This document shows positions 1 to 64,000 of a stretch of DNA of 64,000 bases, piece after piece. The notes below the pieces were generated by a model, which saw only the letters and a list, made by a program, of their open reading frames with translations, had not been told where the DNA came from and did not search any database. Source of the DNA: an uncultured Acidimicrobiia bacterium. Lineage in GTDB: Bacteria; Actinomycetota; Acidimicrobiia; Spongiisociales; Spongiisociaceae. A program made the translations under genes and the position numbers. How positions within the stretch are numbered: position 1 is the stretch's first letter; every line of letters starts with the position of its first letter. Location: the NCBI GenBank assembly GCA_958295745.1, contig OY282370.1:1896548-1960547 (forward strand). Reading direction: 5' to 3'.

Positions 1-2
1 TC

Positions 3-521
3 CAATTGTCGGCCAAGGCCATCCGTTCGGGCCACCGGGGTGAGATCGACGAGGCCGGGTCGTTGCTCGAGGCGGCGCAGGCGTTGCTCGATGAATCAGG
101 CGCCGCCATGGCCGGCCACCCCGATATCAATGTCGGCATTCTCAACGACGCCGCCAAGGAATACGCCGAAGCCCGGCTGTTTCTGGCTCTGGCGGGCGGC
201 GTCGAGATACCCGCCGCCGCGGACCTGGGCGCCTACATGTACACGGCGCCCTATCTCAAGGGTTTGGGCGAAGCGGTGGGCGAGCTGCGGCGCCGGTTGC
301 TCGACCTGCTGCGCGGTGAGGAATTCGAGGAGGCGGAGAGTCTGCTGGCGGTCATGGACGAGGTGGTGGACCTGTTGGCCTCCCTCGACTATCCCGACGG
401 TATGACGGGAGGTCTGCGCCGCACCACCGACATGGCGCGCGGCCTGACCGAACGGAGCAGGGCCGATCTCACGTCTGCTTTGGTGGCGGAGCGCCTCCGC
501 CGCGACCTGCGCGGCGGTTAG
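3..521 (+). CDS. Translin-family protein, 5' truncated by window edge
   Basis: The reading frame is open from the first bases of the window to the TAG at 519-521, so the true start probably lies upstream; a TTG at 6 is only an internal candidate. The visible 172 codons are strongly helical and include an early Arg-Ser-Gly-His-Arg-Gly-Glu segment, like the helix-1 signature of translin-type proteins, followed by alternating acidic and hydrophobic helices. Archaeal and bacterial translin homologues are single-stranded nucleic acid-binding proteins that assemble into rings, but their bacterial role is not well defined. The gene is followed by about 100 bp of spacer and tRNA-Ala. Assignment is by motif memory only; a generic helical protein cannot be excluded. 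Confidence 0.6.
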   Translation, partial: QLSAKAIRSGHRGEIDEAGSLLEAAQALLDESGAAMAGHPDINVGILNDAAKEYAEARLFLALAGGVEIPAAADLGAYMYTAPYLKGLGEAVGELRRRLLDLLRGEEFEEAESLLAVMDEVVDLLASLDYPDGMTGGLRRTTDMARGLTERSRADLTSALVAERLRRDLRGG

Positions 522-625
522 CCGACCGCGCGAACGAAACTGTCCGCCGACGCCGTAACGGTCGACTCGCGGTACGGTCAGCTCGCGGTACGGCCGACTC
601 GCGTTACAATGGGGCCAGACCGCCA

Positions 626-699
626 GGGGCTGTAGCTCAGTTCGGCAGAGCACCTCGTTCGCAACGAGGGGGTCAGGGGTTCAAATCCCCTCAGCTCCA
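626..699 (+). tRNA. tRNA-Ala (anticodon CGC)
   Basis: A complete cloverleaf can be folded. The 7-bp acceptor stem is 626-632 with 692-698 (one G-U pair). The D stem GCTC/GAGC is at 635-638/648-651. The anticodon stem is CCTCG/CGAGG, with loop 658-664 holding CGC at 660-662. The T arm ends in TTCAAAT. The discriminator is A699 and CCA is not encoded. CGC reads the GCG alanine codon, a frequent codon in this high-GC genome. Confidence 0.95.
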
Positions 700-721
700 C
701 CCACGGACCCGATGACCTCAA

Positions 722-731
722 GGGGGGGGGG
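722..731. repeat. Homopolymer G10 tract
   Basis: Ten consecutive G residues lie between the tRNA-Ala gene and the 3' end of the convergent ferredoxin gene. No reading frame crosses it, so length changes here should not alter a protein. It matters mainly as a second example of a long G run besides the one at 47013, and as a possible sequencing-error site. Confidence 0.8.
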
Positions 732-742
732 CTTTGGTGGTC

Positions 743-1060
743 TCAGCGGCCTTCCGCCACCAAGGCGGCGTTGTAGGGTTCGATCATGATGCACTCGCCG
801 GGGCATTCCTCGGCGGATTCGATCACGTCCTCTATGAGCTCGTCGGGCACTCTGGCCACCCCGCGGGACCCTTCCGGTCCGTGGCCGTCTCCGTTCTCCG
901 CGTCGAACACGAGGGTCGAGCCGAAGTACCTGGCGTCTTCCTTCACCACCCACAGTCCGTCGTCGCGGCCTTCGAACACATCCGGCGCGATCTCCTCGCA
1001 GATGCCGTCGCCGGTGCAAAGGTCCTGATCGATCCACACCATCATCTTGTCGCCGGACAT
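743..1060 (-). CDS. Small 3Fe-4S/4Fe-4S-type ferredoxin
   Basis: This 105-residue protein has the C-x5-C motif near the N terminus (C15, C21) and a Cys-Pro pair near the C terminus (C86), the pattern of single-cluster [3Fe-4S] ferredoxins that feed electrons to cytochrome P450s and other oxygenases. A further Cys (C90) follows in CPGEC and is not usual for the family; it might allow a 4Fe cluster. An acidic, Gly-rich insertion of about 25 residues separates the two halves, making the protein longer than the usual 62-70 residues. The ATG at 1060 is preceded by AGGAG at good spacing. It is monocistronic and convergent with tRNA-Ala. The redox partner cannot be deduced from the neighbours. Confidence 0.8.
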   Translation of the reverse strand: MSGDKMMVWIDQDLCTGDGICEEIAPDVFEGRDDGLWVVKEDARYFGSTLVFDAENGDGHGPEGSRGVARVPDELIEDVIESAEECPGECIMIEPYNAALVAEGR

Positions 1061-1424
1061 GCCTACTGACTCCTTGGGCTTCTGAAACCTCTGGTATCCC
1101 GATTATTGCCGCCGCCCGACCGGATTCACAATCGACCGCCGCCGGGCATGCGGCGTGCGGCAGTGCCGCCTTCATCCTCCAGGTTACCAGCAGAGGGCGG
1201 GTAACGGATGCCATCCGCGCTGTGTTCATACCGGGGCGGGCGGGGATGCCCCCAGACGGGCAGTTCCGAGGTGACCGCCCCATCTATGCGGTCGGGATAC
1301 ACTCCCGGGTTGTCCGGCGTCGAGAAGGGTTGGTGCATGTCGGTCGGTCTGATGGGTTGTTCGGCATCGTGCGGAGGGTCATGACCGTCCTCCTCGCGGA
1401 GCCTCCGCCGGTACCTGCCTGAGG
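1061..1424. other. Intergenic region between divergent ferredoxin and membrane protein genes
   Basis: About 360 bp separate two divergent genes and should hold both promoters. The open frames here are short shadows with no recognisable protein features. No tRNA, riboswitch or strong hairpin was seen. Confidence 0.5.
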
Positions 1425-2090
1425 ATGGGCCGGCGCTCCGCGTACGTACGCCAAGTGTTGTGGCGCACCCCGATCATGTTGTTCGGCTTGGTGGTGTTCG
1501 GCGCCGGCATCGCACTGAACATACGGTCCAACCTGGGTCTTTCACCTTGGGACGTGTTCCACGAGGGTTTGGCGCGACGCACCTCTCTCAGCTTCGGTGT
1601 CGTCACCATCCTGGTCGGCGCCGCGGTGTTCCTGGGGTGGATCCCGCTCCGCCAGCGGATCGGGCCCGGCACCCTCATCAATCCGGTCGCGGTGGGTCTG
1701 GTCATAGACCTCACCCTGTCCTTGGTGGACGACGCCCCCACCCACCTGCTCCGGTGGGTCTACCTGCTGGGGGGTCTCGTGCTGCTCGCCATAGGTTCCG
1801 GCCTCTATATAGGAGCGAGGCTGGGACCCGGCCCCAGGGACGGCTTGATGACCGGCCTGGCCGCCAAGGGTCTGTCGATCCGTATGGCCCGATTCATCAT
1901 CGAAGGGGTGATGCTGGTTGCCGGGTGGTCGCTGGGCGGCACGGTCGGGATGGGTACGGTGGTGTTCACCGTGTTGGTCGGCCCCTTGGTGCAGTCCTTC
2001 CTCCGCGTGTTCGACCTGGGCCCTATCGAAGGGACCGGCGCCGACGGGCAGGATCGCCGGGCAAGGATCGGCGGCAGGGAAAAGACCTGA
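1425..2090 (+). CDS. YczE/YitT-type integral membrane protein
   Basis: The 221-residue protein has about five hydrophobic segments beginning at residue 12. It carries the family-typical loop after TM1 with Asn-Leu-Gly-Leu-Ser-Pro-Trp-Asp, and a related Arg-Leu-Gly-Pro-Gly-Pro-Arg-Asp-Gly segment in the second half. This internal duplication and the SPWD loop are characteristic of the YczE/YyaS/YitT family, whose transport or regulatory function is poorly defined. The tail after the last TM is short and charged. The ATG at 1425 has GAGG almost touching it, so spacing is poor and the start could be a few codons off. The gene stands alone; 148 bp separate it from the following protease gene. Confidence 0.75.
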   Translation: MGRRSAYVRQVLWRTPIMLFGLVVFGAGIALNIRSNLGLSPWDVFHEGLARRTSLSFGVVTILVGAAVFLGWIPLRQRIGPGTLINPVAVGLVIDLTLSLVDDAPTHLLRWVYLLGGLVLLAIGSGLYIGARLGPGPRDGLMTGLAAKGLSIRMARFIIEGVMLVAGWSLGGTVGMGTVVFTVLVGPLVQSFLRVFDLGPIEGTGADGQDRRARIGGREKT

Positions 2091-2226
2091 AAAACCTGCG
2101 CAGCGGGTGCGAGAAGGCGATGACCGACGACGATTGCTGTGGCCCCGTCGGTCGCTGAGCAGGCCTTCTATCAGCGGCAGACCGGCGCGGCAGACCGGGC
2201 CGTTGGTGTATTGCTCGGCACCCTCC

Positions 2227-2232
2227 TAGCCT
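2227..2232 (+). promoter_or_regulatory. Leaderless -10 element for the M50 protease gene
   Basis: TAGCCT ends 6 nt before the ATG at 2239, and no Shine-Dalgarno sequence is present. This fits a TANNNT -10 driving a transcript that begins at or next to the start codon. Confidence 0.45.
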
Positions 2233-2238
2233 GGGCAG

Positions 2239-3045
2239 ATGATTCGGTTTCGGGTGTTCGGGTTTCCGGTGCGTATCCACCTCAGCTTTCTGCTGATCTT
2301 GGCGTTGTTGCTCGGTTCGAGGCTGAGCAGCGTGTCGGTGGCGCTGTGGGGGGTGTCGATACTGGCCTCCGTGATGCTGCATGAGCTGGGCCACGCCGCC
2401 GCGGTGCGCCGGTTCGGCGGGCAGGTAGAGAGCATCAGCATCTACGCCTTGGGCGGCGCCACCATGTGGAGGGAGGGGGATTCGGCCTTTCCGGGATGGA
2501 AGCAGTTCCTGGTGGCGGCCGCCGGCTCCGGGGTGGGTCTGTTCGCCGGACTGGGCCTGTATATGTTCGTCCGGCTGGGCGGGATGGGAGAGGCGGGGCG
2601 GCTGCTGGTCTCTCTTCCGTGGCGCATCGACCTGCGGGCGGCCGACTACTACGGCGAGTACCTGGTGTTCATGGTGGGATCCTTCATCTGGGTGTCGGTG
2701 GTGTGGGGGCTGGTCAACTGGCTGCCGATCGGAGGTTTGGACGGTTCCAAGATGCTGCGGGCGGTGCTCGTGAAAGTGCTGGGCCCGAGCGGGGACCTCC
2801 ACTCCCGCATCATCGGCGTGATAGTCGGTGCGGGGGCCGCCGTATGGTTCTGGCAGCGGGGAATGATCCTGGCTGCCGCCTTGGTGCTGATGTTCTCCGG
2901 CGCCGACCTCTTTTCCTACCGCCGCCCCCGTCAGGCTGTTTCCACCCTGCGCCGGGACCCGCCGCCTCTCGAGGGCCCGGACGACGCCGGGGACGCTTCC
3001 GTGACTCCCGATGAGCAGGGAGGAGGACAGGGGCGGGGCAACTAG
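2239..3045 (+). CDS. M50 family intramembrane metalloprotease (site-2-protease-like)
   Basis: Residues 48-52 are HELGH inside a hydrophobic segment, the zinc-binding HExxH of site-2 proteases. Around residues 158-168 the sequence Asn-Trp-Leu-Pro-Ile-Gly-Gly-Leu-Asp-Gly supplies the NPxxxxDG-like third-ligand motif, so the active site appears complete. About six TM helices are visible, and the C terminus is a charged, Pro-rich cytoplasmic tail. At 268 residues without PDZ or CBS domains it resembles the SpoIVFB-like minimal subgroup. Members cleave membrane-bound regulators such as anti-sigma factors; the substrate here is unknown. The TAG stop overlaps a TAGACT -10 that probably serves the next gene. 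Confidence 0.85.
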   Translation: MIRFRVFGFPVRIHLSFLLILALLLGSRLSSVSVALWGVSILASVMLHELGHAAAVRRFGGQVESISIYALGGATMWREGDSAFPGWKQFLVAAAGSGVGLFAGLGLYMFVRLGGMGEAGRLLVSLPWRIDLRAADYYGEYLVFMVGSFIWVSVVWGLVNWLPIGGLDGSKMLRAVLVKVLGPSGDLHSRIIGVIVGAGAAVWFWQRGMILAAALVLMFSGADLFSYRRPRQAVSTLRRDPPPLEGPDDAGDASVTPDEQGGGQGRGN

Positions 3046-3086
3046 ACTTGCCCTTTGACCCCGACCGCCTGCCACGAGGAGTCGAA

Positions 3087-4397
3087 TTGCCGACCGAATT
3101 CCCCGGCCTGAAGCCGTCCGATTTGCCGATTCCCGCTGATTTCCCCATTCCCGGACGGGCGGACGCAGCTGTGGTCGGCGCGGGGGTAATCGGTCTCTGC
3201 GTTGCCTACGAGCTGATGAAGGACGGCCGCGAGGTGGTGGTCGTGGACCAGGGTCCCATAGTCGGCGGCGCCGCGGCCGGGAGCGCCGGATTCATCACGC
3301 CCAGCCATGTGATCCCTATCGCAGCCCCCGGTGTGCCGCGCGGCGTGGTGCGCGGCATGCTGCGGCGGACCGGACCGGTCACCGCCCGCCCGTCGCTCGA
3401 CCCGGCCTATCTGGGGTGGATATTCCGGTTCCTCCGCAGCTGCACCTCCAGGACCGCCGAAGCGGGCGCGGCGGCCTTGGCCGCCCTCGGTTTCCTCAGC
3501 GCCGATCTGATGGAGCATCTGATCACCGAGGAAGGCATCGATTGCTGTTACCGCAGGGACGGGCTGCTCCATGTCTACGGGGACGAGCGGGTTCTGGCCG
3601 CCGCCAAACACGAGGCCGCCGAGATGGAACGCTGCGGGGTGGCCGTCGAGATGCTGGGACACGATGAAATCCGCGAGGTGGAGCCGGCCTTGGGCGACGA
3701 GGTGATCGGCGGGTTCCTGTGTCCGAACGACGCCGGCCTCGATCCCGCCATGTTCCTGTCCTCCCTGGCCTCCCTCCTCGCCGGGCGCGGGGTGAGGTTC
3801 GCTCCGCACACCAGGTTGCTGGGGTTCGACAGCGCCTCCGATGCGGTGGAGAACCTGATCACCTCGCGGGGCAACCTGGCGGTCGACCGGGTGGTGGTGG
3901 CCGCGGGCGCAAGGTCCCCCGAGGTGGCGTCGCATCTCGGCAACCGGCTGCCCATTCAGGGGGGGAAGGGATACAACGTTACGGTTGCCGCACCGCGTCT
4001 CGGCCCCCGAAATAACATCCTGATAGGGGACCGATGGGCGGCCCTGAACCCGATGGGCGACAGGCTGCGGATGACCGGTTGGCTGGAGCTGGGTCGTCTG
4101 GATACAGCGCCCTCTCTCAAGCGGCTGGAACATATTGAGTCGAATGTCCGGTCCCGGGTGCGGCTCGATCCTGAGCTGACGGTCCTGGAGCGGTGGGCGG
4201 GCGTCCGGCCGATAACCCCCGACGGGCTTCCCGTCATAGGCCCGGCGCCGGGGTGGCGCAACGTCATATATGCGACCGGACACGGCAAGCTCGGATTGTC
4301 GCTCGGCCCCGTCACCGGCCGGCTGGTTACCCAGATGGCGGGGGGCCGGTCCGTCGACCTCGACCCCGCCCCCTTCTCCCCGGCGAGGTTTTCGTGA
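3087..4397 (+). CDS. FAD-dependent D-amino-acid dehydrogenase (DadA-like)
   Basis: The N-terminal dinucleotide-binding fold is obvious: Val-Val-Gly-Ala-Gly-Val-Ile-Gly-Leu about 35 residues in, then an acidic residue after the second strand. The C terminus has the DadA/GlyOx hallmark Gly-Val-Arg-Pro-x-Thr-Pro-Asp-Gly-Leu-Pro-x-Ile-Gly and a closing Gly-His-x-Lys-Leu-Gly. TTG 3087 was chosen as the start because GAGGAG lies 5 nt upstream; an earlier TTG at 3048 has no ribosome site and coincides with a TAGACT -10 at 3043-3048. The stop overlaps the start of the proline racemase gene. This pairing is typical of trans-4-hydroxyproline catabolism, where the epimerase product cis-4-hydroxy-D-proline is oxidised by such a dehydrogenase; that substrate is an inference. 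Confidence 0.8.
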   Translation: MPTEFPGLKPSDLPIPADFPIPGRADAAVVGAGVIGLCVAYELMKDGREVVVVDQGPIVGGAAAGSAGFITPSHVIPIAAPGVPRGVVRGMLRRTGPVTARPSLDPAYLGWIFRFLRSCTSRTAEAGAAALAALGFLSADLMEHLITEEGIDCCYRRDGLLHVYGDERVLAAAKHEAAEMERCGVAVEMLGHDEIREVEPALGDEVIGGFLCPNDAGLDPAMFLSSLASLLAGRGVRFAPHTRLLGFDSASDAVENLITSRGNLAVDRVVVAAGARSPEVASHLGNRLPIQGGKGYNVTVAAPRLGPRNNILIGDRWAALNPMGDRLRMTGWLELGRLDTAPSLKRLEHIESNVRSRVRLDPELTVLERWAGVRPITPDGLPVIGPAPGWRNVIYATGHGKLGLSLGPVTGRLVTQMAGGRSVDLDPAPFSPARFS

Positions 4398-5320
4398 CCG
4401 CGGGCGGCATGGCCCGGATCTCGGTTATCGATTCGCATACGGGGGGAGAACCCACCAGGGTCATCACCGGCGGCTTTCCGGCACTGTCGGGCGCCTCGAC
4501 GGCGGAGCGCCGGGCGGATCTGGCCGCCCGTTTCAGCCGGCTGCGGAGGGCGGTGGTAGACGAACCCCGCGGGAGCGAAGCGATGGTTGCCGCCCTGCTC
4601 GTGCCGCCCGACGAGCCCGGTTCGCTCACGGGGGTGATCTACTTCGACCGAACCGGGGTGATCGGGATGTGCGGGCACGGGACCATCGGCCTCGTCGAGA
4701 CCTTCCGCCATCTCGGCCGCATCGGTCCCGGCGATTACCGCATAGATACGGCGGTGGGGCGGGTGGAAGCCGCCGCGGCGCCCGACGGCGCGGTGACCGT
4801 TCGCAACGTACCTAGCCGCCGCCTCGAAGCCGGGGTGTCGATAGATGTGGAGGGCCTGGGCGGGGTGGTCGGGGACATAGCCTACGGGGGGAACACGTTT
4901 TTCCTGGTCAACTCCCCCGCCGTCGACTTGGACCAGCCGGTCGAGGTACTGCTGTCGGTGGCCAAGAGAATCCTCGCCGCCCTCCGGCAGGCCGGATTCG
5001 GGGCCGACCACGTCGAGCTCTACGGCCCGCCCACCCGTCCCGGAGCCCATTCTCGGAACTTCGTTCTGTGCCCCAGCGGCACCTACGACCGTTCACCATG
5101 CGGTACGGGGACCAGCGCCAAGCTGGCGTGCCTGGCCGCCGACGGAGAGCTGGCGCCCGGCGAGGAGTGGGTGCAGGAGTCGATCACGGGCAGCCTTTTC
5201 ACGGCTCGATATTCATGGTATGACGAGGAGCGCGAAATGGTCGTACCGTTCATTTCGGGACGCGCCCAGGTAGTGGCCGAAGGCGACTTGTTGTTCCCTC
5301 CCGATTTTTTGGTGACATAG
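4394..5320 (+). CDS. Proline racemase / 4-hydroxyproline 2-epimerase
   Basis: The protein opens with the family motif Ile-Asp-Ser-His-Thr-Gly-Gly-Glu-Pro. Both catalytic cysteines are present, one in Met-Cys-Gly-His-Gly and one in Ser-Pro-Cys-Gly-Thr-Gly. Retention of both argues for a two-base racemase or epimerase rather than a trans-3-hydroxyproline dehydratase, which has Ser or Thr at the first position. Length (308 residues) is near the family norm of 310-335. GTG 4394 forms a GTGA overlap with the upstream dehydrogenase stop, with GAGG 5 nt away; ATG 4409 is an alternative. Translational coupling suggests both enzymes act in one route, most likely hydroxyproline or proline utilisation. 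Proline versus hydroxyproline cannot be decided from sequence alone. Confidence 0.88.
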   Translation: MTAGGMARISVIDSHTGGEPTRVITGGFPALSGASTAERRADLAARFSRLRRAVVDEPRGSEAMVAALLVPPDEPGSLTGVIYFDRTGVIGMCGHGTIGLVETFRHLGRIGPGDYRIDTAVGRVEAAAAPDGAVTVRNVPSRRLEAGVSIDVEGLGGVVGDIAYGGNTFFLVNSPAVDLDQPVEVLLSVAKRILAALRQAGFGADHVELYGPPTRPGAHSRNFVLCPSGTYDRSPCGTGTSAKLACLAADGELAPGEEWVQESITGSLFTARYSWYDEEREMVVPFISGRAQVVAEGDLLFPPDFLVT

Positions 5321-5505
5321 GTGATATAATTTTCTGATAGAGACGCAATTTGTCATACGAGAGATAAAAGCCCGCTCTGTAAGAGCGATAAAATACTGGG
5401 ACTGATTTTTCTCCTATAGATGCTTATAGCGGTACTTTTCATGGTTGATAAAAAAATATTTTAGCACACCCGATTTGGGCCGACACGCGGTGACCGGTCT
5501 TCCTA
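5321..5505. other. AT-rich intergenic segment with a short hairpin
   Basis: This 185-bp spacer is much richer in A/T than its surroundings. It contains a perfect hairpin, CGCTCT-GTA-AGAGCG at 5373-5387, flanked on both sides by ATAAAA, but no T-run, so it is at best a weak terminator. The end of the segment (TTGATA near 5443, TATTTT near 5457) may carry the promoter for the next gene. No gene is recognisable. Confidence 0.5.
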
Positions 5506-6468
5506 GTGTCATCCGCCGTGATGACCCGGACTTTCTTCACAAGGCGTATGTCCCGTCCGATCGAGCGGCTTCTGTTCGCGGTGATCCTGGCCGGCCTAGC
5601 GGCGCTGGCGATGATGCTCTGGAACCCGGCCCGCCGGTCGATCTCCGGCCCGCCCGCCGCCGTTTCGTCGTCGTCCGACTACCCGGTGGCGGCTTCGATA
5701 CGCACCTCGATCGGCGCTCCGGCCTTTCCCGCCGACCCTTCGGAGGCTGCGGCGGCTGCCGCCGATTCCGCCGCTTGGTCGACGACGGCGGGCGGTTTCA
5801 CCCGGGTACCCGATGCCGATTGGGTTCCTGCGGCCTCGGCCTCACCGGCTTCACCGGCCGCCGAGTCCTCCGGCGGGACGGCGCCGCCGTCTGCGTCCAC
5901 CGCTGTTCCCGTAGCAGGCTCGTCCGACGGGGAGGAGACAGTACCGCCGCGGTGCGCCCCGGTGGAAGAGCTGTGGGAGGCGGACGGCCTCCCGGTGGAG
6001 GATCCCTGCACCATCGAAGAGGTTCGAAGGGTGTTCCGTTGGGCATGGACCGGCACCTACGGGCAGCGGCGGGCCGCCATCCGCAACGGCCACCTGCTCG
6101 ATGATGTTTTCCAAGCCTTGGACGGCTACGGCCGAACCCATGACGCCTCCCTGTTCCATCCCGAGGAACGGGGGCGGTACTCCATCCTGTTCGATGACAT
6201 CAGGTGGCAGGGCGGGCCGGCTCACGACCGGGCGGTGATCGGGGTCCTCTACCGCTTCGCGCACCCCGACGCCGAAACCGGCGATCAGCTTCTGGACACG
6301 CTCGTACAGATCGATGGGGAGTGGAAACTCTCCTATAGGAGGTCTTATTGCGTAAAGGTACTCGTAATCATGGAATACATAGGGAGCAGCGTCCGATGCC
6401 CCCGCGATCCACAGCCGGAGATCAACGAGGACGAAGCCCCCGGATCCACCGGTCAGAGGTATTGGTGA
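5506..6468 (+). CDS. Membrane-anchored hypothetical protein with low-complexity linker
   Basis: I do not recognise the family. A basic N terminus is followed by one hydrophobic segment (about residues 22-42), consistent with a type II anchor or uncleaved signal. Residues about 45-145 are a Ser/Ala/Pro-rich linker. Residues about 150-300 form a mixed alpha/beta domain ending in a pattern (Gln-Ile-Asp-Gly-Glu-Trp-Lys-Leu) often seen in NTF2-like domains, with Cys pairs that could form disulphides outside the cell. The start is uncertain: GTG 5506, ATG 5521 and ATG 5548 are all in frame. The stop overlaps the start of the next secreted protein gene (GTGA), so the two are probably made and exported together. 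Confidence 0.6.
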   Translation: MSSAVMTRTFFTRRMSRPIERLLFAVILAGLAALAMMLWNPARRSISGPPAAVSSSSDYPVAASIRTSIGAPAFPADPSEAAAAAADSAAWSTTAGGFTRVPDADWVPAASASPASPAAESSGGTAPPSASTAVPVAGSSDGEETVPPRCAPVEELWEADGLPVEDPCTIEEVRRVFRWAWTGTYGQRRAAIRNGHLLDDVFQALDGYGRTHDASLFHPEERGRYSILFDDIRWQGGPAHDRAVIGVLYRFAHPDAETGDQLLDTLVQIDGEWKLSYRRSYCVKVLVIMEYIGSSVRCPRDPQPEINEDEAPGSTGQRYW

Positions 6469-7787
6469 GGCCGGATTCCGCCTCCGCATACCGGCGATTT
6501 CGGTATCGGCTGCTGAGGTCGGCCGGTCCTGCCGGATGGACGGCGGCCGTCGTTTTGGTATTGGCGGCCGCCTGGTGGTCGTCGGAACCGGGCGCCGCCG
6601 ACCCGCCCTCCTCGTTGTGGAAGCCGGGCCGGACCGCCACCACCTGGTACTGGGAACGCCACTGGAACTACTGGATGGAATGGAGCTGCGCGAGAAAGGG
6701 CATCATTCCGGGGATGGGTTTCTCCAAGTGTTTTCGCTGGGAGCGGGAAGGTACGGTTTGGAAACCGTGCGGCCCCACCATCAGACCGCCTCAACCGGGC
6801 CGCACCAATTCGTGCAACATCGGGCGGCGCGGCGGGCATTCATCACACGGCAACGGCGTGACGCAAAAGTTCACCTATCTGGGCCGGCACGAGGACCGGA
6901 CCGGACCGACCGTTGCGGTGTGTGTGGGCGACCGGCGCAAGCCGGCGAACACCCGACCGGGCAACTGCGGCACGTGGGTGATCGTCCGGCACCGGCATTG
7001 CCCTGGGAGGTCGAACCGCCATCCGCCCTGTACGACCACGACTACGACTACGACCACGAGGCCCCCGCCGCCGCCCGATACGAGGCCGCCGACGACCGAT
7101 ACGACACGGCCGCCGTTGCCGCCCGATACGACTTCGACTACGCGTACCCGCAGCACCCGGCCTCCCAGTACCCGGCCTCCCAGTACCCGGCCTCCCAGTA
7201 CCCGGCCTCCCAGCACTCGGCCTCCGACCACCCGGCCTCCCACCACTACCACCCGGCCCGAGCCGGGGGCGTGCCGGAAACCGGGCGCCGACGAAGCCTT
7301 CCGGGCCGCCGTGGAGAAACTTCCCACCCCGGGTTTGGGTATCCGACCGTCGGCCAACGGGTATGTGAGGGCGCCGATGAAGGCCTACTACACCCAGGAT
7401 CCCACCGCCTCCGCCACCGGCCGGGTCGACGGCGACCGCATATACCTGCGCATGTGGGTGAGCCGTTTGACGTGGTCGTTCACCGACCTCGGCACCGTGG
7501 GAGGCACTCATCTGGGCAACGGTTCTTTCACCCGCCGCGCTTCCGACCGGTTCGCCGCTTCGGCATTGACCAGTCCGGTTGAGGTGTTCGTGCGCGGCAG
7601 TGCGGCGGTCTATCTGAGGTCGTCGGCCAGGGCTGGCCAACCGGACGGATACCCGATCACCCTGACGGTCACCTGGCGCGCCCAGTGCAGAGAAGACGGA
7701 AAGCCCGACTGGGGCGATCTGAGCGGACAGACCTGGCGGTACGACCACAAGTACAAGGTGTATTCGATCCGCAGCCTTCCCGACTAG
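6465..7787 (+). CDS. Secreted cysteine-containing protein with Thr-Arg-Pro-Pro-Ser repeat linker
   Basis: GTG 6465 is the best start: AGAGG lies 5 nt upstream, it overlaps the preceding stop, and translation from it gives a basic segment followed by a hydrophobic stretch ending near Pro-Gly-Ala-Ala, a good signal peptide. The mature N-terminal part (to about residue 185) has several Trp and Cys residues. Then comes a Thr-rich and (Thr-Arg-Pro-Pro-Ser)n linker encoded by 15-bp DNA repeats, then a globular C-terminal domain of about 155 residues. The architecture resembles cell-wall-spanning or extracellular binding proteins in which a rigid Pro/Thr stalk separates two domains. Neither globular domain matches a family I can name. 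Confidence 0.65.
   Translation: MRPDSASAYRRFRYRLLRSAGPAGWTAAVVLVLAAAWWSSEPGAADPPSSLWKPGRTATTWYWERHWNYWMEWSCARKGIIPGMGFSKCFRWEREGTVWKPCGPTIRPPQPGRTNSCNIGRRGGHSSHGNGVTQKFTYLGRHEDRTGPTVAVCVGDRRKPANTRPGNCGTWVIVRHRHCPGRSNRHPPCTTTTTTTTTRPPPPPDTRPPTTDTTRPPLPPDTTSTTRTRSTRPPSTRPPSTRPPSTRPPSTRPPTTRPPTTTTRPEPGACRKPGADEAFRAAVEKLPTPGLGIRPSANGYVRAPMKAYYTQDPTASATGRVDGDRIYLRMWVSRLTWSFTDLGTVGGTHLGNGSFTRRASDRFAASALTSPVEVFVRGSAAVYLRSSARAGQPDGYPITLTVTWRAQCREDGKPDWGDLSGQTWRYDHKYKVYSIRSLPD
7151..7240 (+). repeat. Six tandem 15-bp repeats encoding Thr-Arg-Pro-Pro-Ser
   Basis: Six adjacent 15-bp units run from 7151 to 7240. The three units at 7166-7210 are identical (CAGTACCCGGCCTCC); the outer ones differ by one to three bases. 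The unit is a multiple of three, so gain or loss of units changes stalk length without breaking frame. More degenerate Thr/Pro codon repeats precede it from about 7029. Confidence 0.9.
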
Positions 7788-7793
7788 AGGTGT

Positions 7794-7835
7794 TGGATGT
7801 GAACAACGGGGACAACCTCCCCGAATATCACATCT
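7794..7835 (+). terminator. Intergenic hairpin between secreted protein and phosphomutase genes
   Basis: Two nested inverted repeats occur just after the stop at 7787: an outer GGATGTGA/TCACATCT and an inner CGGGG/CCCCG with a 7-nt loop. No T-run follows, so this could be a Rho-assisted terminator or a processing site. The left arm region shares an 18-of-19 base match (TTGGATGTGAACAwCGGGG) with the right part of the MITE at 45.5 kb, so it may be a remnant of that element. Confidence 0.45.
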
Positions 7836-7847
7836 AGAGTCGCGTCC

Positions 7848-9584
7848 ATGTCGGATGCCGCGGTAACAGATCTGGTGGAGAGGGCGCGGGCCTGGATCGC
7901 CGCCGATCCCGACCCGTCCACCCGGGCCGAGCTCGAGGCCCTGATCGAGGCGGGCGGCCTAGAGGAGCTGGCCGACCGGATGGACGGAACCCTCCGCTTC
8001 GGGACCGCCGGGCTGCGCGGGGCAGTGGAAGCCGGATCCAATCGGATGAACCGGGCTTCGGTCATCCGGGCGGCCAAGGGGTTGGCGGATGTCCTGACAT
8101 CCCGCTGGGGCGGCCCTCCGCCGGGCCCGGTGGTGCTGGGGGGCGATGCCCGACTTTCCAGCCCCATCTTCATAGCCGACACCGCCGCGGTCCTGGCGGC
8201 GGCGGGCCTCGAGGTGCGGTTCTGGGAGGCGCCGGTTCCCACCCCGCTGGTCGCCTATGCGGTCAGGGCCCTGGGCGGTTGCGCGGGGGTGGCCGTCACC
8301 GCTAGCCACAACCCGCCCGAAGACAACGGCTACAAGGTCTACGACTCCAACGGCGCCCAGATAATCCCCCCGATGGACGCCGACATCGCGGCGGCTATCG
8401 ACCGGGTGGGCGGCGCAAGGGGCGTCCCGCGGGCGGAGGGCGCTCTGGAGGGCCGCCTTCCGGCGGTGCGTCCCATCGGGGACCGGGTGTTGGAGGGATA
8501 CAGGCGGTCCATCGCCGGTCTGCGCGTCCCGGGGGCGGGCGACCCGGGGCTGCGGATCGTCTACACCCCTCTCCACGGGGTGGGCTTGCGGCACGTGAGC
8601 GACGCCCTGTCGAGAGCCGGGTACGAGGATCTGCATCCGGTTTCCGAACAGGCGGCGCCCGACGGAAGGTTTCCCACCGTGCGCTTTCCCAACCCCGAGG
8701 AACCGGGGGCCATGGACCTGGCGCTGGCGCGGGCCGATTCGGTCGGCGCCGACCTGGTGCTGGCCAACGATCCCGATGCGGACCGTCTGGCGGCGGCGGT
8801 TCCCGGCGCCGGGGGCTGGACCGTTCTCACCGGGAATCAGGTAGGCGCGCTGCTAGCCGATTACATACTGTCGCACTACCGGGGCGGCGCCCGTCCGTTG
8901 ATCATCGACACGATCGTCAGCTCCCCGATGACCGCGCTGATCGGAGAAGCCTACGGGGCCCGGCACGAGACCACCCTCACTGGGTTCAAGTGGATCGCCA
9001 ATGCGGCCCTGGACATCGAAAGGGCCGGCGAGGCGGTCTTCGTCTTCGGATACGAGGAAGCGCTCGGCTATTCGATCGGCGGGGCGGTGAGAGACAAGGA
9101 CGGCATATCGGCTGCGCTGGTGTTTGCCGACCTGGCCGCCGAATGCCGGCGCGAGGGGCGGAATCCGGCGGATCGCCTGTCCGACCTGTACCGGCGGTTC
9201 GGTCTGTGGGTTTCGATCCAGAAGAGCATCAGAAGGCCGGGGCCGGCGGGTATGGAAGCCGTCGGGGCGGCGATCGACCGGCTGGGGGAGCGCCCGCCCC
9301 GCACGCTGGGAGGGACGGAGGTGGTCTCCGCCGAGGACTACCGGACGGACGCCGCCGAACGGCCCCGCTGGCTGGGGGAGGCGGCGTTGATCGTGCTCGC
9401 GCTCGAAGGGGGAAGCCGGGTGCTGGTGCGCCCCAGCGGCACCGAACCGAAGCTCAAGATATACGTGGATTCACGGGCGGCGGTGCCGGAGGGGGCCGAT
9501 CTGCGGACGCTCGAACAGAGCCTCGTCCGGCAGGCCGAACAGGCAGCGTCCGATCTGGCCGGATATCTGGGCTTGGATGGGTGA
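7848..9584 (+). CDS. Phosphoglucomutase/phosphomannomutase (alpha-D-phosphohexomutase)
   Basis: All four catalytic loops of the alpha-D-phosphohexomutase family are visible: the phosphoserine loop Thr-Ala-Ser-His-Asn-Pro-Pro (Ser153), the metal loop Asp-Pro-Asp-Ala-Asp-Arg, the sugar loop Gly-Tyr-Glu-Glu-Ala-Leu-Gly and the phosphate loop Arg-Pro-Ser-Gly-Thr-Glu-Pro-Lys. At 578 residues it has the length of the PGM2-like subgroup, which interconverts hexose 1- and 6-phosphates and sometimes pentose phosphates. Glucose versus mannose versus pentose preference cannot be set by eye. A TAGAGT -10 at 7835-7840 ends 7 nt before the ATG, suggesting a leaderless message. Confidence 0.92.
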   Translation: MSDAAVTDLVERARAWIAADPDPSTRAELEALIEAGGLEELADRMDGTLRFGTAGLRGAVEAGSNRMNRASVIRAAKGLADVLTSRWGGPPPGPVVLGGDARLSSPIFIADTAAVLAAAGLEVRFWEAPVPTPLVAYAVRALGGCAGVAVTASHNPPEDNGYKVYDSNGAQIIPPMDADIAAAIDRVGGARGVPRAEGALEGRLPAVRPIGDRVLEGYRRSIAGLRVPGAGDPGLRIVYTPLHGVGLRHVSDALSRAGYEDLHPVSEQAAPDGRFPTVRFPNPEEPGAMDLALARADSVGADLVLANDPDADRLAAAVPGAGGWTVLTGNQVGALLADYILSHYRGGARPLIIDTIVSSPMTALIGEAYGARHETTLTGFKWIANAALDIERAGEAVFVFGYEEALGYSIGGAVRDKDGISAALVFADLAAECRREGRNPADRLSDLYRRFGLWVSIQKSIRRPGPAGMEAVGAAIDRLGERPPRTLGGTEVVSAEDYRTDAAERPRWLGEAALIVLALEGGSRVLVRPSGTEPKLKIYVDSRAAVPEGADLRTLEQSLVRQAEQAASDLAGYLGLDG

Positions 9585-9699
9585 TCTCTTGCGGGGATCG
9601 AAGGGGCGGCCGTTGCCGGTTGGCCGGTCGGACGGGTATCGTTGCGGCTTGTTCCCGGGTGGGCGGTGAATTGTCGAAGCACTTCTGCGAGGAGGATGA

Positions 9700-11145
9700 A
9701 TGTCGTTAGTGGATGAACTGTTGCGGGCGCCGAAGACCCGGCTTCATATCGGAGGCGAATGGACGGAAGGCGAGAGCGAGATGGACGTTCTCGATCCGGC
9801 CACCGAGCAGGTGCTCGCTTCCGTCTCGACAGCTGGCCGGGTCCAGGCGGCAGCGGCCGTGGACGCGGCGTGGGGTGCCGCGCCCGAGTGGGCCGCCGCC
9901 CCGCCGCGGAAGCGGAGCGAGATACTGCGCCGGGCGTTCGAGATCATGCTCGAGCGGGAGGAGCGGCTGGCCGAGCTGATCGTGTTGGAGAACGGGAAGG
10001 CCTGGCCCGACGCGCTGGGCGAAGTCCGGTACGGGGCCGAGTTCTTCCGTTGGTTCTCCGAAGAGGCGGTGCGGATAACGGGTGAGATCCGAACGGCGCC
10101 GGGCGGCGACAAACGGATCGTGGTCCTGCCGGAGCCGGTCGGGGTTTCGCTGATGGTCACCCCATGGAACTTCCCGGCCGCCATGGCCACCCGCAAGATG
10201 GCGCCGGCTCTGGCCGCCGGATGCACCGTCATCCTCAAACCCGCCTCGGATACCCCGCTGTCGGCTCTGGCGGTGGCAGACATCCTCATGGAGGCCGGAC
10301 TCCCGCCCGGCGCGGTCAACGTGGTGACCGCCCGGGGGTCGTCGGGCGTGGTGGACGACATCCTCGATGACCCGAGAGTGAGGAAGCTGTCCTTCACCGG
10401 GTCCACCGAGGTGGGCCGGCTGCTGATGGCCAAGGCGGGCAGCCGGATAATGCGCACCAGCATGGAGCTGGGCGGCAACGCCCCGTTCGTGGTGTTCGAC
10501 GACGCCGACCTCGAGGCGGCCGTGGAGGGGGCGATGGTCGCCAAGATGCGCTGCGGAGGGGAGACCTGTGTGGCGGCCAACCGATTCTACGTGCAGGCCG
10601 GGGTGGCCGAGGCATTCACCTCCCGGCTGGGCGAGGCCATGTCCTCTCTGCGGATGGGGTCCGGCCTGGACCGGTCCACCGAGGTGGGCCCGATGATCAA
10701 CGCCCGGGCTATAGAGAAGATCGAGTCGCTGGTGGAGGGGGCGGTGGACGACGACGCCACGGTGGTCACCGGAGGGAATGCGCCGTCCGGACCGGGGTAC
10801 TTCTACGAGCCGACCGTCCTGTCGGATGTCTCGCCCGATGCGGTGATCCTCGGCCACGAGATCTTCGGGCCGGTGGCGCCGGTGGTTCCCTTCGAAACCG
10901 AGGAGGAGGTGATAGCGGCGGCCAACGACACCGAGCACGGTTTGATCTCCTACGTCTACACGGGGGACTTCGTTCGCGGCATCCGGGTGGCCGAAGCTAT
11001 CGAGTCGGGCATGGTGGCCCTCAACCGGGGTCTCGTGTCCGACGCGGCGGCGCCCTTCGGCGGGGTCAAGCAATCGGGAGTGGGGCGCGAGGGCAGCCAC
11101 CACGGGATGGACGAGTACCTGGAGCTCAAGTACCTCGCTTGGTAA
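9700..11145 (+). CDS. gabD: NAD(P)-dependent succinate-semialdehyde dehydrogenase
   Basis: This is an aldehyde dehydrogenase superfamily member of normal length (481 residues). It shows the cofactor segment Thr-Pro-Trp-Asn-Phe-Pro, the Gly-Ser-Thr-Glu-Val-Gly turn, the catalytic Glu in Glu-Leu-Gly-Gly-Asn-Ala-Pro and the catalytic Cys in Gly-Glu-Thr-Cys-Val-Ala-Ala-Asn-Arg. The last of these, with the C-terminal Gly-Gly-Val-Lys-Gln-Ser-Gly, is typical of succinate/glutarate-semialdehyde dehydrogenases, which finish GABA breakdown by making succinate. ATG 9700 follows a strong GAGGAGG-like site. No GABA transaminase is adjacent, so the physiological aldehyde is inferred from family only. Confidence 0.85.
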   Translation: MSLVDELLRAPKTRLHIGGEWTEGESEMDVLDPATEQVLASVSTAGRVQAAAAVDAAWGAAPEWAAAPPRKRSEILRRAFEIMLEREERLAELIVLENGKAWPDALGEVRYGAEFFRWFSEEAVRITGEIRTAPGGDKRIVVLPEPVGVSLMVTPWNFPAAMATRKMAPALAAGCTVILKPASDTPLSALAVADILMEAGLPPGAVNVVTARGSSGVVDDILDDPRVRKLSFTGSTEVGRLLMAKAGSRIMRTSMELGGNAPFVVFDDADLEAAVEGAMVAKMRCGGETCVAANRFYVQAGVAEAFTSRLGEAMSSLRMGSGLDRSTEVGPMINARAIEKIESLVEGAVDDDATVVTGGNAPSGPGYFYEPTVLSDVSPDAVILGHEIFGPVAPVVPFETEEEVIAAANDTEHGLISYVYTGDFVRGIRVAEAIESGMVALNRGLVSDAAAPFGGVKQSGVGREGSHHGMDEYLELKYLAW

Positions 11146-11170
11146 CGCGGCCCGTCGCCTCTCGGGAGGC

Positions 11171-11176
11171 TACGCT
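11171..11176 (+). promoter_or_regulatory. -10 element upstream of the lipoprotein gene
   Basis: TACGCT ends 9 nt before the ATG at 11186 and no ribosome-binding site is visible, consistent with a leaderless or near-leaderless transcript. Confidence 0.4.
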
Positions 11177-11185
11177 CGGCCCGGC

Positions 11186-12646
11186 ATGACCGCCGTTCCC
11201 GCCCGCTGCCGGACCTTGCGATGGCCCGCCGCGGTTGCGGGCGTGGTTCTCTGCTTGGCGGCCGGGGGTTGCGCCTCGGCGCCGGAGGGGCCGCCGACGG
11301 GCGCCGGTTCATCGGCCGCCCCTGCTTCATCCACCGTTCCGGCCCCGGTCTCCGCAACCGCAGGGATGACCGCCGCGACGGCCGCCGCCCCGGCAGGCTC
11401 TGCCGTTGCCGCCCCTCCCTCCACCACCACGACGACGGCGCCCACCACTACTGCCGCCGCGGCGCCCTGGCCCCTGTCCGACGCCCAAGCCCTTCAGATC
11501 GAGGGGTTGATGGCCGAGGTCGAGTCTCTGCGGGGCCGGGCCTTTCTGCGCCGGCCGGAGGTGGACGCCGTAACGCCCGAAGAGGCGGCCGGGCGGTTGC
11601 CGGATACTTCCGGTGAGGCGTCTCGGGAGGCGATCCGGTATTGGCGGGCCCTGCTCGAGCTCCTGGGAGCGGCGGAGGCCGACGACGGCCTCGAGGAGGT
11701 CCTCGCCGATCTGGCCGCCCCGGGATCCGATTCCTTCTACGACTACGAACAGGGCCGCATCGTGATAGCCGCCGCCGACGGGGAACCGCTGGACGAATAC
11801 CAGAGTTGGGTGCTGGTAGGAGAGCTGGTGAAGGGGCTGTCGCACCAGCACCATCCGCAGCTGACGCCGGACGGTATCCCGGAAGAGAGTGAGGACCCCG
11901 ACCGGGCGGCGGCGCGGATGGCCCTGCTCGAAGGAGAGGCGGCGCTCGTCCAGGCTCTCTATCTGGATTCCCTGCCGCCCGAACAGAGGGAAACGGTGGC
12001 CGCCAAGGCGGAAGAAAAGTCCGGGACGGCGCTCGCCCGGGCTCCGGAGATGCTGCGTTACCTGGCCCGCTTCCCCGTCCGGGCCGGAGCGTCGCTGGCG
12101 GTCGATCTGTACCGTTTGGGGGGCGCGGCGGCTCTCGACCAGGCTCTCGACCGCCCGCCCGCCACCACGGAGCAGGTGCTCCACACCGAGCATTACCGCA
12201 ACCTGGCGCCGGCGGTGGAGGTGGAACCCTTCGACCTCGAGATGGAAGGGTACGTGCTGGTGGAGGAGGGCACCTGGGGGGAGCGTCGCTGGCGGGCGTT
12301 GTTGTCCCATTACGGAGGGGCGGTCATGGCCGCCAGGGCGGCCGCCGGCTGGGGCGGGGACCGGTACCAGATACTCTGGGCGCCTTCGGAGGGGGAGGTG
12401 GTGTTCGTGGTCCGCTACGCGGCCGACTCTTTCTCGGACGCGTCCGAGATGAACGCGGGCATACGGGGCCTGATCATGTCGGGTATGGCGGTGGGGTCTT
12501 CCCTGGTGGTAGACACCATGACCGAGTGGGTGGGGGGAGACGACTACGCCATGCTGGCCTGGGACGTGGATGCGCTCACTTTCCTGGCCGCTTCCGACCA
12601 CTCGGTAGGCAGCCGGCTGGCCGCCCGGCTGGGGGTGGGGCGGTGA
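11186..12646 (+). CDS. Lipoprotein resembling actinobacterial metallopeptidases but lacking HExxH
   Basis: A signal peptide ends in a lipobox-like Leu-Ala-Ala-Gly-Gly-Cys (Cys at about residue 29), so the protein should be lipidated and anchored outside the membrane. An Ala/Thr/Pro linker runs to about residue 90. The folded part contains a helix Val-Gly-Glu-Leu-Val-Lys-Gly-Leu, where related putative zinc proteases read His-Glu-Leu-x-His-x-Leu, and later the companion segment Leu-Glu-Gly-Glu-Ala-Ala-Leu-Val-Gln. Both zinc-ligand histidines are missing while the Glu remains, so it is probably catalytically dead or has another role. Its stop overlaps the rsmI start (TGATG), which may reflect compact packing only. 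Confidence 0.6.
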   Translation: MTAVPARCRTLRWPAAVAGVVLCLAAGGCASAPEGPPTGAGSSAAPASSTVPAPVSATAGMTAATAAAPAGSAVAAPPSTTTTTAPTTTAAAAPWPLSDAQALQIEGLMAEVESLRGRAFLRRPEVDAVTPEEAAGRLPDTSGEASREAIRYWRALLELLGAAEADDGLEEVLADLAAPGSDSFYDYEQGRIVIAAADGEPLDEYQSWVLVGELVKGLSHQHHPQLTPDGIPEESEDPDRAAARMALLEGEAALVQALYLDSLPPEQRETVAAKAEEKSGTALARAPEMLRYLARFPVRAGASLAVDLYRLGGAAALDQALDRPPATTEQVLHTEHYRNLAPAVEVEPFDLEMEGYVLVEEGTWGERRWRALLSHYGGAVMAARAAAGWGGDRYQILWAPSEGEVVFVVRYAADSFSDASEMNAGIRGLIMSGMAVGSSLVVDTMTEWVGGDDYAMLAWDVDALTFLAASDHSVGSRLAARLGVGR

Positions 12647-13467
12647 TGGGCGGCCGTCTGTTTCTGTGCGGGACGCCGATCGGTCATCTGGGCGACGCCT
12701 CTCCGCGGCTGGCCCGGGTGCTGGGAAAGGCGGATGTGATCTTCGCCGAGGACACCCGCCGGGCGCGGGTGCTGCTGGACCACCTGGGGGTGGGCGCCCG
12801 TCCGGAGTCCTATTTTTCCGGCAACGAGGCCCGGCGGTCGGCCCGGCTGGCCCGGTTGTTGGAAGCGGGCGCGACGGTGGCGCTCATCACCGACGCCGGG
12901 ATGCCGGCGGTGGCCGATCCGGGTCTCTCCGCGGTGCGGGCCGCCCGACGCGCGGGCGCGTCCGTCTCGGTGGTGCCGGGGCCCAGCGCGGTGGTGTCGG
13001 CCTTGGCGGTGTCGGGCCTGGCCTCCGAGAGGTTCGTGTTCGAAGGGTTCCTGCCGCGCAAGGGCAGGGAGCGGGCCGAGCGGTTGGAGGTCTTGGCGGC
13101 CGAGGTCCGCACCATGGTTCTGTTCTCGGCGCCGTCCCGGGCGGTCTCCGACCTGTCGGATCTGTCCGAAACCCTGGGCGGGGACCGCCGGGCGACGGTG
13201 GCCCGCGAGCTGACCAAGGCGCACGAGGAGGTGTGGTCGGGGACGCTGGGGGAGGCGGCGGCGGAATGGAGCAGGCGGACTCCTCGAGGGGAGTTCACCC
13301 TGGTGGTGGAGGGAAGGGCGGGTTCGGTTCCCCCTATGGCGGCGGCGGTCAGGGAGGTCGAGGCCCGGATGGCGGGCGGGGCGCCGATGTCCGCGGCGGT
13401 GAGGAAGGTGGCCGAAGGACTGGGGATCGGCCGCCGGGCGCTGTACGAGGCGGTGCTCCGAGAGTGA
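12646..13467 (+). CDS. rsmI: 16S rRNA (cytidine-1402-2'-O)-methyltransferase
   Basis: The 273-residue protein begins Leu-Phe-Leu-Cys-Gly-Thr-Pro-Ile-Gly-His-Leu-Gly-Asp, the RsmI version of the SAM-dependent tetrapyrrole-methylase fold. It contains the Glu-Asp-Thr-Arg-Arg motif and the Thr-Asp-Ala-Gly-Met-Pro-Ala-Val-Ala-Asp-Pro-Gly loop. RsmI 2'-O-methylates C1402 in the decoding centre of 16S rRNA using SAM. ATG 12646 overlaps the TGA of the lipoprotein gene, with a G-rich ribosome site upstream. It heads a compact run rsmI-tatD-rsmA-ispE; two of the four act on 16S rRNA, so this is a ribosome-maturation and housekeeping operon. Confidence 0.93.
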   Translation: MGGRLFLCGTPIGHLGDASPRLARVLGKADVIFAEDTRRARVLLDHLGVGARPESYFSGNEARRSARLARLLEAGATVALITDAGMPAVADPGLSAVRAARRAGASVSVVPGPSAVVSALAVSGLASERFVFEGFLPRKGRERAERLEVLAAEVRTMVLFSAPSRAVSDLSDLSETLGGDRRATVARELTKAHEEVWSGTLGEAAAEWSRRTPRGEFTLVVEGRAGSVPPMAAAVREVEARMAGGAPMSAAVRKVAEGLGIGRRALYEAVLRE

Positions 13468-13496
13468 CGCCGTCGCGGCCGCTACCCTCGCCGGTC

Positions 13497-14246
13497 ATGG
13501 TCCGATGGGTGGATACGCACTGCCATCTGCAGCTGGACGAGCGGCCCGCCGGGATGCTCCTCGAGCGGGCGGAGAACGTCCGGCATGTGGTGGTTCCCGG
13601 AGTCGATCTCGAGTCCAGCAGGTCGGCCCGCGCCCTCGCCCTGCGTTATCCGGGCCGGGTCTCGTTCGCCGCCGGGCTCCACCCCCATGAAGCCTCCCGC
13701 TGGCCCGAGGAGCGGGAGGGCCTGGCCGAACTGATGGAGGAAGCGGCGGCGGTGGGGGAGACGGGGCTGGATTTCTACCGCAACCTGTCGCCGCCCGCCG
13801 CCCAGGTGGACAGTTTCGTCGAGCATCACCGGCTGGCCCGCGCCTCAGGCAAACCCCTGATCGTCCACTGTCGGGACGCCTTTCGCCAAATATACGATCT
13901 GCTGGAGCGGGAGGGCGCCGGGCCTTGGGTGGTGCTCCATTGCTGGACCGGCGGGCCCAGATGGTCGAAGCGGTTCACGGAGCTGGGGGTTACCTTCTCC
14001 TTTGCCGGTCCGGTCACCTTCGAGACCGGGGACACGGTGCGCCGGGGTGCGGCCGTCATCCCCCCCGACCGGGCGGTGGTGGAAACCGACACCCCCTACC
14101 TGGCGCCGGTTCCCCACCGGGGAGGGCCCAACGAACCGGCCTACACGCCGCTGGTGGGCGCCGCCCTGGGGCGGGTGTGGGGGCTGGACGCCAGGGAGGT
14201 GGCCCGGCTGACCGGCGCCCGGGCGGCCCGGGTATTCGGGCTGTGA
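13497..14246 (+). CDS. tatD: TatD-family metal-dependent deoxyribonuclease
   Basis: The N-terminal metal motif Asp-Thr-His-Cys-His-Leu is followed by the further TatD ligands: Gly-Glu-Thr-Gly-Leu-Asp (catalytic Glu), a His in Val-His-Cys-Arg-Asp, a His in Leu-His-Cys-Trp-Thr-Gly and the Asp of Glu-Thr-Asp-Thr-Pro-Tyr. Family members are 3'-5' exonucleases linked to DNA repair and turnover. ATG 13497 has a TACCCT -10 at 13483-13488 and no ribosome site, suggesting its own leaderless start inside the operon; GTG 13464, overlapping the rsmI stop, is the alternative and would add 11 residues. Length (249 residues) is typical. Confidence 0.92.
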   Translation: MVRWVDTHCHLQLDERPAGMLLERAENVRHVVVPGVDLESSRSARALALRYPGRVSFAAGLHPHEASRWPEEREGLAELMEEAAAVGETGLDFYRNLSPPAAQVDSFVEHHRLARASGKPLIVHCRDAFRQIYDLLEREGAGPWVVLHCWTGGPRWSKRFTELGVTFSFAGPVTFETGDTVRRGAAVIPPDRAVVETDTPYLAPVPHRGGPNEPAYTPLVGAALGRVWGLDAREVARLTGARAARVFGL

Positions 14247-15067
14247 GCCAGACCCGATCCGACATCCGCCTGTTGCTGGACCGGCACGGGATCATCCCCC
14301 GCCGCCGGCTCGGCCAGCACTTCTTGGCCGACCCCAACATCGTCGCCAAGATCGTATCGCTGGCCGGCGACCCGTCCGGCGCCAGAGCCTTGGAGATCGG
14401 GGTGGGAACCGGGACGCTCACCAAGGCGCTGGCCGAGGCCGGGTTTGCGGTGACCGCCTACGAGATCGACGAGCGGCTGCGTCCGCTCATCTCCGAGGTC
14501 TTGGCCGGGCGGGAGGTGGAGGTGCGCTACGGAGACGCCGCCCGGATCGACGTTTCCGAGCTGGGGTCCGGAGACAGCTGGGTGCTGGCGGCCAACCTGC
14601 CCTACCAGGTGGGCACCTCGATCCTGCTGGACCTGCTGGCGGGTGCGGCCGGCTTGCGGCGGTGCGTGGTGATGCTGCAGCGGGAGGCAGCAGAGCGTTT
14701 GGTGGCCCGACCCGGATCCAAGACCTACGGCCTGCCGAGCGTGGCGGCGGCGCTCTACGGGGCCGCCCGCTTGGAGTTCCGAGTCCCCCCCCAGGTGTTC
14801 CTGCCGCGACCCAACGTGGATTCGGCGGTGGTGGTGGTCGAACGCACCGCGGCGCCAGACCCGCTCCGCAAGCTGGCTGTCCGGGCGGCGTCCGCCGGAT
14901 TCGGGCGGAGACGCAAGATGCTCCGCTCGTCCCTCCGCTCCGTACTGCCCCCGCCGGTGGAGGATCGGCTCCGGGAGGCCGGCATCGACCCTTCCCTGCG
15001 GGCCGAGAACCTGGACGCCGACCGGTTCCTGGCCATCGCCGCGGCGATACGGGAGGCGGGCGGATGA
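14243..15067 (+). CDS. rsmA: 16S rRNA dimethyladenosine transferase KsgA/RsmA
   Basis: The sequence has Arg-Arg-Leu-Gly-Gln-His-Phe-Leu, the SAM loop Leu-Glu-Ile-Gly-Val-Gly-Thr-Gly, and the catalytic Asn-Leu-Pro-Tyr motif, all diagnostic for KsgA. The enzyme dimethylates A1518 and A1519 near the 3' end of 16S rRNA as a late 30S assembly checkpoint. GTG 14243 overlaps the tatD stop and the gene's own stop overlaps ispE, giving four nearly fused genes. The length of 274 residues is normal. The tatD-rsmA-ispE order is a widespread actinobacterial arrangement. Confidence 0.95.
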   Translation: MSQTRSDIRLLLDRHGIIPRRRLGQHFLADPNIVAKIVSLAGDPSGARALEIGVGTGTLTKALAEAGFAVTAYEIDERLRPLISEVLAGREVEVRYGDAARIDVSELGSGDSWVLAANLPYQVGTSILLDLLAGAAGLRRCVVMLQREAAERLVARPGSKTYGLPSVAAALYGAARLEFRVPPQVFLPRPNVDSAVVVVERTAAPDPLRKLAVRAASAGFGRRRKMLRSSLRSVLPPPVEDRLREAGIDPSLRAENLDADRFLAIAAAIREAGG

Positions 15068-15924
15068 GCGTCCTGCGGGCCCTAGCCCCGGCCAAGCTCA
15101 ACCTCTTCCTGAAGCTGGGGTCCAGGGATTCCTCGGGGCTGCACCCCGTCCGCAGCCTGCAGCAATCGGTCGGATGGCACGACATCTTGACCATGGAGGA
15201 GTCAAGCGCAGACCGCCTCCGTATCCATGGCGCCGACCTGCCTTCGGGAGAGGAGAACCTGGTTTGGAAAGCGGTGGCGGCCCTGCGGGGGCGGACCGGG
15301 GATCTCCGCCGGGCGGAGTTCGTGCTCTGGAAGCGGATCCCTGTGGCGGCCGGCTTGGCCGGAGGCAGCTCCGATGCGGCGGCGGCCTTGCTTCTGTACG
15401 GCGGCGAGGCTGGGATGGGGTTGGAAGAGCTGGCCGGAACGGGCGCCTCGGTGGGAGCCGACGTGCCCTTCTGCCTGTACGGGGGCCGGCGGCGGGTAGG
15501 CGGCTACGGAGAGCATATCGGCCCGCCGATCGAGGAGGGCGAAGGGTTCTGGGCGGCGGCGGCGGTGCCGCCCTTCCCCCTGGAGACGGCCCGGGTGTAC
15601 GAGGCGTGGGACCGGATGGGAGAACCGGAGGGGCCTCGGGTGCCGGGGTGGGCGCTGCCGCCGGAGATACGGGGGCACGCGCCGCTGTCCAACGACCTCT
15701 ATCCGGCCGCGGTGCGGTGTGAACCCGATCTCGACGACTGGCGCGCCGAGCTGGAGGATCGCTGGGACCGACCGGTGCTCATGTCAGGGAGCGGGCCGGC
15801 CCTGTACGGCTTGTTCTCCGACCGGGCGGAGGCGCAGGAGGCGTTGGCGTTGGCGCCGCCGGAGGCCCGTTCGGCTTTTGCCGCCCCGACGGTGGGGATC
15901 GGAGTCCGGGTCGAAGACGGGTGA
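15064..15924 (+). CDS. ispE: 4-diphosphocytidyl-2-C-methyl-D-erythritol kinase
   Basis: A GHMP kinase with Ala-Pro-Ala-Lys-Leu-Asn-Leu-Phe-Leu at the N terminus, the ATP loop Pro-Val-Ala-Ala-Gly-Leu-Ala-Gly-Gly-Ser-Ser-Asp-Ala-Ala and the C-terminal Met-Ser-Gly-Ser-Gly-Pro-Ala. It phosphorylates CDP-methylerythritol in the MEP isoprenoid pathway, which also uses the dxs found at the far end of this window. ATG 15064 overlaps the rsmA stop. Its 286 residues match the family. It is the last gene of the operon; a promoter for tRNA-Gln follows within 50 bp. Confidence 0.95.
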   Translation: MSVLRALAPAKLNLFLKLGSRDSSGLHPVRSLQQSVGWHDILTMEESSADRLRIHGADLPSGEENLVWKAVAALRGRTGDLRRAEFVLWKRIPVAAGLAGGSSDAAAALLLYGGEAGMGLEELAGTGASVGADVPFCLYGGRRRVGGYGEHIGPPIEEGEGFWAAAAVPPFPLETARVYEAWDRMGEPEGPRVPGWALPPEIRGHAPLSNDLYPAAVRCEPDLDDWRAELEDRWDRPVLMSGSGPALYGLFSDRAEAQEALALAPPEARSAFAAPTVGIGVRVEDG

Positions 15925-15970
15925 GGCGGCGGGGAAGAGTAGAGAGACAGGTACAACGAACTCACCCTCC

Positions 15971-15976
15971 TATAAT
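15971..15976 (+). promoter_or_regulatory. Consensus -10 (TATAAT) for tRNA-Gln
   Basis: A perfect TATAAT lies 24 bp upstream of the mature tRNA 5' end, the right distance for a tRNA promoter. The -35 region around 15948 is weak. Confidence 0.6.
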
Positions 15977-15999
15977 GACGGGTTGCCGTACAGATACGG

Positions 16000-16071
16000 T
16001 GGGGGGTGGTGTAATTGGCAGCACAGCGGGTTTTGGTCCCGCCGGTACGGGTTCGAGCCCTGTCCCCCCAG
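16000..16071 (+). tRNA. tRNA-Gln (anticodon UUG)
   Basis: The acceptor stem TGGGGGG (16000-16006) pairs with CCCCCCA (16064-16070). The anticodon stem GCGGG/CCCGC encloses loop 16031-16037 with TTG at 16033-16035. The T arm contains GGTTCGAGCC. The discriminator is G16071 and CCA is not encoded. The U1-A72 start is a known identity feature of tRNA-Gln. Confidence 0.95.
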
Positions 16072-16093
16072 CGAGCAAGAGGAGTGATTTCAC

Positions 16094-17473
16094 ATGGCCT
16101 TGAAAGCCGTGGTGCTGGGAGCGGGGAAGGGATCCCGGATGAAGGCGGTCTATCCCAAGGTGCTCCATCAGGTAGCCGGACGGCCGATGATCCAATGGGT
16201 GCTCGATGCGGTGGCGCCCCTCGAACCGGCGCAGACGGTGGTGGTGGTGAAACCGGACGCCGATCGAGTGGTGGCGCGGTTGCCCGAGTACGCCGCCCCG
16301 GTCGTACAGGCCCGCAGGCTGGGCACCGCCCATGCGCTGCAGACGGCCCTCGGGGTGGTTGACCTAGAGGCGGGCGACAGTGTATTGGTGGTCCCGGCCG
16401 ATACGCCTCTGATCACCGTCGACACCCTCGGTCGGATGGCCAGACTCCACCGGAGCACGGGGGCGGCCGCCACGTGCGTGACCGCATCCATGGACGATCC
16501 GACCGGATACGGACGGGTGGTGCGGGACGGATGGGGCCGGGTCAAGCGGATCGTGGAGCATGCCGACACCACCACCAGCGAACGGGAGATCGAGGAGATC
16601 AACGGGGGGATCTACATGTTCGCCGGGGATTACATCCGCGACGCCCTCGATCATGTGGAGCAGAACAACGCCCAGGGGGAGTACTACCTCCCGGACGTGG
16701 TGTCGATCCTCGGCGCCGAGGGGCACACCATCTGCGCCTACCGGACCACCGCCGAGGAGCTGGCGGGCGTCAACACCCAGGATCAGCTGGCCAGGGCGGC
16801 CGCCATCATGCGGGGCCGCATCAACGAAGCCTGGATGCGGGAAGGGGTGTGGATGTTGGATCCGGCCCGGGTGTACATAGACGCCGGGGTCGAGCTGGCG
16901 GCCGGGGTGCGCCTGTACCCGGGGGTCCATCTGGAGGGAAACACTGCGGTGCGGTCCGGGGCCAGGATCGGTCCCGACGTCTACCTCGACGACAGCGAGG
17001 TGGGGGAGGGGGCCAAGGTGTGGTATTCGGTGATCCGCGGGGCGTCCATCGGGAGGAACACCGAGGTAGGGCCCTATGTTTCCCTGCGGCCCGGTACGGA
17101 GCTGCTCGAGGATTCCAAGGCCGGGACGTTCGTGGAGGTCAAGAACTCGGTGGTGGGGCGGGGCGCCAAGGTGCCCCACCTCTCCTATGTGGGCGACGCC
17201 GACATTGGGGATGAGGCCAATATCGGCGCCGGGGCGATCACCGCCAACTACAGCTGGTTCGGGAAACACCGGACGAGGGTGGGGAGGCGCGCTCAGATCG
17301 GATCCAACACGGTGCTGGTAGCGCCGGTCGAGGTGGGGGACGACGCCTACACCGCGGCCGGGTCGGCCATAACGAAGAACGTGCCGGAGGGCGCCCTGGG
17401 GGTGGAGAGGTCGGCCCAGCGGGAGATACCCGACTACGCCGATCACCGCCGGGCGCCGCGCGAAGCGGACTGA
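16094..17473 (+). CDS. glmU: Bifunctional GlcNAc-1-P uridylyltransferase / GlcN-1-P acetyltransferase
   Basis: Residues 1 to about 230 form the nucleotidyltransferase domain, with Leu-Gly-Ala-Gly-Lys-Gly-Ser-Arg-Met and Pro-Lys-Val-Leu-His. From about residue 250 the sequence becomes hexapeptide repeats (left-handed beta helix), with Val-Glu-Val-Lys-Asn-Ser and the Asn-Tyr acetyl-CoA region near residues 385-390. The enzyme makes UDP-GlcNAc, precursor of peptidoglycan. ATG 16094 has a strong GAGGAGTG site. Length 459 is normal for GlmU. It is followed 2 bp later by prs, so both nucleotide-sugar and PRPP enzymes are co-transcribed, the common glmU-prs pair. Confidence 0.96.
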   Translation: MALKAVVLGAGKGSRMKAVYPKVLHQVAGRPMIQWVLDAVAPLEPAQTVVVVKPDADRVVARLPEYAAPVVQARRLGTAHALQTALGVVDLEAGDSVLVVPADTPLITVDTLGRMARLHRSTGAAATCVTASMDDPTGYGRVVRDGWGRVKRIVEHADTTTSEREIEEINGGIYMFAGDYIRDALDHVEQNNAQGEYYLPDVVSILGAEGHTICAYRTTAEELAGVNTQDQLARAAAIMRGRINEAWMREGVWMLDPARVYIDAGVELAAGVRLYPGVHLEGNTAVRSGARIGPDVYLDDSEVGEGAKVWYSVIRGASIGRNTEVGPYVSLRPGTELLEDSKAGTFVEVKNSVVGRGAKVPHLSYVGDADIGDEANIGAGAITANYSWFGKHRTRVGRRAQIGSNTVLVAPVEVGDDAYTAAGSAITKNVPEGALGVERSAQREIPDYADHRRAPREAD

Positions 17474-17475
17474 GC

Positions 17476-18447
17476 ATGGAGATCGTATACCGCAAACGTT
17501 TCATGCTCTTCAGCGGGTCGGCCAACCCCGAGCTGGCCCGCGACGTGGCCGAGGAGCTGGGGGTGCGGCTCGGCAAGGTGGAGATGTCGCGGTTCGCCAA
17601 CACCGAGGTATACGCCCGCCCTTCCGAGTCGGTGCGAGGGGTGGATTGTTTCGTGATACAGAGCCATGCACCCGAGATCAACTTCCACATCATGGAGCAG
17701 CTGATCCTGATCGATGCCCTCAAGCGGGCCTCGGCGCACCGCATCACCGCGGTGGTGCCGTTCTTCGGTTACGCCCGGGCCGACAAGAAGGTGCTGCCGC
17801 GGGAGCCTATCTCCGCCCGCCTCATGAGCGACCTGTTCCTGGCGGCCGGCGCCGACCGGATCGTTTCGATCGATCTCCACACCGGTCAGATCCAGGGTTT
17901 CTCCCCCAACCCCTTCGATCATCTGACCGCACTTCCGATCATCACCGACTATTTGCAGGATCGGCTGAAAGGCCCCACCACCATCGTCTCCCCCGACGCG
18001 GGGGGTGTGAAGCGGGCTGAGAAGTACGCCCGCTATCTAGACGCCTACGTGGCCTTCGTGCACAAGCGCCGGGAGGCCGATGTCCACAATCGTTCCGAAG
18101 CCCTCACGGTGGTGGGTCAGGTGCGCGGCCGCCATGCCGTGATAGTGGACGACATCATCGACACCGCCGGAACGGTGGTGAGCGCGGCCCGGCTGCTGCG
18201 CAAGAAGGGCGCCAAGAGCGTGATCGCGGCCGCCACCCATCCCGTCCTCTCCCCCCCGGCCGTCGACCGGCTGAAGAAAGCCCCGATCGACGAGGTGGTG
18301 GTTACCGACACCCTTCCCGTCCGGGGTGATGCCAAGAGGTTCGACAAGCTGACCAGGCTGTCGATCGCCTCGGTGCTGGCCGAGGCGCTGCAGGCCATCT
18401 TCCTGGACAGCTCGGTGTCGGCCATCTTCCTGGGCGACAACGCCTGA
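17476..18447 (+). CDS. prs: Ribose-phosphate pyrophosphokinase (PRPP synthetase)
   Basis: The protein has the early Phe-Ser-Gly-Ser-Ala-Asn-Pro, the Phe-Phe-Gly-Tyr-Ala-Arg-Ala-Asp-Lys segment, the Asp-Leu-His loop and the PRPP-binding Val-Asp-Asp-Ile-Ile-Asp-Thr-Ala-Gly-Thr. It makes PRPP for purine, pyrimidine, His and Trp synthesis. Its 323 residues match class I enzymes. ATG 17476 lies 2 bp after the glmU stop without a clear ribosome site, implying coupling. YjbQ follows after 3 bp. Confidence 0.96.
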   Translation: MEIVYRKRFMLFSGSANPELARDVAEELGVRLGKVEMSRFANTEVYARPSESVRGVDCFVIQSHAPEINFHIMEQLILIDALKRASAHRITAVVPFFGYARADKKVLPREPISARLMSDLFLAAGADRIVSIDLHTGQIQGFSPNPFDHLTALPIITDYLQDRLKGPTTIVSPDAGGVKRAEKYARYLDAYVAFVHKRREADVHNRSEALTVVGQVRGRHAVIVDDIIDTAGTVVSAARLLRKKGAKSVIAAATHPVLSPPAVDRLKKAPIDEVVVTDTLPVRGDAKRFDKLTRLSIASVLAEALQAIFLDSSVSAIFLGDNA

Positions 18448-18450
18448 CCG

Positions 18451-18855
18451 GTGGATACCGAGGTATTCCGTATCCGGACGGGGGATGCCCCTTCCGCCGC
18501 CGACATCACCGGACGGGTGGCGGCCTTCGTGCGCGGCAAGGGCGACGGGCTGGTATCGGTGTTCGTTCCGCACGCCACGGCGGGGGTGGCGATCATCGAG
18601 ACGGGGGCCGGATCCGACCGCGACCTGATCCGGCACCTGGACGAGCTGTTCCCCAGGGATTCCCGGTGGCGCCACCGGCACGGCGCCCCGGGTCACGGCG
18701 CTGACCATGTGCTCCCGGCCTTCGTGTCGCCCAGCGCCGTCATTCCGGTCGTGGACGGGGTGATGGCCCTAGGAACCTGGCAGTCGGTATTGCTGGTGGA
18801 CACCAACCGCGACAACCACCATCGATCGGTGCGGGTCAGCTTCATTTCCGCCTGA
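18451..18855 (+). CDS. yjbQ: YjbQ/UPF0047 family protein
   Basis: The protein has the YjbQ core motifs: Phe-Val-Pro-His-Ala-Thr-Ala-Gly in the first half and Gly-Thr-Trp-Gln-Ser-Val-Leu-Leu-Val-Asp near the end, with conserved histidines in Arg-His-Arg-His-Gly. Members complement loss of thiamine-phosphate synthase weakly, but their physiological role is unresolved. The 134-residue length is typical. GTG 18451 starts 3 bp after prs, so it is the terminal gene of glmU-prs-yjbQ. Confidence 0.88.
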   Translation: MDTEVFRIRTGDAPSAADITGRVAAFVRGKGDGLVSVFVPHATAGVAIIETGAGSDRDLIRHLDELFPRDSRWRHRHGAPGHGADHVLPAFVSPSAVIPVVDGVMALGTWQSVLLVDTNRDNHHRSVRVSFISA

Positions 18856-18944
18856 CCTTGCCGGGTGCACCTCGTCCGAGGACGCCGTGTTTCTTCAAGC
18901 CGAACCACGGTCAAAAGGCCACTGAACAGGCACTTCAGCGGATT

Positions 18945-18978
<34 letters not shown>

Positions 18979-19026
18979 GTTATCAGAAACAAGATTCAAG
19001 ACTCCTTTGAGAGGAGGTGCTGAACA

Positions 19027-19209
19027 GTGTCTGATGACAGTCCGACCCCGCCACAGTGGTGTCCTGCCTGCCGGCGTTTTCAAATAGAATTCTGGGCTAG
19101 TGGTGGCTTCGGATATACAACATTTTCTAAGAGTGAGTATTGTTGGTGGTGCACAGGATGTAGGCGGAAGGTTGAAGATTGTTCTTGTGCGCCTCCAGGG
19201 CAGTCGTAA
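19027..19209 (+). CDS. 60-residue zinc-ribbon-like peptide
   Basis: The start GTG is preceded by AGGAGGTG at a 7-nt distance, one of the best ribosome sites in the window, which argues that this short frame is translated. The peptide holds Cys-Pro-Ala-Cys near the N terminus and a cluster Cys-x2-Cys-x2-Cys plus two more Cys near the C terminus, enough ligands for one or two zinc ribbons. Such mini-proteins often bind nucleic acids or act as metal-dependent adaptors; no function can be assigned. Expression may depend on the (CT)14 tract upstream. It faces the hicA-hicB array tail to tail. Confidence 0.65.
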   Translation: MSDDSPTPPQWCPACRRFQIEFWASGGFGYTTFSKSEYCWWCTGCRRKVEDCSCAPPGQS

Positions 19210-19304
19210 ACTCGGCGAAGTCTTCTTGAACGTGAGGTGATGCCTCTCTTCGCAGGGGATAACCTTTGCGGCGGGGCCATGTGAAGTAGCTCGCTGCACC
19301 CCTC

Positions 19305-19541
19305 TTAGGCGGAGACGAGCTCGAAACCGGGCGGTATCTCTCCCCTGTAAGATCGGGGCGAAGGGACGGGTATCCCTTTGGAGTGTAGGAACTCGACCGT
19401 AGTTTTCATCGCCTGGGCCATTCGCGTGGCGGTTGCCTCCCGTGTCTTCCCGACGGCTACTACCGCGGCAGGTGGGAAGTCCGGGATGTAGGCGTTGTAT
19501 CCCTTGTTGGCATCCGGTCCTATGAGGTAGTCGTAGTCCAT
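19305..19541 (-). CDS. HicB-like antitoxin, copy 4 (type B)
   Basis: Start ATG 19541 matches the start of the other three copies (Met-x-Tyr-Asp-Tyr-Leu) and follows a purine-rich GGAGGA. The 78 residues contain the partial RNase H-like HicB core, with Asp-Phe-Pro-Pro-Ala-Ala near residue 21 and the Ala-Met-Lys helix, and end at Phe-Glu-Leu-Val-Ser-Ala, ten residues earlier than the others. It carries a 1-residue insertion early on (Asp-Ala-Asn-Lys-Gly). It resembles copy 2 more than copies 1 and 3. No DNA-binding domain is attached. Confidence 0.75.
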   Translation of the reverse strand: MDYDYLIGPDANKGYNAYIPDFPPAAVVAVGKTREATATRMAQAMKTTVEFLHSKGIPVPSPRSYRGEIPPGFELVSA

Positions 19542-19584
19542 TCTGTCCTCCTCCCCGCCCATTACAGCGCCGGACATAGGCGGG

Positions 19585-19851
19585 TCAGCCGCCAACTGGG
19601 GTGTGGGCTGTTTTGTGTTGGGCGGAGATGAGCTCACAATCGGGTGGTATCTTGCCTTTGTATGGCCTGGGCGGCGGAACCGAGATGCCTTCTGAGTTCA
19701 GGAATTCGATAGCGGCTTTCATCGACCTGGCCATTCGCATGGCGATTTCTTCCCGTGTGTCGCCGGTAACGACTATTGCCGCGGGCGGGAAGTCGAGGAC
19801 CATGGCGCTGTATCCTGTACGGGTCGGCTCCAAAAGGTAGTCATAGTTCAT
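19585..19851 (-). CDS. HicB-like antitoxin, copy 3 (type A)
   Basis: The 88-residue protein differs from copy 1 at only seven positions. It has the short HicB fold with Leu-Asp-Phe-Pro-Pro-Ala-Ala and lacks the C-terminal helix-turn-helix or ribbon-helix-helix that full-length HicB proteins use for autoregulation. The spacer to the next copy is 43 bp. The near identity with copy 1, at a distance of 627 bp, shows that copies 3 and 4 arose by duplication of a 1-2 pair. Confidence 0.78.
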   Translation of the reverse strand: MNYDYLLEPTRTGYSAMVLDFPPAAIVVTGDTREEIAMRMARSMKAAIEFLNSEGISVPPPRPYKGKIPPDCELISAQHKTAHTPVGG

Positions 19852-19898
19852 TGTTGTCCCTCTTCTCTCACCCATTCGCCGCGCCGTGCATCAGCGAG

Positions 19899-20165
19899 TC
19901 AGCCGCCAACTGTGGTGGGGGTCGTTTTGTGTTGCGCGGAGACGAGCTCGAAACTGGGTGGTATCTCGCCTGCATAAGATCGGGGTGGTGGGACGGGTAT
20001 CCCTTCGGAGTGTAGGTACTCTATTACGGTTTCCATCGACCGGGTGATCCGCATGACGGTATCCTCCCGGGTGGACCCGGCTGCGACTACCGCCGCAGGT
20101 GGGAAGTCGGGGACGTAGGCGTTGTATCCTGTACGGGTCAGTCCTATGAGGTAGTCGTAGTTCAT
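19899..20165 (-). CDS. HicB-like antitoxin, copy 2 (type B)
   Basis: An 88-residue HicB-type protein starting at ATG 20165 after a GAAGGAG ribosome site 9 nt upstream. The core reads Val-Pro-Asp-Phe-Pro-Pro-Ala-Ala, and the C terminus shares Ser-Ala-Gln-His-Lys with copies 1 and 3. It is clearly diverged from copy 1 in the central helix and in the Pro-Arg-Ser-Tyr segment (type B). It is separated from copy 1 by 46 bp. Confidence 0.78.
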   Translation of the reverse strand: MNYDYLIGLTRTGYNAYVPDFPPAAVVAAGSTREDTVMRITRSMETVIEYLHSEGIPVPPPRSYAGEIPPSFELVSAQHKTTPTTVGG

Positions 20166-20211
20166 TCTCACCTGCTCCTTCTCACCCATTGCCGCGCCGT
20201 GCATCAGCGAG

Positions 20212-20478
20212 TCAGCCGCCAACTGTGGTGGGGGTCGTTTTGTGTTGCGCGGAGATGAGCTCACAATCGGGTGGTATCTTGCCTTTGTATGGCCTGGGCG
20301 GCGGAACCGAGATGCCTTCTGAGTTCAGGTATTCGATAGCGGCTTTCATCGACCTGGCCATTCGCATGGCGATTTCTTCCCGTGTGCTGCCGGTAACGAC
20401 TATTGCCGCGGGCGGGAAGTCGAGGACCATGGCGCTGTATCCTGTACGGGTCGGTCCTATGAGGTAGTCGTAGTTCAT
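20212..20478 (-). CDS. HicB-like antitoxin, copy 1 (type A), adjacent to hicA
   Basis: ATG 20478 begins 2 nt after the hicA stop (TGA-GA-ATG), with GAAGGAG at 9 nt, so toxin and first antitoxin are translationally coupled in the usual hicA-hicB order. The 88 residues form the HicB pseudo-RNase H domain (Tyr-Asp-Tyr-Leu start, Asp-Phe-Pro-Pro-Ala-Ala core) that normally covers the HicA active site. Without a DNA-binding domain it probably cannot autoregulate by itself. It is the most likely direct partner of HicA. Confidence 0.82.
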   Translation of the reverse strand: MNYDYLIGPTRTGYSAMVLDFPPAAIVVTGSTREEIAMRMARSMKAAIEYLNSEGISVPPPRPYKGKIPPDCELISAQHKTTPTTVGG

Positions 20479-20480
20479 TC

Positions 20481-20735
20481 TCACCTGCTCCTTCTCGTCC
20501 ATTTGCCGCGCCGGGCATCCCATACGGCGCCCGCCTGCTTCATCATAGCGAATGTCATCCCTCGGCGTACTTCGTTGCCCGGGCTGCCGGCGACTATTAC
20601 CGTTCTGCCCTCGGACTTCAAACGGAACATACTATGGTCGCCTTTTCCGCGTCGCGGCAATTCCTCGAAGCCCCACTGGCGCAACAGTTTCTTGACTTGC
20701 CGCACCTTCATCATCGGAGGCCGGGCACCCGTCAT
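20481..20735 (-). CDS. hicA: HicA-type mRNA interferase toxin
   Basis: HicA toxins are small double-stranded-RNA-binding-fold RNases whose catalytic His sits in a Gly-x-Gly-Ser/Asp-His motif. Here Gly-Lys-Gly-Asp-His-Ser-Met-Phe-Arg is intact, followed by a short strand and the characteristic Pro-Gly-Asn-Glu-Val-x-x-Gly-Met. The first ATG (20735) gives 84 residues; ATG 20714 or 20711 would give the more usual Met-Lys-Val-Arg start, but has no ribosome site. The toxin therefore looks active, so loss of the antitoxins should be harmful. Four HicB genes follow on the same strand. Confidence 0.85.
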   Translation of the reverse strand: MTGARPPMMKVRQVKKLLRQWGFEELPRRGKGDHSMFRLKSEGRTVIVAGSPGNEVRRGMTFAMMKQAGAVWDARRGKWTRRSR

Positions 20736-20769
20736 CTGTTTCCGATCTCGTGTTCCAACGCCCCGGGTC

Positions 20770-21687
20770 TCATCGGGTTTCTCCGAGCGGGGGCAGGAGG
20801 AGCTGCTCGCCCGGGAAGATCAGGTCGGGGTTGCCCGAGATGATCCGATCTCTGTTGATAGCCACCACCTTTCGCCATACCTCGGTGATTCGGTCTACGG
20901 AAGGAGCCGCGTCCTGCCCGTCGGACAGATAGGCGGCGGTGATGGACCACATGTTGTCGCCCGGCTGCACCGTGTAGAGGGTCGTTCCCTCCGCGCCTCC
21001 GGCCGCGTCGGAGAAGGCGCCTTCGCCTGCCCGCAGGGGGATGGGTACGGCGGGGCTCGGCGTGTAAGGCATGGCAGATTGCGGGTGGTGGAGGGTGTTC
21101 TCCCCTACCCGCAGGGGAACGGGGGCTGCGGCGGAGACCGGGGCGGCGGAGACTGGGATGGGGGAGGCGTTTACCGTTCTGGGCCGGGTGTCCGGGCCGT
21201 CCTCCCCTGCCCGCAATGGGATGGGGGCTGCCATGCCGGACGGCGGCCCATGGTTTTCTTCGACCAATACGACGGCCGGGGCTGCCGGTTCCTGCGGGCC
21301 GACCGTGAAGGGGGTGGGGGGCGGCTGGATTGCGCCCGCGGCTGTCGTCATGGACAAGCCGGCGGTCGCAGTCAGCGCCAAGGCGGCGGTTCGGCGGGCC
21401 AGCCGGCGGATCGGGGGGATGGTCATCCATTCCACCGCCCGGATGGCCGCGGGGATCCGGGCGGCGTAGGCAAACACCGAGAGGATGCCGGTCAGGGCCA
21501 CCCACGCGGTCACCAAGACCGCCAGGAGCCAGACCGCCCCATAGACCGCTTCCTCCGGCGGGGCGCCCAGCAGCTCGCCCGGTCCGGGCAGCCGCGCCGC
21601 GCTCCTCAACCGGAACAGGAAAAAACCGCCGCCCCCGACAGCGCAGGTCAAGAGGGCCGATGAGATGAGAGTTCTTAGGTTCTGCAT
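20770..21687 (-). CDS. Membrane-anchored LysM-domain protein
   Basis: Two hydrophobic segments lie at about residues 8-26 and 48-72, with a third Ala-rich one near 95-115. A Pro/Ala-rich region of about 120 residues follows, then a C-terminal LysM domain (about 238-305) with Tyr-Thr-Val-Gln-Pro-Gly-Asp-Asn-Met-Trp-Ser-Ile and the closing Asn-Pro-Asp-Leu-Ile-Phe-Pro-Gly-Glu-Gln-Leu. LysM binds GlcNAc in peptidoglycan, so the protein probably tethers the membrane to the wall. The linker repeats Pro-Ile-Pro-Leu-Arg-Ala-Gly-Glu three times with variations. A TATGAT -10 (complement of 21699-21704) lies 11 nt before the start. Confidence 0.82.
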   Translation of the reverse strand: MQNLRTLISSALLTCAVGGGGFFLFRLRSAARLPGPGELLGAPPEEAVYGAVWLLAVLVTAWVALTGILSVFAYAARIPAAIRAVEWMTIPPIRRLARRTAALALTATAGLSMTTAAGAIQPPPTPFTVGPQEPAAPAVVLVEENHGPPSGMAAPIPLRAGEDGPDTRPRTVNASPIPVSAAPVSAAAPVPLRVGENTLHHPQSAMPYTPSPAVPIPLRAGEGAFSDAAGGAEGTTLYTVQPGDNMWSITAAYLSDGQDAAPSVDRITEVWRKVVAINRDRIISGNPDLIFPGEQLLLPPLGETR

Positions 21688-21715
21688 GCTACATACATAT
21701 CATAAAAAACGCTAT

Positions 21716-21734
21716 CCAACAATACCCTTGTTGG
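21716..21734. promoter_or_regulatory. Inverted repeat in the LysM/whiB divergent promoter region
   Basis: CCAACAA-TACCC-TTGTTGG is a perfect 7-bp inverted repeat with a 5-bp spacer. It overlaps the expected -35 position of the LysM gene promoter and lies between divergent genes, so it could be an operator for a dimeric regulator. Which regulator is unknown. Confidence 0.45.
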
Positions 21735-21981
21735 AAGATCCCGGAACTTCGCGAAGAAAAATCACTTGCAGTCCGGCGGCGGGGTCGCTATCTTTGTCGG
21801 CTGTCGGCTAAAACCGCTTTTGGTTTTGACCGTGTTTGTGAATCTTTTCACAAAGATCGGGAGGGTGCACGGTTGTTGCCGGGGTAAGACATCTGGGCGC
21901 TCCGAAGCCGAAGAACAGCCGAAACAAAGATGAAGTCGAAGGGCGACCCTTCGCGAAAAACGCGAACAAAAGGTGCAAAAC
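21735..21981 (+). other. whiB upstream region with two adjacent hairpins
   Basis: Two small hairpins are adjacent: AAAACC-GCTTTT-GGTTTT at 21810-21827 and TTTGTG-AATCTTTT-CACAAA at 21835-21854. Each is 6 bp with an A/T-rich stem, unusual in this genome. They may be part of a long 5' leader of whiB. No gene was seen. Confidence 0.4.
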
Positions 21982-22254
21982 ATGTTGACGATGACCAAGA
22001 TCGACTGGCGGGAATCGGCCGCCTGCCGGGATTCCGAACCCGGTCTCTTCTTCCCCACCGGCACCACCGGGCTTGCCGTTGAGCAGATCGAAGAAGCCAA
22101 AGACATTTGCTCCTCCTGTTTCGTAACGCAGGATTGTCTCCAGTACGCCCTTCGAACCAATCAGGAGGCCGGAGTCTGGGGCGGGTACGCGGAGGACGAG
22201 CGTCGTAGGTTGCGGAAGCGGTGGTTGGCTGAGCGTCGTAGGGCTGCCAGCTGA
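21982..22254 (+). CDS. WhiB-family iron-sulphur transcriptional regulator
   Basis: This 90-residue protein has the four WhiB cysteines: one in Ala-Ala-Cys-Arg-Asp, then Cys-x2-Cys-x5-Cys in the segment Ile-Cys-Ser-Ser-Cys-Phe-Val-Thr-Gln-Asp-Cys. It also carries the Gly-Val-Trp-Gly-Gly-Tyr turn and a basic C-terminal helix for DNA contact. WhiB proteins bind a [4Fe-4S] cluster, respond to redox or NO and often pair with sigma factor region 4; they are restricted to Actinobacteria and their phages. ATG 21982 has AAAAGG 8 nt upstream; ATG 21991 is the alternative. Two decayed 3' copies follow directly. Confidence 0.9.
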   Translation: MLTMTKIDWRESAACRDSEPGLFFPTGTTGLAVEQIEEAKDICSSCFVTQDCLQYALRTNQEAGVWGGYAEDERRRLRKRWLAERRRAAS

Positions 22255-22261
22255 TCCTGTT

Positions 22262-22450
22262 CGGGCTTGCCGTCGGGCAGATCGAAGAAGCCCGAAGTGC
22301 GTTTGCTCCTCCTGTTTCGTAACGCAGGATTGTCTGCAGTACGCCCTTCGAACCAATCAGGAGGCCGGGGTCTGGGGTGGGTACGCGGAGGACGAGCGTC
22401 GTAGGTTGCGGAAGCGGTGGTTGGCTGAGCGTCGTAGGGCTGCCAGCTGA
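22262..22450 (+). pseudogene. Decayed tandem copy of whiB 3' half (first)
   Basis: This segment repeats the last two thirds of the upstream whiB gene almost base for base, from the Gly-Leu-Ala codons to the final Ala-Ala-Ser-stop. It lacks the N-terminal Cys and the start. A length change before the Cys-x2-Cys region shifts the frame, so no WhiB protein can be made. Confidence 0.85.
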
Positions 22451-22501
22451 GCGTTGTCGGGTTGCCGGCTGAGGGTTGTTGGGGGGCCGGCTGATCCTGT
22501 T

Positions 22502-22658
22502 CGGGCTTGCCGTCGGGCAGATCGAAGAGGCCCGAAGTGCGTTTGCTCCTCTTGTTTCGTAACGCAGGAATTGTTTTTAGTACGCCCTTCGTACCAATCA
22601 GGAGGCGGGGGTCTGGGGTGGGTACGCGGAGGACGAGCGTCGTAGGGCTACTAGCTGA
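22502..22658 (+). pseudogene. Decayed tandem copy of whiB 3' half (second)
   Basis: A second copy starts exactly 240 bp after the first with the same flank (GATCCTGTTCGGGCTTGCC). It is more decayed: an extra A and T-rich substitutions near 22569-22577 disrupt the Cys region, and about 30 bp near the 3' end are deleted. The shared frameshift with copy one shows that the second copy derives from the first pseudogene, not from whiB directly. Confidence 0.82.
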
Positions 22659-22732
22659 TCGTTGCCGGGCTGTTTGGATGCGATGCGGCCCCGAAGGTGC
22701 GACAGGCCCCCCGGCAGGGGGAAGCGTGTTGC

Positions 22733-22954
22733 TCAGCGGGCGAAACCGACCGCCTGATCCGGGTCGTCGATCATCTCGACGAAGGCCACCCGCATGAGCG
22801 GTATCCCGATGTCCCGGCCCTTGGCGTTTCGGAACCACAGCATGGCGGTGCCCTTGCGGTGGGCGGTCTCTAGGCGCTTTATCAGCTCCTTCAGGTCTTC
22901 GACTTCCACCTCGATCTCGCGTCCGGTGTCTGCGATGCCGATCCGTGCTCTCAC
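22733..22954 (-). CDS. Small DUF3107-like protein
   Basis: The 73 residues begin with a beta strand (Arg-Ile-Gly-Ile-Ala-Asp-Thr-Gly-Arg-Glu-Ile), then a Leu/Ile-rich helix, and end with a strand pair closing in Val-Ala-Phe-Val-Glu-Met-Ile. This is the layout of the short actinobacterial DUF3107 family, where Arg-Glu near residue 13 and Val-Ala-Tyr-Val-Glu near the end are typical. The role of that family is not established. A good purine-rich site precedes the start. It lies downstream of the whiB pseudogenes and convergent with them. Confidence 0.5.
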   Translation of the reverse strand: MRARIGIADTGREIEVEVEDLKELIKRLETAHRKGTAMLWFRNAKGRDIGIPLMRVAFVEMIDDPDQAVGFAR

Positions 22955-23119
22955 GATGCGCTCTCCTCCCTTGCCGGGCGTCCGTTCCGAGAGGGTGCCG
23001 GACGATGAGGATCAGTTCCGGGGCCGCCGGTCTTGGGGCGGCCGCTCTCGGACTGCCCCCCGCCGGCCAGGCATTTCACCGTCGATCGGCGGGCCGCCTG
23101 TGTAATGCTCGGCACTCTC

Positions 23120-23911
23120 CTACACCGCCTTGCGGTGTTCGACTTGCTTGGAGGCCTCGACCGAGGCTTTCAAGGCCTCGAGCAGGTCCACCACCTTGGT
23201 AGGTTCGGGGGTTTCCGGGGCCACTATCTCCTCACCCTCGATCTTCTGACGGGCCAGCTCTTCGATGGCCTCGCGGGTGGAATCGGTCCATCTGGCCGGA
23301 TCGAACACGTCGGTGAGGTTGTCGATCAGCATCTCCGCCATCGCCACCTCCTGTTCCCGCACCTCGAGGTTCTCGTCGAAGTCCTCGAAATCGGCCGGCC
23401 GGATCTCGTCGGGCCAATACATGGTCTCCAGGATCAGCCTGCCGTCGCGGGCGCGGAGGGCGGCCAAGTGGATACGGGAGCGGATGGCCATTTTGGCGAT
23501 ACCCATCCGGCCCTTCTCCTGCAGGGCCTTCTGCAGGATCGAGTAGGCCTTCTGGCCGGTGGTCTCGGGTGCCAGGTAGTAGGAGGACCGGTAGTAGACA
23601 GGATCGATTTCGGCGGCGTCCACGAACTGGACCACGTCCACGATCCGGGGCCCGCCCCGGAATCCGGCCGCTTCGATCTCTTCGTTCGTGAACACCACAT
23701 AGCGGCCCTTGTCGAACTCGTACCCCCGCACGATGTCCTCCCGGGGGACCTCATTGCCGTCGGCTTCGGCGACTTTCCGATAACGGATGGGACTGTGGTC
23801 CTCGCGCCGGAGCTGGCGGAACTTGGGACGCCGATCCGACGTGGCCGGGTAGAGGCGGACGGGTATGGTTACGAGGCCGAAAGAGACCGCGCCGTTCCAG
23901 ATGGGTCGCAT
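23120..23911 (-). CDS. ku: Ku protein for non-homologous end joining
   Basis: The 263-residue protein starts Met-Arg-Pro-Ile-Trp-Asn-Gly-Ala-Val-Ser-Phe-Gly-Leu-Val, the hallmark of bacterial Ku, and continues with the beta-barrel core and the segment Tyr-Tyr-Leu-Ala-Pro-Glu. Bacterial Ku is a homodimer that threads onto double-strand break ends and recruits LigD. The C terminus is short, without the long Lys-rich tail of some mycobacterial Ku proteins. No ligD is in the window. No close operon partner is present. Confidence 0.93.
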   Translation of the reverse strand: MRPIWNGAVSFGLVTIPVRLYPATSDRRPKFRQLRREDHSPIRYRKVAEADGNEVPREDIVRGYEFDKGRYVVFTNEEIEAAGFRGGPRIVDVVQFVDAAEIDPVYYRSSYYLAPETTGQKAYSILQKALQEKGRMGIAKMAIRSRIHLAALRARDGRLILETMYWPDEIRPADFEDFDENLEVREQEVAMAEMLIDNLTDVFDPARWTDSTREAIEELARQKIEGEEIVAPETPEPTKVVDLLEALKASVEASKQVEHRKAV

Positions 23912-24061
23912 GGTCGTCCGAGTCTAACCCTGATTGTTCATATGGCCGGAGGAGAGCCTATTTCGGCAGTTCAGGCCACTGCAGGCGCCATTTTGGACAA
24001 TCGGCCGAGATGGTGTATAGTGCCTTCGACCCACCAACGGCAGGACACCCACCTGCCAACG

Positions 24062-24105
24062 GGCCGGGGTGTAGCGTTCTCTCCCCCTAGAACCGCACCC
24101 CGGCC
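24062..24105 (+). repeat. GC-rich hairpin repeat, copy A
   Basis: GGCCGGGGTG (24062-24071) pairs perfectly with CACCCCGGCC (24096-24105), and TTCTTCTT follows, giving a terminator-like shape. The same hairpin recurs exactly 200 bp downstream. Confidence 0.7.
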
Positions 24106-24164
24106 TTCTTCTTGCAGGGGTGTTGCCTTCTGGGGTCTTCTTTCTGGCTGGCGGTGCCCGTTTT

Positions 24165-24245
24165 GATCAGGTGTGCAGTTCGGTTGGTTCCCGGTGTGTG
24201 GGTGGGATGGGGGCAGGCAGGCTCTTGTAGCTCAGGGGTAGGACT
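24165..24245 (+). pseudogene. Duplicated tRNA-Arg leader with truncated tRNA D-arm
   Basis: The sequence from GATCAG at 24165 to the D-arm-like TGTAGCTCAGGGGTAGGAC at 24226-24245 is a diverged duplicate of 24427-24505, the region leading into the real tRNA-Arg. It stops after the D arm: no anticodon or T arm follows, so it is a tRNA fragment, not a functional gene. Confidence 0.7.
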
Positions 24246-24261
24246 CCCCGTTTGCCCGGCG

Positions 24262-24315
24262 GGCCGGGGTGTAGCGTTCTCTCCCCCTACTGTCCCCTGG
24301 GGCCGCACCCCGGCC
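24262..24315 (+). repeat. GC-rich hairpin repeat, copy B (with decayed copy C to about 24390)
   Basis: The same 10-bp arms occur at 24262-24271 and 24306-24315, again followed by TTCTTCTT. A third, mutated unit (GGGGTG...CGCTCCGGCC then TTCTTCTT) runs from about 24330 to 24390. They lie just upstream of tRNA-Arg, so they could shield the tRNA from upstream transcription. Confidence 0.65.
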
Positions 24316-24480
24316 TTCTTCTTGCTGGGGTGTTGCGTTCTCTCCCCCTGGTCTTCCTGGGGCCGCGCTCCGGCCTTCTTCTTGCAGGGGGGGTGCCTTC
24401 TTTCCGAGCCGTCGGCCCGTTTTTTCGATCAGGCGTGCAGTTCGGTTGGTTCCCGGTATGTGGGGTAGGATGGGGGGCAC

Positions 24481-24552
24481 GCCCTCGTAGCTCAGGGGAT
24501 AGAGCACCGGCCTCCGGAGCCGGGTGCGCAGGTTCGAATCCTGCCGAGGGCG
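24481..24552 (+). tRNA. tRNA-Arg (anticodon CCG)
   Basis: The acceptor arm GCCCTCG (24481-24487) pairs with CGAGGGC (24545-24551). The anticodon stem CCGGC/GCCGG encloses a loop with CCG at 24514-24516. The T arm GCAGG-TTCGAAT-CCTGC is perfect. CCG reads CGG arginine codons. It lies directly upstream of lysA and downstream of the repeated hairpins. Confidence 0.95.
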
Positions 24553-24624
24553 CGCCCGCCGGATCATGCCGCCGGACTTTCGGCAGGCGTCCTGGCCGGA
24601 GTGTCGAACCCTCGAGGTCTTATA

Positions 24625-25962
24625 ATGGCGCTGGGCGATGTATTGCCCCTAACTTGGATGGAGAAGAACGGCCGGGCCTCGGTCGGCGGGGTAGAGCTGG
24701 ACGCGGTGGCCGGACGTTACGGCACCCCTTGCTATGTGTTCGACGTGGCCCACCTCGAGTCTCGCCTCGAGGAGTTCGAGAAGGCGCTCGGCGGCATCGG
24801 CACCCCCGTATACGCAACCAAGGCTTTCCTGTGCACCGCCTTGGCGGGTTTGATCGCCCCTACCGGTTGGTGGGTGGACGTCGTGTCTGCAGGGGAGCTG
24901 GCCATGGCCCGCAGGGGGGGCATACCTGCTTCCCGCATCCTTCTCCACGGCAACCTCAAGACCCGGGCGGAGCTGGATCTCGCCGTCGAGGGCAGGGCGG
25001 CGATTACGGTCATCGACAGCCTGGCGGAGATCGACCTCCTGGATGCGAGGGCGGAGGGAAGGCCGGTCGATGTGATGATCCGGCTCAACGAGCATGTGGA
25101 TCTGATTACCAACCGCAAGGTGCTCACCACGGGCGGGCACGCCAAGTTCGGACTCACCCCCCAAGCGGCAGACACCGCGGCGGCCCGCATCGCCGCTTCC
25201 GGGAGCCTCCGGCTGCGCGGGGTGCATCTCCACGCCGGCAGCCATATCACGGATCCGGCCTTGTTCGGGGTGATTTTCGAGCGGCTGGCCGAGTTCGTGG
25301 TACGCCACCGGTCCGCTTTCACATCGGACCACCCGGTGATGCTCGACGTGGGCGGCGGGCTGGCTTCCCCGTATCTGCGCACCGATCCGGTGTTGACCCC
25401 GAGGGCGGCGGCGGACGCCGTCCGGTGGGCGATGGACGTCATCGATGCAGAGGACCGGATAGGCCCCGTGGAGGTGATGATGGAGCCCGGCCGGTCCTTG
25501 GTCGCCAACGCGGGCCTCCTGCTGTACACGGTGGGGGTTCGCAAGCCGCTCCCGGTGGGAGGGGAGATGCTGGCGTTGGACGGCGGCCTCACCGACAATC
25601 CCCGCCCGGCCTTGTACGACTCCCGCTACGAGCTGTTGGCGGCGGGTCATCTCGACCTTCCGGCCGAGCGCCCCTTCCGCGTGTTCGGACGGATGTGCGA
25701 GACCGACGTGCTTCTCGATTCGGTGAACCTGCCCGCTTCGATCGGACCGGGTGATCTGGTGGCCATGCCGGCGGCCGGCGCCTACACGTTTTCGATGTCC
25801 TCCCGGTACAACGCACTCCCCCGCCCGCCGGTGCTGTTCGTGAAGGACGGGGAAGTGCGGGAGGTGGTGCGGCGGGAGAGTCTGGAGGATGTACTGGGCG
25901 GCCAGCTGATGATGGAAGAGGCCGAACCCTGGTCGATTACCGAGATGGAGAAGGCAGTATGA
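24625..25962 (+). CDS. lysA: Diaminopimelate decarboxylase
   Basis: A PLP fold-III decarboxylase with the PLP-Lys region Tyr-Ala-Thr-Lys-Ala-Phe, the His-Ala-Gly-Ser-His segment (HxGSQ-like), the Gly-Gly-Gly-Leu phosphate loop, Glu-Pro-Gly-Arg-Ser and the C-terminal Cys-Glu-Thr-Asp. It converts meso-DAP to lysine, the last step of the pathway. ATG 24625 overlaps a TATAAT (24621-24626), so either the hexamer is fortuitous or translation begins further on at ATG 24658; GTG 24601 is also in frame. It is the first gene of lysA-hom-thrC, which groups aspartate-family enzymes. Confidence 0.92.
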   Translation: MALGDVLPLTWMEKNGRASVGGVELDAVAGRYGTPCYVFDVAHLESRLEEFEKALGGIGTPVYATKAFLCTALAGLIAPTGWWVDVVSAGELAMARRGGIPASRILLHGNLKTRAELDLAVEGRAAITVIDSLAEIDLLDARAEGRPVDVMIRLNEHVDLITNRKVLTTGGHAKFGLTPQAADTAAARIAASGSLRLRGVHLHAGSHITDPALFGVIFERLAEFVVRHRSAFTSDHPVMLDVGGGLASPYLRTDPVLTPRAAADAVRWAMDVIDAEDRIGPVEVMMEPGRSLVANAGLLLYTVGVRKPLPVGGEMLALDGGLTDNPRPALYDSRYELLAAGHLDLPAERPFRVFGRMCETDVLLDSVNLPASIGPGDLVAMPAAGAYTFSMSSRYNALPRPPVLFVKDGEVREVVRRESLEDVLGGQLMMEEAEPWSITEMEKAV

Positions 25963-27248
25963 CCATGCAGGTGGGCGTCGGATTGCTCGGCGCCGGCACC
26001 GTCGGGGGGGCGTTGATCCATCGTCTCATCTTCGAGTCGGAGGCGGTCGCCGCCAAGACCGGACTCGAGCTGGTGGTGAAGGGCGTGGCGGTCCGCGACA
26101 AGGACAAGGACCGGGGTATAGATATTCCGGCCCACCTCCTCACCGATCGGCCGTTCGAGGTGGTCGACAACCCGGACGTGGGGATAGTGGTCGAGGTGAT
26201 GGGCGGCCTCGATCCGGCCGGCGAGCTGGTCAAGCGGGCCCTCGAATCCGGCAAGGCGGTGGTGACCGCCAACAAGGAGCTGATGGCGGCCCGGGGGCGC
26301 GAGCTCCTGGAGGTCGCCGAGGCGGCCGGCGTATCGCTTCTGTTCGAGGCCGCGGTAGGAGGGGGGATTCCCATCATCCGCCCCCTCTCCGAGTCGCTGG
26401 CCGGGGAGCGCATCACGTCGGTGGTCGGGATCGTCAACGGTACGACCAACTACATCCTCACCCGCATGGTCGAGGAAGGTGCCCCATATGAAGAGGTGCT
26501 GGCCGAAGCGCAGCGGCTGGGATATGCGGAAGCCGACCCGGTCGCCGATGTGGGGGGCGGGGATGCGGCGTCGAAGGCCGCCATCCTGGCCAGTCTGGCC
26601 TTCGGCACCTGGGTGGACGGCGACCGGGTATTTCGGGAAGGGATCGAAGACCTGCGGCTGGTGGACATCGATTTCGCCCGGCGGCTCGGGTACACGCCCA
26701 AGCTCCTGGCCATCGCCGAGGACTCCGAGGAGGGGATCGCGGTGCGGGTTCACCCCGCCCTGGTGCCGCTCGATCACCCCCTGGCCTCGGTGCGGGGGGC
26801 CACCAACGCCGTGTTCGTATCGGGGCCCTCGATCGGGGAGCTGCTCTTCACGGGCCCGGGGGCGGGCGGCGAACCGACCGCCACCGCCCTGCTCGGCGAC
26901 GTGATCATGTCGGCCCGGGAGCGGCTGGCCGGCACCCAGGTGAGATCGCGGATACGCTTCGCCTCGGGCTGTCTGCGCGACCCGGCCGGGGTCACGGCCA
27001 AGTGGTTCCTGCGTCTTACCGTGGCCGACCGCCCCGGGGTGCTGGCCAGGATCGCGGCGGTCTTCGGACGGCATCAGGTGTCCATCAAGTCGGTCTGGCA
27101 GGAGGGCCGCGGGGACGTAGCCACCCTGTTGCTGGTGACCCACGAATCCCCGGAGCAGAACCTGTCGGCCTCGGTGGCCGGACTGTCCGCCCTCGATGTG
27201 GTGTCGGAGGTGGCCACGGTGCTGCGGGTCCACAGCGACGAACCCTGA
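25959..27248 (+). CDS. hom: Homoserine dehydrogenase with ACT domain
   Basis: It has an N-terminal NAD(P) loop Gly-Leu-Leu-Gly-Ala-Gly-Thr-Val-Gly, the catalytic-domain motif Gly-Ile-Val-Asn-Gly-Thr-Thr-Asn-Tyr-Ile-Leu and the lysine-rich Ala-Asn-Lys-Glu-Leu. The last 80 residues (Asp-Arg-Pro-Gly-Val-Leu-Ala onward) form an ACT domain, the site where threonine usually feeds back. The enzyme reduces aspartate semialdehyde to homoserine, the branch point for Thr and Met. ATG 25959 overlaps the lysA stop. Length (429 residues) matches the actinobacterial form. Confidence 0.95.
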   Translation: MTMQVGVGLLGAGTVGGALIHRLIFESEAVAAKTGLELVVKGVAVRDKDKDRGIDIPAHLLTDRPFEVVDNPDVGIVVEVMGGLDPAGELVKRALESGKAVVTANKELMAARGRELLEVAEAAGVSLLFEAAVGGGIPIIRPLSESLAGERITSVVGIVNGTTNYILTRMVEEGAPYEEVLAEAQRLGYAEADPVADVGGGDAASKAAILASLAFGTWVDGDRVFREGIEDLRLVDIDFARRLGYTPKLLAIAEDSEEGIAVRVHPALVPLDHPLASVRGATNAVFVSGPSIGELLFTGPGAGGEPTATALLGDVIMSARERLAGTQVRSRIRFASGCLRDPAGVTAKWFLRLTVADRPGVLARIAAVFGRHQVSIKSVWQEGRGDVATLLLVTHESPEQNLSASVAGLSALDVVSEVATVLRVHSDEP

Positions 27249-27264
27249 GGAGGGGTGCTGAACG

Positions 27265-28638
27265 ATGACGGTCCGCCTCGTCTCGACGCGGGGCCGGTCG
27301 GCGCCGGTCGACGTGCCCGCCGCCATGTTGAGCGGGCTGGCCCCCGACGGCGGCCTCTATGTACCGGAGGTCTGGCCCCGGCCGTCCCTGTCCGGCTTGG
27401 ATTCCCGGGCCGGGTTCCCGGAGGCGGCGGCGGCCGTGCTCGAACCCTTCACCTCCGGCCTGGTTCCGGCCGCCGGGCTGGCGGAAATGGTCGATCAGGC
27501 CTTCGGGCGTTTCGGCCACCCGGACGCGGCGCCCATCGTCGAGCTGGGCGAAGGTCTGTACTCGATGGAGCTGTTCTGGGGCCCCACCTGGGCGTTCAAG
27601 GATTTCGCACTGCAGGTGATGGGCCGGCTGTTCGACGCGGCCCTGGAGCGCCGGGGGGGCAGCGCCATGATCCTGGGCGCCACCTCCGGCGACACCGGTT
27701 CGGCGGCGATGGAGGCTTTTCGCGACCGCGAGCTGGTAGATGTCGTGATCCTTTTCCCCGAAGGGCGGACCACGGCGGTGCAGCGGCGCCAGATGACCAC
27801 CATCGAAGCCCCCAACGTCCATGCGGTGGCGGTCGAAGGCACTTTCGATGACTGTCAGGACCTGGTCAAGGCCGTGTTCGCCGATCCGGAGCTGCGCACC
27901 GGCCTGTCGCTGTCCACCGCCAACTCGATCAACTTCGGGAGGCTGATCACCCAGATCGCCTACTACTTCTGGGCGGGCTTCCGGCTGGGAGAGAAGGTGT
28001 CGTTCGCGGTCCCGAGCGGCAACTTCGGAAATGTCTACTCGGGGTATGCGGCCGCCAGGATGGGCTTGGCGGTGCACAAGCTGATAGTGGGCAGCAACGC
28101 CAACCGGGTGCTGGACGGGTTCTTCCGCAACGGACGGATCGATCTCGGCGAGGTGGTTCCCACCCTCAGTCCTTCTATGGACATCCAGGTTCCCTCCAAC
28201 CTGGAGCGGTTGATGTTCGACCTGTACGGGCGTGACGGAAAGGTGCTGGAGGAGGCGATGGGCAGGCTCCGCCGGGAGGGAAGCCTCGAGGCGCCGGGGG
28301 GCGCGGAGCTGGACCTGTTCGTGTCGAGATGGTACGACGATCGGGCGACCCGCCGGATCATGGCCGATGTCTACCGGGAAAGCGGAAGGATCGTCGATCC
28401 GCATACCGCTATAGGCATCGGGGCGGCGCGGGACGCAGGAGTGGAAGGTCCTGTGGTGTGCCTCGCCACCGCCCATCCGGCCAAGTTCCCGGAGGCGGTC
28501 GAAGCGGCGCTGCATCGTCCGCCCCCGGTTCCGTCCGCGCTGTCGGGCTTGGAGGAGCTTCCCGAGAGGGTCGTCCGGTTGCCCAACGACCTCGCCGCCC
28601 TCGGGCGCCTGCTGCGCACCGTCTGCCGTTTTTCCTGA
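27265..28638 (+). CDS. thrC: Threonine synthase (long, type-2 form)
   Basis: This PLP enzyme has the N-terminal Leu-Ala-Pro-Asp-Gly-Gly-Leu-Tyr-Val-Pro, the PLP-lysine motif Ala-Phe-Lys-Asp-Phe-Ala and the Ser-Gly-Asp-Thr-Gly-Ser phosphate loop. The early Gly-Gly-Leu-Tyr motif and the 457-residue length mark the class shared by enterobacteria and yeast rather than the shorter plant-like form common in many Actinobacteria. It converts phosphohomoserine to threonine. A good GAGGAGGGG site precedes ATG 27265. Homoserine kinase (thrB) does not follow and must be elsewhere. Confidence 0.93.
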   Translation: MTVRLVSTRGRSAPVDVPAAMLSGLAPDGGLYVPEVWPRPSLSGLDSRAGFPEAAAAVLEPFTSGLVPAAGLAEMVDQAFGRFGHPDAAPIVELGEGLYSMELFWGPTWAFKDFALQVMGRLFDAALERRGGSAMILGATSGDTGSAAMEAFRDRELVDVVILFPEGRTTAVQRRQMTTIEAPNVHAVAVEGTFDDCQDLVKAVFADPELRTGLSLSTANSINFGRLITQIAYYFWAGFRLGEKVSFAVPSGNFGNVYSGYAAARMGLAVHKLIVGSNANRVLDGFFRNGRIDLGEVVPTLSPSMDIQVPSNLERLMFDLYGRDGKVLEEAMGRLRREGSLEAPGGAELDLFVSRWYDDRATRRIMADVYRESGRIVDPHTAIGIGAARDAGVEGPVVCLATAHPAKFPEAVEAALHRPPPVPSALSGLEELPERVVRLPNDLAALGRLLRTVCRFS

Positions 28639-28974
28639 ACGGGATACCGAGCATGCCCGAGTGGTGGTGACCGCTTTCGGGCCCCGCCGCCCCACCGCCG
28701 GTGCATTGCTAATAGCGGCCGAGGGCCGCCGGATTTGCGTTTCTGTTCGTGTTGGATAATATGGGGCCTGCCCGCGATATTGCCGGGCGAGAAACCCACT
28801 CTTTCGGCGTCGCGCTCTCTATGTTCGAGCGCGCGCCCGAATGCCGGAAACACGGCGGCTTCGAACAAAGGGTTTACCGGCCCAAGGGTCTATGAGGGCT
28901 GTCCCATAACCAGGGTCCGGTGGTCTTTGGTACGCGGAGCCCCCTCATCCCCGGAAAGCCACATGGAGGACCGG
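28639..28974 (+). promoter_or_regulatory. rho promoter and long 5' leader
   Basis: A promoter-like pair TTGCGT (28735-28740) and TAATAT (28757-28762), spacer 16 bp, would give a leader of roughly 200 nt before rho. The leader contains a GCCCG-9 nt-CGGGC hairpin at 28770-28788. Long leaders before rho are known in other bacteria to mediate autogenous attenuation; that role here is an inference. No gene lies in this stretch. Confidence 0.45.
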
Positions 28975-30507
<1,533 letters not shown>

Positions 30508-30568
30508 AAGGCGGCGGACGAAACATCCACACACCCGACAAGGCGGCGGGGCGTCCGGCCGGACATGG

Positions 30569-30574
30569 CATAAT
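30569..30574 (+). promoter_or_regulatory. Candidate -10 upstream of rpmE
   Basis: CATAAT lies about 58 bp before the L31 start, in the 124-bp rho-rpmE spacer. It matches the -10 consensus at five of six positions, but no strong -35 was seen. Confidence 0.35.
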
Positions 30575-30631
30575 CACCCCGTAACTCCCGAGGCCGGTCC
30601 GCAGGCCTCGCCCGCCGGAACAGGAGCATCC

Positions 30632-30910
30632 GTGAAACAAGGCATACACCCCGAATACCGGCCGGTAGTGTTCCAGGACGCCTCCGCCGACTTCGCGTTC
30701 CTGACCCGTTCGACCATCCGAACCAGCGAGACGATCGTGTGGGAGGACGGTGAGACCTATCCACTGGCCCGGGTCGAGATATCGAGCGCCAGCCATCCGT
30801 TCTTCACCGGCAAGCAGAAGTTGGTGGACACCGCGGGGCGGGTCGAGCGGTTCGAGCGGCGCTACAGCAAACTTGCCCGCGAGCAGAAGGACGCGGGCAA
30901 GAACTCCTGA
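30632..30910 (+). CDS. rpmE2: 50S ribosomal protein L31, type B
   Basis: The sequence starts [16 protein letters not shown] and has Thr-Arg-Ser-Thr-Ile, both hallmarks of L31 type B. It lacks the four zinc-binding cysteines of the C+ form, so it should not depend on zinc. GTG 30632 has GGAG at 6 nt. The 92 residues are normal for the type with a slightly extended basic tail. In many bacteria the zinc-free form is induced under zinc limitation, but here it occupies the standard rho-L31-prfA position and may be the main copy. Confidence 0.93.
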
Positions 30911-30930
30911 GGAAACCGGAGGTCCTTACC

Positions 30931-31863
<933 letters not shown>

Positions 31864-31871
31864 GCGGCGTC

Positions 31872-32951
31872 ATGGACGAGGGCTTGGCCGGGCACCTGGC
31901 CGAGAACGAGAGGGCCTTCGAGGAAATCGAGCGGAAGCTGGCCGACCCGGAGGTGCTGGCCGATCTCCCCCGTTACGAGGAGGCGGCCCGCCGGTATGCC
32001 GAGCTGCGTCCGCTGGTCACGTCGTACCGGGCCCTGCGGGAGGCAGAACAGGATTCCCGGGAGGCGTTGGAGCTGGCCGAGGTCGAGGACGACCCCGCCC
32101 TGGCCCGCGAGCTGCGGGATATGGCCGACGGCAGGCGGGAGGAGGCGGATGGGCTGGCCGAGAAGCTGAAGGCCGTGCTGACGCCGAAGGACCCGGATGA
32201 TGTCAAGGATGTGATCGTGGAGATCCGGGCGGCTGCCGGGGGCGCGGAGGCGGCTCTGTGGGCGGGTGACTTACTGAGGATGTACCAGCGTTACGCCGAG
32301 CTGCAGGGTTTCAAACCGGAGTCGATGAACAGTTCCGGCGTCGAAGGGGGAGGGTTCAGCGCGGTTACCTTCGCCGTCAAGGGTGAGGGGGCCTTCGGGA
32401 AGCTCAAGTACGAGGCCGGGGTCCATAGGGTGCAGCGGGTGCCCAAGACCGAATCGCAGGGTCGGGTTCATACTTCCACCGCTACGGTGGCGGTGATGCC
32501 GGAGGTGGAGGAGGTGGAGGTGGAGATCGCGCCCGGGGAGGTCAAGGTCGATACCTTCCGGTCGTCGGGGCCGGGCGGTCAGTCGGTCAACACCACCGAC
32601 TCGGCGGTGCGCATCACCCATCTGCCCAGCGGGATGGTGGTCACCTGCCAGGACGAGAAGTCGCAGATCCAGAACAAGGAGAAGGCCTTTCGGGTGTTGC
32701 GGGCCCGGCTCTACCAGCGGGAGGCGGCGGTGCGCACCGCGAAGCGGGCGGCGGGGCGCCGTTCCCAGATCGGGAGCGGGGACCGTTCGGAGAAGATACG
32801 CACCTACAACTTTCGGCAGAACCGGGTGACCGATCATCGGATCGGGTTGACCGTCAAGCGGCTCACCCAGATCCTCGAGGGTGGCCTCGATGTGTTCGTG
32901 GAGGCCTTGGCGGCCGACGAGGCGGAGCGCCGGCTCGGAGGGGGCGAATGA
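31872..32951 (+). CDS. prfA: Peptide chain release factor 1
   Basis: The catalytic Gly-Gly-Gln sits in [10 protein letters not shown], and Gln-Asp-Glu-Lys-Ser-Gln and Lys-Ile-Arg-Thr-Tyr-Asn-Phe follow, as in all RF1/RF2 proteins. The anticodon-like determinant region reads [13 protein letters not shown], the RF1 type, so it terminates at UAG and UAA. ATG 31872 was chosen; TTG 31860 overlapping the previous stop is possible. The methyltransferase gene prmC, often next, is absent and the small gene at 32948 takes its place. Confidence 0.95.
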
Positions 32952-33208
32952 TCGTCTTCGTCCGGTTTCCCCCCGACGCCGGGTTCTCTCCCGCCGTGAT
33001 AGAGGAAGTGGTCCAGGGATGTGTAGGGCGGGGCGGTTCGGTGATCGGCGCTTCGGCCTCGACGATAGACGTGGAGATATACGACGGTTCCCAGGCCCGG
33101 TCCATCATGGCGGCGGTGGCCGCCGAGCTGCGCGAGCTGGGCCTCCCGCCCTCCACGATGCTGGACATCCCCTCCAGAGGCCAACGTTTCGGCATCGACG
33201 ACTTCTGA
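32948..33208 (+). CDS. Hypothetical 86-residue protein coupled to prfA
   Basis: I do not recognise this family. ATG 32948 overlaps the prfA stop (ATGA), so it is translationally coupled. The predicted fold alternates beta strand, helix, strand, strand, helix, strand (Met-Ile-Val-Phe-Val-Arg-Phe at the start, Thr-Ile-Asp-Val-Glu-Ile-Tyr in the middle), like a small ferredoxin-like or ACT-type domain. No Cys pair, signal or TM is present. Confidence 0.6.
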
Positions 33209-33238
33209 AACAGCCTGGTTCATTTCCCTTTGGTCGGT

Positions 33239-33688
33239 TCATTCCCTTTTGGAAGGGGCCGGTCGGGGTTGGTATCTGCTTCGCACGATCGACTCGATCC
33301 GGTCAGCCGCCTCGGCGGGGTCTTCGTGCTCCCAAATGCGGATCACCAGCCAACCGGCTTCCGCCAGTGCTTCGTCTATGGCGCGGTCGCGTCTGACATT
33401 TGTATCCAGCTTCTCCCGCCACCAGTCGGCGTTGGCCTTGGGGAAGGAGGCGTGGTCCGGGCAACGATGCCAGAAGCAACCATCGACGAATACGGCAACC
33501 TGCACCCTGGTGAAAACGATGTCCGGTCGGGTTCGCCCGATGTCGAGGACCGGCATGTCTGTGCGGTACCTGAGGCCTCTCCGGTGCAGTTCGCGCCGGA
33601 TGGCGAGCTCGGGGGCGGTGTGCCGGTTTCACACCCGGCTCATCTGCGCCGACTTGGCGGGCGAGGGCGGGTCGGGCCGGGCGGTCAT
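33239..33688 (-). pseudogene. vsr: Very-short-patch repair endonuclease (Vsr) interrupted by a TGA
   Basis: The frame from ATG 33688 encodes a typical Vsr protein: the N-terminal Met-Ser-Arg-Val, then Thr-Ala-Pro-Glu-Leu-Ala-Ile-Arg-Arg, the catalytic-region Asp-Ile-Val-Phe, Val-Phe-Val-Asp-Gly-Cys-Phe-Trp-His, and Trp-Glu-His-Glu. A TGA at 33629-33631 replaces what is normally a basic residue just after Met-Ser-Arg-Val (CGA to TGA is the simplest change). Translation could restart at ATG 33556, but this loses the N-terminal zinc/DNA-binding part. Vsr nicks T:G mismatches produced by deamination at cytosine-methylated sites; its partner methylase next door is also broken. Confidence 0.85.
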
Positions 33689-33745
33689 AGGCCGACAGTA
33701 CCCAAAATGTCATATGCCCGGGTGGTGGAGCTTTCCCGTCCGTAG

Positions 33746-34140
33746 GCCTTCGTCCTCGAGAACGTCTCCCAGTTCCTGACATCGGATCAGTTCCAACTTT
33801 TGGTCGAGTGGTCGAACGATGGACCCTTGCATGAGTACGAGATCACCGCCGGGGTGCTGAACGCGGCGGACTACGGGGTGCCGCAGCGCCGCCGCCGCGC
33901 CATCGTCATCGGCGCCCGGCGCGGCCGCCCGTCGTTGCCGCCTGCCACACACGACAGTGGGGAGGCTCCGCGCCGTGGACCACCATACGGGATGCCCCTT
34001 GGGACATTCCCTTCCAGACCGGTCCGACCACTCTCCCGGACCGAAGGATGGATTTCGGCATCCCCGGGCCGTTCAAGGTATCCGAGTTGCATCTTTCACG
34101 GAGGCCCGCGGGAGATGTCGCTGATGCGCTACGACCTCAT
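33746..34140 (+). pseudogene. Fragment of DNA (cytosine-5) methyltransferase with frameshifts
   Basis: The fragment starts at the motif IV segment Phe-Val-Leu-Glu-Asn-Val and continues to motif VIII, Tyr-Gly-Val-Pro-Gln-Arg-Arg-Arg-Arg-Ala-Ile-Val-Ile-Gly. Near 33975 the frame shifts by one base; in the new frame Trp-Thr-Thr-Ile-Arg-Asp and Val-Ser-Glu-Leu-His-Leu are readable, and another shift follows near 34105. The catalytic Pro-Cys loop and SAM motif are gone, as is the 3' end. It lies beside the vsr remnant, so a former dcm-vsr pair has decayed together. Confidence 0.82.
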
Positions 34141-34148
34141 TCTCCATC

Positions 34149-34541
34149 TCCCAGTTCGTGCCCAGGGCGCGGGTGCTGTTGGTCACCACCCCGCAGCCCA
34201 CTGCCAGGCGGGTGGCCTCCCGCGCCGCCCTGATGGCCGACCGGGTGGATCAGAAGCTGGTGGGGGTGGTGGAGAACATGAGATGGTTCACGGGAGACGA
34301 CGGGAAGCGCTATCACCTCTTCGGTGAGGGCGGAGGGGCGGCTCTGGCTCACGAGAGCGAGGTCGATCTGCTGGTGCAGATCCCGATCGTTACGGAGATG
34401 CGGGCCGGAGCGGACCGAGGAGAGCCGGTGAGCGTGTCGGCGCCGGACAGCGAAGCGGCCAAAGCCTTCGACCGGCTGGCGCGCTGCCTCGTGGAAACCA
34501 GGCCCCGCATCAGAACCCATCCCGAGCTGCGCATCGGTTGA
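34149..34541 (+). pseudogene. 3' fragment of an Mrp/ApbC-type P-loop ATPase gene
   Basis: Residues Gln-Phe-Val-Pro-Arg-Ala-Arg-Val-Leu-Leu-Val-Thr-Thr-Pro-Gln through Gly-Val-Val-Glu-Asn-Met and Phe-Gly-Glu-Gly-Gly-Gly match the C-terminal half of Mrp/NBP35 iron-sulphur carrier ATPases. The Walker A loop and the Cys-x2-Cys part are missing because the sequence is joined directly to the methyltransferase fragment near 34145. A GTG at 34158 could start a 127-residue product, but it would lack nucleotide binding. The junction marks a deletion or insertion breakpoint. Confidence 0.78.
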
Positions 34542-34632
34542 CGCGTCCCCGTCCTGGATTTACCGACAAGGCCGGCCGGGTGTCCGCGCCTCCCTCGTGT
34601 TCTGTTCCTGTTATTACGGTGGACGCAGCTTG

Positions 34633-34663
34633 TTGCCGAAATGTCACACCCCGTCTTTATGAT
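34633..34663 (+). promoter_or_regulatory. Promoter of the Type IIG-like restriction-modification gene
   Basis: TTGCCG (34633-34638) and TATGAT (34658-34663) with a 19-bp spacer sit about 50 bp before the start codon. An AAGGA ribosome site lies at 34702-34706. Confidence 0.45.
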
Positions 34664-34712
34664 GAGGGCGTAGGTCAGAAACCCGCTTGGGACGCTCAGG
34701 GAAGGATCAGGG

Positions 34713-37367
34713 ATGCCCGCCGAGGCCGCGCTGGAAGAGGTGTTGAACACCCGATTGGCCGCACTGCTGAAAGAGCGGGGGCTGGACGCGGTGCCGGAGG
34801 CCAAGCTGGGCAGGGGCAGGCGCGTGGACATCTTGGTGTCGGTCAACGGCCACAAGGTGGCGTTGGAGGCCAAGGTCGGCCCTCCGAGTCTGCGGGGGGA
34901 GGCGGCGAAGGACGACGCGGCTCGGCGTGTGGAGGAGGGCGCAGCGGAGGCTGGGTTGGCTGTCTGCTACCCGGAACACCTGACCGACATGGAGGACATG
35001 AAGACCGCCACCAAACTATGGGTGGCCTCGTTGGGAGGGGATTGGGCCGAGTGCTCGGTGACCCACCTGGCCGCGGTCATCCGGCACGCCGTCCAGGATG
35101 CGGGTGATGTGGACTCTATCGCTCTGGCCTTCCGCCAAGGGCTGGATTTCGCGGCCAGCCGCCTAACTGAAGATCAGCGGTACGAGATAGCCAGGGCGTC
35201 GGGCGGCCCGATGGGGGATTTGAAGGCCGCCGGGGTTCGGGGGGCGTTGCTGGTGGCTTCGGCGGCTATGTTCCACGCTCGCCTCGACCGTCACCGCCGA
35301 GGACTGAAGCGTCCGAAATACGACGCCCGAGAGCCGGAGAGGACTTTGTTCGCGGGGGACTGGCCTCCCGCCAAACTGGCCGACTGTTTGGCGCACCGTG
35401 ATCCGGTCGGCCGGCTGATGGAAGCTTGGGACCTGATCCTGGCCTTGGACTACAAGCCGGTGTTCGAGACCGGAATAGCTGTGTTGCGTGCCCCGGCTCA
35501 GACTCCAACCCTGACCGCCTTCGCCAAAATAGCCTGCGAGGCGGCTGTGGAGGTTTCGCGTACCATAGCCGGGCTGAGGCACGACCTGCTGGGCCGGGTG
35601 TTTCATCGGATACTGCCGGCCGCCAAGCACACCGGAGCGTTCTACACCAGCACCGCAGCCGCCACCCTGCTGGCCGGTCTGGCGATCAGACCTGTCGATG
35701 CCGACGACCCGCTCTACTACACGGTATTAGACCCTGCCTGCGGAACCGGCACCCTGTTGATGGCCGCATCCGAGCGCATTAAGCAGATCAACGGCAACCG
35801 GGGAAGGATAATCAGCAAGCACCTGATAGAGGACGTGATACGCGGTTACGACATCGAGCTGGCGGCCACCCACATGGCATCTGTCACCCTGGGGCTCTTG
35901 GTGCCTACGGTCGCCTTCGGCAAGATGAACATCCACCGCCCTTATCTGGGAGTGGTGGGCAACCATGTACGAGCCGGATCCTTGGAGCTGTTCGACGAAA
36001 GCGGTCAGATGTCGTTGATGCCGGCGCCTGCCTCGGAGCAGATCGAAACCGGTGAGGAGACCCTGCATGCCGAGCGCCACAGCCTGGTGATCATGAATCC
36101 CCCCTTCACCCGGGACTCCTTGCGGTACGACCAATTGGGCAAGGGCGGGGAGAAGGCGGTGAAAGGCCGCGAGCTGGAGCTGTTCCGGAATACCGCCGCC
36201 CACCGGTCGGGTGGTTCAGGGATGTTCATGCTGCTGGCGGACCGGCTGACCGAAGAAGATGGGGGGACGGTGGCGGTCATCCTGCCCACGGCCTTTTTGG
36301 GCGCTCCCTCCGGTAGGAAGGTGTGGGCACACCTGTTGCAGAGGTTCTATCTGGAGACGGTGGTGGTCAGCCACGACCCCCAACGGATGTGGTTCTCCGA
36401 GAACACCAAAATCAGCGAGTCTTTGTTCGTGTTGCGTCGCCTCGACGAGAACAACCGAGAGAAACCCACCCGGTTCATCCGGTTCACGGTCAATCCGGGC
36501 GAGGTATCGGGGGCGTTCACGGTGGTCAACGCCTTGGAGATGAATAAGGCGCCGCCCAACACTACGGTGCTCGACTGGCCGCGGGAGCGGGTGCTGGCCG
36601 GCGACTGGATGCCCGCCCGCTTCCTGTCCGAATTCTTGATAGACCGCATCGGCTGCTGGTTCACCGACCGAGGGATCGACGTCGTTCCGCTCGGCGAGGT
36701 TGCCTATGTCGGCCCGGCGGGGCAACGGATACGGGAGGCATACAAGCCGAGCGACCACGGCGACAAGCACGCCCGGCAGGCGCTTTGGAACAACGACACC
36801 GAGCGGACGCAGACCCTGCGCAGCGAAGCCGACACCTACATCGTCGTCAAGCCGGGGGAAGAACGGAAAGCTGATCGGTATTGGAGTCAGCGGAGCCGGC
36901 TGTTGATACCGAACAACTCCAGGTTGAACACGGCCCGGGTGTTCGCGGTGCTGATGGGTGAACCCGCGGTGGGGTCTCGATGGTTGCCCGCCCGGCCCAA
37001 GGAGAGCATCCAAACCCCGCGAGAATGGGAGAAGGCGATGTGCGTGTGGCTCAACTCTACTCCGGGGGTGTTGGCGCAGATAATGGTCTCCACCCCAAGG
37101 TTGCTGTCCCGTCCGAACATGTCGCTGGAAGGCCAACGGCGCATCCCCGTCCCTGACCTCGAAGGGGGGCAGGCCGCCCGGCTGGCCGAGGTGTTCGACG
37201 ATCAACAGGACGCGGTGCAGCAACGACTGACCGCCGTGGATGGACCACGGCGCGTACTAGACGAGGCTGTGTCAAAAGTCTTGGGTTTGGACTCCCGTGA
37301 AATCGACGTCGCCCGCCGGGAGCTGGCCGCGGAACCCCAGATAACCAACAAACGCCACGGCGAATAA
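34713..37367 (+). CDS. Type IIG-like restriction-modification protein (nuclease plus N6-adenine methyltransferase)
   Basis: An 884-residue single polypeptide. N terminus: a PD-(D/E)xK-like nuclease signature, Asp39 in Arg-Val-Asp-Ile-Leu and Glu52-Ala-Lys54 one strand later. Middle: helical connector. From about residue 310: gamma-class N6-adenine methyltransferase with motif I Asp-Pro-Ala-Cys-Gly-Thr-Gly (340-346) and motif IV Asn-Pro-Pro-Phe (462-465). C terminus (about 640-880): target-recognition region with Leu-Gly-Glu-Val-Ala and a helical spacer. This order matches Type IIG/IIL enzymes, which cut and methylate with one subunit. It is intact, with its own promoter, beside decayed vsr/dcm. 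A solitary phage-defence methylase with an inactive nuclease is the alternative. Confidence 0.75.
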   Translation: MPAEAALEEVLNTRLAALLKERGLDAVPEAKLGRGRRVDILVSVNGHKVALEAKVGPPSLRGEAAKDDAARRVEEGAAEAGLAVCYPEHLTDMEDMKTATKLWVASLGGDWAECSVTHLAAVIRHAVQDAGDVDSIALAFRQGLDFAASRLTEDQRYEIARASGGPMGDLKAAGVRGALLVASAAMFHARLDRHRRGLKRPKYDAREPERTLFAGDWPPAKLADCLAHRDPVGRLMEAWDLILALDYKPVFETGIAVLRAPAQTPTLTAFAKIACEAAVEVSRTIAGLRHDLLGRVFHRILPAAKHTGAFYTSTAAATLLAGLAIRPVDADDPLYYTVLDPACGTGTLLMAASERIKQINGNRGRIISKHLIEDVIRGYDIELAATHMASVTLGLLVPTVAFGKMNIHRPYLGVVGNHVRAGSLELFDESGQMSLMPAPASEQIETGEETLHAERHSLVIMNPPFTRDSLRYDQLGKGGEKAVKGRELELFRNTAAHRSGGSGMFMLLADRLTEEDGGTVAVILPTAFLGAPSGRKVWAHLLQRFYLETVVVSHDPQRMWFSENTKISESLFVLRRLDENNREKPTRFIRFTVNPGEVSGAFTVVNALEMNKAPPNTTVLDWPRERVLAGDWMPARFLSEFLIDRIGCWFTDRGIDVVPLGEVAYVGPAGQRIREAYKPSDHGDKHARQALWNNDTERTQTLRSEADTYIVVKPGEERKADRYWSQRSRLLIPNNSRLNTARVFAVLMGEPAVGSRWLPARPKESIQTPREWEKAMCVWLNSTPGVLAQIMVSTPRLLSRPNMSLEGQRRIPVPDLEGGQAARLAEVFDDQQDAVQQRLTAVDGPRRVLDEAVSKVLGLDSREIDVARRELAAEPQITNKRHGE

Positions 37368-37482
37368 CCCTCATCGTTCATAGAGTTTCGGTTGGGGGTG
37401 GGGCAGGGGCGTCGTTACGAGGTATGGATGTGTGGGGCCTGAACGGCCTGGCACTCCGCCCGCGTCTTCCGAAGCGGTTTCC

Positions 37483-38535
37483 TCATCGGACAGCTGCCAG
37501 GCGTCGGCGCACCCGCTGCCATACCTCGGGATTGACGAGGTGGGGCGGCCTGCGGCCTTCGAGGGTCATGATGACCTGTTCCAGGGCCGCTCGGAAGATA
37601 CGGACCCGGCCCTCGGCGGTGGCCGATGCGATGTGGGGGGTAACCGTTACATCGGGTCGGTGTAGGAGTGGATGGTCGGGGTCGAGCGGCTCCGGATCGG
37701 TCACGTCCAGCCCGGCGCCGAATAGATGACCCCGGTCCAGGGCCTCGATCAGGGCATCGTGGTCCACCAACCGGCCGCGGGCGGAGTTGATGAACAGCGC
37801 ACCCGGTTTCATCAGGGCGAAGGCTTCGTCGTCGAAGATGCGGGCGTTCTCGGGGGTGAACGGGATATGAACCGACACCACGTCGCCCCGGGTCAGTAAC
37901 TCCTCGAAGGTCGAGGCCCGCTCGACGGAGGGAGGAAAGGCCCCGTCTTCCAGGTACGGGTCGTAGGCCAGCGGTTTCATACCCAGCCCGGCGCCGGCCG
38001 CGGCTACGCGCCGGGCGATCCGCCCGAAGCCGACCAGCCCCAGCGTCTTGCCATCCAGCTCGACGGCTTCGTGTGACTGGTAGTAGTCGCCGCGCCCGGC
38101 GCGGAGCCGGTTTCCGGCCTGGATGACCCGCTTGGCGGCGGCCATCATCAGCGCCGTCGCGTGCTCGGCGGTGGAAACGGTCGGACCGTGGGGAACGTTG
38201 CAGACCGCTATCCCGTGACGGGTCGCCGCCTCTACGTCGATGGCGTCGTATCCGATTCCGCTCCGGCAGACGACCAGCAGGCCGGGGGCGGCGGCGAACT
38301 GCTGCTCTCCGTAGGGGATGACCGTGACGATAGCCCCCTCGGCGGTTCCCATCCCTGCGTACGGGTTTCCGGCGCGGCCCGGCCCCAGCATCTGGGCCGA
38401 AGGGGGAACGAACCGTTCCAGCTCGGATGTCAGTGTCCGCTCGAACCAGACACGGTGCGCCGTCCTGTGCCGCTCATCCGTTGGATAGGTGATAGGGGTC
38501 CTCCGGCAGCTGTCGCCGCCCGATCGTACTCCCAA
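37483..38535 (-). CDS. D-isomer-specific 2-hydroxyacid dehydrogenase
   Basis: The Rossmann domain carries Gly-Leu-Val-Gly-Phe-Gly-Arg-Ile-Ala. The catalytic trio is visible: Arg in Cys-Arg-Ser-Gly-Ile-Gly-Tyr-Asp, Glu in Asp-Pro-Glu-Pro-Leu and His in Pro-His-Ile-Ala-Ser. These define the family of phosphoglycerate, glyoxylate and D-lactate dehydrogenases; the substrate is not predictable. The start is uncertain: TTG 38535 gives a full N-terminal domain but a weak ribosome site; ATG 38391 would cut into the first strand. A GGAGGA at about 38500 has no standard start codon after it. It diverges from the probable selenoprotein gene, sharing the intergenic region. Confidence 0.85.
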   Translation of the reverse strand: MGVRSGGDSCRRTPITYPTDERHRTAHRVWFERTLTSELERFVPPSAQMLGPGRAGNPYAGMGTAEGAIVTVIPYGEQQFAAAPGLLVVCRSGIGYDAIDVEAATRHGIAVCNVPHGPTVSTAEHATALMMAAAKRVIQAGNRLRAGRGDYYQSHEAVELDGKTLGLVGFGRIARRVAAAGAGLGMKPLAYDPYLEDGAFPPSVERASTFEELLTRGDVVSVHIPFTPENARIFDDEAFALMKPGALFINSARGRLVDHDALIEALDRGHLFGAGLDVTDPEPLDPDHPLLHRPDVTVTPHIASATAEGRVRIFRAALEQVIMTLEGRRPPHLVNPEVWQRVRRRLAAVR

Positions 38536-38555
38536 ACTCTTCGAACAGCCGTGGT

Positions 38556-38561
38556 TACACT
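38556..38561 (+). promoter_or_regulatory. -10 element for the probable selenoprotein gene
   Basis: TACACT ends 10 nt before ATG 38572 and no ribosome site is present, consistent with a leaderless message. Confidence 0.4.
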
Positions 38562-38571
38562 CGGCGGCTAC

Positions 38572-39474
38572 ATGGAAGAGGACCGCCGCCCGATCGATTA
38601 CATCGCCCTCACCAAGGCCACCTACGACCGGCTGGGTTATCAGCCGTACCGCTGGGCGGTCAGCGAGCAACCTCCCCCCATGGCCGTCCTCGACAAGCCC
38701 TTGTCCGAGGCCCGTCTCGGCCTGATCGCCTCCGGCGGGATCTACAGGCACGGGCAGGTGGCCTTCACCCATCGGGATGACATAACCCACCGGGAGATAC
38801 CCGCCGATACGGACACCGGCGACCTGCGGGTGACCCATTTCGCCTTCAACCTGGCAGCCGCCCGCCTGGATCCCAACGTGATCTTCCCTATCGACACGCT
38901 GCGCACCCTCGCCGCCGAGGGGGTGGTGGGCGGGTTGGCGCCTTATGCGTTGACCTTCATGGGGGGGATCTACTCGCAGCGCCGCCTAGCCGACCAGCTG
39001 ATCCCGGTACTGGTCGATCGGATCCTGGATCTCGAGGTGGATGCGGTGCTGCTGGTGCCCGTCTGACCGATTTGCCACCAGTCAGTTGGACTGTTGAGCA
39101 GGGCGATCGAGGCCAAAGGGGTTCCAACCGTCTCGATGACCAGCGCTTGGTCGATAACCGCCTCGGTCAGCCCGCCGCGGGCCGCCTTCACCGATTTTCC
39201 CCTCGGGCATACCTGCGGTCCGCCGGGCCGGCCCGCCCTGCAGCGATCCATAATGGAGGACGCCCTGAGGCTGTTCGAGACCCTGGACGAGCCGGGCGTC
39301 ATCGAGGACCTCGGCTATTCGTGGGCCGCGGAATGGAAGGAGGCGGCCCGCCGGCCGGTGGACCACCGCACCCTCCGCCATGACAGACCCCAATATCAGA
39401 ACCGAGAAGACGAACAGGCCGCGGTGCGCATCCACGGTCAGGTCATAGCCTGCGGAGGCGCGCGCCCCGAATAA
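38572..39474 (+). CDS. Glycine/sarcosine/D-proline reductase B-like protein, probable selenoprotein
   Basis: Read as 300 codons with TGA 39064-39066 decoded as selenocysteine (residue 165). Upstream of it the protein has the family features Ser-Ser/Ala-Ser-Gly-Gly-Ile-Tyr and Thr-His-Phe, and the run up to Leu-Leu-Val-Pro-Val. Immediately after the TGA the same frame continues with Pro-Ile-Cys-His-Gln-Ser-Val-Gly-Leu and Ala-Lys-Gly-Val-Pro-Thr-Val, and on for 135 codons to TAA. In relatives I recall from the selenoprotein B family, the TGA position is a Cys of a Cys-x2-Cys motif, so here it would be Sec-x2-Cys. A hairpin follows at SECIS distance. Function in aerobes is unknown; a redox role is likely. 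The alternative is a nonsense mutation. Confidence 0.75.
39064..39096 (+). promoter_or_regulatory. Candidate bacterial SECIS element
   Basis: Nine nt after the UGA, a hairpin starts: outer CA/TG (39076-39077 with 39095-39096), one C-U mismatch, inner CAGTC/GACTG (39079-39083 with 39089-39093), apical loop AGTTG. The loop carries G at its second position, 18 nt after the UGA, matching what is expected of bacterial SECIS elements bound by SelB. Confidence 0.55.
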
Positions 39475-39533
39475 CGACCGTCTCCCGAGCCCTATGATTT
39501 GGCCGATAGTCGTCGAGGCGAAAGAAGGGCGAG

Positions 39534-39794
39534 ATGGCGGAGATCGTGATGTACACCACGCCGTGGTGCGGATGGTGCAAGCGCGCCAAGAGCCTGCTGG
39601 CCCGGCACGGCTACGAAGACATCACCGAGATCGACGTGGAAGAGCAGGGCGACGACGCCTGGACGAACCTGGAGCGGCGCACCGGCCAGAAGAGCGTTCC
39701 CCAGATTTTCATAGGGGATCATCATGTGGGCGGCTTCCCTGACCTGGACCGGCTGATAAAGGAAGGCCGCCTCGACGCCCTGGCCGGAGCCTGA
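39534..39794 (+). CDS. grxC: Glutaredoxin (GrxC type)
   Basis: An 86-residue thioredoxin-fold protein with the active site Cys-Gly-Trp-Cys at residues about 11-14, the cis-Pro segment Ser-Val-Pro-Gln-Ile-Phe-Ile and the C-terminal Gly-Gly-Phe-Pro-Asp-Leu. These are glutaredoxin 3 features, although Actinobacteria with mycothiol use it as a mycoredoxin-like protein. ATG 39534 lies 60 bp after the selenoprotein stop on the same strand, with GGGCGAG upstream. Its position suggests that it may reduce the Sec-x2-Cys pair of the upstream protein; this is an inference. Confidence 0.9.
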   Translation: MAEIVMYTTPWCGWCKRAKSLLARHGYEDITEIDVEEQGDDAWTNLERRTGQKSVPQIFIGDHHVGGFPDLDRLIKEGRLDALAGA

Positions 39795-39893
39795 ATCCGG
39801 GCTTCTCCTCCGCCGATTCGGGGCCGGGGGGCGGCGTACAGCCCTACAGCCGGGCGGTACAGTAGGCCTCCCCAACCAGGAGGAAGCTCCCAG

Positions 39894-40793
39894 ATGGTTT
39901 CAGCTTTTTTCGATCCGGCCTGCTGGCGGGAGGTCGAGGGATTCGAGTTCACGGATATCACCTACCACCGGGCCGTCGATCAGGGAACGGTACGGGTGGC
40001 CTTCGACCGCCCCGAGGTGCGCAACGCTTTCCGGCCCCGGACGGTGGACGAGCTCTACACGGCGCTCGACCACGCCCGGCAATGGTCCGATGTGGGCGCC
40101 GTGCTGCTCACCGGCAACGGCCCCTCTCCCAAGGACGGCGGCTGGGCGTTCTGCTCGGGCGGGGACCAGCGGATACGCGGCAAGGACGGGTACCGATACG
40201 CGGAGGGCGAGGGCGCCGGGAGCATGGACGCCGCCAAGCTCGGCCGGCTCCATGTCATCGAGGTCCAGCGCCTGATCCGGTTCATGCCCAAGGTCGTCAT
40301 CGCGGTGGTACCCGGCTGGGCGGTGGGCGGGGGCCACAGCCTTCATGTGGTGTGCGACCTGACCCTGGCCTCGCGGGAGCACGCCGTCTTCAAGCAGACC
40401 GACTCCGATGTGGCCTCCTTCGACGCAGGTTACGGCTCTGCCTATCTGTCCAGGCAGGTCGGCCAGAAACGGGCCCGGGAGATATTCTTCCTGGGGGCCG
40501 ACTACTCCGCCGAGGAAGCCTACGAGATGGGCATGGTGAACCTGGTGGCGCCCCATGCCGAGCTGGAGGCGGCCGCGCTGGAGTGGGCCCGGCAGATCAA
40601 CTCCAAGAGCCCCATGTCGCAGCGGATGCTCAAGTTCGCCTTCAACCTGATAGACGACGGCCTGGTGGGCCAGCAGGTCTTCGCCGCGGAGGCCACCCGC
40701 CTCGGCTACATGACCGAGGAGGCGCAAGAGGGTCGGGACGCCTTCGTCGATAAACGCCCGAAGGACTTCTCCCGTTTCCCCTGGTACTACTGA
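39894..40793 (+). CDS. menB: 1,4-dihydroxy-2-naphthoyl-CoA synthase
   Basis: A crotonase-fold enzyme with Phe-Asp-Arg-Pro-Glu-Val-Arg-Asn-Ala-Phe, the MenB-specific Phe-Cys-Ser-Gly-Gly-Asp-Gln motif, Ala-Val-Gly-Gly-Gly-His-Ser-Leu, the catalytic Asp in Thr-Asp-Ser-Asp-Val-Ala-Ser-Phe-Asp and the C-terminal Phe-Pro-Trp-Tyr-Tyr. It closes the second ring in menaquinone synthesis from o-succinylbenzoyl-CoA. Length 299 matches mycobacterial MenB. AGGAGG precedes ATG 39894, and a TACAGT -10 lies at 39858-39863. No other men genes are near. Confidence 0.95.
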   Translation: MVSAFFDPACWREVEGFEFTDITYHRAVDQGTVRVAFDRPEVRNAFRPRTVDELYTALDHARQWSDVGAVLLTGNGPSPKDGGWAFCSGGDQRIRGKDGYRYAEGEGAGSMDAAKLGRLHVIEVQRLIRFMPKVVIAVVPGWAVGGGHSLHVVCDLTLASREHAVFKQTDSDVASFDAGYGSAYLSRQVGQKRAREIFFLGADYSAEEAYEMGMVNLVAPHAELEAAALEWARQINSKSPMSQRMLKFAFNLIDDGLVGQQVFAAEATRLGYMTEEAQEGRDAFVDKRPKDFSRFPWYY

Positions 40794-40879
40794 ACGGCGC
40801 CTTTCGGACGCCGACCGCCGGTGTTCGTCGGTGTCTCCACGAGGCCCCGAAGGATTGTTTGCAGCAAGACATAGAACAA

Positions 40880-40885
40880 TATGAT
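40880..40885 (+). promoter_or_regulatory. -10 element for the vapB-like gene
   Basis: TATGAT ends 6 nt before ATG 40892 with no ribosome site, a leaderless arrangement. TTGTTT at 40855-40860 is a possible distant -35. Confidence 0.45.
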
Positions 40886-40891
40886 GTCACC

Positions 40892-41146
40892 ATGCGAACG
40901 ACAGTTGCCCTCGACCCCGATACCGAACAGATCGTCCGCCGCCGGATGAAGGAGCGCCGGATATCCTTCGAACAGGCGCTGAACGATCTCATACGCGAGG
41001 GCCGGGCTTCCGCCGGTGGACCATCCGGGTTCCGAACCAGAACCGCATCGATGGGGCTTCCCTCGGTGAACCTCGACAAGGCGCTGCGGCTGGGCGGCGA
41101 GCTCGAGGACGAGGGACGAATCCGCAAGATGGAAGCCGGGTCGTGA
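40892..41146 (+). CDS. VapB-type antitoxin (ribbon-helix-helix)
   Basis: ATG 40892 yields 84 residues starting Met-Arg-Thr-Thr-Val-Ala-Leu-Asp, a beta strand followed by two helices (Ile-Val-Arg-Arg-Arg-Met-Lys-Glu and Phe-Glu-Gln-Ala-Leu-Asn-Asp-Leu), the ribbon-helix-helix DNA-binding fold of VapB-like antitoxins. The C-terminal part is flexible and would normally wrap the toxin. Its stop overlaps the start of a toxin remnant. The antitoxin itself appears intact, so it may still repress its promoter or neutralise a related VapC elsewhere. Confidence 0.8.
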   Translation: MRTTVALDPDTEQIVRRRMKERRISFEQALNDLIREGRASAGGPSGFRTRTASMGLPSVNLDKALRLGGELEDEGRIRKMEAGS

Positions 41147-41277
41147 AGCTCGTTGACAGCAATGTTCTGCTCTACGCGGTGAACGGGGACTCCCCCCGCC
41201 GCTCGGAGCCGCTTGCGGCTGGAGGGCGCTCTCATTTCTTCTTCCCGGGTATGCGGGTGGTAGTCTCCGCCGGGTAG
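41143..41277 (+). pseudogene. Truncated VapC (PIN-domain) toxin remnant
   Basis: GTG 41143 overlaps the vapB stop as in intact vapBC pairs and encodes Met-Lys-Leu-Val-Asp-Ser-Asn-Val-Leu-Leu-Tyr-Ala-Val-Asn, the first strand and catalytic Asp of a PIN domain. After about 20 residues the similarity ends, and the frame stops at TAG 41275. The remaining 110 or so residues, with the other acidic ligands, are missing, so no RNase activity is possible. Confidence 0.8.
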
Positions 41278-41296
41278 GAGATCCGAAGGAGGTCGA

Positions 41297-42460
41297 GTGT
41301 CACAGGGCACGGTCAGTCACATCACTTCGCCGGCCGAACGGGAGCGGCGTTACAACGCTCTACGGGAGGAGATGTCGGCTAACGGGATAGAGGCATTGGT
41401 CATATGCAGCCGCGGCGATGAGTTCGTACGGGGTCGCGTCCAGTACGTGAGCGACATCTTCCAGTGGGCCGGACGAGGATTCGTGGTGCTCCCGCTGAAG
41501 GGTGAGGCCGTGTTCATCGTCGATCCCCTGTGGGGCCTCGGATACGCCATGATGGGCGGCTGGCTCGATGACTACCGCATGCCTCCCAACGCCGGGGCCG
41601 AGATCGGCAATATCCTGGGTGATCTGGGGCTTTCCAATTCTTCGGTGGGCGTGGTCGGGCTGGCCGACATCACCGCGGTGGCCGACTTCGAGGACATGAA
41701 GGCCGCGCAGCCCGGCGTCGACTGGCAGGACGCCACGGATCTCTTCGACGACGTGCGCGCCATCAAGAGTGCGGAGGAGATCGAGGCCACCCGCGAGACC
41801 GGACGGATCATGCGGAGGGTCTTCTCGGCGCTCGAAGCCGAGATCCGGCCCGGCGTCCAGGAGATAGACGTGCTGGCCGAGGCCCATCGGCTGGCCCGCC
41901 AGCTCGGTTGCATGGAGGGGATAGCCCTCATGGGCCGGGCGCCCTTCAGGTCGTTCACCCCGGGCACCAGAGGCGTGATCGAAGAGGACGACGTGATGGT
42001 GGTCGACCTCGAATGGGGCGGCCCTTCCGGGTATTGGGTCGAGGTCAGGCGGGTCTACAGCTTCCGTCCGCCCAACGACGCCCAGCGCAGATTCTGGGAG
42101 ACCAGGGTGGAATCCTTCGCCGCATGCGTGGACGCGATGAAAGCGGGGGAGTCCTCGGAGACGATTCTCGCCGCCCGCGACCGGGTGTATGCCGCGCACG
42201 GCCAAAACGCAGATGGTGTGATCTCCTACACCGCCCACGGAATCGGCGTGGACTCGCTCGAACCGCCGTGGGTGCCCGGCAAGGAGCGGATCATGCAGGA
42301 AGGCATGATGATCAACCTCCACCCCGCCATCGCGTTCGCAGACCCCGAAGTGGGGGCCGCGCTGGGTGGTATCTCGATCGCCGACAACGTGTTGGTGACG
42401 GCGTCGGGCGGCGAGCGGATCACGGACCAGGTCGACGAATGGATCGTGCTCGACGCCTGA
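41297..42460 (+). CDS. Creatinase-like M24 family protein (copy A)
   Basis: The 387-residue protein has the two-domain creatinase/prolidase architecture: an N-terminal domain to about residue 150 and a C-terminal pita-bread domain. The metal-ligand positions of M24 peptidases are altered: the Asp pair is Asp...Glu (Val-Asp-Leu-Glu-Trp, Trp-Val-Glu-Val-Arg), the usual Glu-Pro reads His-Pro (Ile-Asn-Leu-His-Pro), and the last Glu is Ala (Ile-Ala-Asp-Asn). The His of Ala-His-Gly-Ile-Gly is kept. This pattern fits metal-free creatinase-type hydrolases of C-N bonds rather than aminopeptidases. GTG 41297 has GGAGG upstream; a TAGTCT -10 lies at 41261. The real substrate is unknown. Confidence 0.75.
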   Translation: MSQGTVSHITSPAERERRYNALREEMSANGIEALVICSRGDEFVRGRVQYVSDIFQWAGRGFVVLPLKGEAVFIVDPLWGLGYAMMGGWLDDYRMPPNAGAEIGNILGDLGLSNSSVGVVGLADITAVADFEDMKAAQPGVDWQDATDLFDDVRAIKSAEEIEATRETGRIMRRVFSALEAEIRPGVQEIDVLAEAHRLARQLGCMEGIALMGRAPFRSFTPGTRGVIEEDDVMVVDLEWGGPSGYWVEVRRVYSFRPPNDAQRRFWETRVESFAACVDAMKAGESSETILAARDRVYAAHGQNADGVISYTAHGIGVDSLEPPWVPGKERIMQEGMMINLHPAIAFADPEVGAALGGISIADNVLVTASGGERITDQVDEWIVLDA

Positions 42461-42491
42461 GCACCGCCGGCTCGGGCGCGGAACCATACCG

Positions 42492-43583
42492 GTGAGCACA
42501 CCTCTGAGGGTGGCCGTAGTGGGGGCGGCGCCTTATGGATTCGGCGCCCGCGCCCATCTTCCCGGCGTCCTCGGTGCGGAAGGGGTGGAACTGGCGGCGG
42601 TGTGCACCGCGCACGACGAGACGGCTAGGGCCGCCGCCCGCCTCTGGAACGCCCCGCGCTGGTACGGCGGGATCGATGCTCTGCTCGAAGACGACGAGGT
42701 GGATCTGGTGACCATCGCCGTCAAACCCCGGGCCCATCATCCGCTGGCCAGGCAGGCTCTCGAGGCGGGCAAGATGGTGTACTGCGAGTGGCCGCTCGCC
42801 CTCGACTCGGAGGAGGCCGCCGACCTTGCCGCGCTGGCGGAGGAGCGGTCGATCGAGACCGGGGTGGGGCTGCAGGGCCGATGGTCGCCGGGTTTGCGTT
42901 ACATGCGCCAGCTGGTGGCCGAAGGGTTCGTAGGGACGCCGCTCACCTTCCAAGCCGGCCAGCAGCTGCCGAGGTTCGAGGTGACGTCGGATCGGGCTTG
43001 GCTCGCCAAGGAAACGGAGGCCAGCGGAGCGCTGTTCGTGGCCTGGGCGCACGTAACCGATGCGGTCCGGTTCGTGCTGTCCGAACCGGAGGCGGTGGTC
43101 GGCGTCCGGGCCACCGTCCTGGGGGGCGATAGGTTCTCCGACACGCGGGCGCCGTTCCGCTGGGAGGCCTCCGATACCGTGGCCTGTTTGATGCGGCTGG
43201 GCGGGGGAGTCATCGGCACCTCGAAGGTGTCCAACGTCACGGACCCGCCGACGGGGTTCTTCCTGCGCATCGCCGGCGACGAAGGCGTCCTGGTTGCCCG
43301 CGCCCCCGGGTACTACCAGTTCACCCCTCTCACCCTGGAGGGGGGCAAGGCGGGAGGCGGCCTCGAAGCGGTCGATGTCCCGGCCCGGTTCTTTTCCGGG
43401 ACCGATCTGGACGAGACCCATGCGGGCGCCAACGTCGGACGGAGCCTGTCGGCCTTCGCGTCCGCAGTCGAGGGCGGCGTCCGCTTCGAGCCGGACTTCC
43501 GCCAAGGTCTGGAGATGCACAGGGTGATCGACGCCATAGCCGAGTCGTCGGACTCCGGTTCCTGGGCGGCGGTATCCGGCTGA
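42492..43583 (+). CDS. Gfo/Idh/MocA family NAD(P)-dependent oxidoreductase
   Basis: An N-terminal Rossmann fold with Val-Val-Gly-Ala-Ala-Pro-Tyr-Gly and a variant of the family motif, Cys-Glu-Trp-Pro-Leu in place of Glu-Lys-Pro, followed by the alpha/beta substrate domain containing His in Trp-Ala-His-Val-Thr-Asp. The Lys of the usual Glu-Lys-Pro active-site motif is replaced by Trp, so the catalytic mechanism may differ. Members oxidise sugars, inositols or related cyclic polyols. GTG 42492 lies 31 bp after the M24 gene on the same strand. Length (363 residues) is typical. Confidence 0.82.
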   Translation: MSTPLRVAVVGAAPYGFGARAHLPGVLGAEGVELAAVCTAHDETARAAARLWNAPRWYGGIDALLEDDEVDLVTIAVKPRAHHPLARQALEAGKMVYCEWPLALDSEEAADLAALAEERSIETGVGLQGRWSPGLRYMRQLVAEGFVGTPLTFQAGQQLPRFEVTSDRAWLAKETEASGALFVAWAHVTDAVRFVLSEPEAVVGVRATVLGGDRFSDTRAPFRWEASDTVACLMRLGGGVIGTSKVSNVTDPPTGFFLRIAGDEGVLVARAPGYYQFTPLTLEGGKAGGGLEAVDVPARFFSGTDLDETHAGANVGRSLSAFASAVEGGVRFEPDFRQGLEMHRVIDAIAESSDSGSWAAVSG

Positions 43584-43678
43584 CCTGCCCGTCCAGGCCA
43601 GGCTCGACGATCCGTTTCTGATAGAGTGCGGTCGGTTTCAAGCTGACATCCGAGGCCTAACAGGAGGTTCCCACAAGC

Positions 43679-44359
43679 ATGCATGATCCTTTCTACGACC
43701 TGTTCCCGCTCCGCGAGGATCCCAAGATCGAATCCGGGAAGACGGCCCTGCTCACCATCGACATGCAGTATCTGGACGCCCACAGGGACGGCTGGGTGGG
43801 GCGGGTCGCCAAGGCGGCCGGCCTAGAGGATGCTCTCGAGCCGAGGTGGTGCGCCATCGACGCCTCCCTGCCGAAGATCAGGGCGGTCCAGGATGCGTTT
43901 CGGGCGGCGGGCCAGGAAGTGATCCACGTCAATGTGGCCTACCGTACCGATGACGGCCGGGACGCCGGTCTGGCTTTCATGCCGTCGGCCGACCTCCAGC
44001 CGGTGGAGAAGGACGAGCGGGACGACGACCTCCTCCCCGAGGTCGACCGCCAGGGTGACGAGATGGTCTTCTCCAAGACCTCGTCCAGCGCCTTCAGCTC
44101 CACGGATATCGAAATGGTGCTGCGCCGGATGCACATCGAACATCTGGTCGTCACCGGGATCGTCACCGAAGGATGCGTGGAGCTGACCGCCCGCGACGCC
44201 GCCGACCGCGGGTTCAGGGTGACCCTGGTAGAGGACGCCTGTTCTGCTTCCACTCCGGAGGCGCACGACGACGCCATCCAGCGCATGACCGACGGAGGGT
44301 TCATAGCGGCCCGGAGCGCGGCAGATGTAATAGCCGAGGTAAAGGAGATGTCGGCATGA
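43679..44359 (+). CDS. Cysteine hydrolase of the isochorismatase family
   Basis: The catalytic triad can be read directly: Asp in Leu-Thr-Ile-Asp-Met-Gln, Lys in Phe-Ser-Lys-Thr and Cys in Thr-Glu-Gly-Cys-Val-Glu-Leu-Thr-Ala-Arg-Asp. Isochorismatase-fold hydrolases with Cys include nicotinamidase, N-carbamoylsarcosine amidohydrolase and ureidoacrylate hydrolase, all of which attack amide or ureido C-N bonds. Lying between two creatinase-like genes, a role analogous to N-carbamoylsarcosine amidohydrolase is attractive but unproven. AGGAGG lies 11 nt before ATG 43679, and TAGAGT at 43622 is a possible -10. The stop overlaps the second M24 gene. Confidence 0.82.
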   Translation: MHDPFYDLFPLREDPKIESGKTALLTIDMQYLDAHRDGWVGRVAKAAGLEDALEPRWCAIDASLPKIRAVQDAFRAAGQEVIHVNVAYRTDDGRDAGLAFMPSADLQPVEKDERDDDLLPEVDRQGDEMVFSKTSSSAFSSTDIEMVLRRMHIEHLVVTGIVTEGCVELTARDAADRGFRVTLVEDACSASTPEAHDDAIQRMTDGGFIAARSAADVIAEVKEMSA

Positions 44360-45519
44360 CCGTAGGGAGGCTCAGCCATCTATCCAGCCCGGAGGAGCGG
44401 GAGCGCCGCCACCGGGCCCTGCGCGAGGCCATGGACGGCGCCGGCATCGATGTGCTCGTGGTTTGCAGCCGCGGCGACGAGTTCATGCGGGGCCGGGTCC
44501 AGTACGTCAGCGACATCTTCCAGTGGGCGGGTTGGGGCATAGTCGTCCTGCCCGCCTCCGGAGAACCGACCTTCATCTCCGATCCGCTCTGGGGGTTGGG
44601 GCGTCCCATGCTGATCGACTTCATACAGGACCTTCGCTCGACGCAGAACCCGGGTCGGGAGATATGCGGCATCGTTCACGATCACGGATACGCCGGCGGC
44701 ACGGTGGGGGTGGTCGGGCTGGCCGACATCGTCCCGGCCGCTCACTATCGGCAGATGAAAGAAGCGGGCCCCGACCTCACCTTCGTCGACGCCACCGATC
44801 TGTTCGACGATGTGCGGATGATCAAGAGCGAGGAGGAAATCGGCCATCTCTACCAGACTTCCTCCATCCTCAAGCGGGTGTTCAAGGCTCTCGAGGCCGA
44901 GATCCGGCCGGGGGTTTCCGAGCTGGACGTCCTCGGCGAGGCCCACCGCCTGGTCCGGCAGCACGGATGTCTGGACGGGATAGCCCAGATGGCGCGCACG
45001 CCTTTCACCACCTACACCTTCGGGACCTACGGGGTGATCGAAGAGGACGATGTGATCGCCATCGACCTGGAGTGGGGAGGGCCGGGGGGATACTGGGTGG
45101 AGCTGCGCAGGGTCTTCAGCTTCCGGCCCCCCTCGGACGCCCAGCGCCGCTTCTGGGATTCGCGGGTGGAGTCGGTGGAGGCGTGCGTCGACGCCATGCG
45201 GGTCGGCGCCTCGTCCGACGATGTGCTGACGGCCATGAACAGGGTCTACGCCAAGTACGGCCAGACCGCCGAGGGGGTCGTCAACTACACCGCTCACGGC
45301 ATAGGGTTGGATTCCCTGGAGCCGCCCTGGGTGCCCGGCAAGGAGCGCGTGATGGAAGAGAACATGGTGATCAACCTGCATCCCCAGATCAGGTTCGAAG
45401 ACGCCGATCTGGCCGGGGAGGTGAGCGGAATCTGCGTTTCCGACAACGTGCTGGTGACCGCCGACGGCCCGGTTCGGATGACCGATCAGGTCGACGAATG
45501 GATCCTCTTAGATGGGTAG
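44356..45519 (+). CDS. Creatinase-like M24 family protein (copy B)
   Basis: A clear paralogue of the protein at 41.3 kb, with identical stretches such as Cys-Ser-Arg-Gly-Asp-Glu-Phe and Gln-Tyr-Val-Ser-Asp-Ile-Phe-Gln-Trp-Ala, and the same loss of M24 metal ligands (Ile-Asn-Leu-His-Pro; final Glu replaced by Ser in Val-Ser-Asp-Asn). Divergence is concentrated around residues 75-125, where substrate-specific loops would lie, so the two could act on different compounds or form a heterodimer. ATG 44356 overlaps the hydrolase stop with GGAG upstream. Its last codons (Leu-Asp-Gly-stop) lie inside the left inverted repeat of a MITE, which has replaced the original end. Confidence 0.75.
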   Translation: MTVGRLSHLSSPEERERRHRALREAMDGAGIDVLVVCSRGDEFMRGRVQYVSDIFQWAGWGIVVLPASGEPTFISDPLWGLGRPMLIDFIQDLRSTQNPGREICGIVHDHGYAGGTVGVVGLADIVPAAHYRQMKEAGPDLTFVDATDLFDDVRMIKSEEEIGHLYQTSSILKRVFKALEAEIRPGVSELDVLGEAHRLVRQHGCLDGIAQMARTPFTTYTFGTYGVIEEDDVIAIDLEWGGPGGYWVELRRVFSFRPPSDAQRRFWDSRVESVEACVDAMRVGASSDDVLTAMNRVYAKYGQTAEGVVNYTAHGIGLDSLEPPWVPGKERVMEENMVINLHPQIRFEDADLAGEVSGICVSDNVLVTADGPVRMTDQVDEWILLDG

Positions 45520-45700
45520 TTCCAAGGGATGGGGATATGTTCCGTGCGAAACGGTCTCGCCTGCCGGGAGTCGGGCGGTGCGGCGTTGTCCGCGCCGGGA
45601 CCGGACGGGTGTGATGGGTGTCTTTCGCGGCTCGTGTTTGGGGGAGGGTGAAGGGTTGTTGGATGTGAACATCGGGGGTGACCTTGAAACTACCCATCTA
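45509..45700 (+). mobile_element. MITE-like element, copy 1 (192 bp)
   Basis: The 19-bp terminal inverted repeats TAGATGGGTAGTTCCAAGG (45509-45527) and CCTTGAAACTACCCATCTA (45682-45700) differ at one position. No coding region is conserved between this and the copy at 59.2 kb. Both ends begin with TA, as expected for elements moved by IS630/Tc1-type transposases using a TA target. It separates the M24 gene from the alcohol dehydrogenase and ends 5 bp before the latter's ATG. Confidence 0.75.
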
Positions 45701-45705
45701 GACCC

Positions 45706-46821
45706 ATGAGCAGCCGGCAGTATGTGACCGAGGCCGCGCTGCTCGAAGCGCCCGGGCGGCTCGGAGTCGACGAGGTGGCGTTCGACGGGCCGGATGACGG
45801 CCAGGTGCTGGTGCGGATGGGGGCGGCGGGCGTCTGCCACACGGACAAGCATCTGCATGACAGCGACGACGGATGGGGCCGGCCTTTTCCGATGCTGCTC
45901 GGCCACGAAGGGGCGGGCATCGTCGAGGCGGTCGGCGCTGCAGTGGACGGCATCGAAGTAGGTGACCATGTGGCCGTCGGGTGCCGGGTGCCGTGCGGCC
46001 GGTGCGCCCAATGCCGGCGCGGCCATACCCGCATATGCCAGTCGTCTTCCGCCCGCATGCCTAGCATCGAGCGGGCCGCTGACGGCCAAGCCGTCCTGTC
46101 GCCTATGGGGATAGGGCTGTTCGCCCGGCTGGTTCCGGTCGATGCCCGGGCGGCGGTGGTGATGGAACGGGACATCCCGATGGGGGTGCTGGGCCTGCTC
46201 GGGTGCGCGGTGATGACCGGCGTGGGCGCAGTACTCAACACGGCCCGGGTGTGGCCGGGCGCCCGGGTGGCGGTGATCGGCTGCGGGGGTATCGGGCTGT
46301 CGGCGGTGCAGGGCGCCCGGGCGGCTCACGCCCGTCAGGTCATCGCTGTCGACTTGGCGGATCGGAAACTGGAGTGGGCTAGGAAGCTGGGCGCTACCGA
46401 TACTGTGAACGCGGCGGAGCAGGATGTGGTGGCGGCGGTGCGGTCGTTGACCGGCGGCGTGGGGGTGGATTTTTCTTTCGAGGCGGTGGGGAACCCGCGT
46501 TGCGTCGAGCAGTGCATCGAGATGCTGGCCTACGGCGGTATGGCCACCATCGTGGGGAAACCGCAGGGGGAGTCGTTTTTCAGCGTCAACTTGGGTGGGT
46601 CGACCAGGGGGTTCTTCGAGAACACGAACACCTTGACCGTCACGCACGGCGGTGACGGGTTGCCGGCTTTCGATTTGCCGTTGTACGCGCAGATGCATCG
46701 TCAGGGCCGCCTCGACTTGGACGGCTTGGTCACTCATGAGGTGAGCCTTTCGGGGTTGGGGGAGGGTTTCGATCGTATGGAGTCGGGTGACGCCATACGG
46801 ACGGTGGTGCGCTTCGACTGA
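45706..46821 (+). CDS. Zinc-dependent alcohol dehydrogenase (class III-like, MDR family)
   Basis: The catalytic zinc ligands are Cys in Gly-Val-Cys-His-Thr-Asp, His-Glu in Gly-His-Glu-Gly-Ala-Gly and the later Cys in Leu-Leu-Gly-Cys-Ala-Val. The structural zinc site is Cys-Gly-Arg-Cys-Ala-Gln-Cys...Cys. The cofactor loop is Gly-Cys-Gly-Gly-Ile-Gly. It resembles mycothiol- or NDMA-dependent and glutathione-type formaldehyde dehydrogenases more than simple ethanol dehydrogenases. Length 371 is typical. The start lies immediately after the MITE, so the element now supplies its promoter region. If the cluster releases formaldehyde, as demethylation of sarcosine-like products would, this enzyme could detoxify it; this is speculative. 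Confidence 0.85.
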   Translation: MSSRQYVTEAALLEAPGRLGVDEVAFDGPDDGQVLVRMGAAGVCHTDKHLHDSDDGWGRPFPMLLGHEGAGIVEAVGAAVDGIEVGDHVAVGCRVPCGRCAQCRRGHTRICQSSSARMPSIERAADGQAVLSPMGIGLFARLVPVDARAAVVMERDIPMGVLGLLGCAVMTGVGAVLNTARVWPGARVAVIGCGGIGLSAVQGARAAHARQVIAVDLADRKLEWARKLGATDTVNAAEQDVVAAVRSLTGGVGVDFSFEAVGNPRCVEQCIEMLAYGGMATIVGKPQGESFFSVNLGGSTRGFFENTNTLTVTHGGDGLPAFDLPLYAQMHRQGRLDLDGLVTHEVSLSGLGEGFDRMESGDAIRTVVRFD

Positions 46822-46943
46822 GGGTTCCTGTCGGTGGTTCTGGGCGGGTCGGTTTGGCGTGGGTCGAACGCGGCGGGGCCGCGGGGGGCGGGGGGAGTGT
46901 GTAGGGTTTCCGGTAATGGCTGGTCGGAGAAGGGAGGCCATGG

Positions 46944-47806
46944 ATGAAGGCGAGGCGGGCGATGAAGGCGGGTCGGGCTTGGGTGGCGGCGGTGTCGGTG
47001 GTGGTTGTTGTCGGGGGGGGGTGTTGGGGCAGACAACTTTTACCGATGTTCCCAAGGAACATCCCCAGAGGGTAGATATTGAATACGCGGTTGCTCAGAA
47101 TTGGTTTTTGGGTTATACGGATGGGACTTTCAAGCCTGATCGGATTATTACCGCGGAGCAGATAACTACGGTTATACAGAGGGCTTTCCCGGATGGGGCT
47201 ACGCGGGGTGATATGGCGGTGTTCATGCGGGCAGGCAACCAGGCGCTGAGGACTGCCGTCATAACCGAGGGAGATGACGTCGCAATTGCCTGGGGCACAG
47301 TCCAGAACCGCTGGACGGCGAGGGGCGATGACAATCCAATTTATAGTGCTCATCAATATAATTTTGATCGGGATGGGTACCGTTATCTCAATATACCGCT
47401 TGTCTTGCCCGCTATGGAGGATATGGCGGACGCGTGGGCTGTCACCGCGGTGTTGGTAGAAAAGAAGGGAACCGCGGCGGCCGCCGCCGCAGCGGAGGCC
47501 GCTAGAGCCGCCTCGGTTGCGGCCGCGGACGGCTTCGGTACCCTTGGTGCTCTCACCGATATTAATCGGACCCCTTATAGAGCAGATAATGGGACAGACG
47601 GGGAGCAGAAGGTAAGAAAGGCTTTCCGGGCTTCTTCTAGCGCGGCCCTGGCTATGGCCGAAGTGGCTGTGGACGCCGAAGAGGTAAAGGATTGGCAATA
47701 CATCAGTCGAAAATGGACGGAAGCCACGGAAGCCAGCTTGGCTGCTGATAGCAGAGCCGCCGAGGCCGCCGCTCGTACCCAGAGCGTATTTGCATCCTAC
47801 TGGTAG
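46944..47806 (+). CDS. S-layer-homology surface protein, out of frame at a G9 tract
   Basis: ATG 46944 (GGGAGG at 6 nt) encodes a strong signal peptide: Met-Lys-Ala-Arg-Arg, then a run of Val and Ala. The frame enters a run of nine G at 47013-47021 and then stops at TAG near 47074. With ten (or seven) G it would continue into the long downstream frame beginning Gln-Thr-Thr-Phe-Thr-Asp-Val-Pro, which is an SLH domain (Gly-Tyr-Thr-Asp-Gly-Thr-Phe-Lys-Pro-Asp) followed by an Ala-rich helical region to 47806. The downstream frame also has its own ATG at 46940, but that start gives no signal peptide. Composition is lower in GC than its neighbours. It is either phase-variable and OFF, or a homopolymer sequencing error. 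Confidence 0.65.
47013..47021. repeat. G9 homopolymer inside the SLH gene
   Basis: Nine G residues sit at the predicted signal-peptide cleavage region. One added G restores the frame between signal peptide and SLH domain, so this is a plausible slipped-strand switch. Confidence 0.85.
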
Positions 47807-48177
47807 GATCGGGCGGCGGGGCGAGCACCCGGCAACTGAGCCGGATTGCCTGCTCCGCCTCCTAACCCTCCGCCGGTTGCTTTGCAGATCGCCGTTATAG
47901 GTTCTCCCCGCCCTGATGCGGCTTCGCACTAGGTTCCCCGGAGACGGTGATCCACGCCGGTATTCACCGGGGATCATGGACTGCGGTGGCTGAGAAGGGG
48001 TGGGTGACCATGCCAACTGAGCCCCCACTGTTCACTGAGTTCTCGCAGGATGAAACGGGTAAGGGGATATCGTAGAACCGGGCCATGAAAGGGACGGCCT
48101 GAATCCCTAAAAGGGGAATGCGCGGGATAGGTGTTGGAACAGCGGATTACCAACCCCCGCCACTTGGAACCGTTCGT
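47807..48177. other. Unassigned 371-bp intergenic region
   Basis: The region contains a bulged hairpin near 47936-47976 (CCCCGG...GGTGA with TCACCGGGG) and a 21-codon frame from ATG 48010 ending TAG at 48075, preceded by a G-rich purine tract. It resembles structured leader RNA, but no riboswitch, group I or group II core was recognised. It lies between the convergent SLH and DegT genes. Confidence 0.35.
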
Positions 48178-49320
48178 CTAGGCGGGGCCGACGAAGTCGA
48201 CTACTGCTTCCGCTGCCGCCTCCACCTGTTCGTCGGCGATCTGAGGGAAGAGCGGCAGGGCCATCATCCGGTCGGCGGCGGCCTCGGCGTTGGGGAAGGA
48301 TCCGGGGCCCGCCTCCAGGTAGGCGTAGGCGGGCTGGCGATGCAGCAGAGGGTTGTAGTAGACGCGGGTGGCTATGCCGCGGGCGGCTAGGAATTGGCGG
48401 GCGGCGTCGCGGTCGTCCACCAGAACGTTGTAGGAGTGATAGACGTTCCTGGTGTCCTCGTCTACGGGGGGAATCATCGCCGCCGCGTCCGCCAGGAGGC
48501 GGTCGTACAGGGCGGCGGCCTGCCTGCGCCGCTCGATGCGGTCGTCCAGGGTGGGCAGCTTGGCGCGCAGCGCCGCCGCCTTGATCTCGTCGAGGCGTTC
48601 GTTGTGGCCCTCTTCGAGCACCGTGAACCCGCCGCCCAGCAGGTTGGCCGGGTCGAGGCTGAGGCCGGGGGCGTGGCCGTAGTTGCGCAGCACGCGCAGC
48701 CGGTCGGCCAAGGCTTCGTCGTCGGTCGTCACGATCCCGCCCTGCCCCACCCCTCCGAGAACCTTGCTGGGGGCGAGGCTGAAACAACCCATGACGCCGA
48801 AGGTTCCGACCTTGCGGCCGCGGTGCTCCGCCCCTACCGCCAGGGCGGCGTCTTCGATGAGTATCAGCCCGCGCCGGCGGGTGATCTCGGTTATCGGATC
48901 CAGGTCGGCCGGTCTGCCGAACAGATGCACCGGAAGCACGACCCTGGTGCGGTCGGTGATGGCGTCCTCCAGCCGGTCGGGGTCCATGTTGAAGGTGCGG
49001 GGGTGGGTGTCCACCAGCGCCACCCTGCCGCCTGCGTGGGTTATGGCGGAGGTGGTGGGGGTGTCGGTGTTCGGAACGGTGAGCACCTCGTCCCCCGGTT
49101 CCAGGCCGCATGCCAGCAGGGCGAGCATCAGGGCCGCGGTGCCGGAGGCCACCCCCACGGCGTGCCGGGACCCGCAGTACGCCGCGAACTCGCTTTCGAA
49201 GGCTTCCAGCTCGGGGCCCAGCATGTAGATGCCGCTTTCCAGCACCCGTCGTATGGCTGCGTCTATCTCGCCGCGCAGAGACGCATACTCCGCGGCGGGG
49301 TCTCCGAACGGCACCTTCAT
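48178..49320 (-). CDS. DegT/DnrJ/EryC1/StrS-family PLP aminotransferase
   Basis: The family's Ser-Gly-Thr-Ala-Ala-Leu PLP-phosphate motif, the Glu-Asp-Ala-Ala Asp loop and the PLP lysine in Leu-Ala-Pro-Ser-Lys-Val-Leu-Gly-Gly are present. These enzymes aminate keto-sugars for antibiotics, surface polysaccharides or related compounds. ATG 49320 was chosen; GTG 49326 adds two residues. It is convergent with the SLH gene and divergent from the TIM-barrel-like gene. An isolated DegT protein near a Gfo/Idh oxidoreductase recalls amino-sugar or aminocyclitol pathways, where the two act in succession, but they are 5 kb apart and on opposite strands. Confidence 0.85.
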   Translation of the reverse strand: MKVPFGDPAAEYASLRGEIDAAIRRVLESGIYMLGPELEAFESEFAAYCGSRHAVGVASGTAALMLALLACGLEPGDEVLTVPNTDTPTTSAITHAGGRVALVDTHPRTFNMDPDRLEDAITDRTRVVLPVHLFGRPADLDPITEITRRRGLILIEDAALAVGAEHRGRKVGTFGVMGCFSLAPSKVLGGVGQGGIVTTDDEALADRLRVLRNYGHAPGLSLDPANLLGGGFTVLEEGHNERLDEIKAAALRAKLPTLDDRIERRRQAAALYDRLLADAAAMIPPVDEDTRNVYHSYNVLVDDRDAARQFLAARGIATRVYYNPLLHRQPAYAYLEAGPGSFPNAEAAADRMMALPLFPQIADEQVEAAAEAVVDFVGPA

Positions 49321-49484
49321 GGCCACAAGTTGTAGCAGGAAACGGGGGAGAGCGGGGTTATTCGGCTTCGACCTTGACCACTACCCCGATCACGATCAGG
49401 GGTGGCATGAAGGATGGGGGCGCATGAACGCCAGGGGGGGTCGGGCCGGCGGCGGCAGAAAGGGGAGATCGACCGGAAGGGGAG

Positions 49485-49490
49485 TACCCT
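49485..49490 (+). promoter_or_regulatory. Candidate -10 for the TIM-barrel-like gene
   Basis: TACCCT lies 45 bp before ATG 49536; a GGAGGGA ribosome site is at 49520-49526. Confidence 0.35.
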
Positions 49491-49535
49491 GAAATCGAAA
49501 GGGGGTGGGTTGCCTGCGAGGAGGGAGTGCGAGGC

Positions 49536-50960
49536 ATGGACAAGCCGGACAAGGCTCAGAAATTCGTCGGTATCCAGATAAGCCCCATCAGCTTCATAGA
49601 CGAGGGCGTGGACGAGGTGCTGGACACATTGCAGGACCGGGTGGGCGTCAACGTGCTGATGGTCGGGACCGTTTCGTGGCTGGGCCTCAAGGTGGGGCGG
49701 AGCATCTCCCACCATCTCGACGGCTGGCCGGATCACGGCGTTCCCGAACCCTTCTCCATGAAAGGCGGCGCCTACTTCCACCCCCGTCCCGAGTACTACG
49801 CCAACACTTCGATCACCGATTTCCGGTCCAAGGATCCGGAGATGGAGGGAATCGACGTACTCGACATGGTGATCCCGGAGGCGCGCGCCAGGGGGATGAT
49901 CGTGATGCCGGAGCTCATGGAACCGGTGCTGAAGTACGCCGGGCACGGGTCTGTGAACCAGGTGGAGGTTCCGGGCCTGCCCCTCACCTTGGAGATAGAC
50001 GTCTTCGGACGGCGCGGCCCCGAACCCTGCACCAACAACCCCGACTACCGGACCTGGTGGAGCAGCCTGATCGAAGACCAGTGCCGCAACTACGACATCG
50101 ACGGTTTGATGTGGTGCAACGAACGGCGCAGCCCGCTCGACCTGATGATTCAGGGGGAGGCGCCGGCCTGCTTCTGCGAGCACTGCCTCAGGCTGGCCGG
50201 TTTGCGCGGGATCGCGGTCGAACCGATGCACAAGGCATTCCTGGAGGTGTACGAGTACTTCCAACGGGCCCGGGCCGGCGAGGAATTCGCGGACGGCGCC
50301 CTGGTCGAGTTCCTGCGGGTGCTGCTCCGCAATCCGGAAGTGCTGATCTGGGAGCGCTTCTGGCTGGAGCGCAGCAAGGACCTCGACCGCGAGCTGTACG
50401 GGATCGTCAAGTGGTGCAACCCGAACCTCGAGTTCGGGCTCAACGTCTGGAACCGCAACCACTTCAACCCGTTCCGCAAGGCGCAGTGGCCCTGGGACGA
50501 ACAGACTAGGTATTCGGACTGGGTGAAGCCCATCACCTATCAGCACCAGTCGGGGGAGATCTACCGCAAGGAGATGGCGTTCCTGCATGATTCGATCCTC
50601 AGGGACGTACCCCCCTCCGAGATGACCCCCATCATGTATCGGATCCTCGGCTTGGACGAGGCGCCGTGGGACGAGGTCGTCGGGACGGGTATGGACCCCG
50701 ACACCTATGTGTTCGGCCAGTGCGCGGACGCGATACGAGGGGTGGGGGGCAAGGTGCCCGTGTATATGGGTCTCGGGGTGGACGCCCCCCGAACCCGCCC
50801 CGACCAGGCAGCCTGCACGCCCGACATCGTTTACAGAAGCGTCCTGGCAACCTACCGGGCGGGCGGCCGGGGGGTCATCTTCTCTCCCAACTACGCGAGC
50901 ATGAAGCTGTCGAATCTCGACGGGGCGGCCCGGGCGCTCGAGGAGCTGGGTCTGAAATGA
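49536..50960 (+). CDS. Uncharacterised glycoside-hydrolase-like TIM-barrel protein
   Basis: The alternation of short strands and helices (Phe-Val-Gly-Ile-Gln-Ile-Ser; Val-Asn-Val-Leu-Met-Val-Gly; Gly-Met-Ile-Val-Met-Pro-Glu-Leu; Asp-Gly-Leu-Met-Trp-Cys-Asn-Glu) suggests a (beta/alpha)8 barrel like that of glycoside hydrolases; Glu residues at strand ends (Pro-Glu-Leu; Cys-Asn-Glu) are candidate catalytic acids. A Cys-Phe-Cys-Glu-His-Cys motif around residues 207-212 could bind metal, and is seen in some putative glycosidases of unknown function. There is no signal peptide, so it is cytoplasmic. ATG 49536 has GGAGGGA at 9 nt. I cannot name the family. Confidence 0.55.
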   Translation: MDKPDKAQKFVGIQISPISFIDEGVDEVLDTLQDRVGVNVLMVGTVSWLGLKVGRSISHHLDGWPDHGVPEPFSMKGGAYFHPRPEYYANTSITDFRSKDPEMEGIDVLDMVIPEARARGMIVMPELMEPVLKYAGHGSVNQVEVPGLPLTLEIDVFGRRGPEPCTNNPDYRTWWSSLIEDQCRNYDIDGLMWCNERRSPLDLMIQGEAPACFCEHCLRLAGLRGIAVEPMHKAFLEVYEYFQRARAGEEFADGALVEFLRVLLRNPEVLIWERFWLERSKDLDRELYGIVKWCNPNLEFGLNVWNRNHFNPFRKAQWPWDEQTRYSDWVKPITYQHQSGEIYRKEMAFLHDSILRDVPPSEMTPIMYRILGLDEAPWDEVVGTGMDPDTYVFGQCADAIRGVGGKVPVYMGLGVDAPRTRPDQAACTPDIVYRSVLATYRAGGRGVIFSPNYASMKLSNLDGAARALEELGLK

Positions 50961-51019
50961 CGCAGGATGGAGGCGTCCGGGTGGAGGCGGTCATGCTGCG
51001 TCCGGGCGGATGTCTTGGT

Positions 51020-51934
51020 TCAACCGAACACGGCGAGAAGCAGGCCGGCGGCCACCAAGGCGACCCCCGTCCACTGATGGCTGCGCAGCCGCTCTTGGAA
51101 CAGTAGGAACCCTCCCGCGACGGCGATGACCCGCCCGCTTTGGGACACCAGCCCCACCAGCCAAGCATCGGACCGCAGCAGACCCTCGGCGAAGAAGATG
51201 AACGCGGCGGCGTCTAACACCCCGATGAGGAGCAGGAGGGCCAGGGATGAGAGGGGGCCGGCCCGGGTTGGGGCGGCTCTAGACCCCGGCTGCCCGGCGG
51301 ATCCTTCGTAGACGACGGCCGATCGGCCCATCACGACCGCGCCGGTGAACACCATGGCGATCATGGCAACCGTAGATCCCCTCAGCCAGAGGATGGTTGC
51401 CATCGGACCCAGCTCCCGCACCGGTATGCGCACCATCGCCCCGGATACGGATCCCGCCAACACGGCCAGGGCGGCGAAGACCGGACCCTTGCCGATGAGC
51501 CGGACCTTGCGGTTGGAAGCCGATTCCACCGACACCGCCACCGCGCCGAGGGCGGCAACCGGGATACCCACCCATTGGAAGGCGCTGGGACGCTCGCCCA
51601 AGAGCATGAAGGCGGACAGAACGATCATGGCGCCCCCGGTAGCCCCGATCGGGGCCACCACCGACAGAGGGCCTTCACGCAGGCTTTTGAGCTGGGCGAG
51701 ATAGGTAAACCCCACCGCCGCTCCCAGACCGGCCAGGAGCGGTATCAGTTCATTTCCCCGGAAGGGCACATCGGCGCCGATGACCACCGCAAAGGCGATC
51801 AAAAGGAGGAAGGCGACCGCCACGCTGGCGAGGGTGGCTCGAACCGTTCCCCACCGACGGGCCGCGAACGTCATCAGTATCTGGTTGATGCCCAGTGTTA
51901 CCGCGGCGCCCAATCCGAATAGAGCGCCTGTCAT
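51020..51934 (-). CDS. EamA/DMT-family membrane transporter
   Basis: The protein has ten hydrophobic segments arranged as two repeats of five, the EamA pattern, with Gly-Glu-Arg-Pro after the first repeat and Phe-Gln-Glu-Arg-Leu near the second. DMT carriers export amino acids, sugars or nucleotide precursors, or import small metabolites. A charged loop around residues 210-230 separates the halves. It is convergent with the TIM-barrel-like gene. Substrate is unknown; membership in the catabolic cluster is suggested by position only. Confidence 0.82.
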   Translation of the reverse strand: MTGALFGLGAAVTLGINQILMTFAARRWGTVRATLASVAVAFLLLIAFAVVIGADVPFRGNELIPLLAGLGAAVGFTYLAQLKSLREGPLSVVAPIGATGGAMIVLSAFMLLGERPSAFQWVGIPVAALGAVAVSVESASNRKVRLIGKGPVFAALAVLAGSVSGAMVRIPVRELGPMATILWLRGSTVAMIAMVFTGAVVMGRSAVVYEGSAGQPGSRAAPTRAGPLSSLALLLLIGVLDAAAFIFFAEGLLRSDAWLVGLVSQSGRVIAVAGGFLLFQERLRSHQWTGVALVAAGLLLAVFG

Positions 51935-52016
51935 ACGAGCTCGGTGAACCTATTCACCGGCTGGCCTGCCGGATGTCGCGCCGCAACGCTCGCGGGCCCG
52001 GGTTCGGAGGCGCCGG

Positions 52017-52202
52017 TCAGTGAGAGTCGGGCGGTCCGGGCTTGGACTGCTGGGCCAGGTAGAGCCAGCCGAAGCCGTGGAGCGCCACCCCGGCCGCCAG
52101 AATCAGGGTGACCACCCAGTAGCCCAGGACGGCGGCTGTCAAAGCGGCGAGCACCGCCAAGGTCACCAAAGCCGCCCTGACGCCGTTGAGTGGTCCGAAC
52201 AC
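52017..52202 (-). CDS. Small two-TM membrane protein
   Basis: GTG 52202 gives 61 residues with two hydrophobic segments (about 10-28 and 30-48) and a short Lys-Pro-Gly-Pro-Pro tail. A TAAACT -10 (complement of 52210-52215) ends 7 nt before the GTG, matching the leaderless pattern seen elsewhere, which supports this start over longer upstream frames. Family unknown. Its neighbour on the other side is the NfeD gene, divergently oriented. Confidence 0.5.
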   Translation of the reverse strand: MFGPLNGVRAALVTLAVLAALTAAVLGYWVVTLILAAGVALHGFGWLYLAQQSKPGPPDSH

Positions 52203-52477
52203 AGGCCCCAGTTTAGCCCTGCAGCACCGGGCACCCGTCAGGGCCGGCGGCCGGGATGCGGGCACCCGGGATGCGGGGCCGGGTACCGGGGCGCATAACC
52301 CCCGCCGTGCTCTATATTGTGATAGCGAGTTCCCGCCGTTGCGCGCCCGCAGGCCGCTCGGCGGAGAGGGAGCAACCTGCCCGAGCCGGGCGTCCCCTAT
52401 CATCGGGCGGCTGCATCGGGCAGCCCCTTACATCGGGCGGCGGTTGCACCCTGAAAGGGAGAAAGGAGCCCATCGTC

Positions 52478-52915
52478 ATGGACAACGAGGTCTGGAGGTG
52501 GGTTTGGACCGGGGTAGCCCTCGTTTTTGGGCTCGGGGAGATAGTCAGCGCCGGTTTCTTCTTGCTCCCGTTCGCGGTGGGGGCCGCTCTGGCGGCGGTC
52601 GCGGCCTGGATAGGGTTGGTCGGCGGCGTCCAGTGGGTGCTCTTCTTCGTCGGCACCGGGATCTCGATGTGGGTGGTGCGGCGGTTCATGAGGTCGCAGG
52701 ACCACGAGCAGGGTCTGCAGATCGGCCCGGCCCGCTACGTGGGTATGTCCGCCGTAGTTCTCGAGGAGGTGGACTTGGCCTCCAACACCGGGCTGATCAG
52801 GGTCGAGGCCGAGCAATGGCGGGCCATCACCGACGGGGACCCCATCCCGGAGGGCGCCTCCGTGGAGGTCGTGGAAGTGCGCGGCACCCGGCTGGTGGTC
52901 GCACCGGCGGAGTAG
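52478..52915 (+). CDS. NfeD-like membrane protein
   Basis: A 145-residue short-form NfeD: two to three TM helices in residues 8-65 followed by a soluble OB-fold domain (Gly-Met-Ser-Ala-Val to the C terminus) with the Gly-x-x-Val-x-Val segment at the end. AGGAG lies 9 nt before ATG 52478. NfeD short forms are nearly always encoded beside a stomatin/SPFH protein and are thought to work with it in membrane microdomain organisation. The stomatin gene follows after 117 bp. Confidence 0.87.
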   Translation: MDNEVWRWVWTGVALVFGLGEIVSAGFFLLPFAVGAALAAVAAWIGLVGGVQWVLFFVGTGISMWVVRRFMRSQDHEQGLQIGPARYVGMSAVVLEEVDLASNTGLIRVEAEQWRAITDGDPIPEGASVEVVEVRGTRLVVAPAE

Positions 52916-52990
52916 TGGGCCGGTTCGGCGGGAGGAAGCACCTCGGCGGCAACGACGGATACTGTTCGGTCCCGCCGCCCCGGCGCAGAA

Positions 52991-53022
52991 GTCGATAGAC
53001 ACAGAAGTCGATAGACACAGAA
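52991..53022 (+). repeat. Perfect 16-bp tandem duplication
   Basis: GTCGATAGACACAGAA occurs twice in direct succession just upstream of the stomatin gene. It places the AGGAAGAG ribosome site immediately after the second unit. Confidence 0.9.
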
Positions 53023-53032
53023 AGGAAGAGAT

Positions 53033-53980
53033 ATGATGGGAATAGCAGGCAGCATCCTGCTGGCGGTACTGGCTCTGACGTTGTTGCTCATCGCAGCGTC
53101 CGGGTTCAAGATCGTGCGGCCGTACCAGCAAGGTTTGATAGAGGTCCTGGGCAAGTTCCGCACCACCGTGTCGCCCGGACTGCGGTTCGTGGTCCCCTTC
53201 GTGCAGAGAATGCTGACGGTGGACATGCGCGAGCAGGTGGTGGACGTTCCGCCGCAGGAGGTCATCACCAAGGACAACGTGGTGGTGACCGTCGACGCGG
53301 TCATCTACTACGAGGCGACCGACCCGGTGAAGCTGAAGTATGCGGTGGGCAACTTCATCCTGGCCATCACCAAGCTGGCCCAGACCAACCTGAGGAACGT
53401 GGTGGGCGACCTCCAGCTCGACGAGGCGTTGGTGTCACGTGAGATCATCAACAGCAAGCTGCGCCAGATACTCGACGACGCCACCGACAAGTGGGGTACC
53501 AGGGTGGTGCGGGTCGAGATCCAGCGGATCGAGCCGCCGCCGGATGTAACCGAAGCCATGCACCGCCAGATGAAGGCCGAGCGGGGCCGCCGGGCCTCGG
53601 TGACCGAGGCCGAGGGCGACAAGCGGTCCGCCATCCTTCAGGCGGAAGGTGTGAAACAGGCCGCCATCCTGCGGGCCGAAGGTGAGGCGGAGGCCATCAT
53701 GCGGGTGGCCGAGGCCGACAAGTACCAGAAGCTGACCGTGGCCGAGGGTGAAGGCCAGGCCATCGAGCGGGTGTTCGCGGCCATCCACAACGGCGACCCC
53801 ACCGACGACCTGATCGCCATCCGGTACCTGGAGACCCTGCAGGGCATAGCCGACGGCCAGGCCACCAAGATATTCCTGCCGCTCGACACATCTGGGCTGC
53901 TGGGGTCGGTGGCCGCTATCGGTGAGATGTTCAAGGAAGGCGCCGGCGCCTCGTCCGGTTCCGCAGGCCGAGACGGCTGA
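53033..53980 (+). CDS. SPFH/stomatin-like membrane protein (QmcA type)
   Basis: One N-terminal TM helix (residues 4-24) is followed by the SPFH/band 7 domain (Val-Arg-Pro-Tyr-Gln-Gln-Gly-Leu; Val-Asp-Val-Pro-Pro-Gln) and a long Glu/Ala-rich coiled coil (about 185-260) with repeated Ala-Glu-Gly. Such proteins form large oligomeric cages that organise lipid domains and regulate membrane proteases. ATG 53033 and 53036 are both possible; AGGAAGAG precedes them. With NfeD upstream it forms the classic two-gene unit. A strong terminator follows. Confidence 0.93.
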
Positions 53981-54004
53981 CCCCCGTCCCCGACCAGAAG
54001 GTCA

Positions 54005-54037
54005 GAGAGCCCCGGGTTGTCGGCACCCGGGGCTCTC
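54005..54037. terminator. Strong bidirectional intrinsic terminator
   Basis: GAGAGCCCCGGGT (54005-54017) pairs perfectly over 13 bp with ACCCGGGGCTCTC (54025-54037), loop TGTCGGC, followed by GTTGTTTC. It lies between the ends of two convergent genes and probably serves both. Confidence 0.9.
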
Positions 54038-54047
54038 GTTGTTTCAA

Positions 54048-54260
54048 TCAGCGTTCAGATTCCGGCGGCGGTTTCACGACGGCCCAAGCTCTCGACATAT
54101 CGCCGAAAACCATCTCCCAATCCCTTGCCAGAGCCTCTTGGATTTCTTCCTCGCGGTTCGCTCCGCGGCGGCGTCCGAACCTGCCCGTAGGGTCGAAGGC
54201 ACGTATCACCCCACTCCAGAAGGGTGGGTTGGTTGCCATTAGTTTGGCGCCGATGTTCAT
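54048..54260 (-). CDS. Hypothetical 70-residue protein
   Basis: The frame from ATG 54260 begins Met-Asn-Ile-Gly-Ala-Lys-Leu-Met-Ala-Thr-Asn-Pro-Pro-Phe and has a basic centre (Gly-Arg-Arg-Arg-Gly-Ala-Asn-Arg) followed by an amphipathic acidic helix. There is no signal peptide or Cys. It is placed downstream of aapP on the same strand with a 154-bp gap, and ends at a strong terminator, which supports it as the last gene of a transcript. Family unknown. Confidence 0.5.
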   Translation of the reverse strand: MNIGAKLMATNPPFWSGVIRAFDPTGRFGRRRGANREEEIQEALARDWEMVFGDMSRAWAVVKPPPESER

Positions 54261-54414
54261 GTTCGGTTACCTCTGATGCCCTGATCGCGGGTTGCCTTGC
54301 AACAACATCATGTCCTACCGAGGTATGGCGGCAGCACAAGGGGGGCCGTCCTTCCGAGTATCACACCCGCCCCGGCATCGGGGTTTAGCCTCTCGGACAC
54401 TTCGGCGGAATTGG

Positions 54415-55173
54415 TCAGAGTATCTGGCTGAGGAACAGCTTGGTGCGTTCGTTCTGGGGGTTGGTGAAGAAGTGCTCCGGTGTGCCTTCCTCGACAATGG
54501 ATCCGTAGTCGAAGAACATCACCCGGTCGGCCACCTCGCGGGCGAAGCCCATCTCGTGGGACACCACGATGGTCGTCATATCCGATCGGGCCAGCTCCTT
54601 GATCACGTCGAGCACTTCTTTGATCATCTCCGGGTCGAGGGCCGAGGTCGGCTCGTCGAACAGCATGATCTTGGGGTTCATGGCCAGGGCCCGGGCAATC
54701 GCCACCCGCTGTTGCTGCCCGCCCGACAGCTGGCCGGGATATTTGTTGGCCTGCTCGGGTATGCCCACCCGTTCGAGGAGGCTCATCGCCGTCTCCTCGG
54801 CCTGGGTGCGGGTCTGGTTGCGTACCCAGATCGGCGCCAGGGTGATGTTTCCCAACACGGTCAGGTGGGGGAACAGGTTGAACTGCTGGAACACCATCCC
54901 CACCTCCCGGCGGATGGCGTCGATGTTCCGCAGGTCGTTGGTCAGCTCGATTCCGTCCACCACGATCCGGCCCTGCTGGTGGTTCTCCAAGTGGTTGATG
55001 CATCGGATGAAGGTCGATTTACCCGAGCCCGAAGGACCGATCACCACCACCACCTCTCCGTGTTCGATGGTGCAGCTCACTCCCCGCAGAGCCGCGAAGT
55101 CGCCGAACCACTTCCCGACGTTTTCGCAGATGATGGCGGGAGTGCCCGCGGTCTTCGTTGCGTCCGCTGTCAT
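54415..55173 (-). CDS. aapP: Amino-acid ABC transporter ATP-binding protein
   Basis: Walker A Gly-Pro-Ser-Gly-Ser-Gly-Lys-Ser-Thr, the Q-loop in Phe-Gln-Gln-Phe-Asn-Leu-Phe-Pro-His, the ABC signature Leu-Ser-Gly-Gly-Gln-Gln-Gln-Arg, Walker B [12 protein letters not shown] and the His switch are all present. These motifs and the 252-residue length match the GlnQ/AapP polar amino acid family. It is the third gene in order after the two permeases, with a 121-bp gap, and forms the general L-amino acid importer with them and the binding proteins upstream. Confidence 0.95.
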
Positions 55174-55294
55174 GTTCGGGCTCCTTGTTCGCCGACGGCT
55201 GGATCACTGGCAGGAAGGGCGGCCGATTCTACGACCGGGGATTCTACGATCGGGGGTTCTGCGGCCGGGCGCCGGGCCGAACGGGGCGGGGGCT

Positions 55295-57607
55295 TCATCG
55301 CTCCCCCAACCCTACGTTGCGCTCGACCCGCATGCTCGACCTCGAGAACGCGAAGGTGAACACCCAGTAGAACAGGGCCATGAAGAACATCATCTGGGCG
55401 ATGGTGCCCTGGAAGCTCGGGTTGCTCTGCTGGGGGATGATCGACCTGGCAATGAGCAGCACGTCGGTCAACCCGATGATGGCCACCAGGGAGGTGTCCT
55501 TGAACGAGACGATGACCTGGCCCACCAAGGCCGGAATGACCGCCCGCAACGCCTGGGGCATGATCACCAGCGAGGTCGATTGGACGGTGCTGAGACCCAC
55601 CGCCCGGGCTGCTTCGTACTGGCCGCGGTTGATGGATTGCAGTCCCCCCCGGATGGTCTCGGCCAGGTAGGCCGAATTGAACAGGGCCAAGGCGCCGATC
55701 ACCCCCACCAGCTCGTCGAACTCGACTCCCTGGGGGAGGAACGCCACCAGCATGGAGGCGCCGAAGAAGAGCCAGGTGATGAGGGGGACGCTGCGCACCA
55801 GCTCGATGTACCCGGTGCAGACCAGGCGGAAGATAGGCATCGAAGAGGTACGGCCCAGGGCGAGTATCACCCCCAGGGGGAAGGACAGGGCGATCCCCCC
55901 GAATGCCAGCAGGATCGTGAGGTTGAAACCGCCGAGGAAGGTCGTGCTCTGGTATTCGAGGCCGGTTTCGGCTATCCCCAGCCGGAAGGCGGAGACCACC
56001 ACCAGCACCGCTATGCCCCATCCCGCCACCAGGTTCCGCCGCCCCGTCGGGGTGCCGCCGAAGGTGGGGCACAACAGCACCGCGAGGGCGAAGACGGTCG
56101 TCAGCACCCGGAACAGGAAGGGCATCGGCCGCAACCAGACCATTACCGCCACCAGCATCAGCACGCTGCCGATCAGCCGAACCGATTCGTACCGGTCCGC
56201 CACCAGCCATGCTCCGGCTGTCAGCGCCGCCGCTATCAACCCGCCTAGCAGGAGGTCTATGGCGAGGCCTCCTATCGGCACCAGGGTCGTCAGCCAGGCC
56301 GGGGGATCTTCCATGATGAAGGTGCTGGCAAGGATCAACAGGCCGATGCCCGCCGCGGCGCCGGTCACGACCGCCTTGCTGCGGGGGAGGGCCAGCACCC
56401 AGATGGCCGCCCCGCCCAGTATCACGAAGGTCAGCACCGTTCCGAGGTCCGACGCGAAGAAAGAGGTCTCGCCGAACCCCAGTATGTCCATCCAGTGCAG
56501 GATCGGCTTGCGCTGGATGATCATGATGATGACCGGATAGGAGGTGAACCAGGCGATGAGCAGGAACCTCCGCAGCGGCTGCGGGTACCTCCGCTGTATG
56601 AGCAGGCCCAGGAAGTAGGCGGCCACCGTCGCCGCGAAGAGGATGGTCCACGGCCGGGCGGTGGTGGCCGCGATGGGACCGGTGGTCTCCTCGAACTGCC
56701 CTTCCGGCACCGGCAGGCGGGCCGTCCAGAGGAAGACGGACACGGCCGCCATGATGATCACGGGCAGCGCTAGGGCGGGGACGCTCCGCTCGGGGGTGTC
56801 TTCGCCATCCGCCGCCGCCCCCGGCCTGCGGATGAGCTTGATGAGCAGGTGGGACCCGACCGCCGCCGCCGCTCCGACGAGGAAGACCGAGACCCGGGGC
56901 GAGCTCCAGTCGGCCGGTGCGTCGATCTGCAGGACGGGGGGAAGGCCGAAGGTCCGTGCGCCTGCGCCGTGATGCATTACCGCCGCAACCGCCAGCAGCC
57001 CTCCACCGAAGCGGAGCCTGCGCATAAGGGTGGTCAGAGGGAGGCGTCCGCCGATCTCCCAAGACGCCAAAGACCACACGGCCAGCACCGCCAAGATGCC
57101 TATCGAGAGCCATATCCGGATCATGTCGTCCTGGGGGAAGGCCTGGACCATCAGCAACTTCATGTTGTAGGTCAACGCCGACCATTTGCGGCCGGGGTCG
57201 AAGAGGTAGGAGGTGATGAAACGGGACAGGTTCAACCCGATCAGGGCGACCGCCAATGTCAGGGCGGTGTTGCCGGCGATCGGCCCCCACCATTCCCCGT
57301 CGAACAGGTTCTCCCGCATCCACCGCCACGGACCGGACCGAGGCGCCTGCGGAGGAGGAGGAGCGTAGGCTGCGGGTTTCTCGGCGTCCGCCGCCCGCAT
57401 CCGGTCGTACTCCTCCCGCCGGGCGGAATCGGCCAGGACCGAATAGGCCTCCGTCAACAGGCTGTAACGAAGGGCGTCATCGGGGCTGGTTTCCGGGCGG
57501 AGCTCTCCGATGAGCCGGCGGTAGGACTCCTCGACGGCGGCTTGGTCGGCGTTCTCGTCCACTTCGAGCAACCGGTAGAAGTCCTTGCGGAGCCAGGCGG
57601 GGTTCAT
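55295..57607 (-). CDS. aapM: Aap-type amino-acid ABC permease fused to an N-terminal J-like domain
   Basis: Residues 9-70 form a DnaJ-like domain: Asp-Phe-Tyr-Arg-Leu-Leu-Glu-Val start, Tyr-Arg-Arg-Leu-Ile, and Glu-Ala-Tyr-Ser-Val-Leu-Ala-Asp...Arg-Arg-Glu-Tyr-Asp. The essential His-Pro-Asp is replaced by Arg-Pro-Glu, so Hsp70 stimulation is doubtful. A linker and a long hydrophobic middle (about 105-540, eight or more TM helices) follow, then a normal permease domain from about 545 with the EAA loop Glu-Ala-Ala-Arg-Ala-Val-Gly-Leu. At 770 residues it is nearly twice the usual AapM length. ATG 57607 lies one base after the aapQ stop (TGAGATG), so the fusion is read as one protein. Confidence 0.85.
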   Translation of the reverse strand: MNPAWLRKDFYRLLEVDENADQAAVEESYRRLIGELRPETSPDDALRYSLLTEAYSVLADSARREEYDRMRAADAEKPAAYAPPPPQAPRSGPWRWMRENLFDGEWWGPIAGNTALTLAVALIGLNLSRFITSYLFDPGRKWSALTYNMKLLMVQAFPQDDMIRIWLSIGILAVLAVWSLASWEIGGRLPLTTLMRRLRFGGGLLAVAAVMHHGAGARTFGLPPVLQIDAPADWSSPRVSVFLVGAAAAVGSHLLIKLIRRPGAAADGEDTPERSVPALALPVIIMAAVSVFLWTARLPVPEGQFEETTGPIAATTARPWTILFAATVAAYFLGLLIQRRYPQPLRRFLLIAWFTSYPVIIMIIQRKPILHWMDILGFGETSFFASDLGTVLTFVILGGAAIWVLALPRSKAVVTGAAAGIGLLILASTFIMEDPPAWLTTLVPIGGLAIDLLLGGLIAAALTAGAWLVADRYESVRLIGSVLMLVAVMVWLRPMPFLFRVLTTVFALAVLLCPTFGGTPTGRRNLVAGWGIAVLVVVSAFRLGIAETGLEYQSTTFLGGFNLTILLAFGGIALSFPLGVILALGRTSSMPIFRLVCTGYIELVRSVPLITWLFFGASMLVAFLPQGVEFDELVGVIGALALFNSAYLAETIRGGLQSINRGQYEAARAVGLSTVQSTSLVIMPQALRAVIPALVGQVIVSFKDTSLVAIIGLTDVLLIARSIIPQQSNPSFQGTIAQMMFFMALFYWVFTFAFSRSSMRVERNVGLGER

Positions 57608-57608
57608 C

Positions 57609-59180
57609 TCAGCGCTCCACCAGCTTCATCTTGCGGTTGTAGTAGTTGACGACCGCCGACAGGATCAGGCTCACCGCGGCGAAGAAACCCATCCAGATCA
57701 GGAAGACGGCGAGGGCTTGGCCGGTCTGGTTGAAGATGGTCTGGCCTACCTGGACGATCTCTGCGTAGGCCACCGCGATTCCCAGCGAGGTGTTCTTGGC
57801 CAGGTTCAGGTACTGCGACCCCAGCGGCGGGAGGATGATGCGGAAGGCTTGGGGCAGCACCACCAGCCGCATCCTCCGCCCCCTCCGCATACCGAGGGCT
57901 TGGGAGGCCTCGCTCTGGCCCTTGGGTACGGCCATTATCCCGGCCCTCACCAGCTCGGCGATGAAAGCGGTCGTGTAGAGGGTGACCCCCGTCCATATGG
58001 AGAGGTATCCCGGTGAAAAGGCCTTGCCTACTTCTTGCGAATATTGGGCGAATCGGGTGGGGACGACGACTTCGGGCCGGGTGAAGCGCAGGGGGGACCC
58101 ACCCGAGAAGTCGAATCTGGAAGCCAGGAAATCGAAGAGTGGCTCCAGCCCCCAGTTCATGTTGAAGAAGGGGGTTCGACCGAGGACGTGGGAGAGCAGG
58201 GTGTCGCCCGTTCCGCTGATGAACAGCAAGGCGGCGGCTAGGCCGACCACGCCGACCAAGCTCAGGCGGAAATAGTCCTCGTCGGTCATCTTGGCCATGC
58301 CGGCGGGGGTGCGGCGCCGGTCCAGGTAGCCCTTGATGTAATGGAAGGCCGCCCATATGGCCGCCGCCGCCAGCAGGATCTGGAAGACCAGCACCGGCGC
58401 CGCACCCATCGTCCAGGCCAGGGCGGAGAACAACCATCCCAGCACACCCATCACGGGGTGGATGAACCACCCCGCCGCCAGGAACAACACCAGCACCGAG
58501 ACCCCCCAGGCCATGGCGTGGGTTTCTCTGCCTTCGCTTTCCTGGAGGTCGATCCTCCGCCGGTAGACCAGCCGGGCGATCACCGCTCCCGCAATTATCA
58601 GCGCCATGTATTGCCACCGCCCCGCCTGGGGGATGAGCCAGGGGATGGCGATTCCTTTGGGGGAGGGAATGATCCAGCCCGCGCCTGCCCGTTCGGCGGT
58701 CAGGTCGGGGAAGGCGCTGATGATGATCGCCTGCCAGAAGAAGATCTGGACGAGCAGAGGGATGTTGCGGAAGAACTCGATGTATCCGTTGGCGATCCGG
58801 GAAACTATCCAGTTGGAGGAAAGACGGGAAACCCCGATGAGGGTGCCGAGCAAGGTGGCCACGATGATGCCGCTCCACGTGATGCGGAGCATGTTCACCA
58901 TCCCCGCCGCCAGGGCTTCCAGCGAGGTCGCGGGGTCGGTGTTGAATCCTTCCGAGAGTTTTATCCCGGGGGGTTCCCTCAGGAAATCCCAGGAGAAGGA
59001 GATTCCGGTGGCGCGTAGGTTGGCGGTGGCCTGGGTCACCACGATCCAGAAGAGCCAGACGAAAGCCGTCAGGAAAGCTACCTGGACGACCCACTTGAGA
59101 ATGACCTCGTTCCGCCAGAAGGGCGGTCTGGCGTGCTGCGACGCCTTGGGAGGAGGGGGCGGATCTGGGGGCGTTACCAC
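57609..59180 (-). CDS. aapQ: Aap-type amino-acid ABC permease
   Basis: The protein has an N-terminal Pro-rich cytoplasmic stretch, a first TM near residues 30-48, the periplasmic Ile-Ser-Phe-Ser-Trp-Asp-Phe-Leu segment typical of AapQ/BztB, and the C-terminal EAA loop Glu-Ala-Ser-Gln-Ala-Leu-Gly-Met. Between them is an expanded hydrophobic region, making 523 residues against about 400 in typical AapQ. The Phe-Phe-Arg-Asn-Ile-Pro-Leu-Leu-Val-Gln motif is intact. GTG 59180 is the start. A TACAAT -10 lies 50 bp upstream beside the second MITE. Confidence 0.9.
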   Translation of the reverse strand: MVTPPDPPPPPKASQHARPPFWRNEVILKWVVQVAFLTAFVWLFWIVVTQATANLRATGISFSWDFLREPPGIKLSEGFNTDPATSLEALAAGMVNMLRITWSGIIVATLLGTLIGVSRLSSNWIVSRIANGYIEFFRNIPLLVQIFFWQAIIISAFPDLTAERAGAGWIIPSPKGIAIPWLIPQAGRWQYMALIIAGAVIARLVYRRRIDLQESEGRETHAMAWGVSVLVLFLAAGWFIHPVMGVLGWLFSALAWTMGAAPVLVFQILLAAAAIWAAFHYIKGYLDRRRTPAGMAKMTDEDYFRLSLVGVVGLAAALLFISGTGDTLLSHVLGRTPFFNMNWGLEPLFDFLASRFDFSGGSPLRFTRPEVVVPTRFAQYSQEVGKAFSPGYLSIWTGVTLYTTAFIAELVRAGIMAVPKGQSEASQALGMRRGRRMRLVVLPQAFRIILPPLGSQYLNLAKNTSLGIAVAYAEIVQVGQTIFNQTGQALAVFLIWMGFFAAVSLILSAVVNYYNRKMKLVER

Positions 59181-59230
59181 TTTATGTTCCCGGCACTCTC
59201 CCGGATTCTGCCATCCCCCTACGACTTACC

Positions 59231-59236
59231 ATTGTA
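59231..59236 (-). promoter_or_regulatory. -10 element of the aapQMP operon
   Basis: The complement of 59231-59236 is TACAAT, in an A/T-rich patch 51 bp before aapQ. The -35 position would fall inside the MITE end at about 59254-59259, so the insertion has changed or supplied that half of the promoter. Confidence 0.45.
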
Positions 59237-59247
59237 TTTATAGCACC

Positions 59248-59457
59248 TAGGTGGGTAGTTCCAAGGGATGAGGGCATGTTTCTGTGTGAAACGGCCGCGT
59301 CCGGCTGGGACGGGCTTCGAAGACCGGCTCGGCCGCGCCGCGGCGCCTCATCCGTCCGTCGGGGGGTGTGATGGGCGTCTAGCGGTTCGTGCGTTTTGGT
59401 GATGGTGAAGGGGTGTTGGGTGTGAACATCGAGGGTGACCTTGGAATTACCCATCTG
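59248..59457 (+). mobile_element. MITE-like element, copy 2 (210 bp)
   Basis: Terminal repeats TAGGTGGGTAGTTCCAAGG (59248-59266) and CCTTGGAATTACCCATCTG (59439-59457) match those of the 45.5-kb copy and each other except at three positions. Sub-terminal sequences are also shared: GGATGaGGGCATGTT on the left, and GTGTGAACATCG with GGGTGACCTT on the right. The interior differs in length and sequence. It sits between the binding-protein gene and the aapQMP operon. Confidence 0.75.
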
Positions 59458-59470
59458 GGCCAATGGTTCA

Positions 59471-59555
59471 GGTGTCATACGGTTCCGCCCTGCGGCTCCC
59501 TTCAGCGATGACACCCGGGCGCGGAGGAGGGGATGCCGATGGACATCCCCTCCTC
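59471..59555 (-). terminator. Two hairpins downstream of the first binding-protein gene
   Basis: GGTGTCAT/ATGACACC (59471-59478, 59508-59515) and a 12-bp stem GAGGAGGGGATG/CATCCCCTCCTC (59524-59535, 59544-59555; loop 8 nt) follow the stop at 59578 on the minus strand. The second is strong, but no U-run follows, so termination may be partial and allow some read-through toward aapQ. Confidence 0.6.
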
Positions 59556-59577
59556 TTGCTCGATTCTCGGCCCGTGC

Positions 59578-60696
59578 TCAGCGGGCGGGCGGGGCGTAGA
59601 TCAGGCCCCCTTCCGTCCAGCGGGCGTTGGCCGAACCGATCCGGGTGAACCCGAGATCCTCCAGGTTGCGGGTGTAGATCTCGTCGTAGTTGCCGACTTG
59701 GCGGATGGCGTTGGCGAAGGCTTCCGGGTCGATGCCCAGGTGTGACTGCACTTCGTCATCGCTCGCCCCCAGCAAGCGTCCGACTTCGGGGTCAACGGGG
59801 TCGGCGGCCATGGCGTCGACGTTCTGGGAGGTAACGCCCTTCTCATCGGCGATGATCAGTGCATAGACCGCCCAGTTGACAATGTCGCCCCACTCGCTGT
59901 CGTTCTGCCGGTACATGGGACCGAGGGGCTCCTTGGAGATCGGGGTGGTGGGGAAGATGATCCATTCACCCTCGCTGATCTCGCCGTTCGCCACCGCGGA
60001 GAACCGCTCGCCGAACAGGCCGGAACCGTCGGTGGTCACCAGATCGCACGAACCGGCCCGGAACAGCTCCATGGCCTCCGGGAAAGCCTCGACCGTCACC
60101 AGCTCGATTTCGGCCCCTACCTCACGGGCGCCTTCGGTGATGTTCTTCTCGGTGGTGGTTCCGGCGTTGGTGCACAACCGGGCCCCGTCCACATCGGCCA
60201 GGGTCGAAGCATCGGTGAAGCCGAACTCCGCCTTGCCCATGATCTGCTGCCCGTCGAAGAAGGTGGTGGGTCCGAAGTCGCCGCCTATCTCGGAGTCACG
60301 GCTCTGCGTCCAAGTGGTGTTGCGGAACAGCACATCCACCTCGCCGGCAGTGAGGGCGTTGAACCTCTCGGCGGCGGTGAGGCCTACGAACGTGACCGCG
60401 CCGGCGTCGCCGAATATCACCGCGGCCAAGGCCCGGCAGAAATCGGCGTCGAAGCCGTTGTAGGACCCGTCGTCCTGCGGTTCGGAGAACCCTATGGCGC
60501 CGGTGGACACCCCGCATCGCAGCTCGCCGCGGGCCATCACCTCAGACAATGTACCGGCCATCATCGGCTCGGGGGCGGGCGTCGTGGTGGCGGCTGCCGT
60601 GGTGGCGGGCACCGTGGTGGTAGCGGTGTCATCCGCCCCGCCGCAGGCCGCAGCTACCAAGCCGACAGCCAGGAATATCGTTGCTAGTCTTTTCAT
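59578..60696 (-). CDS. aapJ: Amino-acid-binding lipoprotein of the Aap transporter (1)
   Basis: The signal peptide ends in Leu-Val-Ala-Ala-Ala-Cys, a lipobox, so the protein is a membrane-anchored lipoprotein. A Thr/Ala/Pro linker (about 22-45) leads to a periplasmic-binding-protein domain with Gly-Glu-Leu-Arg-Cys-Gly-Val-Ser-Thr, Gly-Phe-Asp-Ala-Asp-Phe-Cys-Arg-Ala and Asn-Thr-Thr-Trp-Thr, the AapJ/BztA signature. It captures L-amino acids and hands them to AapQM. ATG 60696 has GGAGGG upstream. It is followed by hairpins, a MITE and the permease operon. Confidence 0.93.
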   Translation of the reverse strand: MKRLATIFLAVGLVAAACGGADDTATTTVPATTAAATTTPAPEPMMAGTLSEVMARGELRCGVSTGAIGFSEPQDDGSYNGFDADFCRALAAVIFGDAGAVTFVGLTAAERFNALTAGEVDVLFRNTTWTQSRDSEIGGDFGPTTFFDGQQIMGKAEFGFTDASTLADVDGARLCTNAGTTTEKNITEGAREVGAEIELVTVEAFPEAMELFRAGSCDLVTTDGSGLFGERFSAVANGEISEGEWIIFPTTPISKEPLGPMYRQNDSEWGDIVNWAVYALIIADEKGVTSQNVDAMAADPVDPEVGRLLGASDDEVQSHLGIDPEAFANAIRQVGNYDEIYTRNLEDLGFTRIGSANARWTEGGLIYAPPAR

Positions 60697-60722
60697 TTTG
60701 TCTCTGTCCCTCCAAGTTTTTG

Positions 60723-60751
60723 GCGCGCATATGGTGAATTAAAGTGCGCGC
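60723..60751 (-). promoter_or_regulatory. Hairpin between the two binding-protein genes
   Basis: GCGCGCA (60723-60729) and TGCGCGC (60745-60751) form a perfect 7-bp stem with a 15-nt A/T-rich loop, just upstream of the ribosome site of the downstream binding-protein gene. On the minus strand it is followed by a short A-run, so it is not a terminator. It may stabilise the downstream mRNA, which would allow extra binding protein to be made, or it may be an operator. Confidence 0.45.
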
Positions 60752-60832
60752 ACCGTCCTCGTGTTCGGCGATTCTACACCTTTACATCTACATCGGGTAC
60801 ATCTACATCGGGCGGCCGATTCTCCGCGGCTG

Positions 60833-61918
60833 CTAGCGGGCGGGCGGGGCGTATATGAGTCCTCCTTCCGTCCAGCGGGCGTTGGCGGTGCCCTCCCTCG
60901 TGAAGCCGAGCGAGCCGAGGTTGCGGGCGTAGATCTCGTCGTAGTTGCCGACCGCCCGGATGGCGGCGGCGAAGGCGTCCGGCGCTATGCCCAGAGCGGT
61001 CTGGAGCTCGTCGTCGCTGACGCCCAGCAGCCTGGCGACCTCCGGGTCGGAGGGGTTGGCCGTCCGTGCGTCTACGTTCTGGGAGGTAACCCCTTTCTCG
61101 TCCGCGATGATCAGCGCGAACACCGTCCAGTTGACGACGTCGGCCCATCGGCTGTCGTTCTGCCGGTAGACCGGCGCGAGCGGTTCCTTCGAGAAGGGAA
61201 CGGGCGGGAAGATGACCCACTCGCCCTCCTCGATCTCGCCCCGCGCCACGGCGGTGAACCGCTCACCGGCGAGGACGGAATTGTCGGTGGTGAACAGGTC
61301 GCACGAACCGGCCCGGTACAGCTCCAAGGCTTCGGTGAGCGACTCGCCGGTGATCAGATCGATCTCGACGCCGGCGGCGCGGGCCGCCTCGACCATGTTC
61401 TTCTCGGTGGTGGTGCCGGCGTTGGTGCACACCCGGGTCCCGTCTATGTCGGCCGCGGTGGAGCTGTCGGTGAAGAACTCCGCCCGGCCCAGCATCTGCT
61501 GGCCGTCATAGAAGGTGATCGGTCCGAAGTCGACTCCCAGCTCTATGTCCCTGGTCTGGCTCCAAGTGGTGTTGCGGAAGATCACGTCCACGCCGCCGGC
61601 GGCAAGGACTATGAACCGATCGGCCTCTACGGTCACGAACTCCACCGCCTCGGCGTCGCCGAGCACGGCCGCGGCCACCGCCCGGCAGAAGTCGGCGTCG
61701 AAACCGGCGTAGGCGCCGTCGCTCTGCGGCACGGCGAACCCGATCGCGCTGGTCGCCACCCCGCAGCGCAGCGCCCCGCGGGACCTCACGTCGGCCAGCG
61801 TGTCCGAAGCGGGAGGCGCGGCGTCCTGAGCGGAAACCGACCGATCGCCGGTCAGGTGGGCGGCGAAGACGGCCGCCGAGACAACGGCGAATAGCACAGA
61901 GGCGGTTAGGCGTTTCAT
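60833..61918 (-). CDS. aapJ: Amino-acid-binding protein of the Aap transporter (2)
   Basis: A paralogue of the adjacent binding protein with the same core motifs (Gly-Phe-Asp-Ala-Asp-Phe-Cys-Arg-Ala; Phe-Arg-Asn-Thr-Thr-Trp-Ser) and an identical C terminus (Gly-Gly-Leu-Ile-Tyr-Ala-Pro-Pro-Ala-Arg). Unlike the first, its signal peptide has no lipobox Cys (Ser-Val-Ser-Ala-Gln-Asp), so it should be released as a soluble secreted protein. ATG 61918 has AGAGG at 4 nt. Differences around the ligand pocket suggest a second amino acid preference. It is the first gene of the probable transcript. Confidence 0.9.
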   Translation of the reverse strand: MKRLTASVLFAVVSAAVFAAHLTGDRSVSAQDAAPPASDTLADVRSRGALRCGVATSAIGFAVPQSDGAYAGFDADFCRAVAAAVLGDAEAVEFVTVEADRFIVLAAGGVDVIFRNTTWSQTRDIELGVDFGPITFYDGQQMLGRAEFFTDSSTAADIDGTRVCTNAGTTTEKNMVEAARAAGVEIDLITGESLTEALELYRAGSCDLFTTDNSVLAGERFTAVARGEIEEGEWVIFPPVPFSKEPLAPVYRQNDSRWADVVNWTVFALIIADEKGVTSQNVDARTANPSDPEVARLLGVSDDELQTALGIAPDAFAAAIRAVGNYDEIYARNLGSLGFTREGTANARWTEGGLIYAPPAR

Positions 61919-62052
61919 CCGACCTCTACCGGGACCTTCATCGGGTGATACGCATCCTAGACGTTTACAGATACGTACTGGAACTACGGCCTGCCCCCGG
62001 CCGGCGCCGAACAGTCCGCGGTAATTCCCGGGCAACCGGCGTTTCGAGCGGG

Positions 62053-63888
62053 TCAGATGTACTTTCTCACCGACGCCGCCACCCCTTCGGCGTCCAGCGA
62101 ATACATCGCCGTTATCTCGTCTATGTCGCCGTGGGGGATGTGGACGGTGGGCAGTCCCATCACCGCCACGGGTACTTCGGTGGATGCGGAAACCTGATCG
62201 CGGATCGCCTGGCCGATCCCCCCTTCCCTGAGGCCGTCCTCGACCGTGACCACCAACCGGTGGCGGACGGCGTCGCCGATCATCACGGGGTCCAGGGGTT
62301 TGACCACCCGGGGGTCCCACACCGAGCAGCTCACCCCGTCCGCTTCCAACAGGGCGGACGCCTGCCGGACGGTGGCCAGCATCCTGCCCACCCCGATCAG
62401 GCATACATCGGATCCGGCGGCGACGCGGCGGGCGGACAGACCTCTGCCCACCTCTTCCGGCGCGGCGCGGGGGGCGGGGATCTTGGGCCAGCGCAGGGCG
62501 GACGGTCCATCGGTGATGCCCAGCGCCGCGTCCAGCATCACGGCCACCTCCTCGTAGGAGGAAGGGGCGAAGATGGTCATGCCGGGCACTTTGGAGAGCA
62601 ACACCATGTCCAGCAGTCCGTGGTGCGAGGGCCCGTCGTCACCGGTGACCCCCGCCCGGTCGATGCAGAACACCACGGGGCAGCCATGCAGGGCCGTATC
62701 CAGGTTGATCTGGTCGAGCGCCCTGGTCAGGAAGGTCGAGTAGACGGCCACGATCGGGCGCAGGCCCCCCAGCGCCATCCCGGTGGCCATGGTCACGGCG
62801 TGCTGCTCGGCGATGCCGACGTCGAAGGCCCGCTCCGGGAACCTGTCCATGAACGGCAGGATCCCGGTCGAGTCGGGCATGGCGGCGGTCACCGCGACGA
62901 GCTCGGGGCGGCGGCTTCCCAGATCGAGCAGGTGCTCGGCGAAGGCGGCCGTGTAGCTGCCCTCCTTGACCGACGACAGGTCGTGCATGTTCTTGATCGG
63001 GTCGTTCTCGGCCGGGGTGTAGCCGCGGCCCTTCTGGGTGATCACGTGCACCAGGGTCGGCCCCTCGAACAATTTGGCCTTCTCGAGCGCCTCTTCGAGT
63101 CCGGTGATGTCGTGTCCGTTGAAGGGGCCGAAGTAGCGCAGGCCCAGCTGCTCGAAGATGGCGGGCGGGTCCCACATGTGGCGGACGGCCGCCTTGGTGG
63201 CGTTCATACCGCGGCGTAGCATGTTGCCCACCAGCGGGATGGACTCGGCTGTCGCTTCGATCCGGTCCTGACGCCGCATGTACACCGGGTTGGACCGGAT
63301 CTTTATGAGGCTCTTGGTCAGCATCGACACGGTCGGCGCGTAGGAACGCCCGTTGTCGTTGAGGACGATGGTCACGTTGCTGTCCGAGTGGCCGAGGTTG
63401 TTCAATCCTTCCAGGGCCATGCCTCCGGTGAGGGAACCGTCGCCCACCACCGCCACCACCCGCCGGTCCTCGCCGAGGGTCTTGAAGGCCGCCGCCAGGC
63501 CGTGGGCGTAGGAGAGTGCGGTCGAGGCGTGGCTGTTCTCGATCCAGTCGTGCTCCGACTCGCGGCGGCTGGGGTAGCCGGATATTCCCCCGGGGCGCCG
63601 CAGGGTGTCGAAGGAACGGCGGCGGCCGGTCAGCAGCTTGTGGGGGTAGGTCTGATGCCCCGTGTCGAACAGGATGGCGTCGCGGGGGGAGTCGAAGACG
63701 CGGTGCAGGGCGATGGTCAGCTCCACGATTCCCAGGTTCGACCCCAGGTGACCCCCATTTCGGTTGACGATGGCCACCACCAGACGGCGGATCTCGCGTG
63801 CCAGCATGTTCAGATCCCGGGCGTCCAGCCCGCGCAGATCCCCCAGGTCGTGTATACAGTCGAGAACGGGTGTGTTTATCCGGGTCAT
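62053..63888 (-). CDS. dxs: 1-deoxy-D-xylulose-5-phosphate synthase
   Basis: A thiamine-diphosphate enzyme of 611 residues with Asn-Gly-Gly-His-Leu-Gly-Ser-Asn-Leu-Gly near the N terminus, Asp-Thr-Gly-His-Gln, the ThDP motif Gly-Asp-Gly-Ser-Leu-Thr-Gly-Gly-Met-Ala...Leu-Asn-Asp-Asn, and the transketolase-like Val-Gly-Ile-Ala-Glu-Gln-His-Ala with the catalytic Glu. It condenses pyruvate with glyceraldehyde-3-phosphate in the first step of the MEP pathway, to which ispE at 15 kb also belongs. ATG 63888 was chosen because it begins the conserved N terminus. It stands alone on the minus strand. Confidence 0.96.
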   Translation of the reverse strand: MTRINTPVLDCIHDLGDLRGLDARDLNMLAREIRRLVVAIVNRNGGHLGSNLGIVELTIALHRVFDSPRDAILFDTGHQTYPHKLLTGRRRSFDTLRRPGGISGYPSRRESEHDWIENSHASTALSYAHGLAAAFKTLGEDRRVVAVVGDGSLTGGMALEGLNNLGHSDSNVTIVLNDNGRSYAPTVSMLTKSLIKIRSNPVYMRRQDRIEATAESIPLVGNMLRRGMNATKAAVRHMWDPPAIFEQLGLRYFGPFNGHDITGLEEALEKAKLFEGPTLVHVITQKGRGYTPAENDPIKNMHDLSSVKEGSYTAAFAEHLLDLGSRRPELVAVTAAMPDSTGILPFMDRFPERAFDVGIAEQHAVTMATGMALGGLRPIVAVYSTFLTRALDQINLDTALHGCPVVFCIDRAGVTGDDGPSHHGLLDMVLLSKVPGMTIFAPSSYEEVAVMLDAALGITDGPSALRWPKIPAPRAAPEEVGRGLSARRVAAGSDVCLIGVGRMLATVRQASALLEADGVSCSVWDPRVVKPLDPVMIGDAVRHRLVVTVEDGLREGGIGQAIRDQVSASTEVPVAVMGLPTVHIPHGDIDEITAMYSLDAEGVAASVRKYI

Positions 63889-64000
63889 CTCGGCCTGACT
63901 GGGGGCGGCCCGCCCAGGGTAACCCGTTCCCGGACTCCGACAGGCGCCGGGGCGGGTCACCGCGACGCGGCCGCCAACAGGCGCGGCCTCACGTACAGCT

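What the first reader, a model, noticed from the sequence alone, without database searches (positions are those of the whole stretch)
38572..39474. Probable new selenoprotein: in-frame TGA at a Cys-x2-Cys position with a SECIS-like hairpin
Seen: a 164-codon frame runs into TGA 39064-39066 and then continues without a stop for 135 codons in the same frame, and both halves belong to one recognisable family (glycine/sarcosine/D-proline reductase B-like). The residue after the next two is Cys, giving Sec-Pro-Ile-Cys. Nine nt after TGA there is a hairpin with a 5-nt loop bearing G at position two. Known: members of this family contain Sec or Cys at the redox motif. A glutaredoxin gene follows. The protein occurs here without the partner subunits of the clostridial reductases, so it may define a different redox reaction.
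Basis: partly seen in the sequence, partly recalled or inferred. Interest (0 to 1): 0.85.

Follow-up and report, generated by a model that had tools for sequence, protein, structure and literature searches.

The report
Stand-alone PrdB-like selenoprotein in Acidimicrobiia
The gene does read a TGA "stop" as the rare amino acid selenocysteine, but it belongs to a widespread selenoprotein family related to a bacterial proline-reductase subunit and reported since 2005; what remains open is which reaction it carries out in species that lack the usual partner enzyme.

Summary
Window 38572-39474 (+) is one 300-codon gene with an in-frame TGA at 39064-39066, read as selenocysteine (Sec-Pro-Ile-Cys). 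A hairpin after the TGA (39079-39093) meets the published bacterial SECIS rules and shows compensatory base changes in 59 distinct sequences. The genome has selA, selB, tRNA-Sec (UCA) and a selD with its own Sec-TGA. All 73 fetched loci (Acidimicrobiia, Gammaproteobacteria, Binatota, Myxococcota, Chloroflexota-labelled) keep the TGA, and both halves evolve under similar purifying selection. It is not a new selenoprotein family: PrdB-like UxxC selenoproteins were reported from the Sargasso Sea (2005) and Global Ocean Sampling data (2008). It is not D-proline reductase PrdB proper (140.6 bits against a cut-off of 300; no PrdA beside it). Own finding: 8 of 17 genomes carrying this subfamily, all at least 95% complete, have no GrdE/PrdA-type gene at all, so the protein probably works without that partner, as a selenol-thiol reductase of unknown substrate. 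The neighbouring glutaredoxin is not conserved and says little about function. The genome also carries a Grd-type operon and a second GrdE/GrdB-Sec pair elsewhere. Verdict: a real but ordinary selenoprotein, with one open functional question.

The parts
38572..39474 (+). PrdB-like (PF07355) selenoprotein gene, 300 residues with Sec at 165, stop TAA
39064..39066 (+). in-frame TGA = Sec165 of the UPIC (UxxC) motif
   Evidence: TGA kept in all 73 fetched loci
39073..39075 (+). codon of Cys168, likely resolving Cys of UxxC; invariant in alignment A2
39079..39093 (+). bacterial SECIS upper stem-loop (stem 39079-39083/39089-39093, loop AGTTG 39084-39088)
   Evidence: covariation; published bSECIS rules
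39894..40793 (+). enoyl-CoA hydratase/isomerase family gene, next gene downstream of the orthologue in the 10 closest loci (no functional link shown)
39534..39794 (+). glutaredoxin gene; not found near any of 43 homologous loci, so not part of a conserved unit

Best explanation
The gene encodes a cytosolic, PrdB-like selenoprotein. Shown by sequence: the UGA is decoded as selenocysteine, directed by a SECIS hairpin 12 nt downstream and by the genome's SelA/SelB/tRNA-Sec/SelD. Inferred: Sec165, placed just before a helix with Cys168 in its first turn, acts as the reducing selenolate; after reaction with a substrate it forms a Se-S bond with Cys168, which a thiol system reduces again. Because near-complete genomes with the same protein have no pyruvoyl-type GrdE/PrdA subunit, it most likely works without that partner, on a small molecule not yet identified, rather than as D-proline, glycine, sarcosine or betaine reductase.
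For: sel genes: selA, selB, tRNA-Sec UCA, selD with its own TGA in SPGGG-U-ACKLG. TGA in all 73 fetched loci; 92 of 296 class genomes have a family match and nearly every copy holds a TGA. SECIS covariation, and all four published bSECIS constraints met. Purifying selection on both sides of the TGA (pN/pS 0.22-0.33 before, 0.30-0.35 after, window against six relatives). Family: TIGR04483 E 5e-41, PF07355 above cut-off. 86 of 92 family-bearing genomes have selA, against 199 of 296 overall above the cut-off; two of the six without selA carry Ala in place of Sec. Model pLDDT 94, Sec165 immediately before helix 166-181. No PF09338 gene in 8 of 17 genomes with this subfamily. No conserved partner gene across lineages.
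Against: No experiment shows Sec insertion or activity here. The own genome does hold two GrdE-type genes, so interaction with one of them cannot be excluded in this organism. Four draft genomes have the TGA form but no selA was found, presumably gaps. Substrate and reductant are guesses; no solved structure is close.
Confidence: 0.85

Rival explanations
1. It is a subunit of a D-proline-reductase- or glycine-reductase-type complex that borrows a pyruvoyl GrdE/PrdA subunit encoded elsewhere in the genome.
For: Homology to PrdB; two GrdE-type genes in the own genome, one in most of the related genus g2.
Against: Each GrdE-type gene of the own genome has its own GrdB selenoprotein next to it; 8 near-complete genomes with this subfamily have no PF09338 gene; the PrdB equivalog cut-off is failed by a wide margin.
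Confidence: 0.12
2. The TGA is a true stop or sequencing error, and the downstream frame is a remnant or separate gene.
For: A 135-codon open frame can arise in GC-rich DNA; the fold energy of the hairpin alone is unremarkable.
Against: TGA conserved in all fetched homologues from several phyla, covarying hairpin, purifying selection after the TGA, complete sel set.
Confidence: 0.01
3. The protein works as a pair with the adjacent glutaredoxin in a dedicated redox operon.
For: Glutaredoxin gene starting 59 nt downstream on the same strand.
Against: No glutaredoxin similar to it near any of 43 homologous loci; in 8 of the 10 closest loci the next gene, an enoyl-CoA hydratase, starts right at the end of the selenoprotein gene.
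Confidence: 0.06

Closest known systems
PrdB-like UxxC selenoproteins of marine metagenomes (Sargasso Sea, PMC1088965; Global Ocean Sampling, PMC2398784)
   Same: PF07355-type protein, Sec in UxxC, abundant in marine bacteria; by description the same kind
   Different: Those reports list counts and motif and assign the proline-reductase function by name; sequences of those sets were not compared here, and the absence of the pyruvoyl subunit was not mentioned in the passages read
D-proline reductase subunit PrdB (TIGR04483)
   Same: Sec-x-x-Cys, homologous over residues 35-253
   Different: 140.6 bits against cut-off 300; no PrdA beside it; extra C-terminal tail with a TxRHDTPQYQ-type motif
Glycine/sarcosine/betaine reductase selenoprotein B (GrdB/GrdF/GrdH; TIGR01918)
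   Same: homologous core, Sec at the corresponding place
   Different: lacks the N-terminal about 200 residues of GrdB; UPIC instead of the UGTGT motif of this genome's own GrdB paralogues; 51.1 bits against cut-off 65.45

Membership tests
bacterial selenoproteins | conserved in-frame UGA in a protein family | tested here: met
   73 of 73 fetched loci
bacterial selenoproteins | bSECIS: 3-9 nt loop, 4-16 bp stem, G in the first two loop positions, 16-37 nt from UGA to loop, MFE at most -7.5 | tested here: met
   loop 5, stem 5, A-G-U, 17 nt, -15.5 kcal/mol for 39061-39110 (rules); covariation
bacterial selenoproteins | selA, selB, selC, selD in the genome | tested here: met
bacterial selenoproteins | Sec shown in the protein | not testable with these tools
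   needs mass spectrometry or 75Se labelling
PF07355 (GRDB) superfamily | score above Pfam gathering cut-off | tested here: met
   34.2 bits against 22
D-proline reductase PrdB (TIGR04483 equivalog) | score above equivalog cut-off 300 | tested here: not met
   140.6 bits; 0 of 296 class genomes reach it
D-proline reductase | PrdA pyruvoyl subunit in the same locus | tested here: not met
   the only PF09338 genes of the genome lie about 177 kb and 630 kb away; no such gene near the homologous loci examined
GrdB family (TIGR01918 subfamily) | score above cut-off 65.45 and full length of about 431 residues | tested here: not met
   51.1 bits, best stretch covers model positions 261-421 only

The most novel reading that the evidence does not exclude
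A partner-independent selenoenzyme lineage derived from the PrdB/GrdB fold, widespread in Acidimicrobiia and found in several other phyla, that catalyses a selenol-dependent reduction different from the pyruvoyl-dependent amino-acid reductases.
Probability: 0.5. Interest if true: 0.5.

Novelty: new member of a known kind. Interest (0 to 1): 0.3.

Why it matters
Standard gene calling splits this gene at the TGA, and the closest named family model would suggest 'proline reductase', a function its genomes do not support. If the protein works without a pyruvoyl subunit, it is a widespread selenoenzyme whose reaction is unknown, and one that can be tested in vitro.

Tried and rejected
Rfam scan found no family at the hairpin; the only weak hit (ar7, below its gathering score) lies elsewhere and is treated as chance. 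PDB sequence searches found no convincing relative. Fold searches gave no match above the common alpha/beta background (best VIA-align Z 8.2 to microcystinase C, 13% identity, tied with LacI-type folds), so no function was drawn from fold. Gene neighbourhood gave no cross-lineage partner: a thiolase upstream in a few loci and methyltransferase/AAA genes in others are lineage-specific.

Full report
Observation. The frame 38572-39474 (+) holds one TGA at 39064-39066 and ends at TAA. The N-terminal and C-terminal parts match the same family model, TIGR04483 (PrdB), on their own. Orthologues begin at the same place, so the start at 38572 is plausible.

Decoding. The genome G000 (3.31 Mb, 96.9% complete) has selA at C1:1991686 directly followed by selB at C1:1993026, a tRNA-Sec with anticodon UCA at C1:1732553, and selD at C1:842510-843433 (-), which itself carries an in-frame TGA in SPGGG-U-ACKLG (that this is the usual Sec position of SelD is my own knowledge). 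Sec decoding in this organism is therefore expected.

Conservation. All 73 fetched loci (one is the window itself, and some are the same species drawn from two collections) keep TGA at this column, in contexts such as LVPV-U-PVCHQSV (window subfamily), VPG-U-PMCHRSV and TPV-U-PLCTRTV. In 296 genomes of the class, 92 have a family match and nearly all copies hold a TGA. Of the 92, 86 have a strong selA match (read off by hand); 199 of all 296 exceed the selA cut-off. The six without selA are G290, G234, G174 and G188 (TGA form; drafts) and G158 and G194, whose copies have Ala in place of Sec. One Cys form (PHC-PVCHQS) occurs in G227. Against six relatives, pN/pS is 0.22-0.33 before the TGA and 0.30-0.35 after it.

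SECIS. The stem 39079-39083/39089-39093 with loop AGTTG lies 12 nt after the TGA. In 59 distinct sequences 4 of 6 stem pairs show changes on both sides, 96% of cells pair, and the covariation score is 0.401 against 0.161 in shuffles and at most 0.082 in slid registers. The clearest case is the pair at columns 19/27: mostly T-A or T-G when the codon is Ser (TCN), A-T when it is Thr (ACN), with the partner at a third codon position. The loop has GU at positions 2-3 in nearly all. All four constraints of the published bacterial model are met (PMC13188914).

What it is. PF07355 is passed (34.2 bits, cut-off 22). The PrdB equivalog is not (140.6 against 300) and neither is TIGR01918 (51.1 against 65.45). 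In a tree, the window sits in a fully supported clade of 20 close relatives inside a larger PrdB-like group; Gammaproteobacteria and Binatota/Myxococcota members branch outside it, and the genome's own two GrdB paralogues are far away, on long branches. The AlphaFold2 model is confident (pLDDT 94.2) and puts Sec165 between strand 158-162 and helix 166-181, with Cys168 in the first turn, a placement that suits a selenol-thiol redox pair (inference).

Partners. The glutaredoxin at 39534-39794 has no counterpart near any of 43 homologous loci; the downstream enoyl-CoA hydratase is conserved in the 10 closest loci, and in 8 of them it starts right at the end of the selenoprotein gene. Farther lineages share no neighbour. 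PF09338 (GrdE/PrdA type) is absent from 17 of 26 genomes with PrdB-like selenoproteins, including 8 of the 17 with the window's subfamily; those eight are 95-99% complete and include G137 of the same family, whose orthologue is 70% identical. The own genome has two PF09338 genes, each beside a GrdB-type selenoprotein of its own.

What is known. Proline reductase PrdB with UxxC was the third most abundant known selenoprotein family in the Sargasso Sea data (42 genes; PMC1088965) and had 235 Sec and 110 Cys members in the Global Ocean Sampling data (PMC2398784). A 2026 review lists D-proline reductase as TIGR04483, UxxC (PMC13188914). So the selenoprotein kind is known.

Verdict. A real selenoprotein, correctly spotted, of a known kind; the reaction of this subfamily is the open question.

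Noticed in passing
L095 (G000:C1:2565028-2570104): A Grd-type operon in the same Acidimicrobiia genome: GrdE-like, GrdB with Sec (ATST-U-GTGTRCGA), GrdC beta (581.9 bits, above cut-off 450) and GrdA with an in-frame TGA.
   Followed up: partly
L096:7424-10111 (G000:C1:2110423-2113110, minus strand): A second GrdE/GrdB-Sec pair without GrdC beside it, among amidohydrolase-like and transporter-like reading frames; substrate unknown.
   Followed up: partly
L098 and L099 (genomes G158, G194): PrdB-like copies with Ala instead of Sec (APMC) in two draft genomes where no selA was found, as if the site was lost together with Sec decoding.
   Followed up: partly
window 41297-42460 and 44173-45519: Two similar creatinase/prolidase-type genes (Peptidase_M24 with Creatinase_N) flank an oxidoreductase-like frame and an isochorismatase-type gene.
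   Followed up: no
L095:5029-6378: The GrdE-like protein of the Grd-type operon reads VYALYKNPTYMHQNNP where its paralogue in L096 reads AIACMRELTYTVQNHA; if that Cys is the pyruvoyl precursor, the first copy lacks it. Alignment to known GrdE was not done.
   Followed up: no
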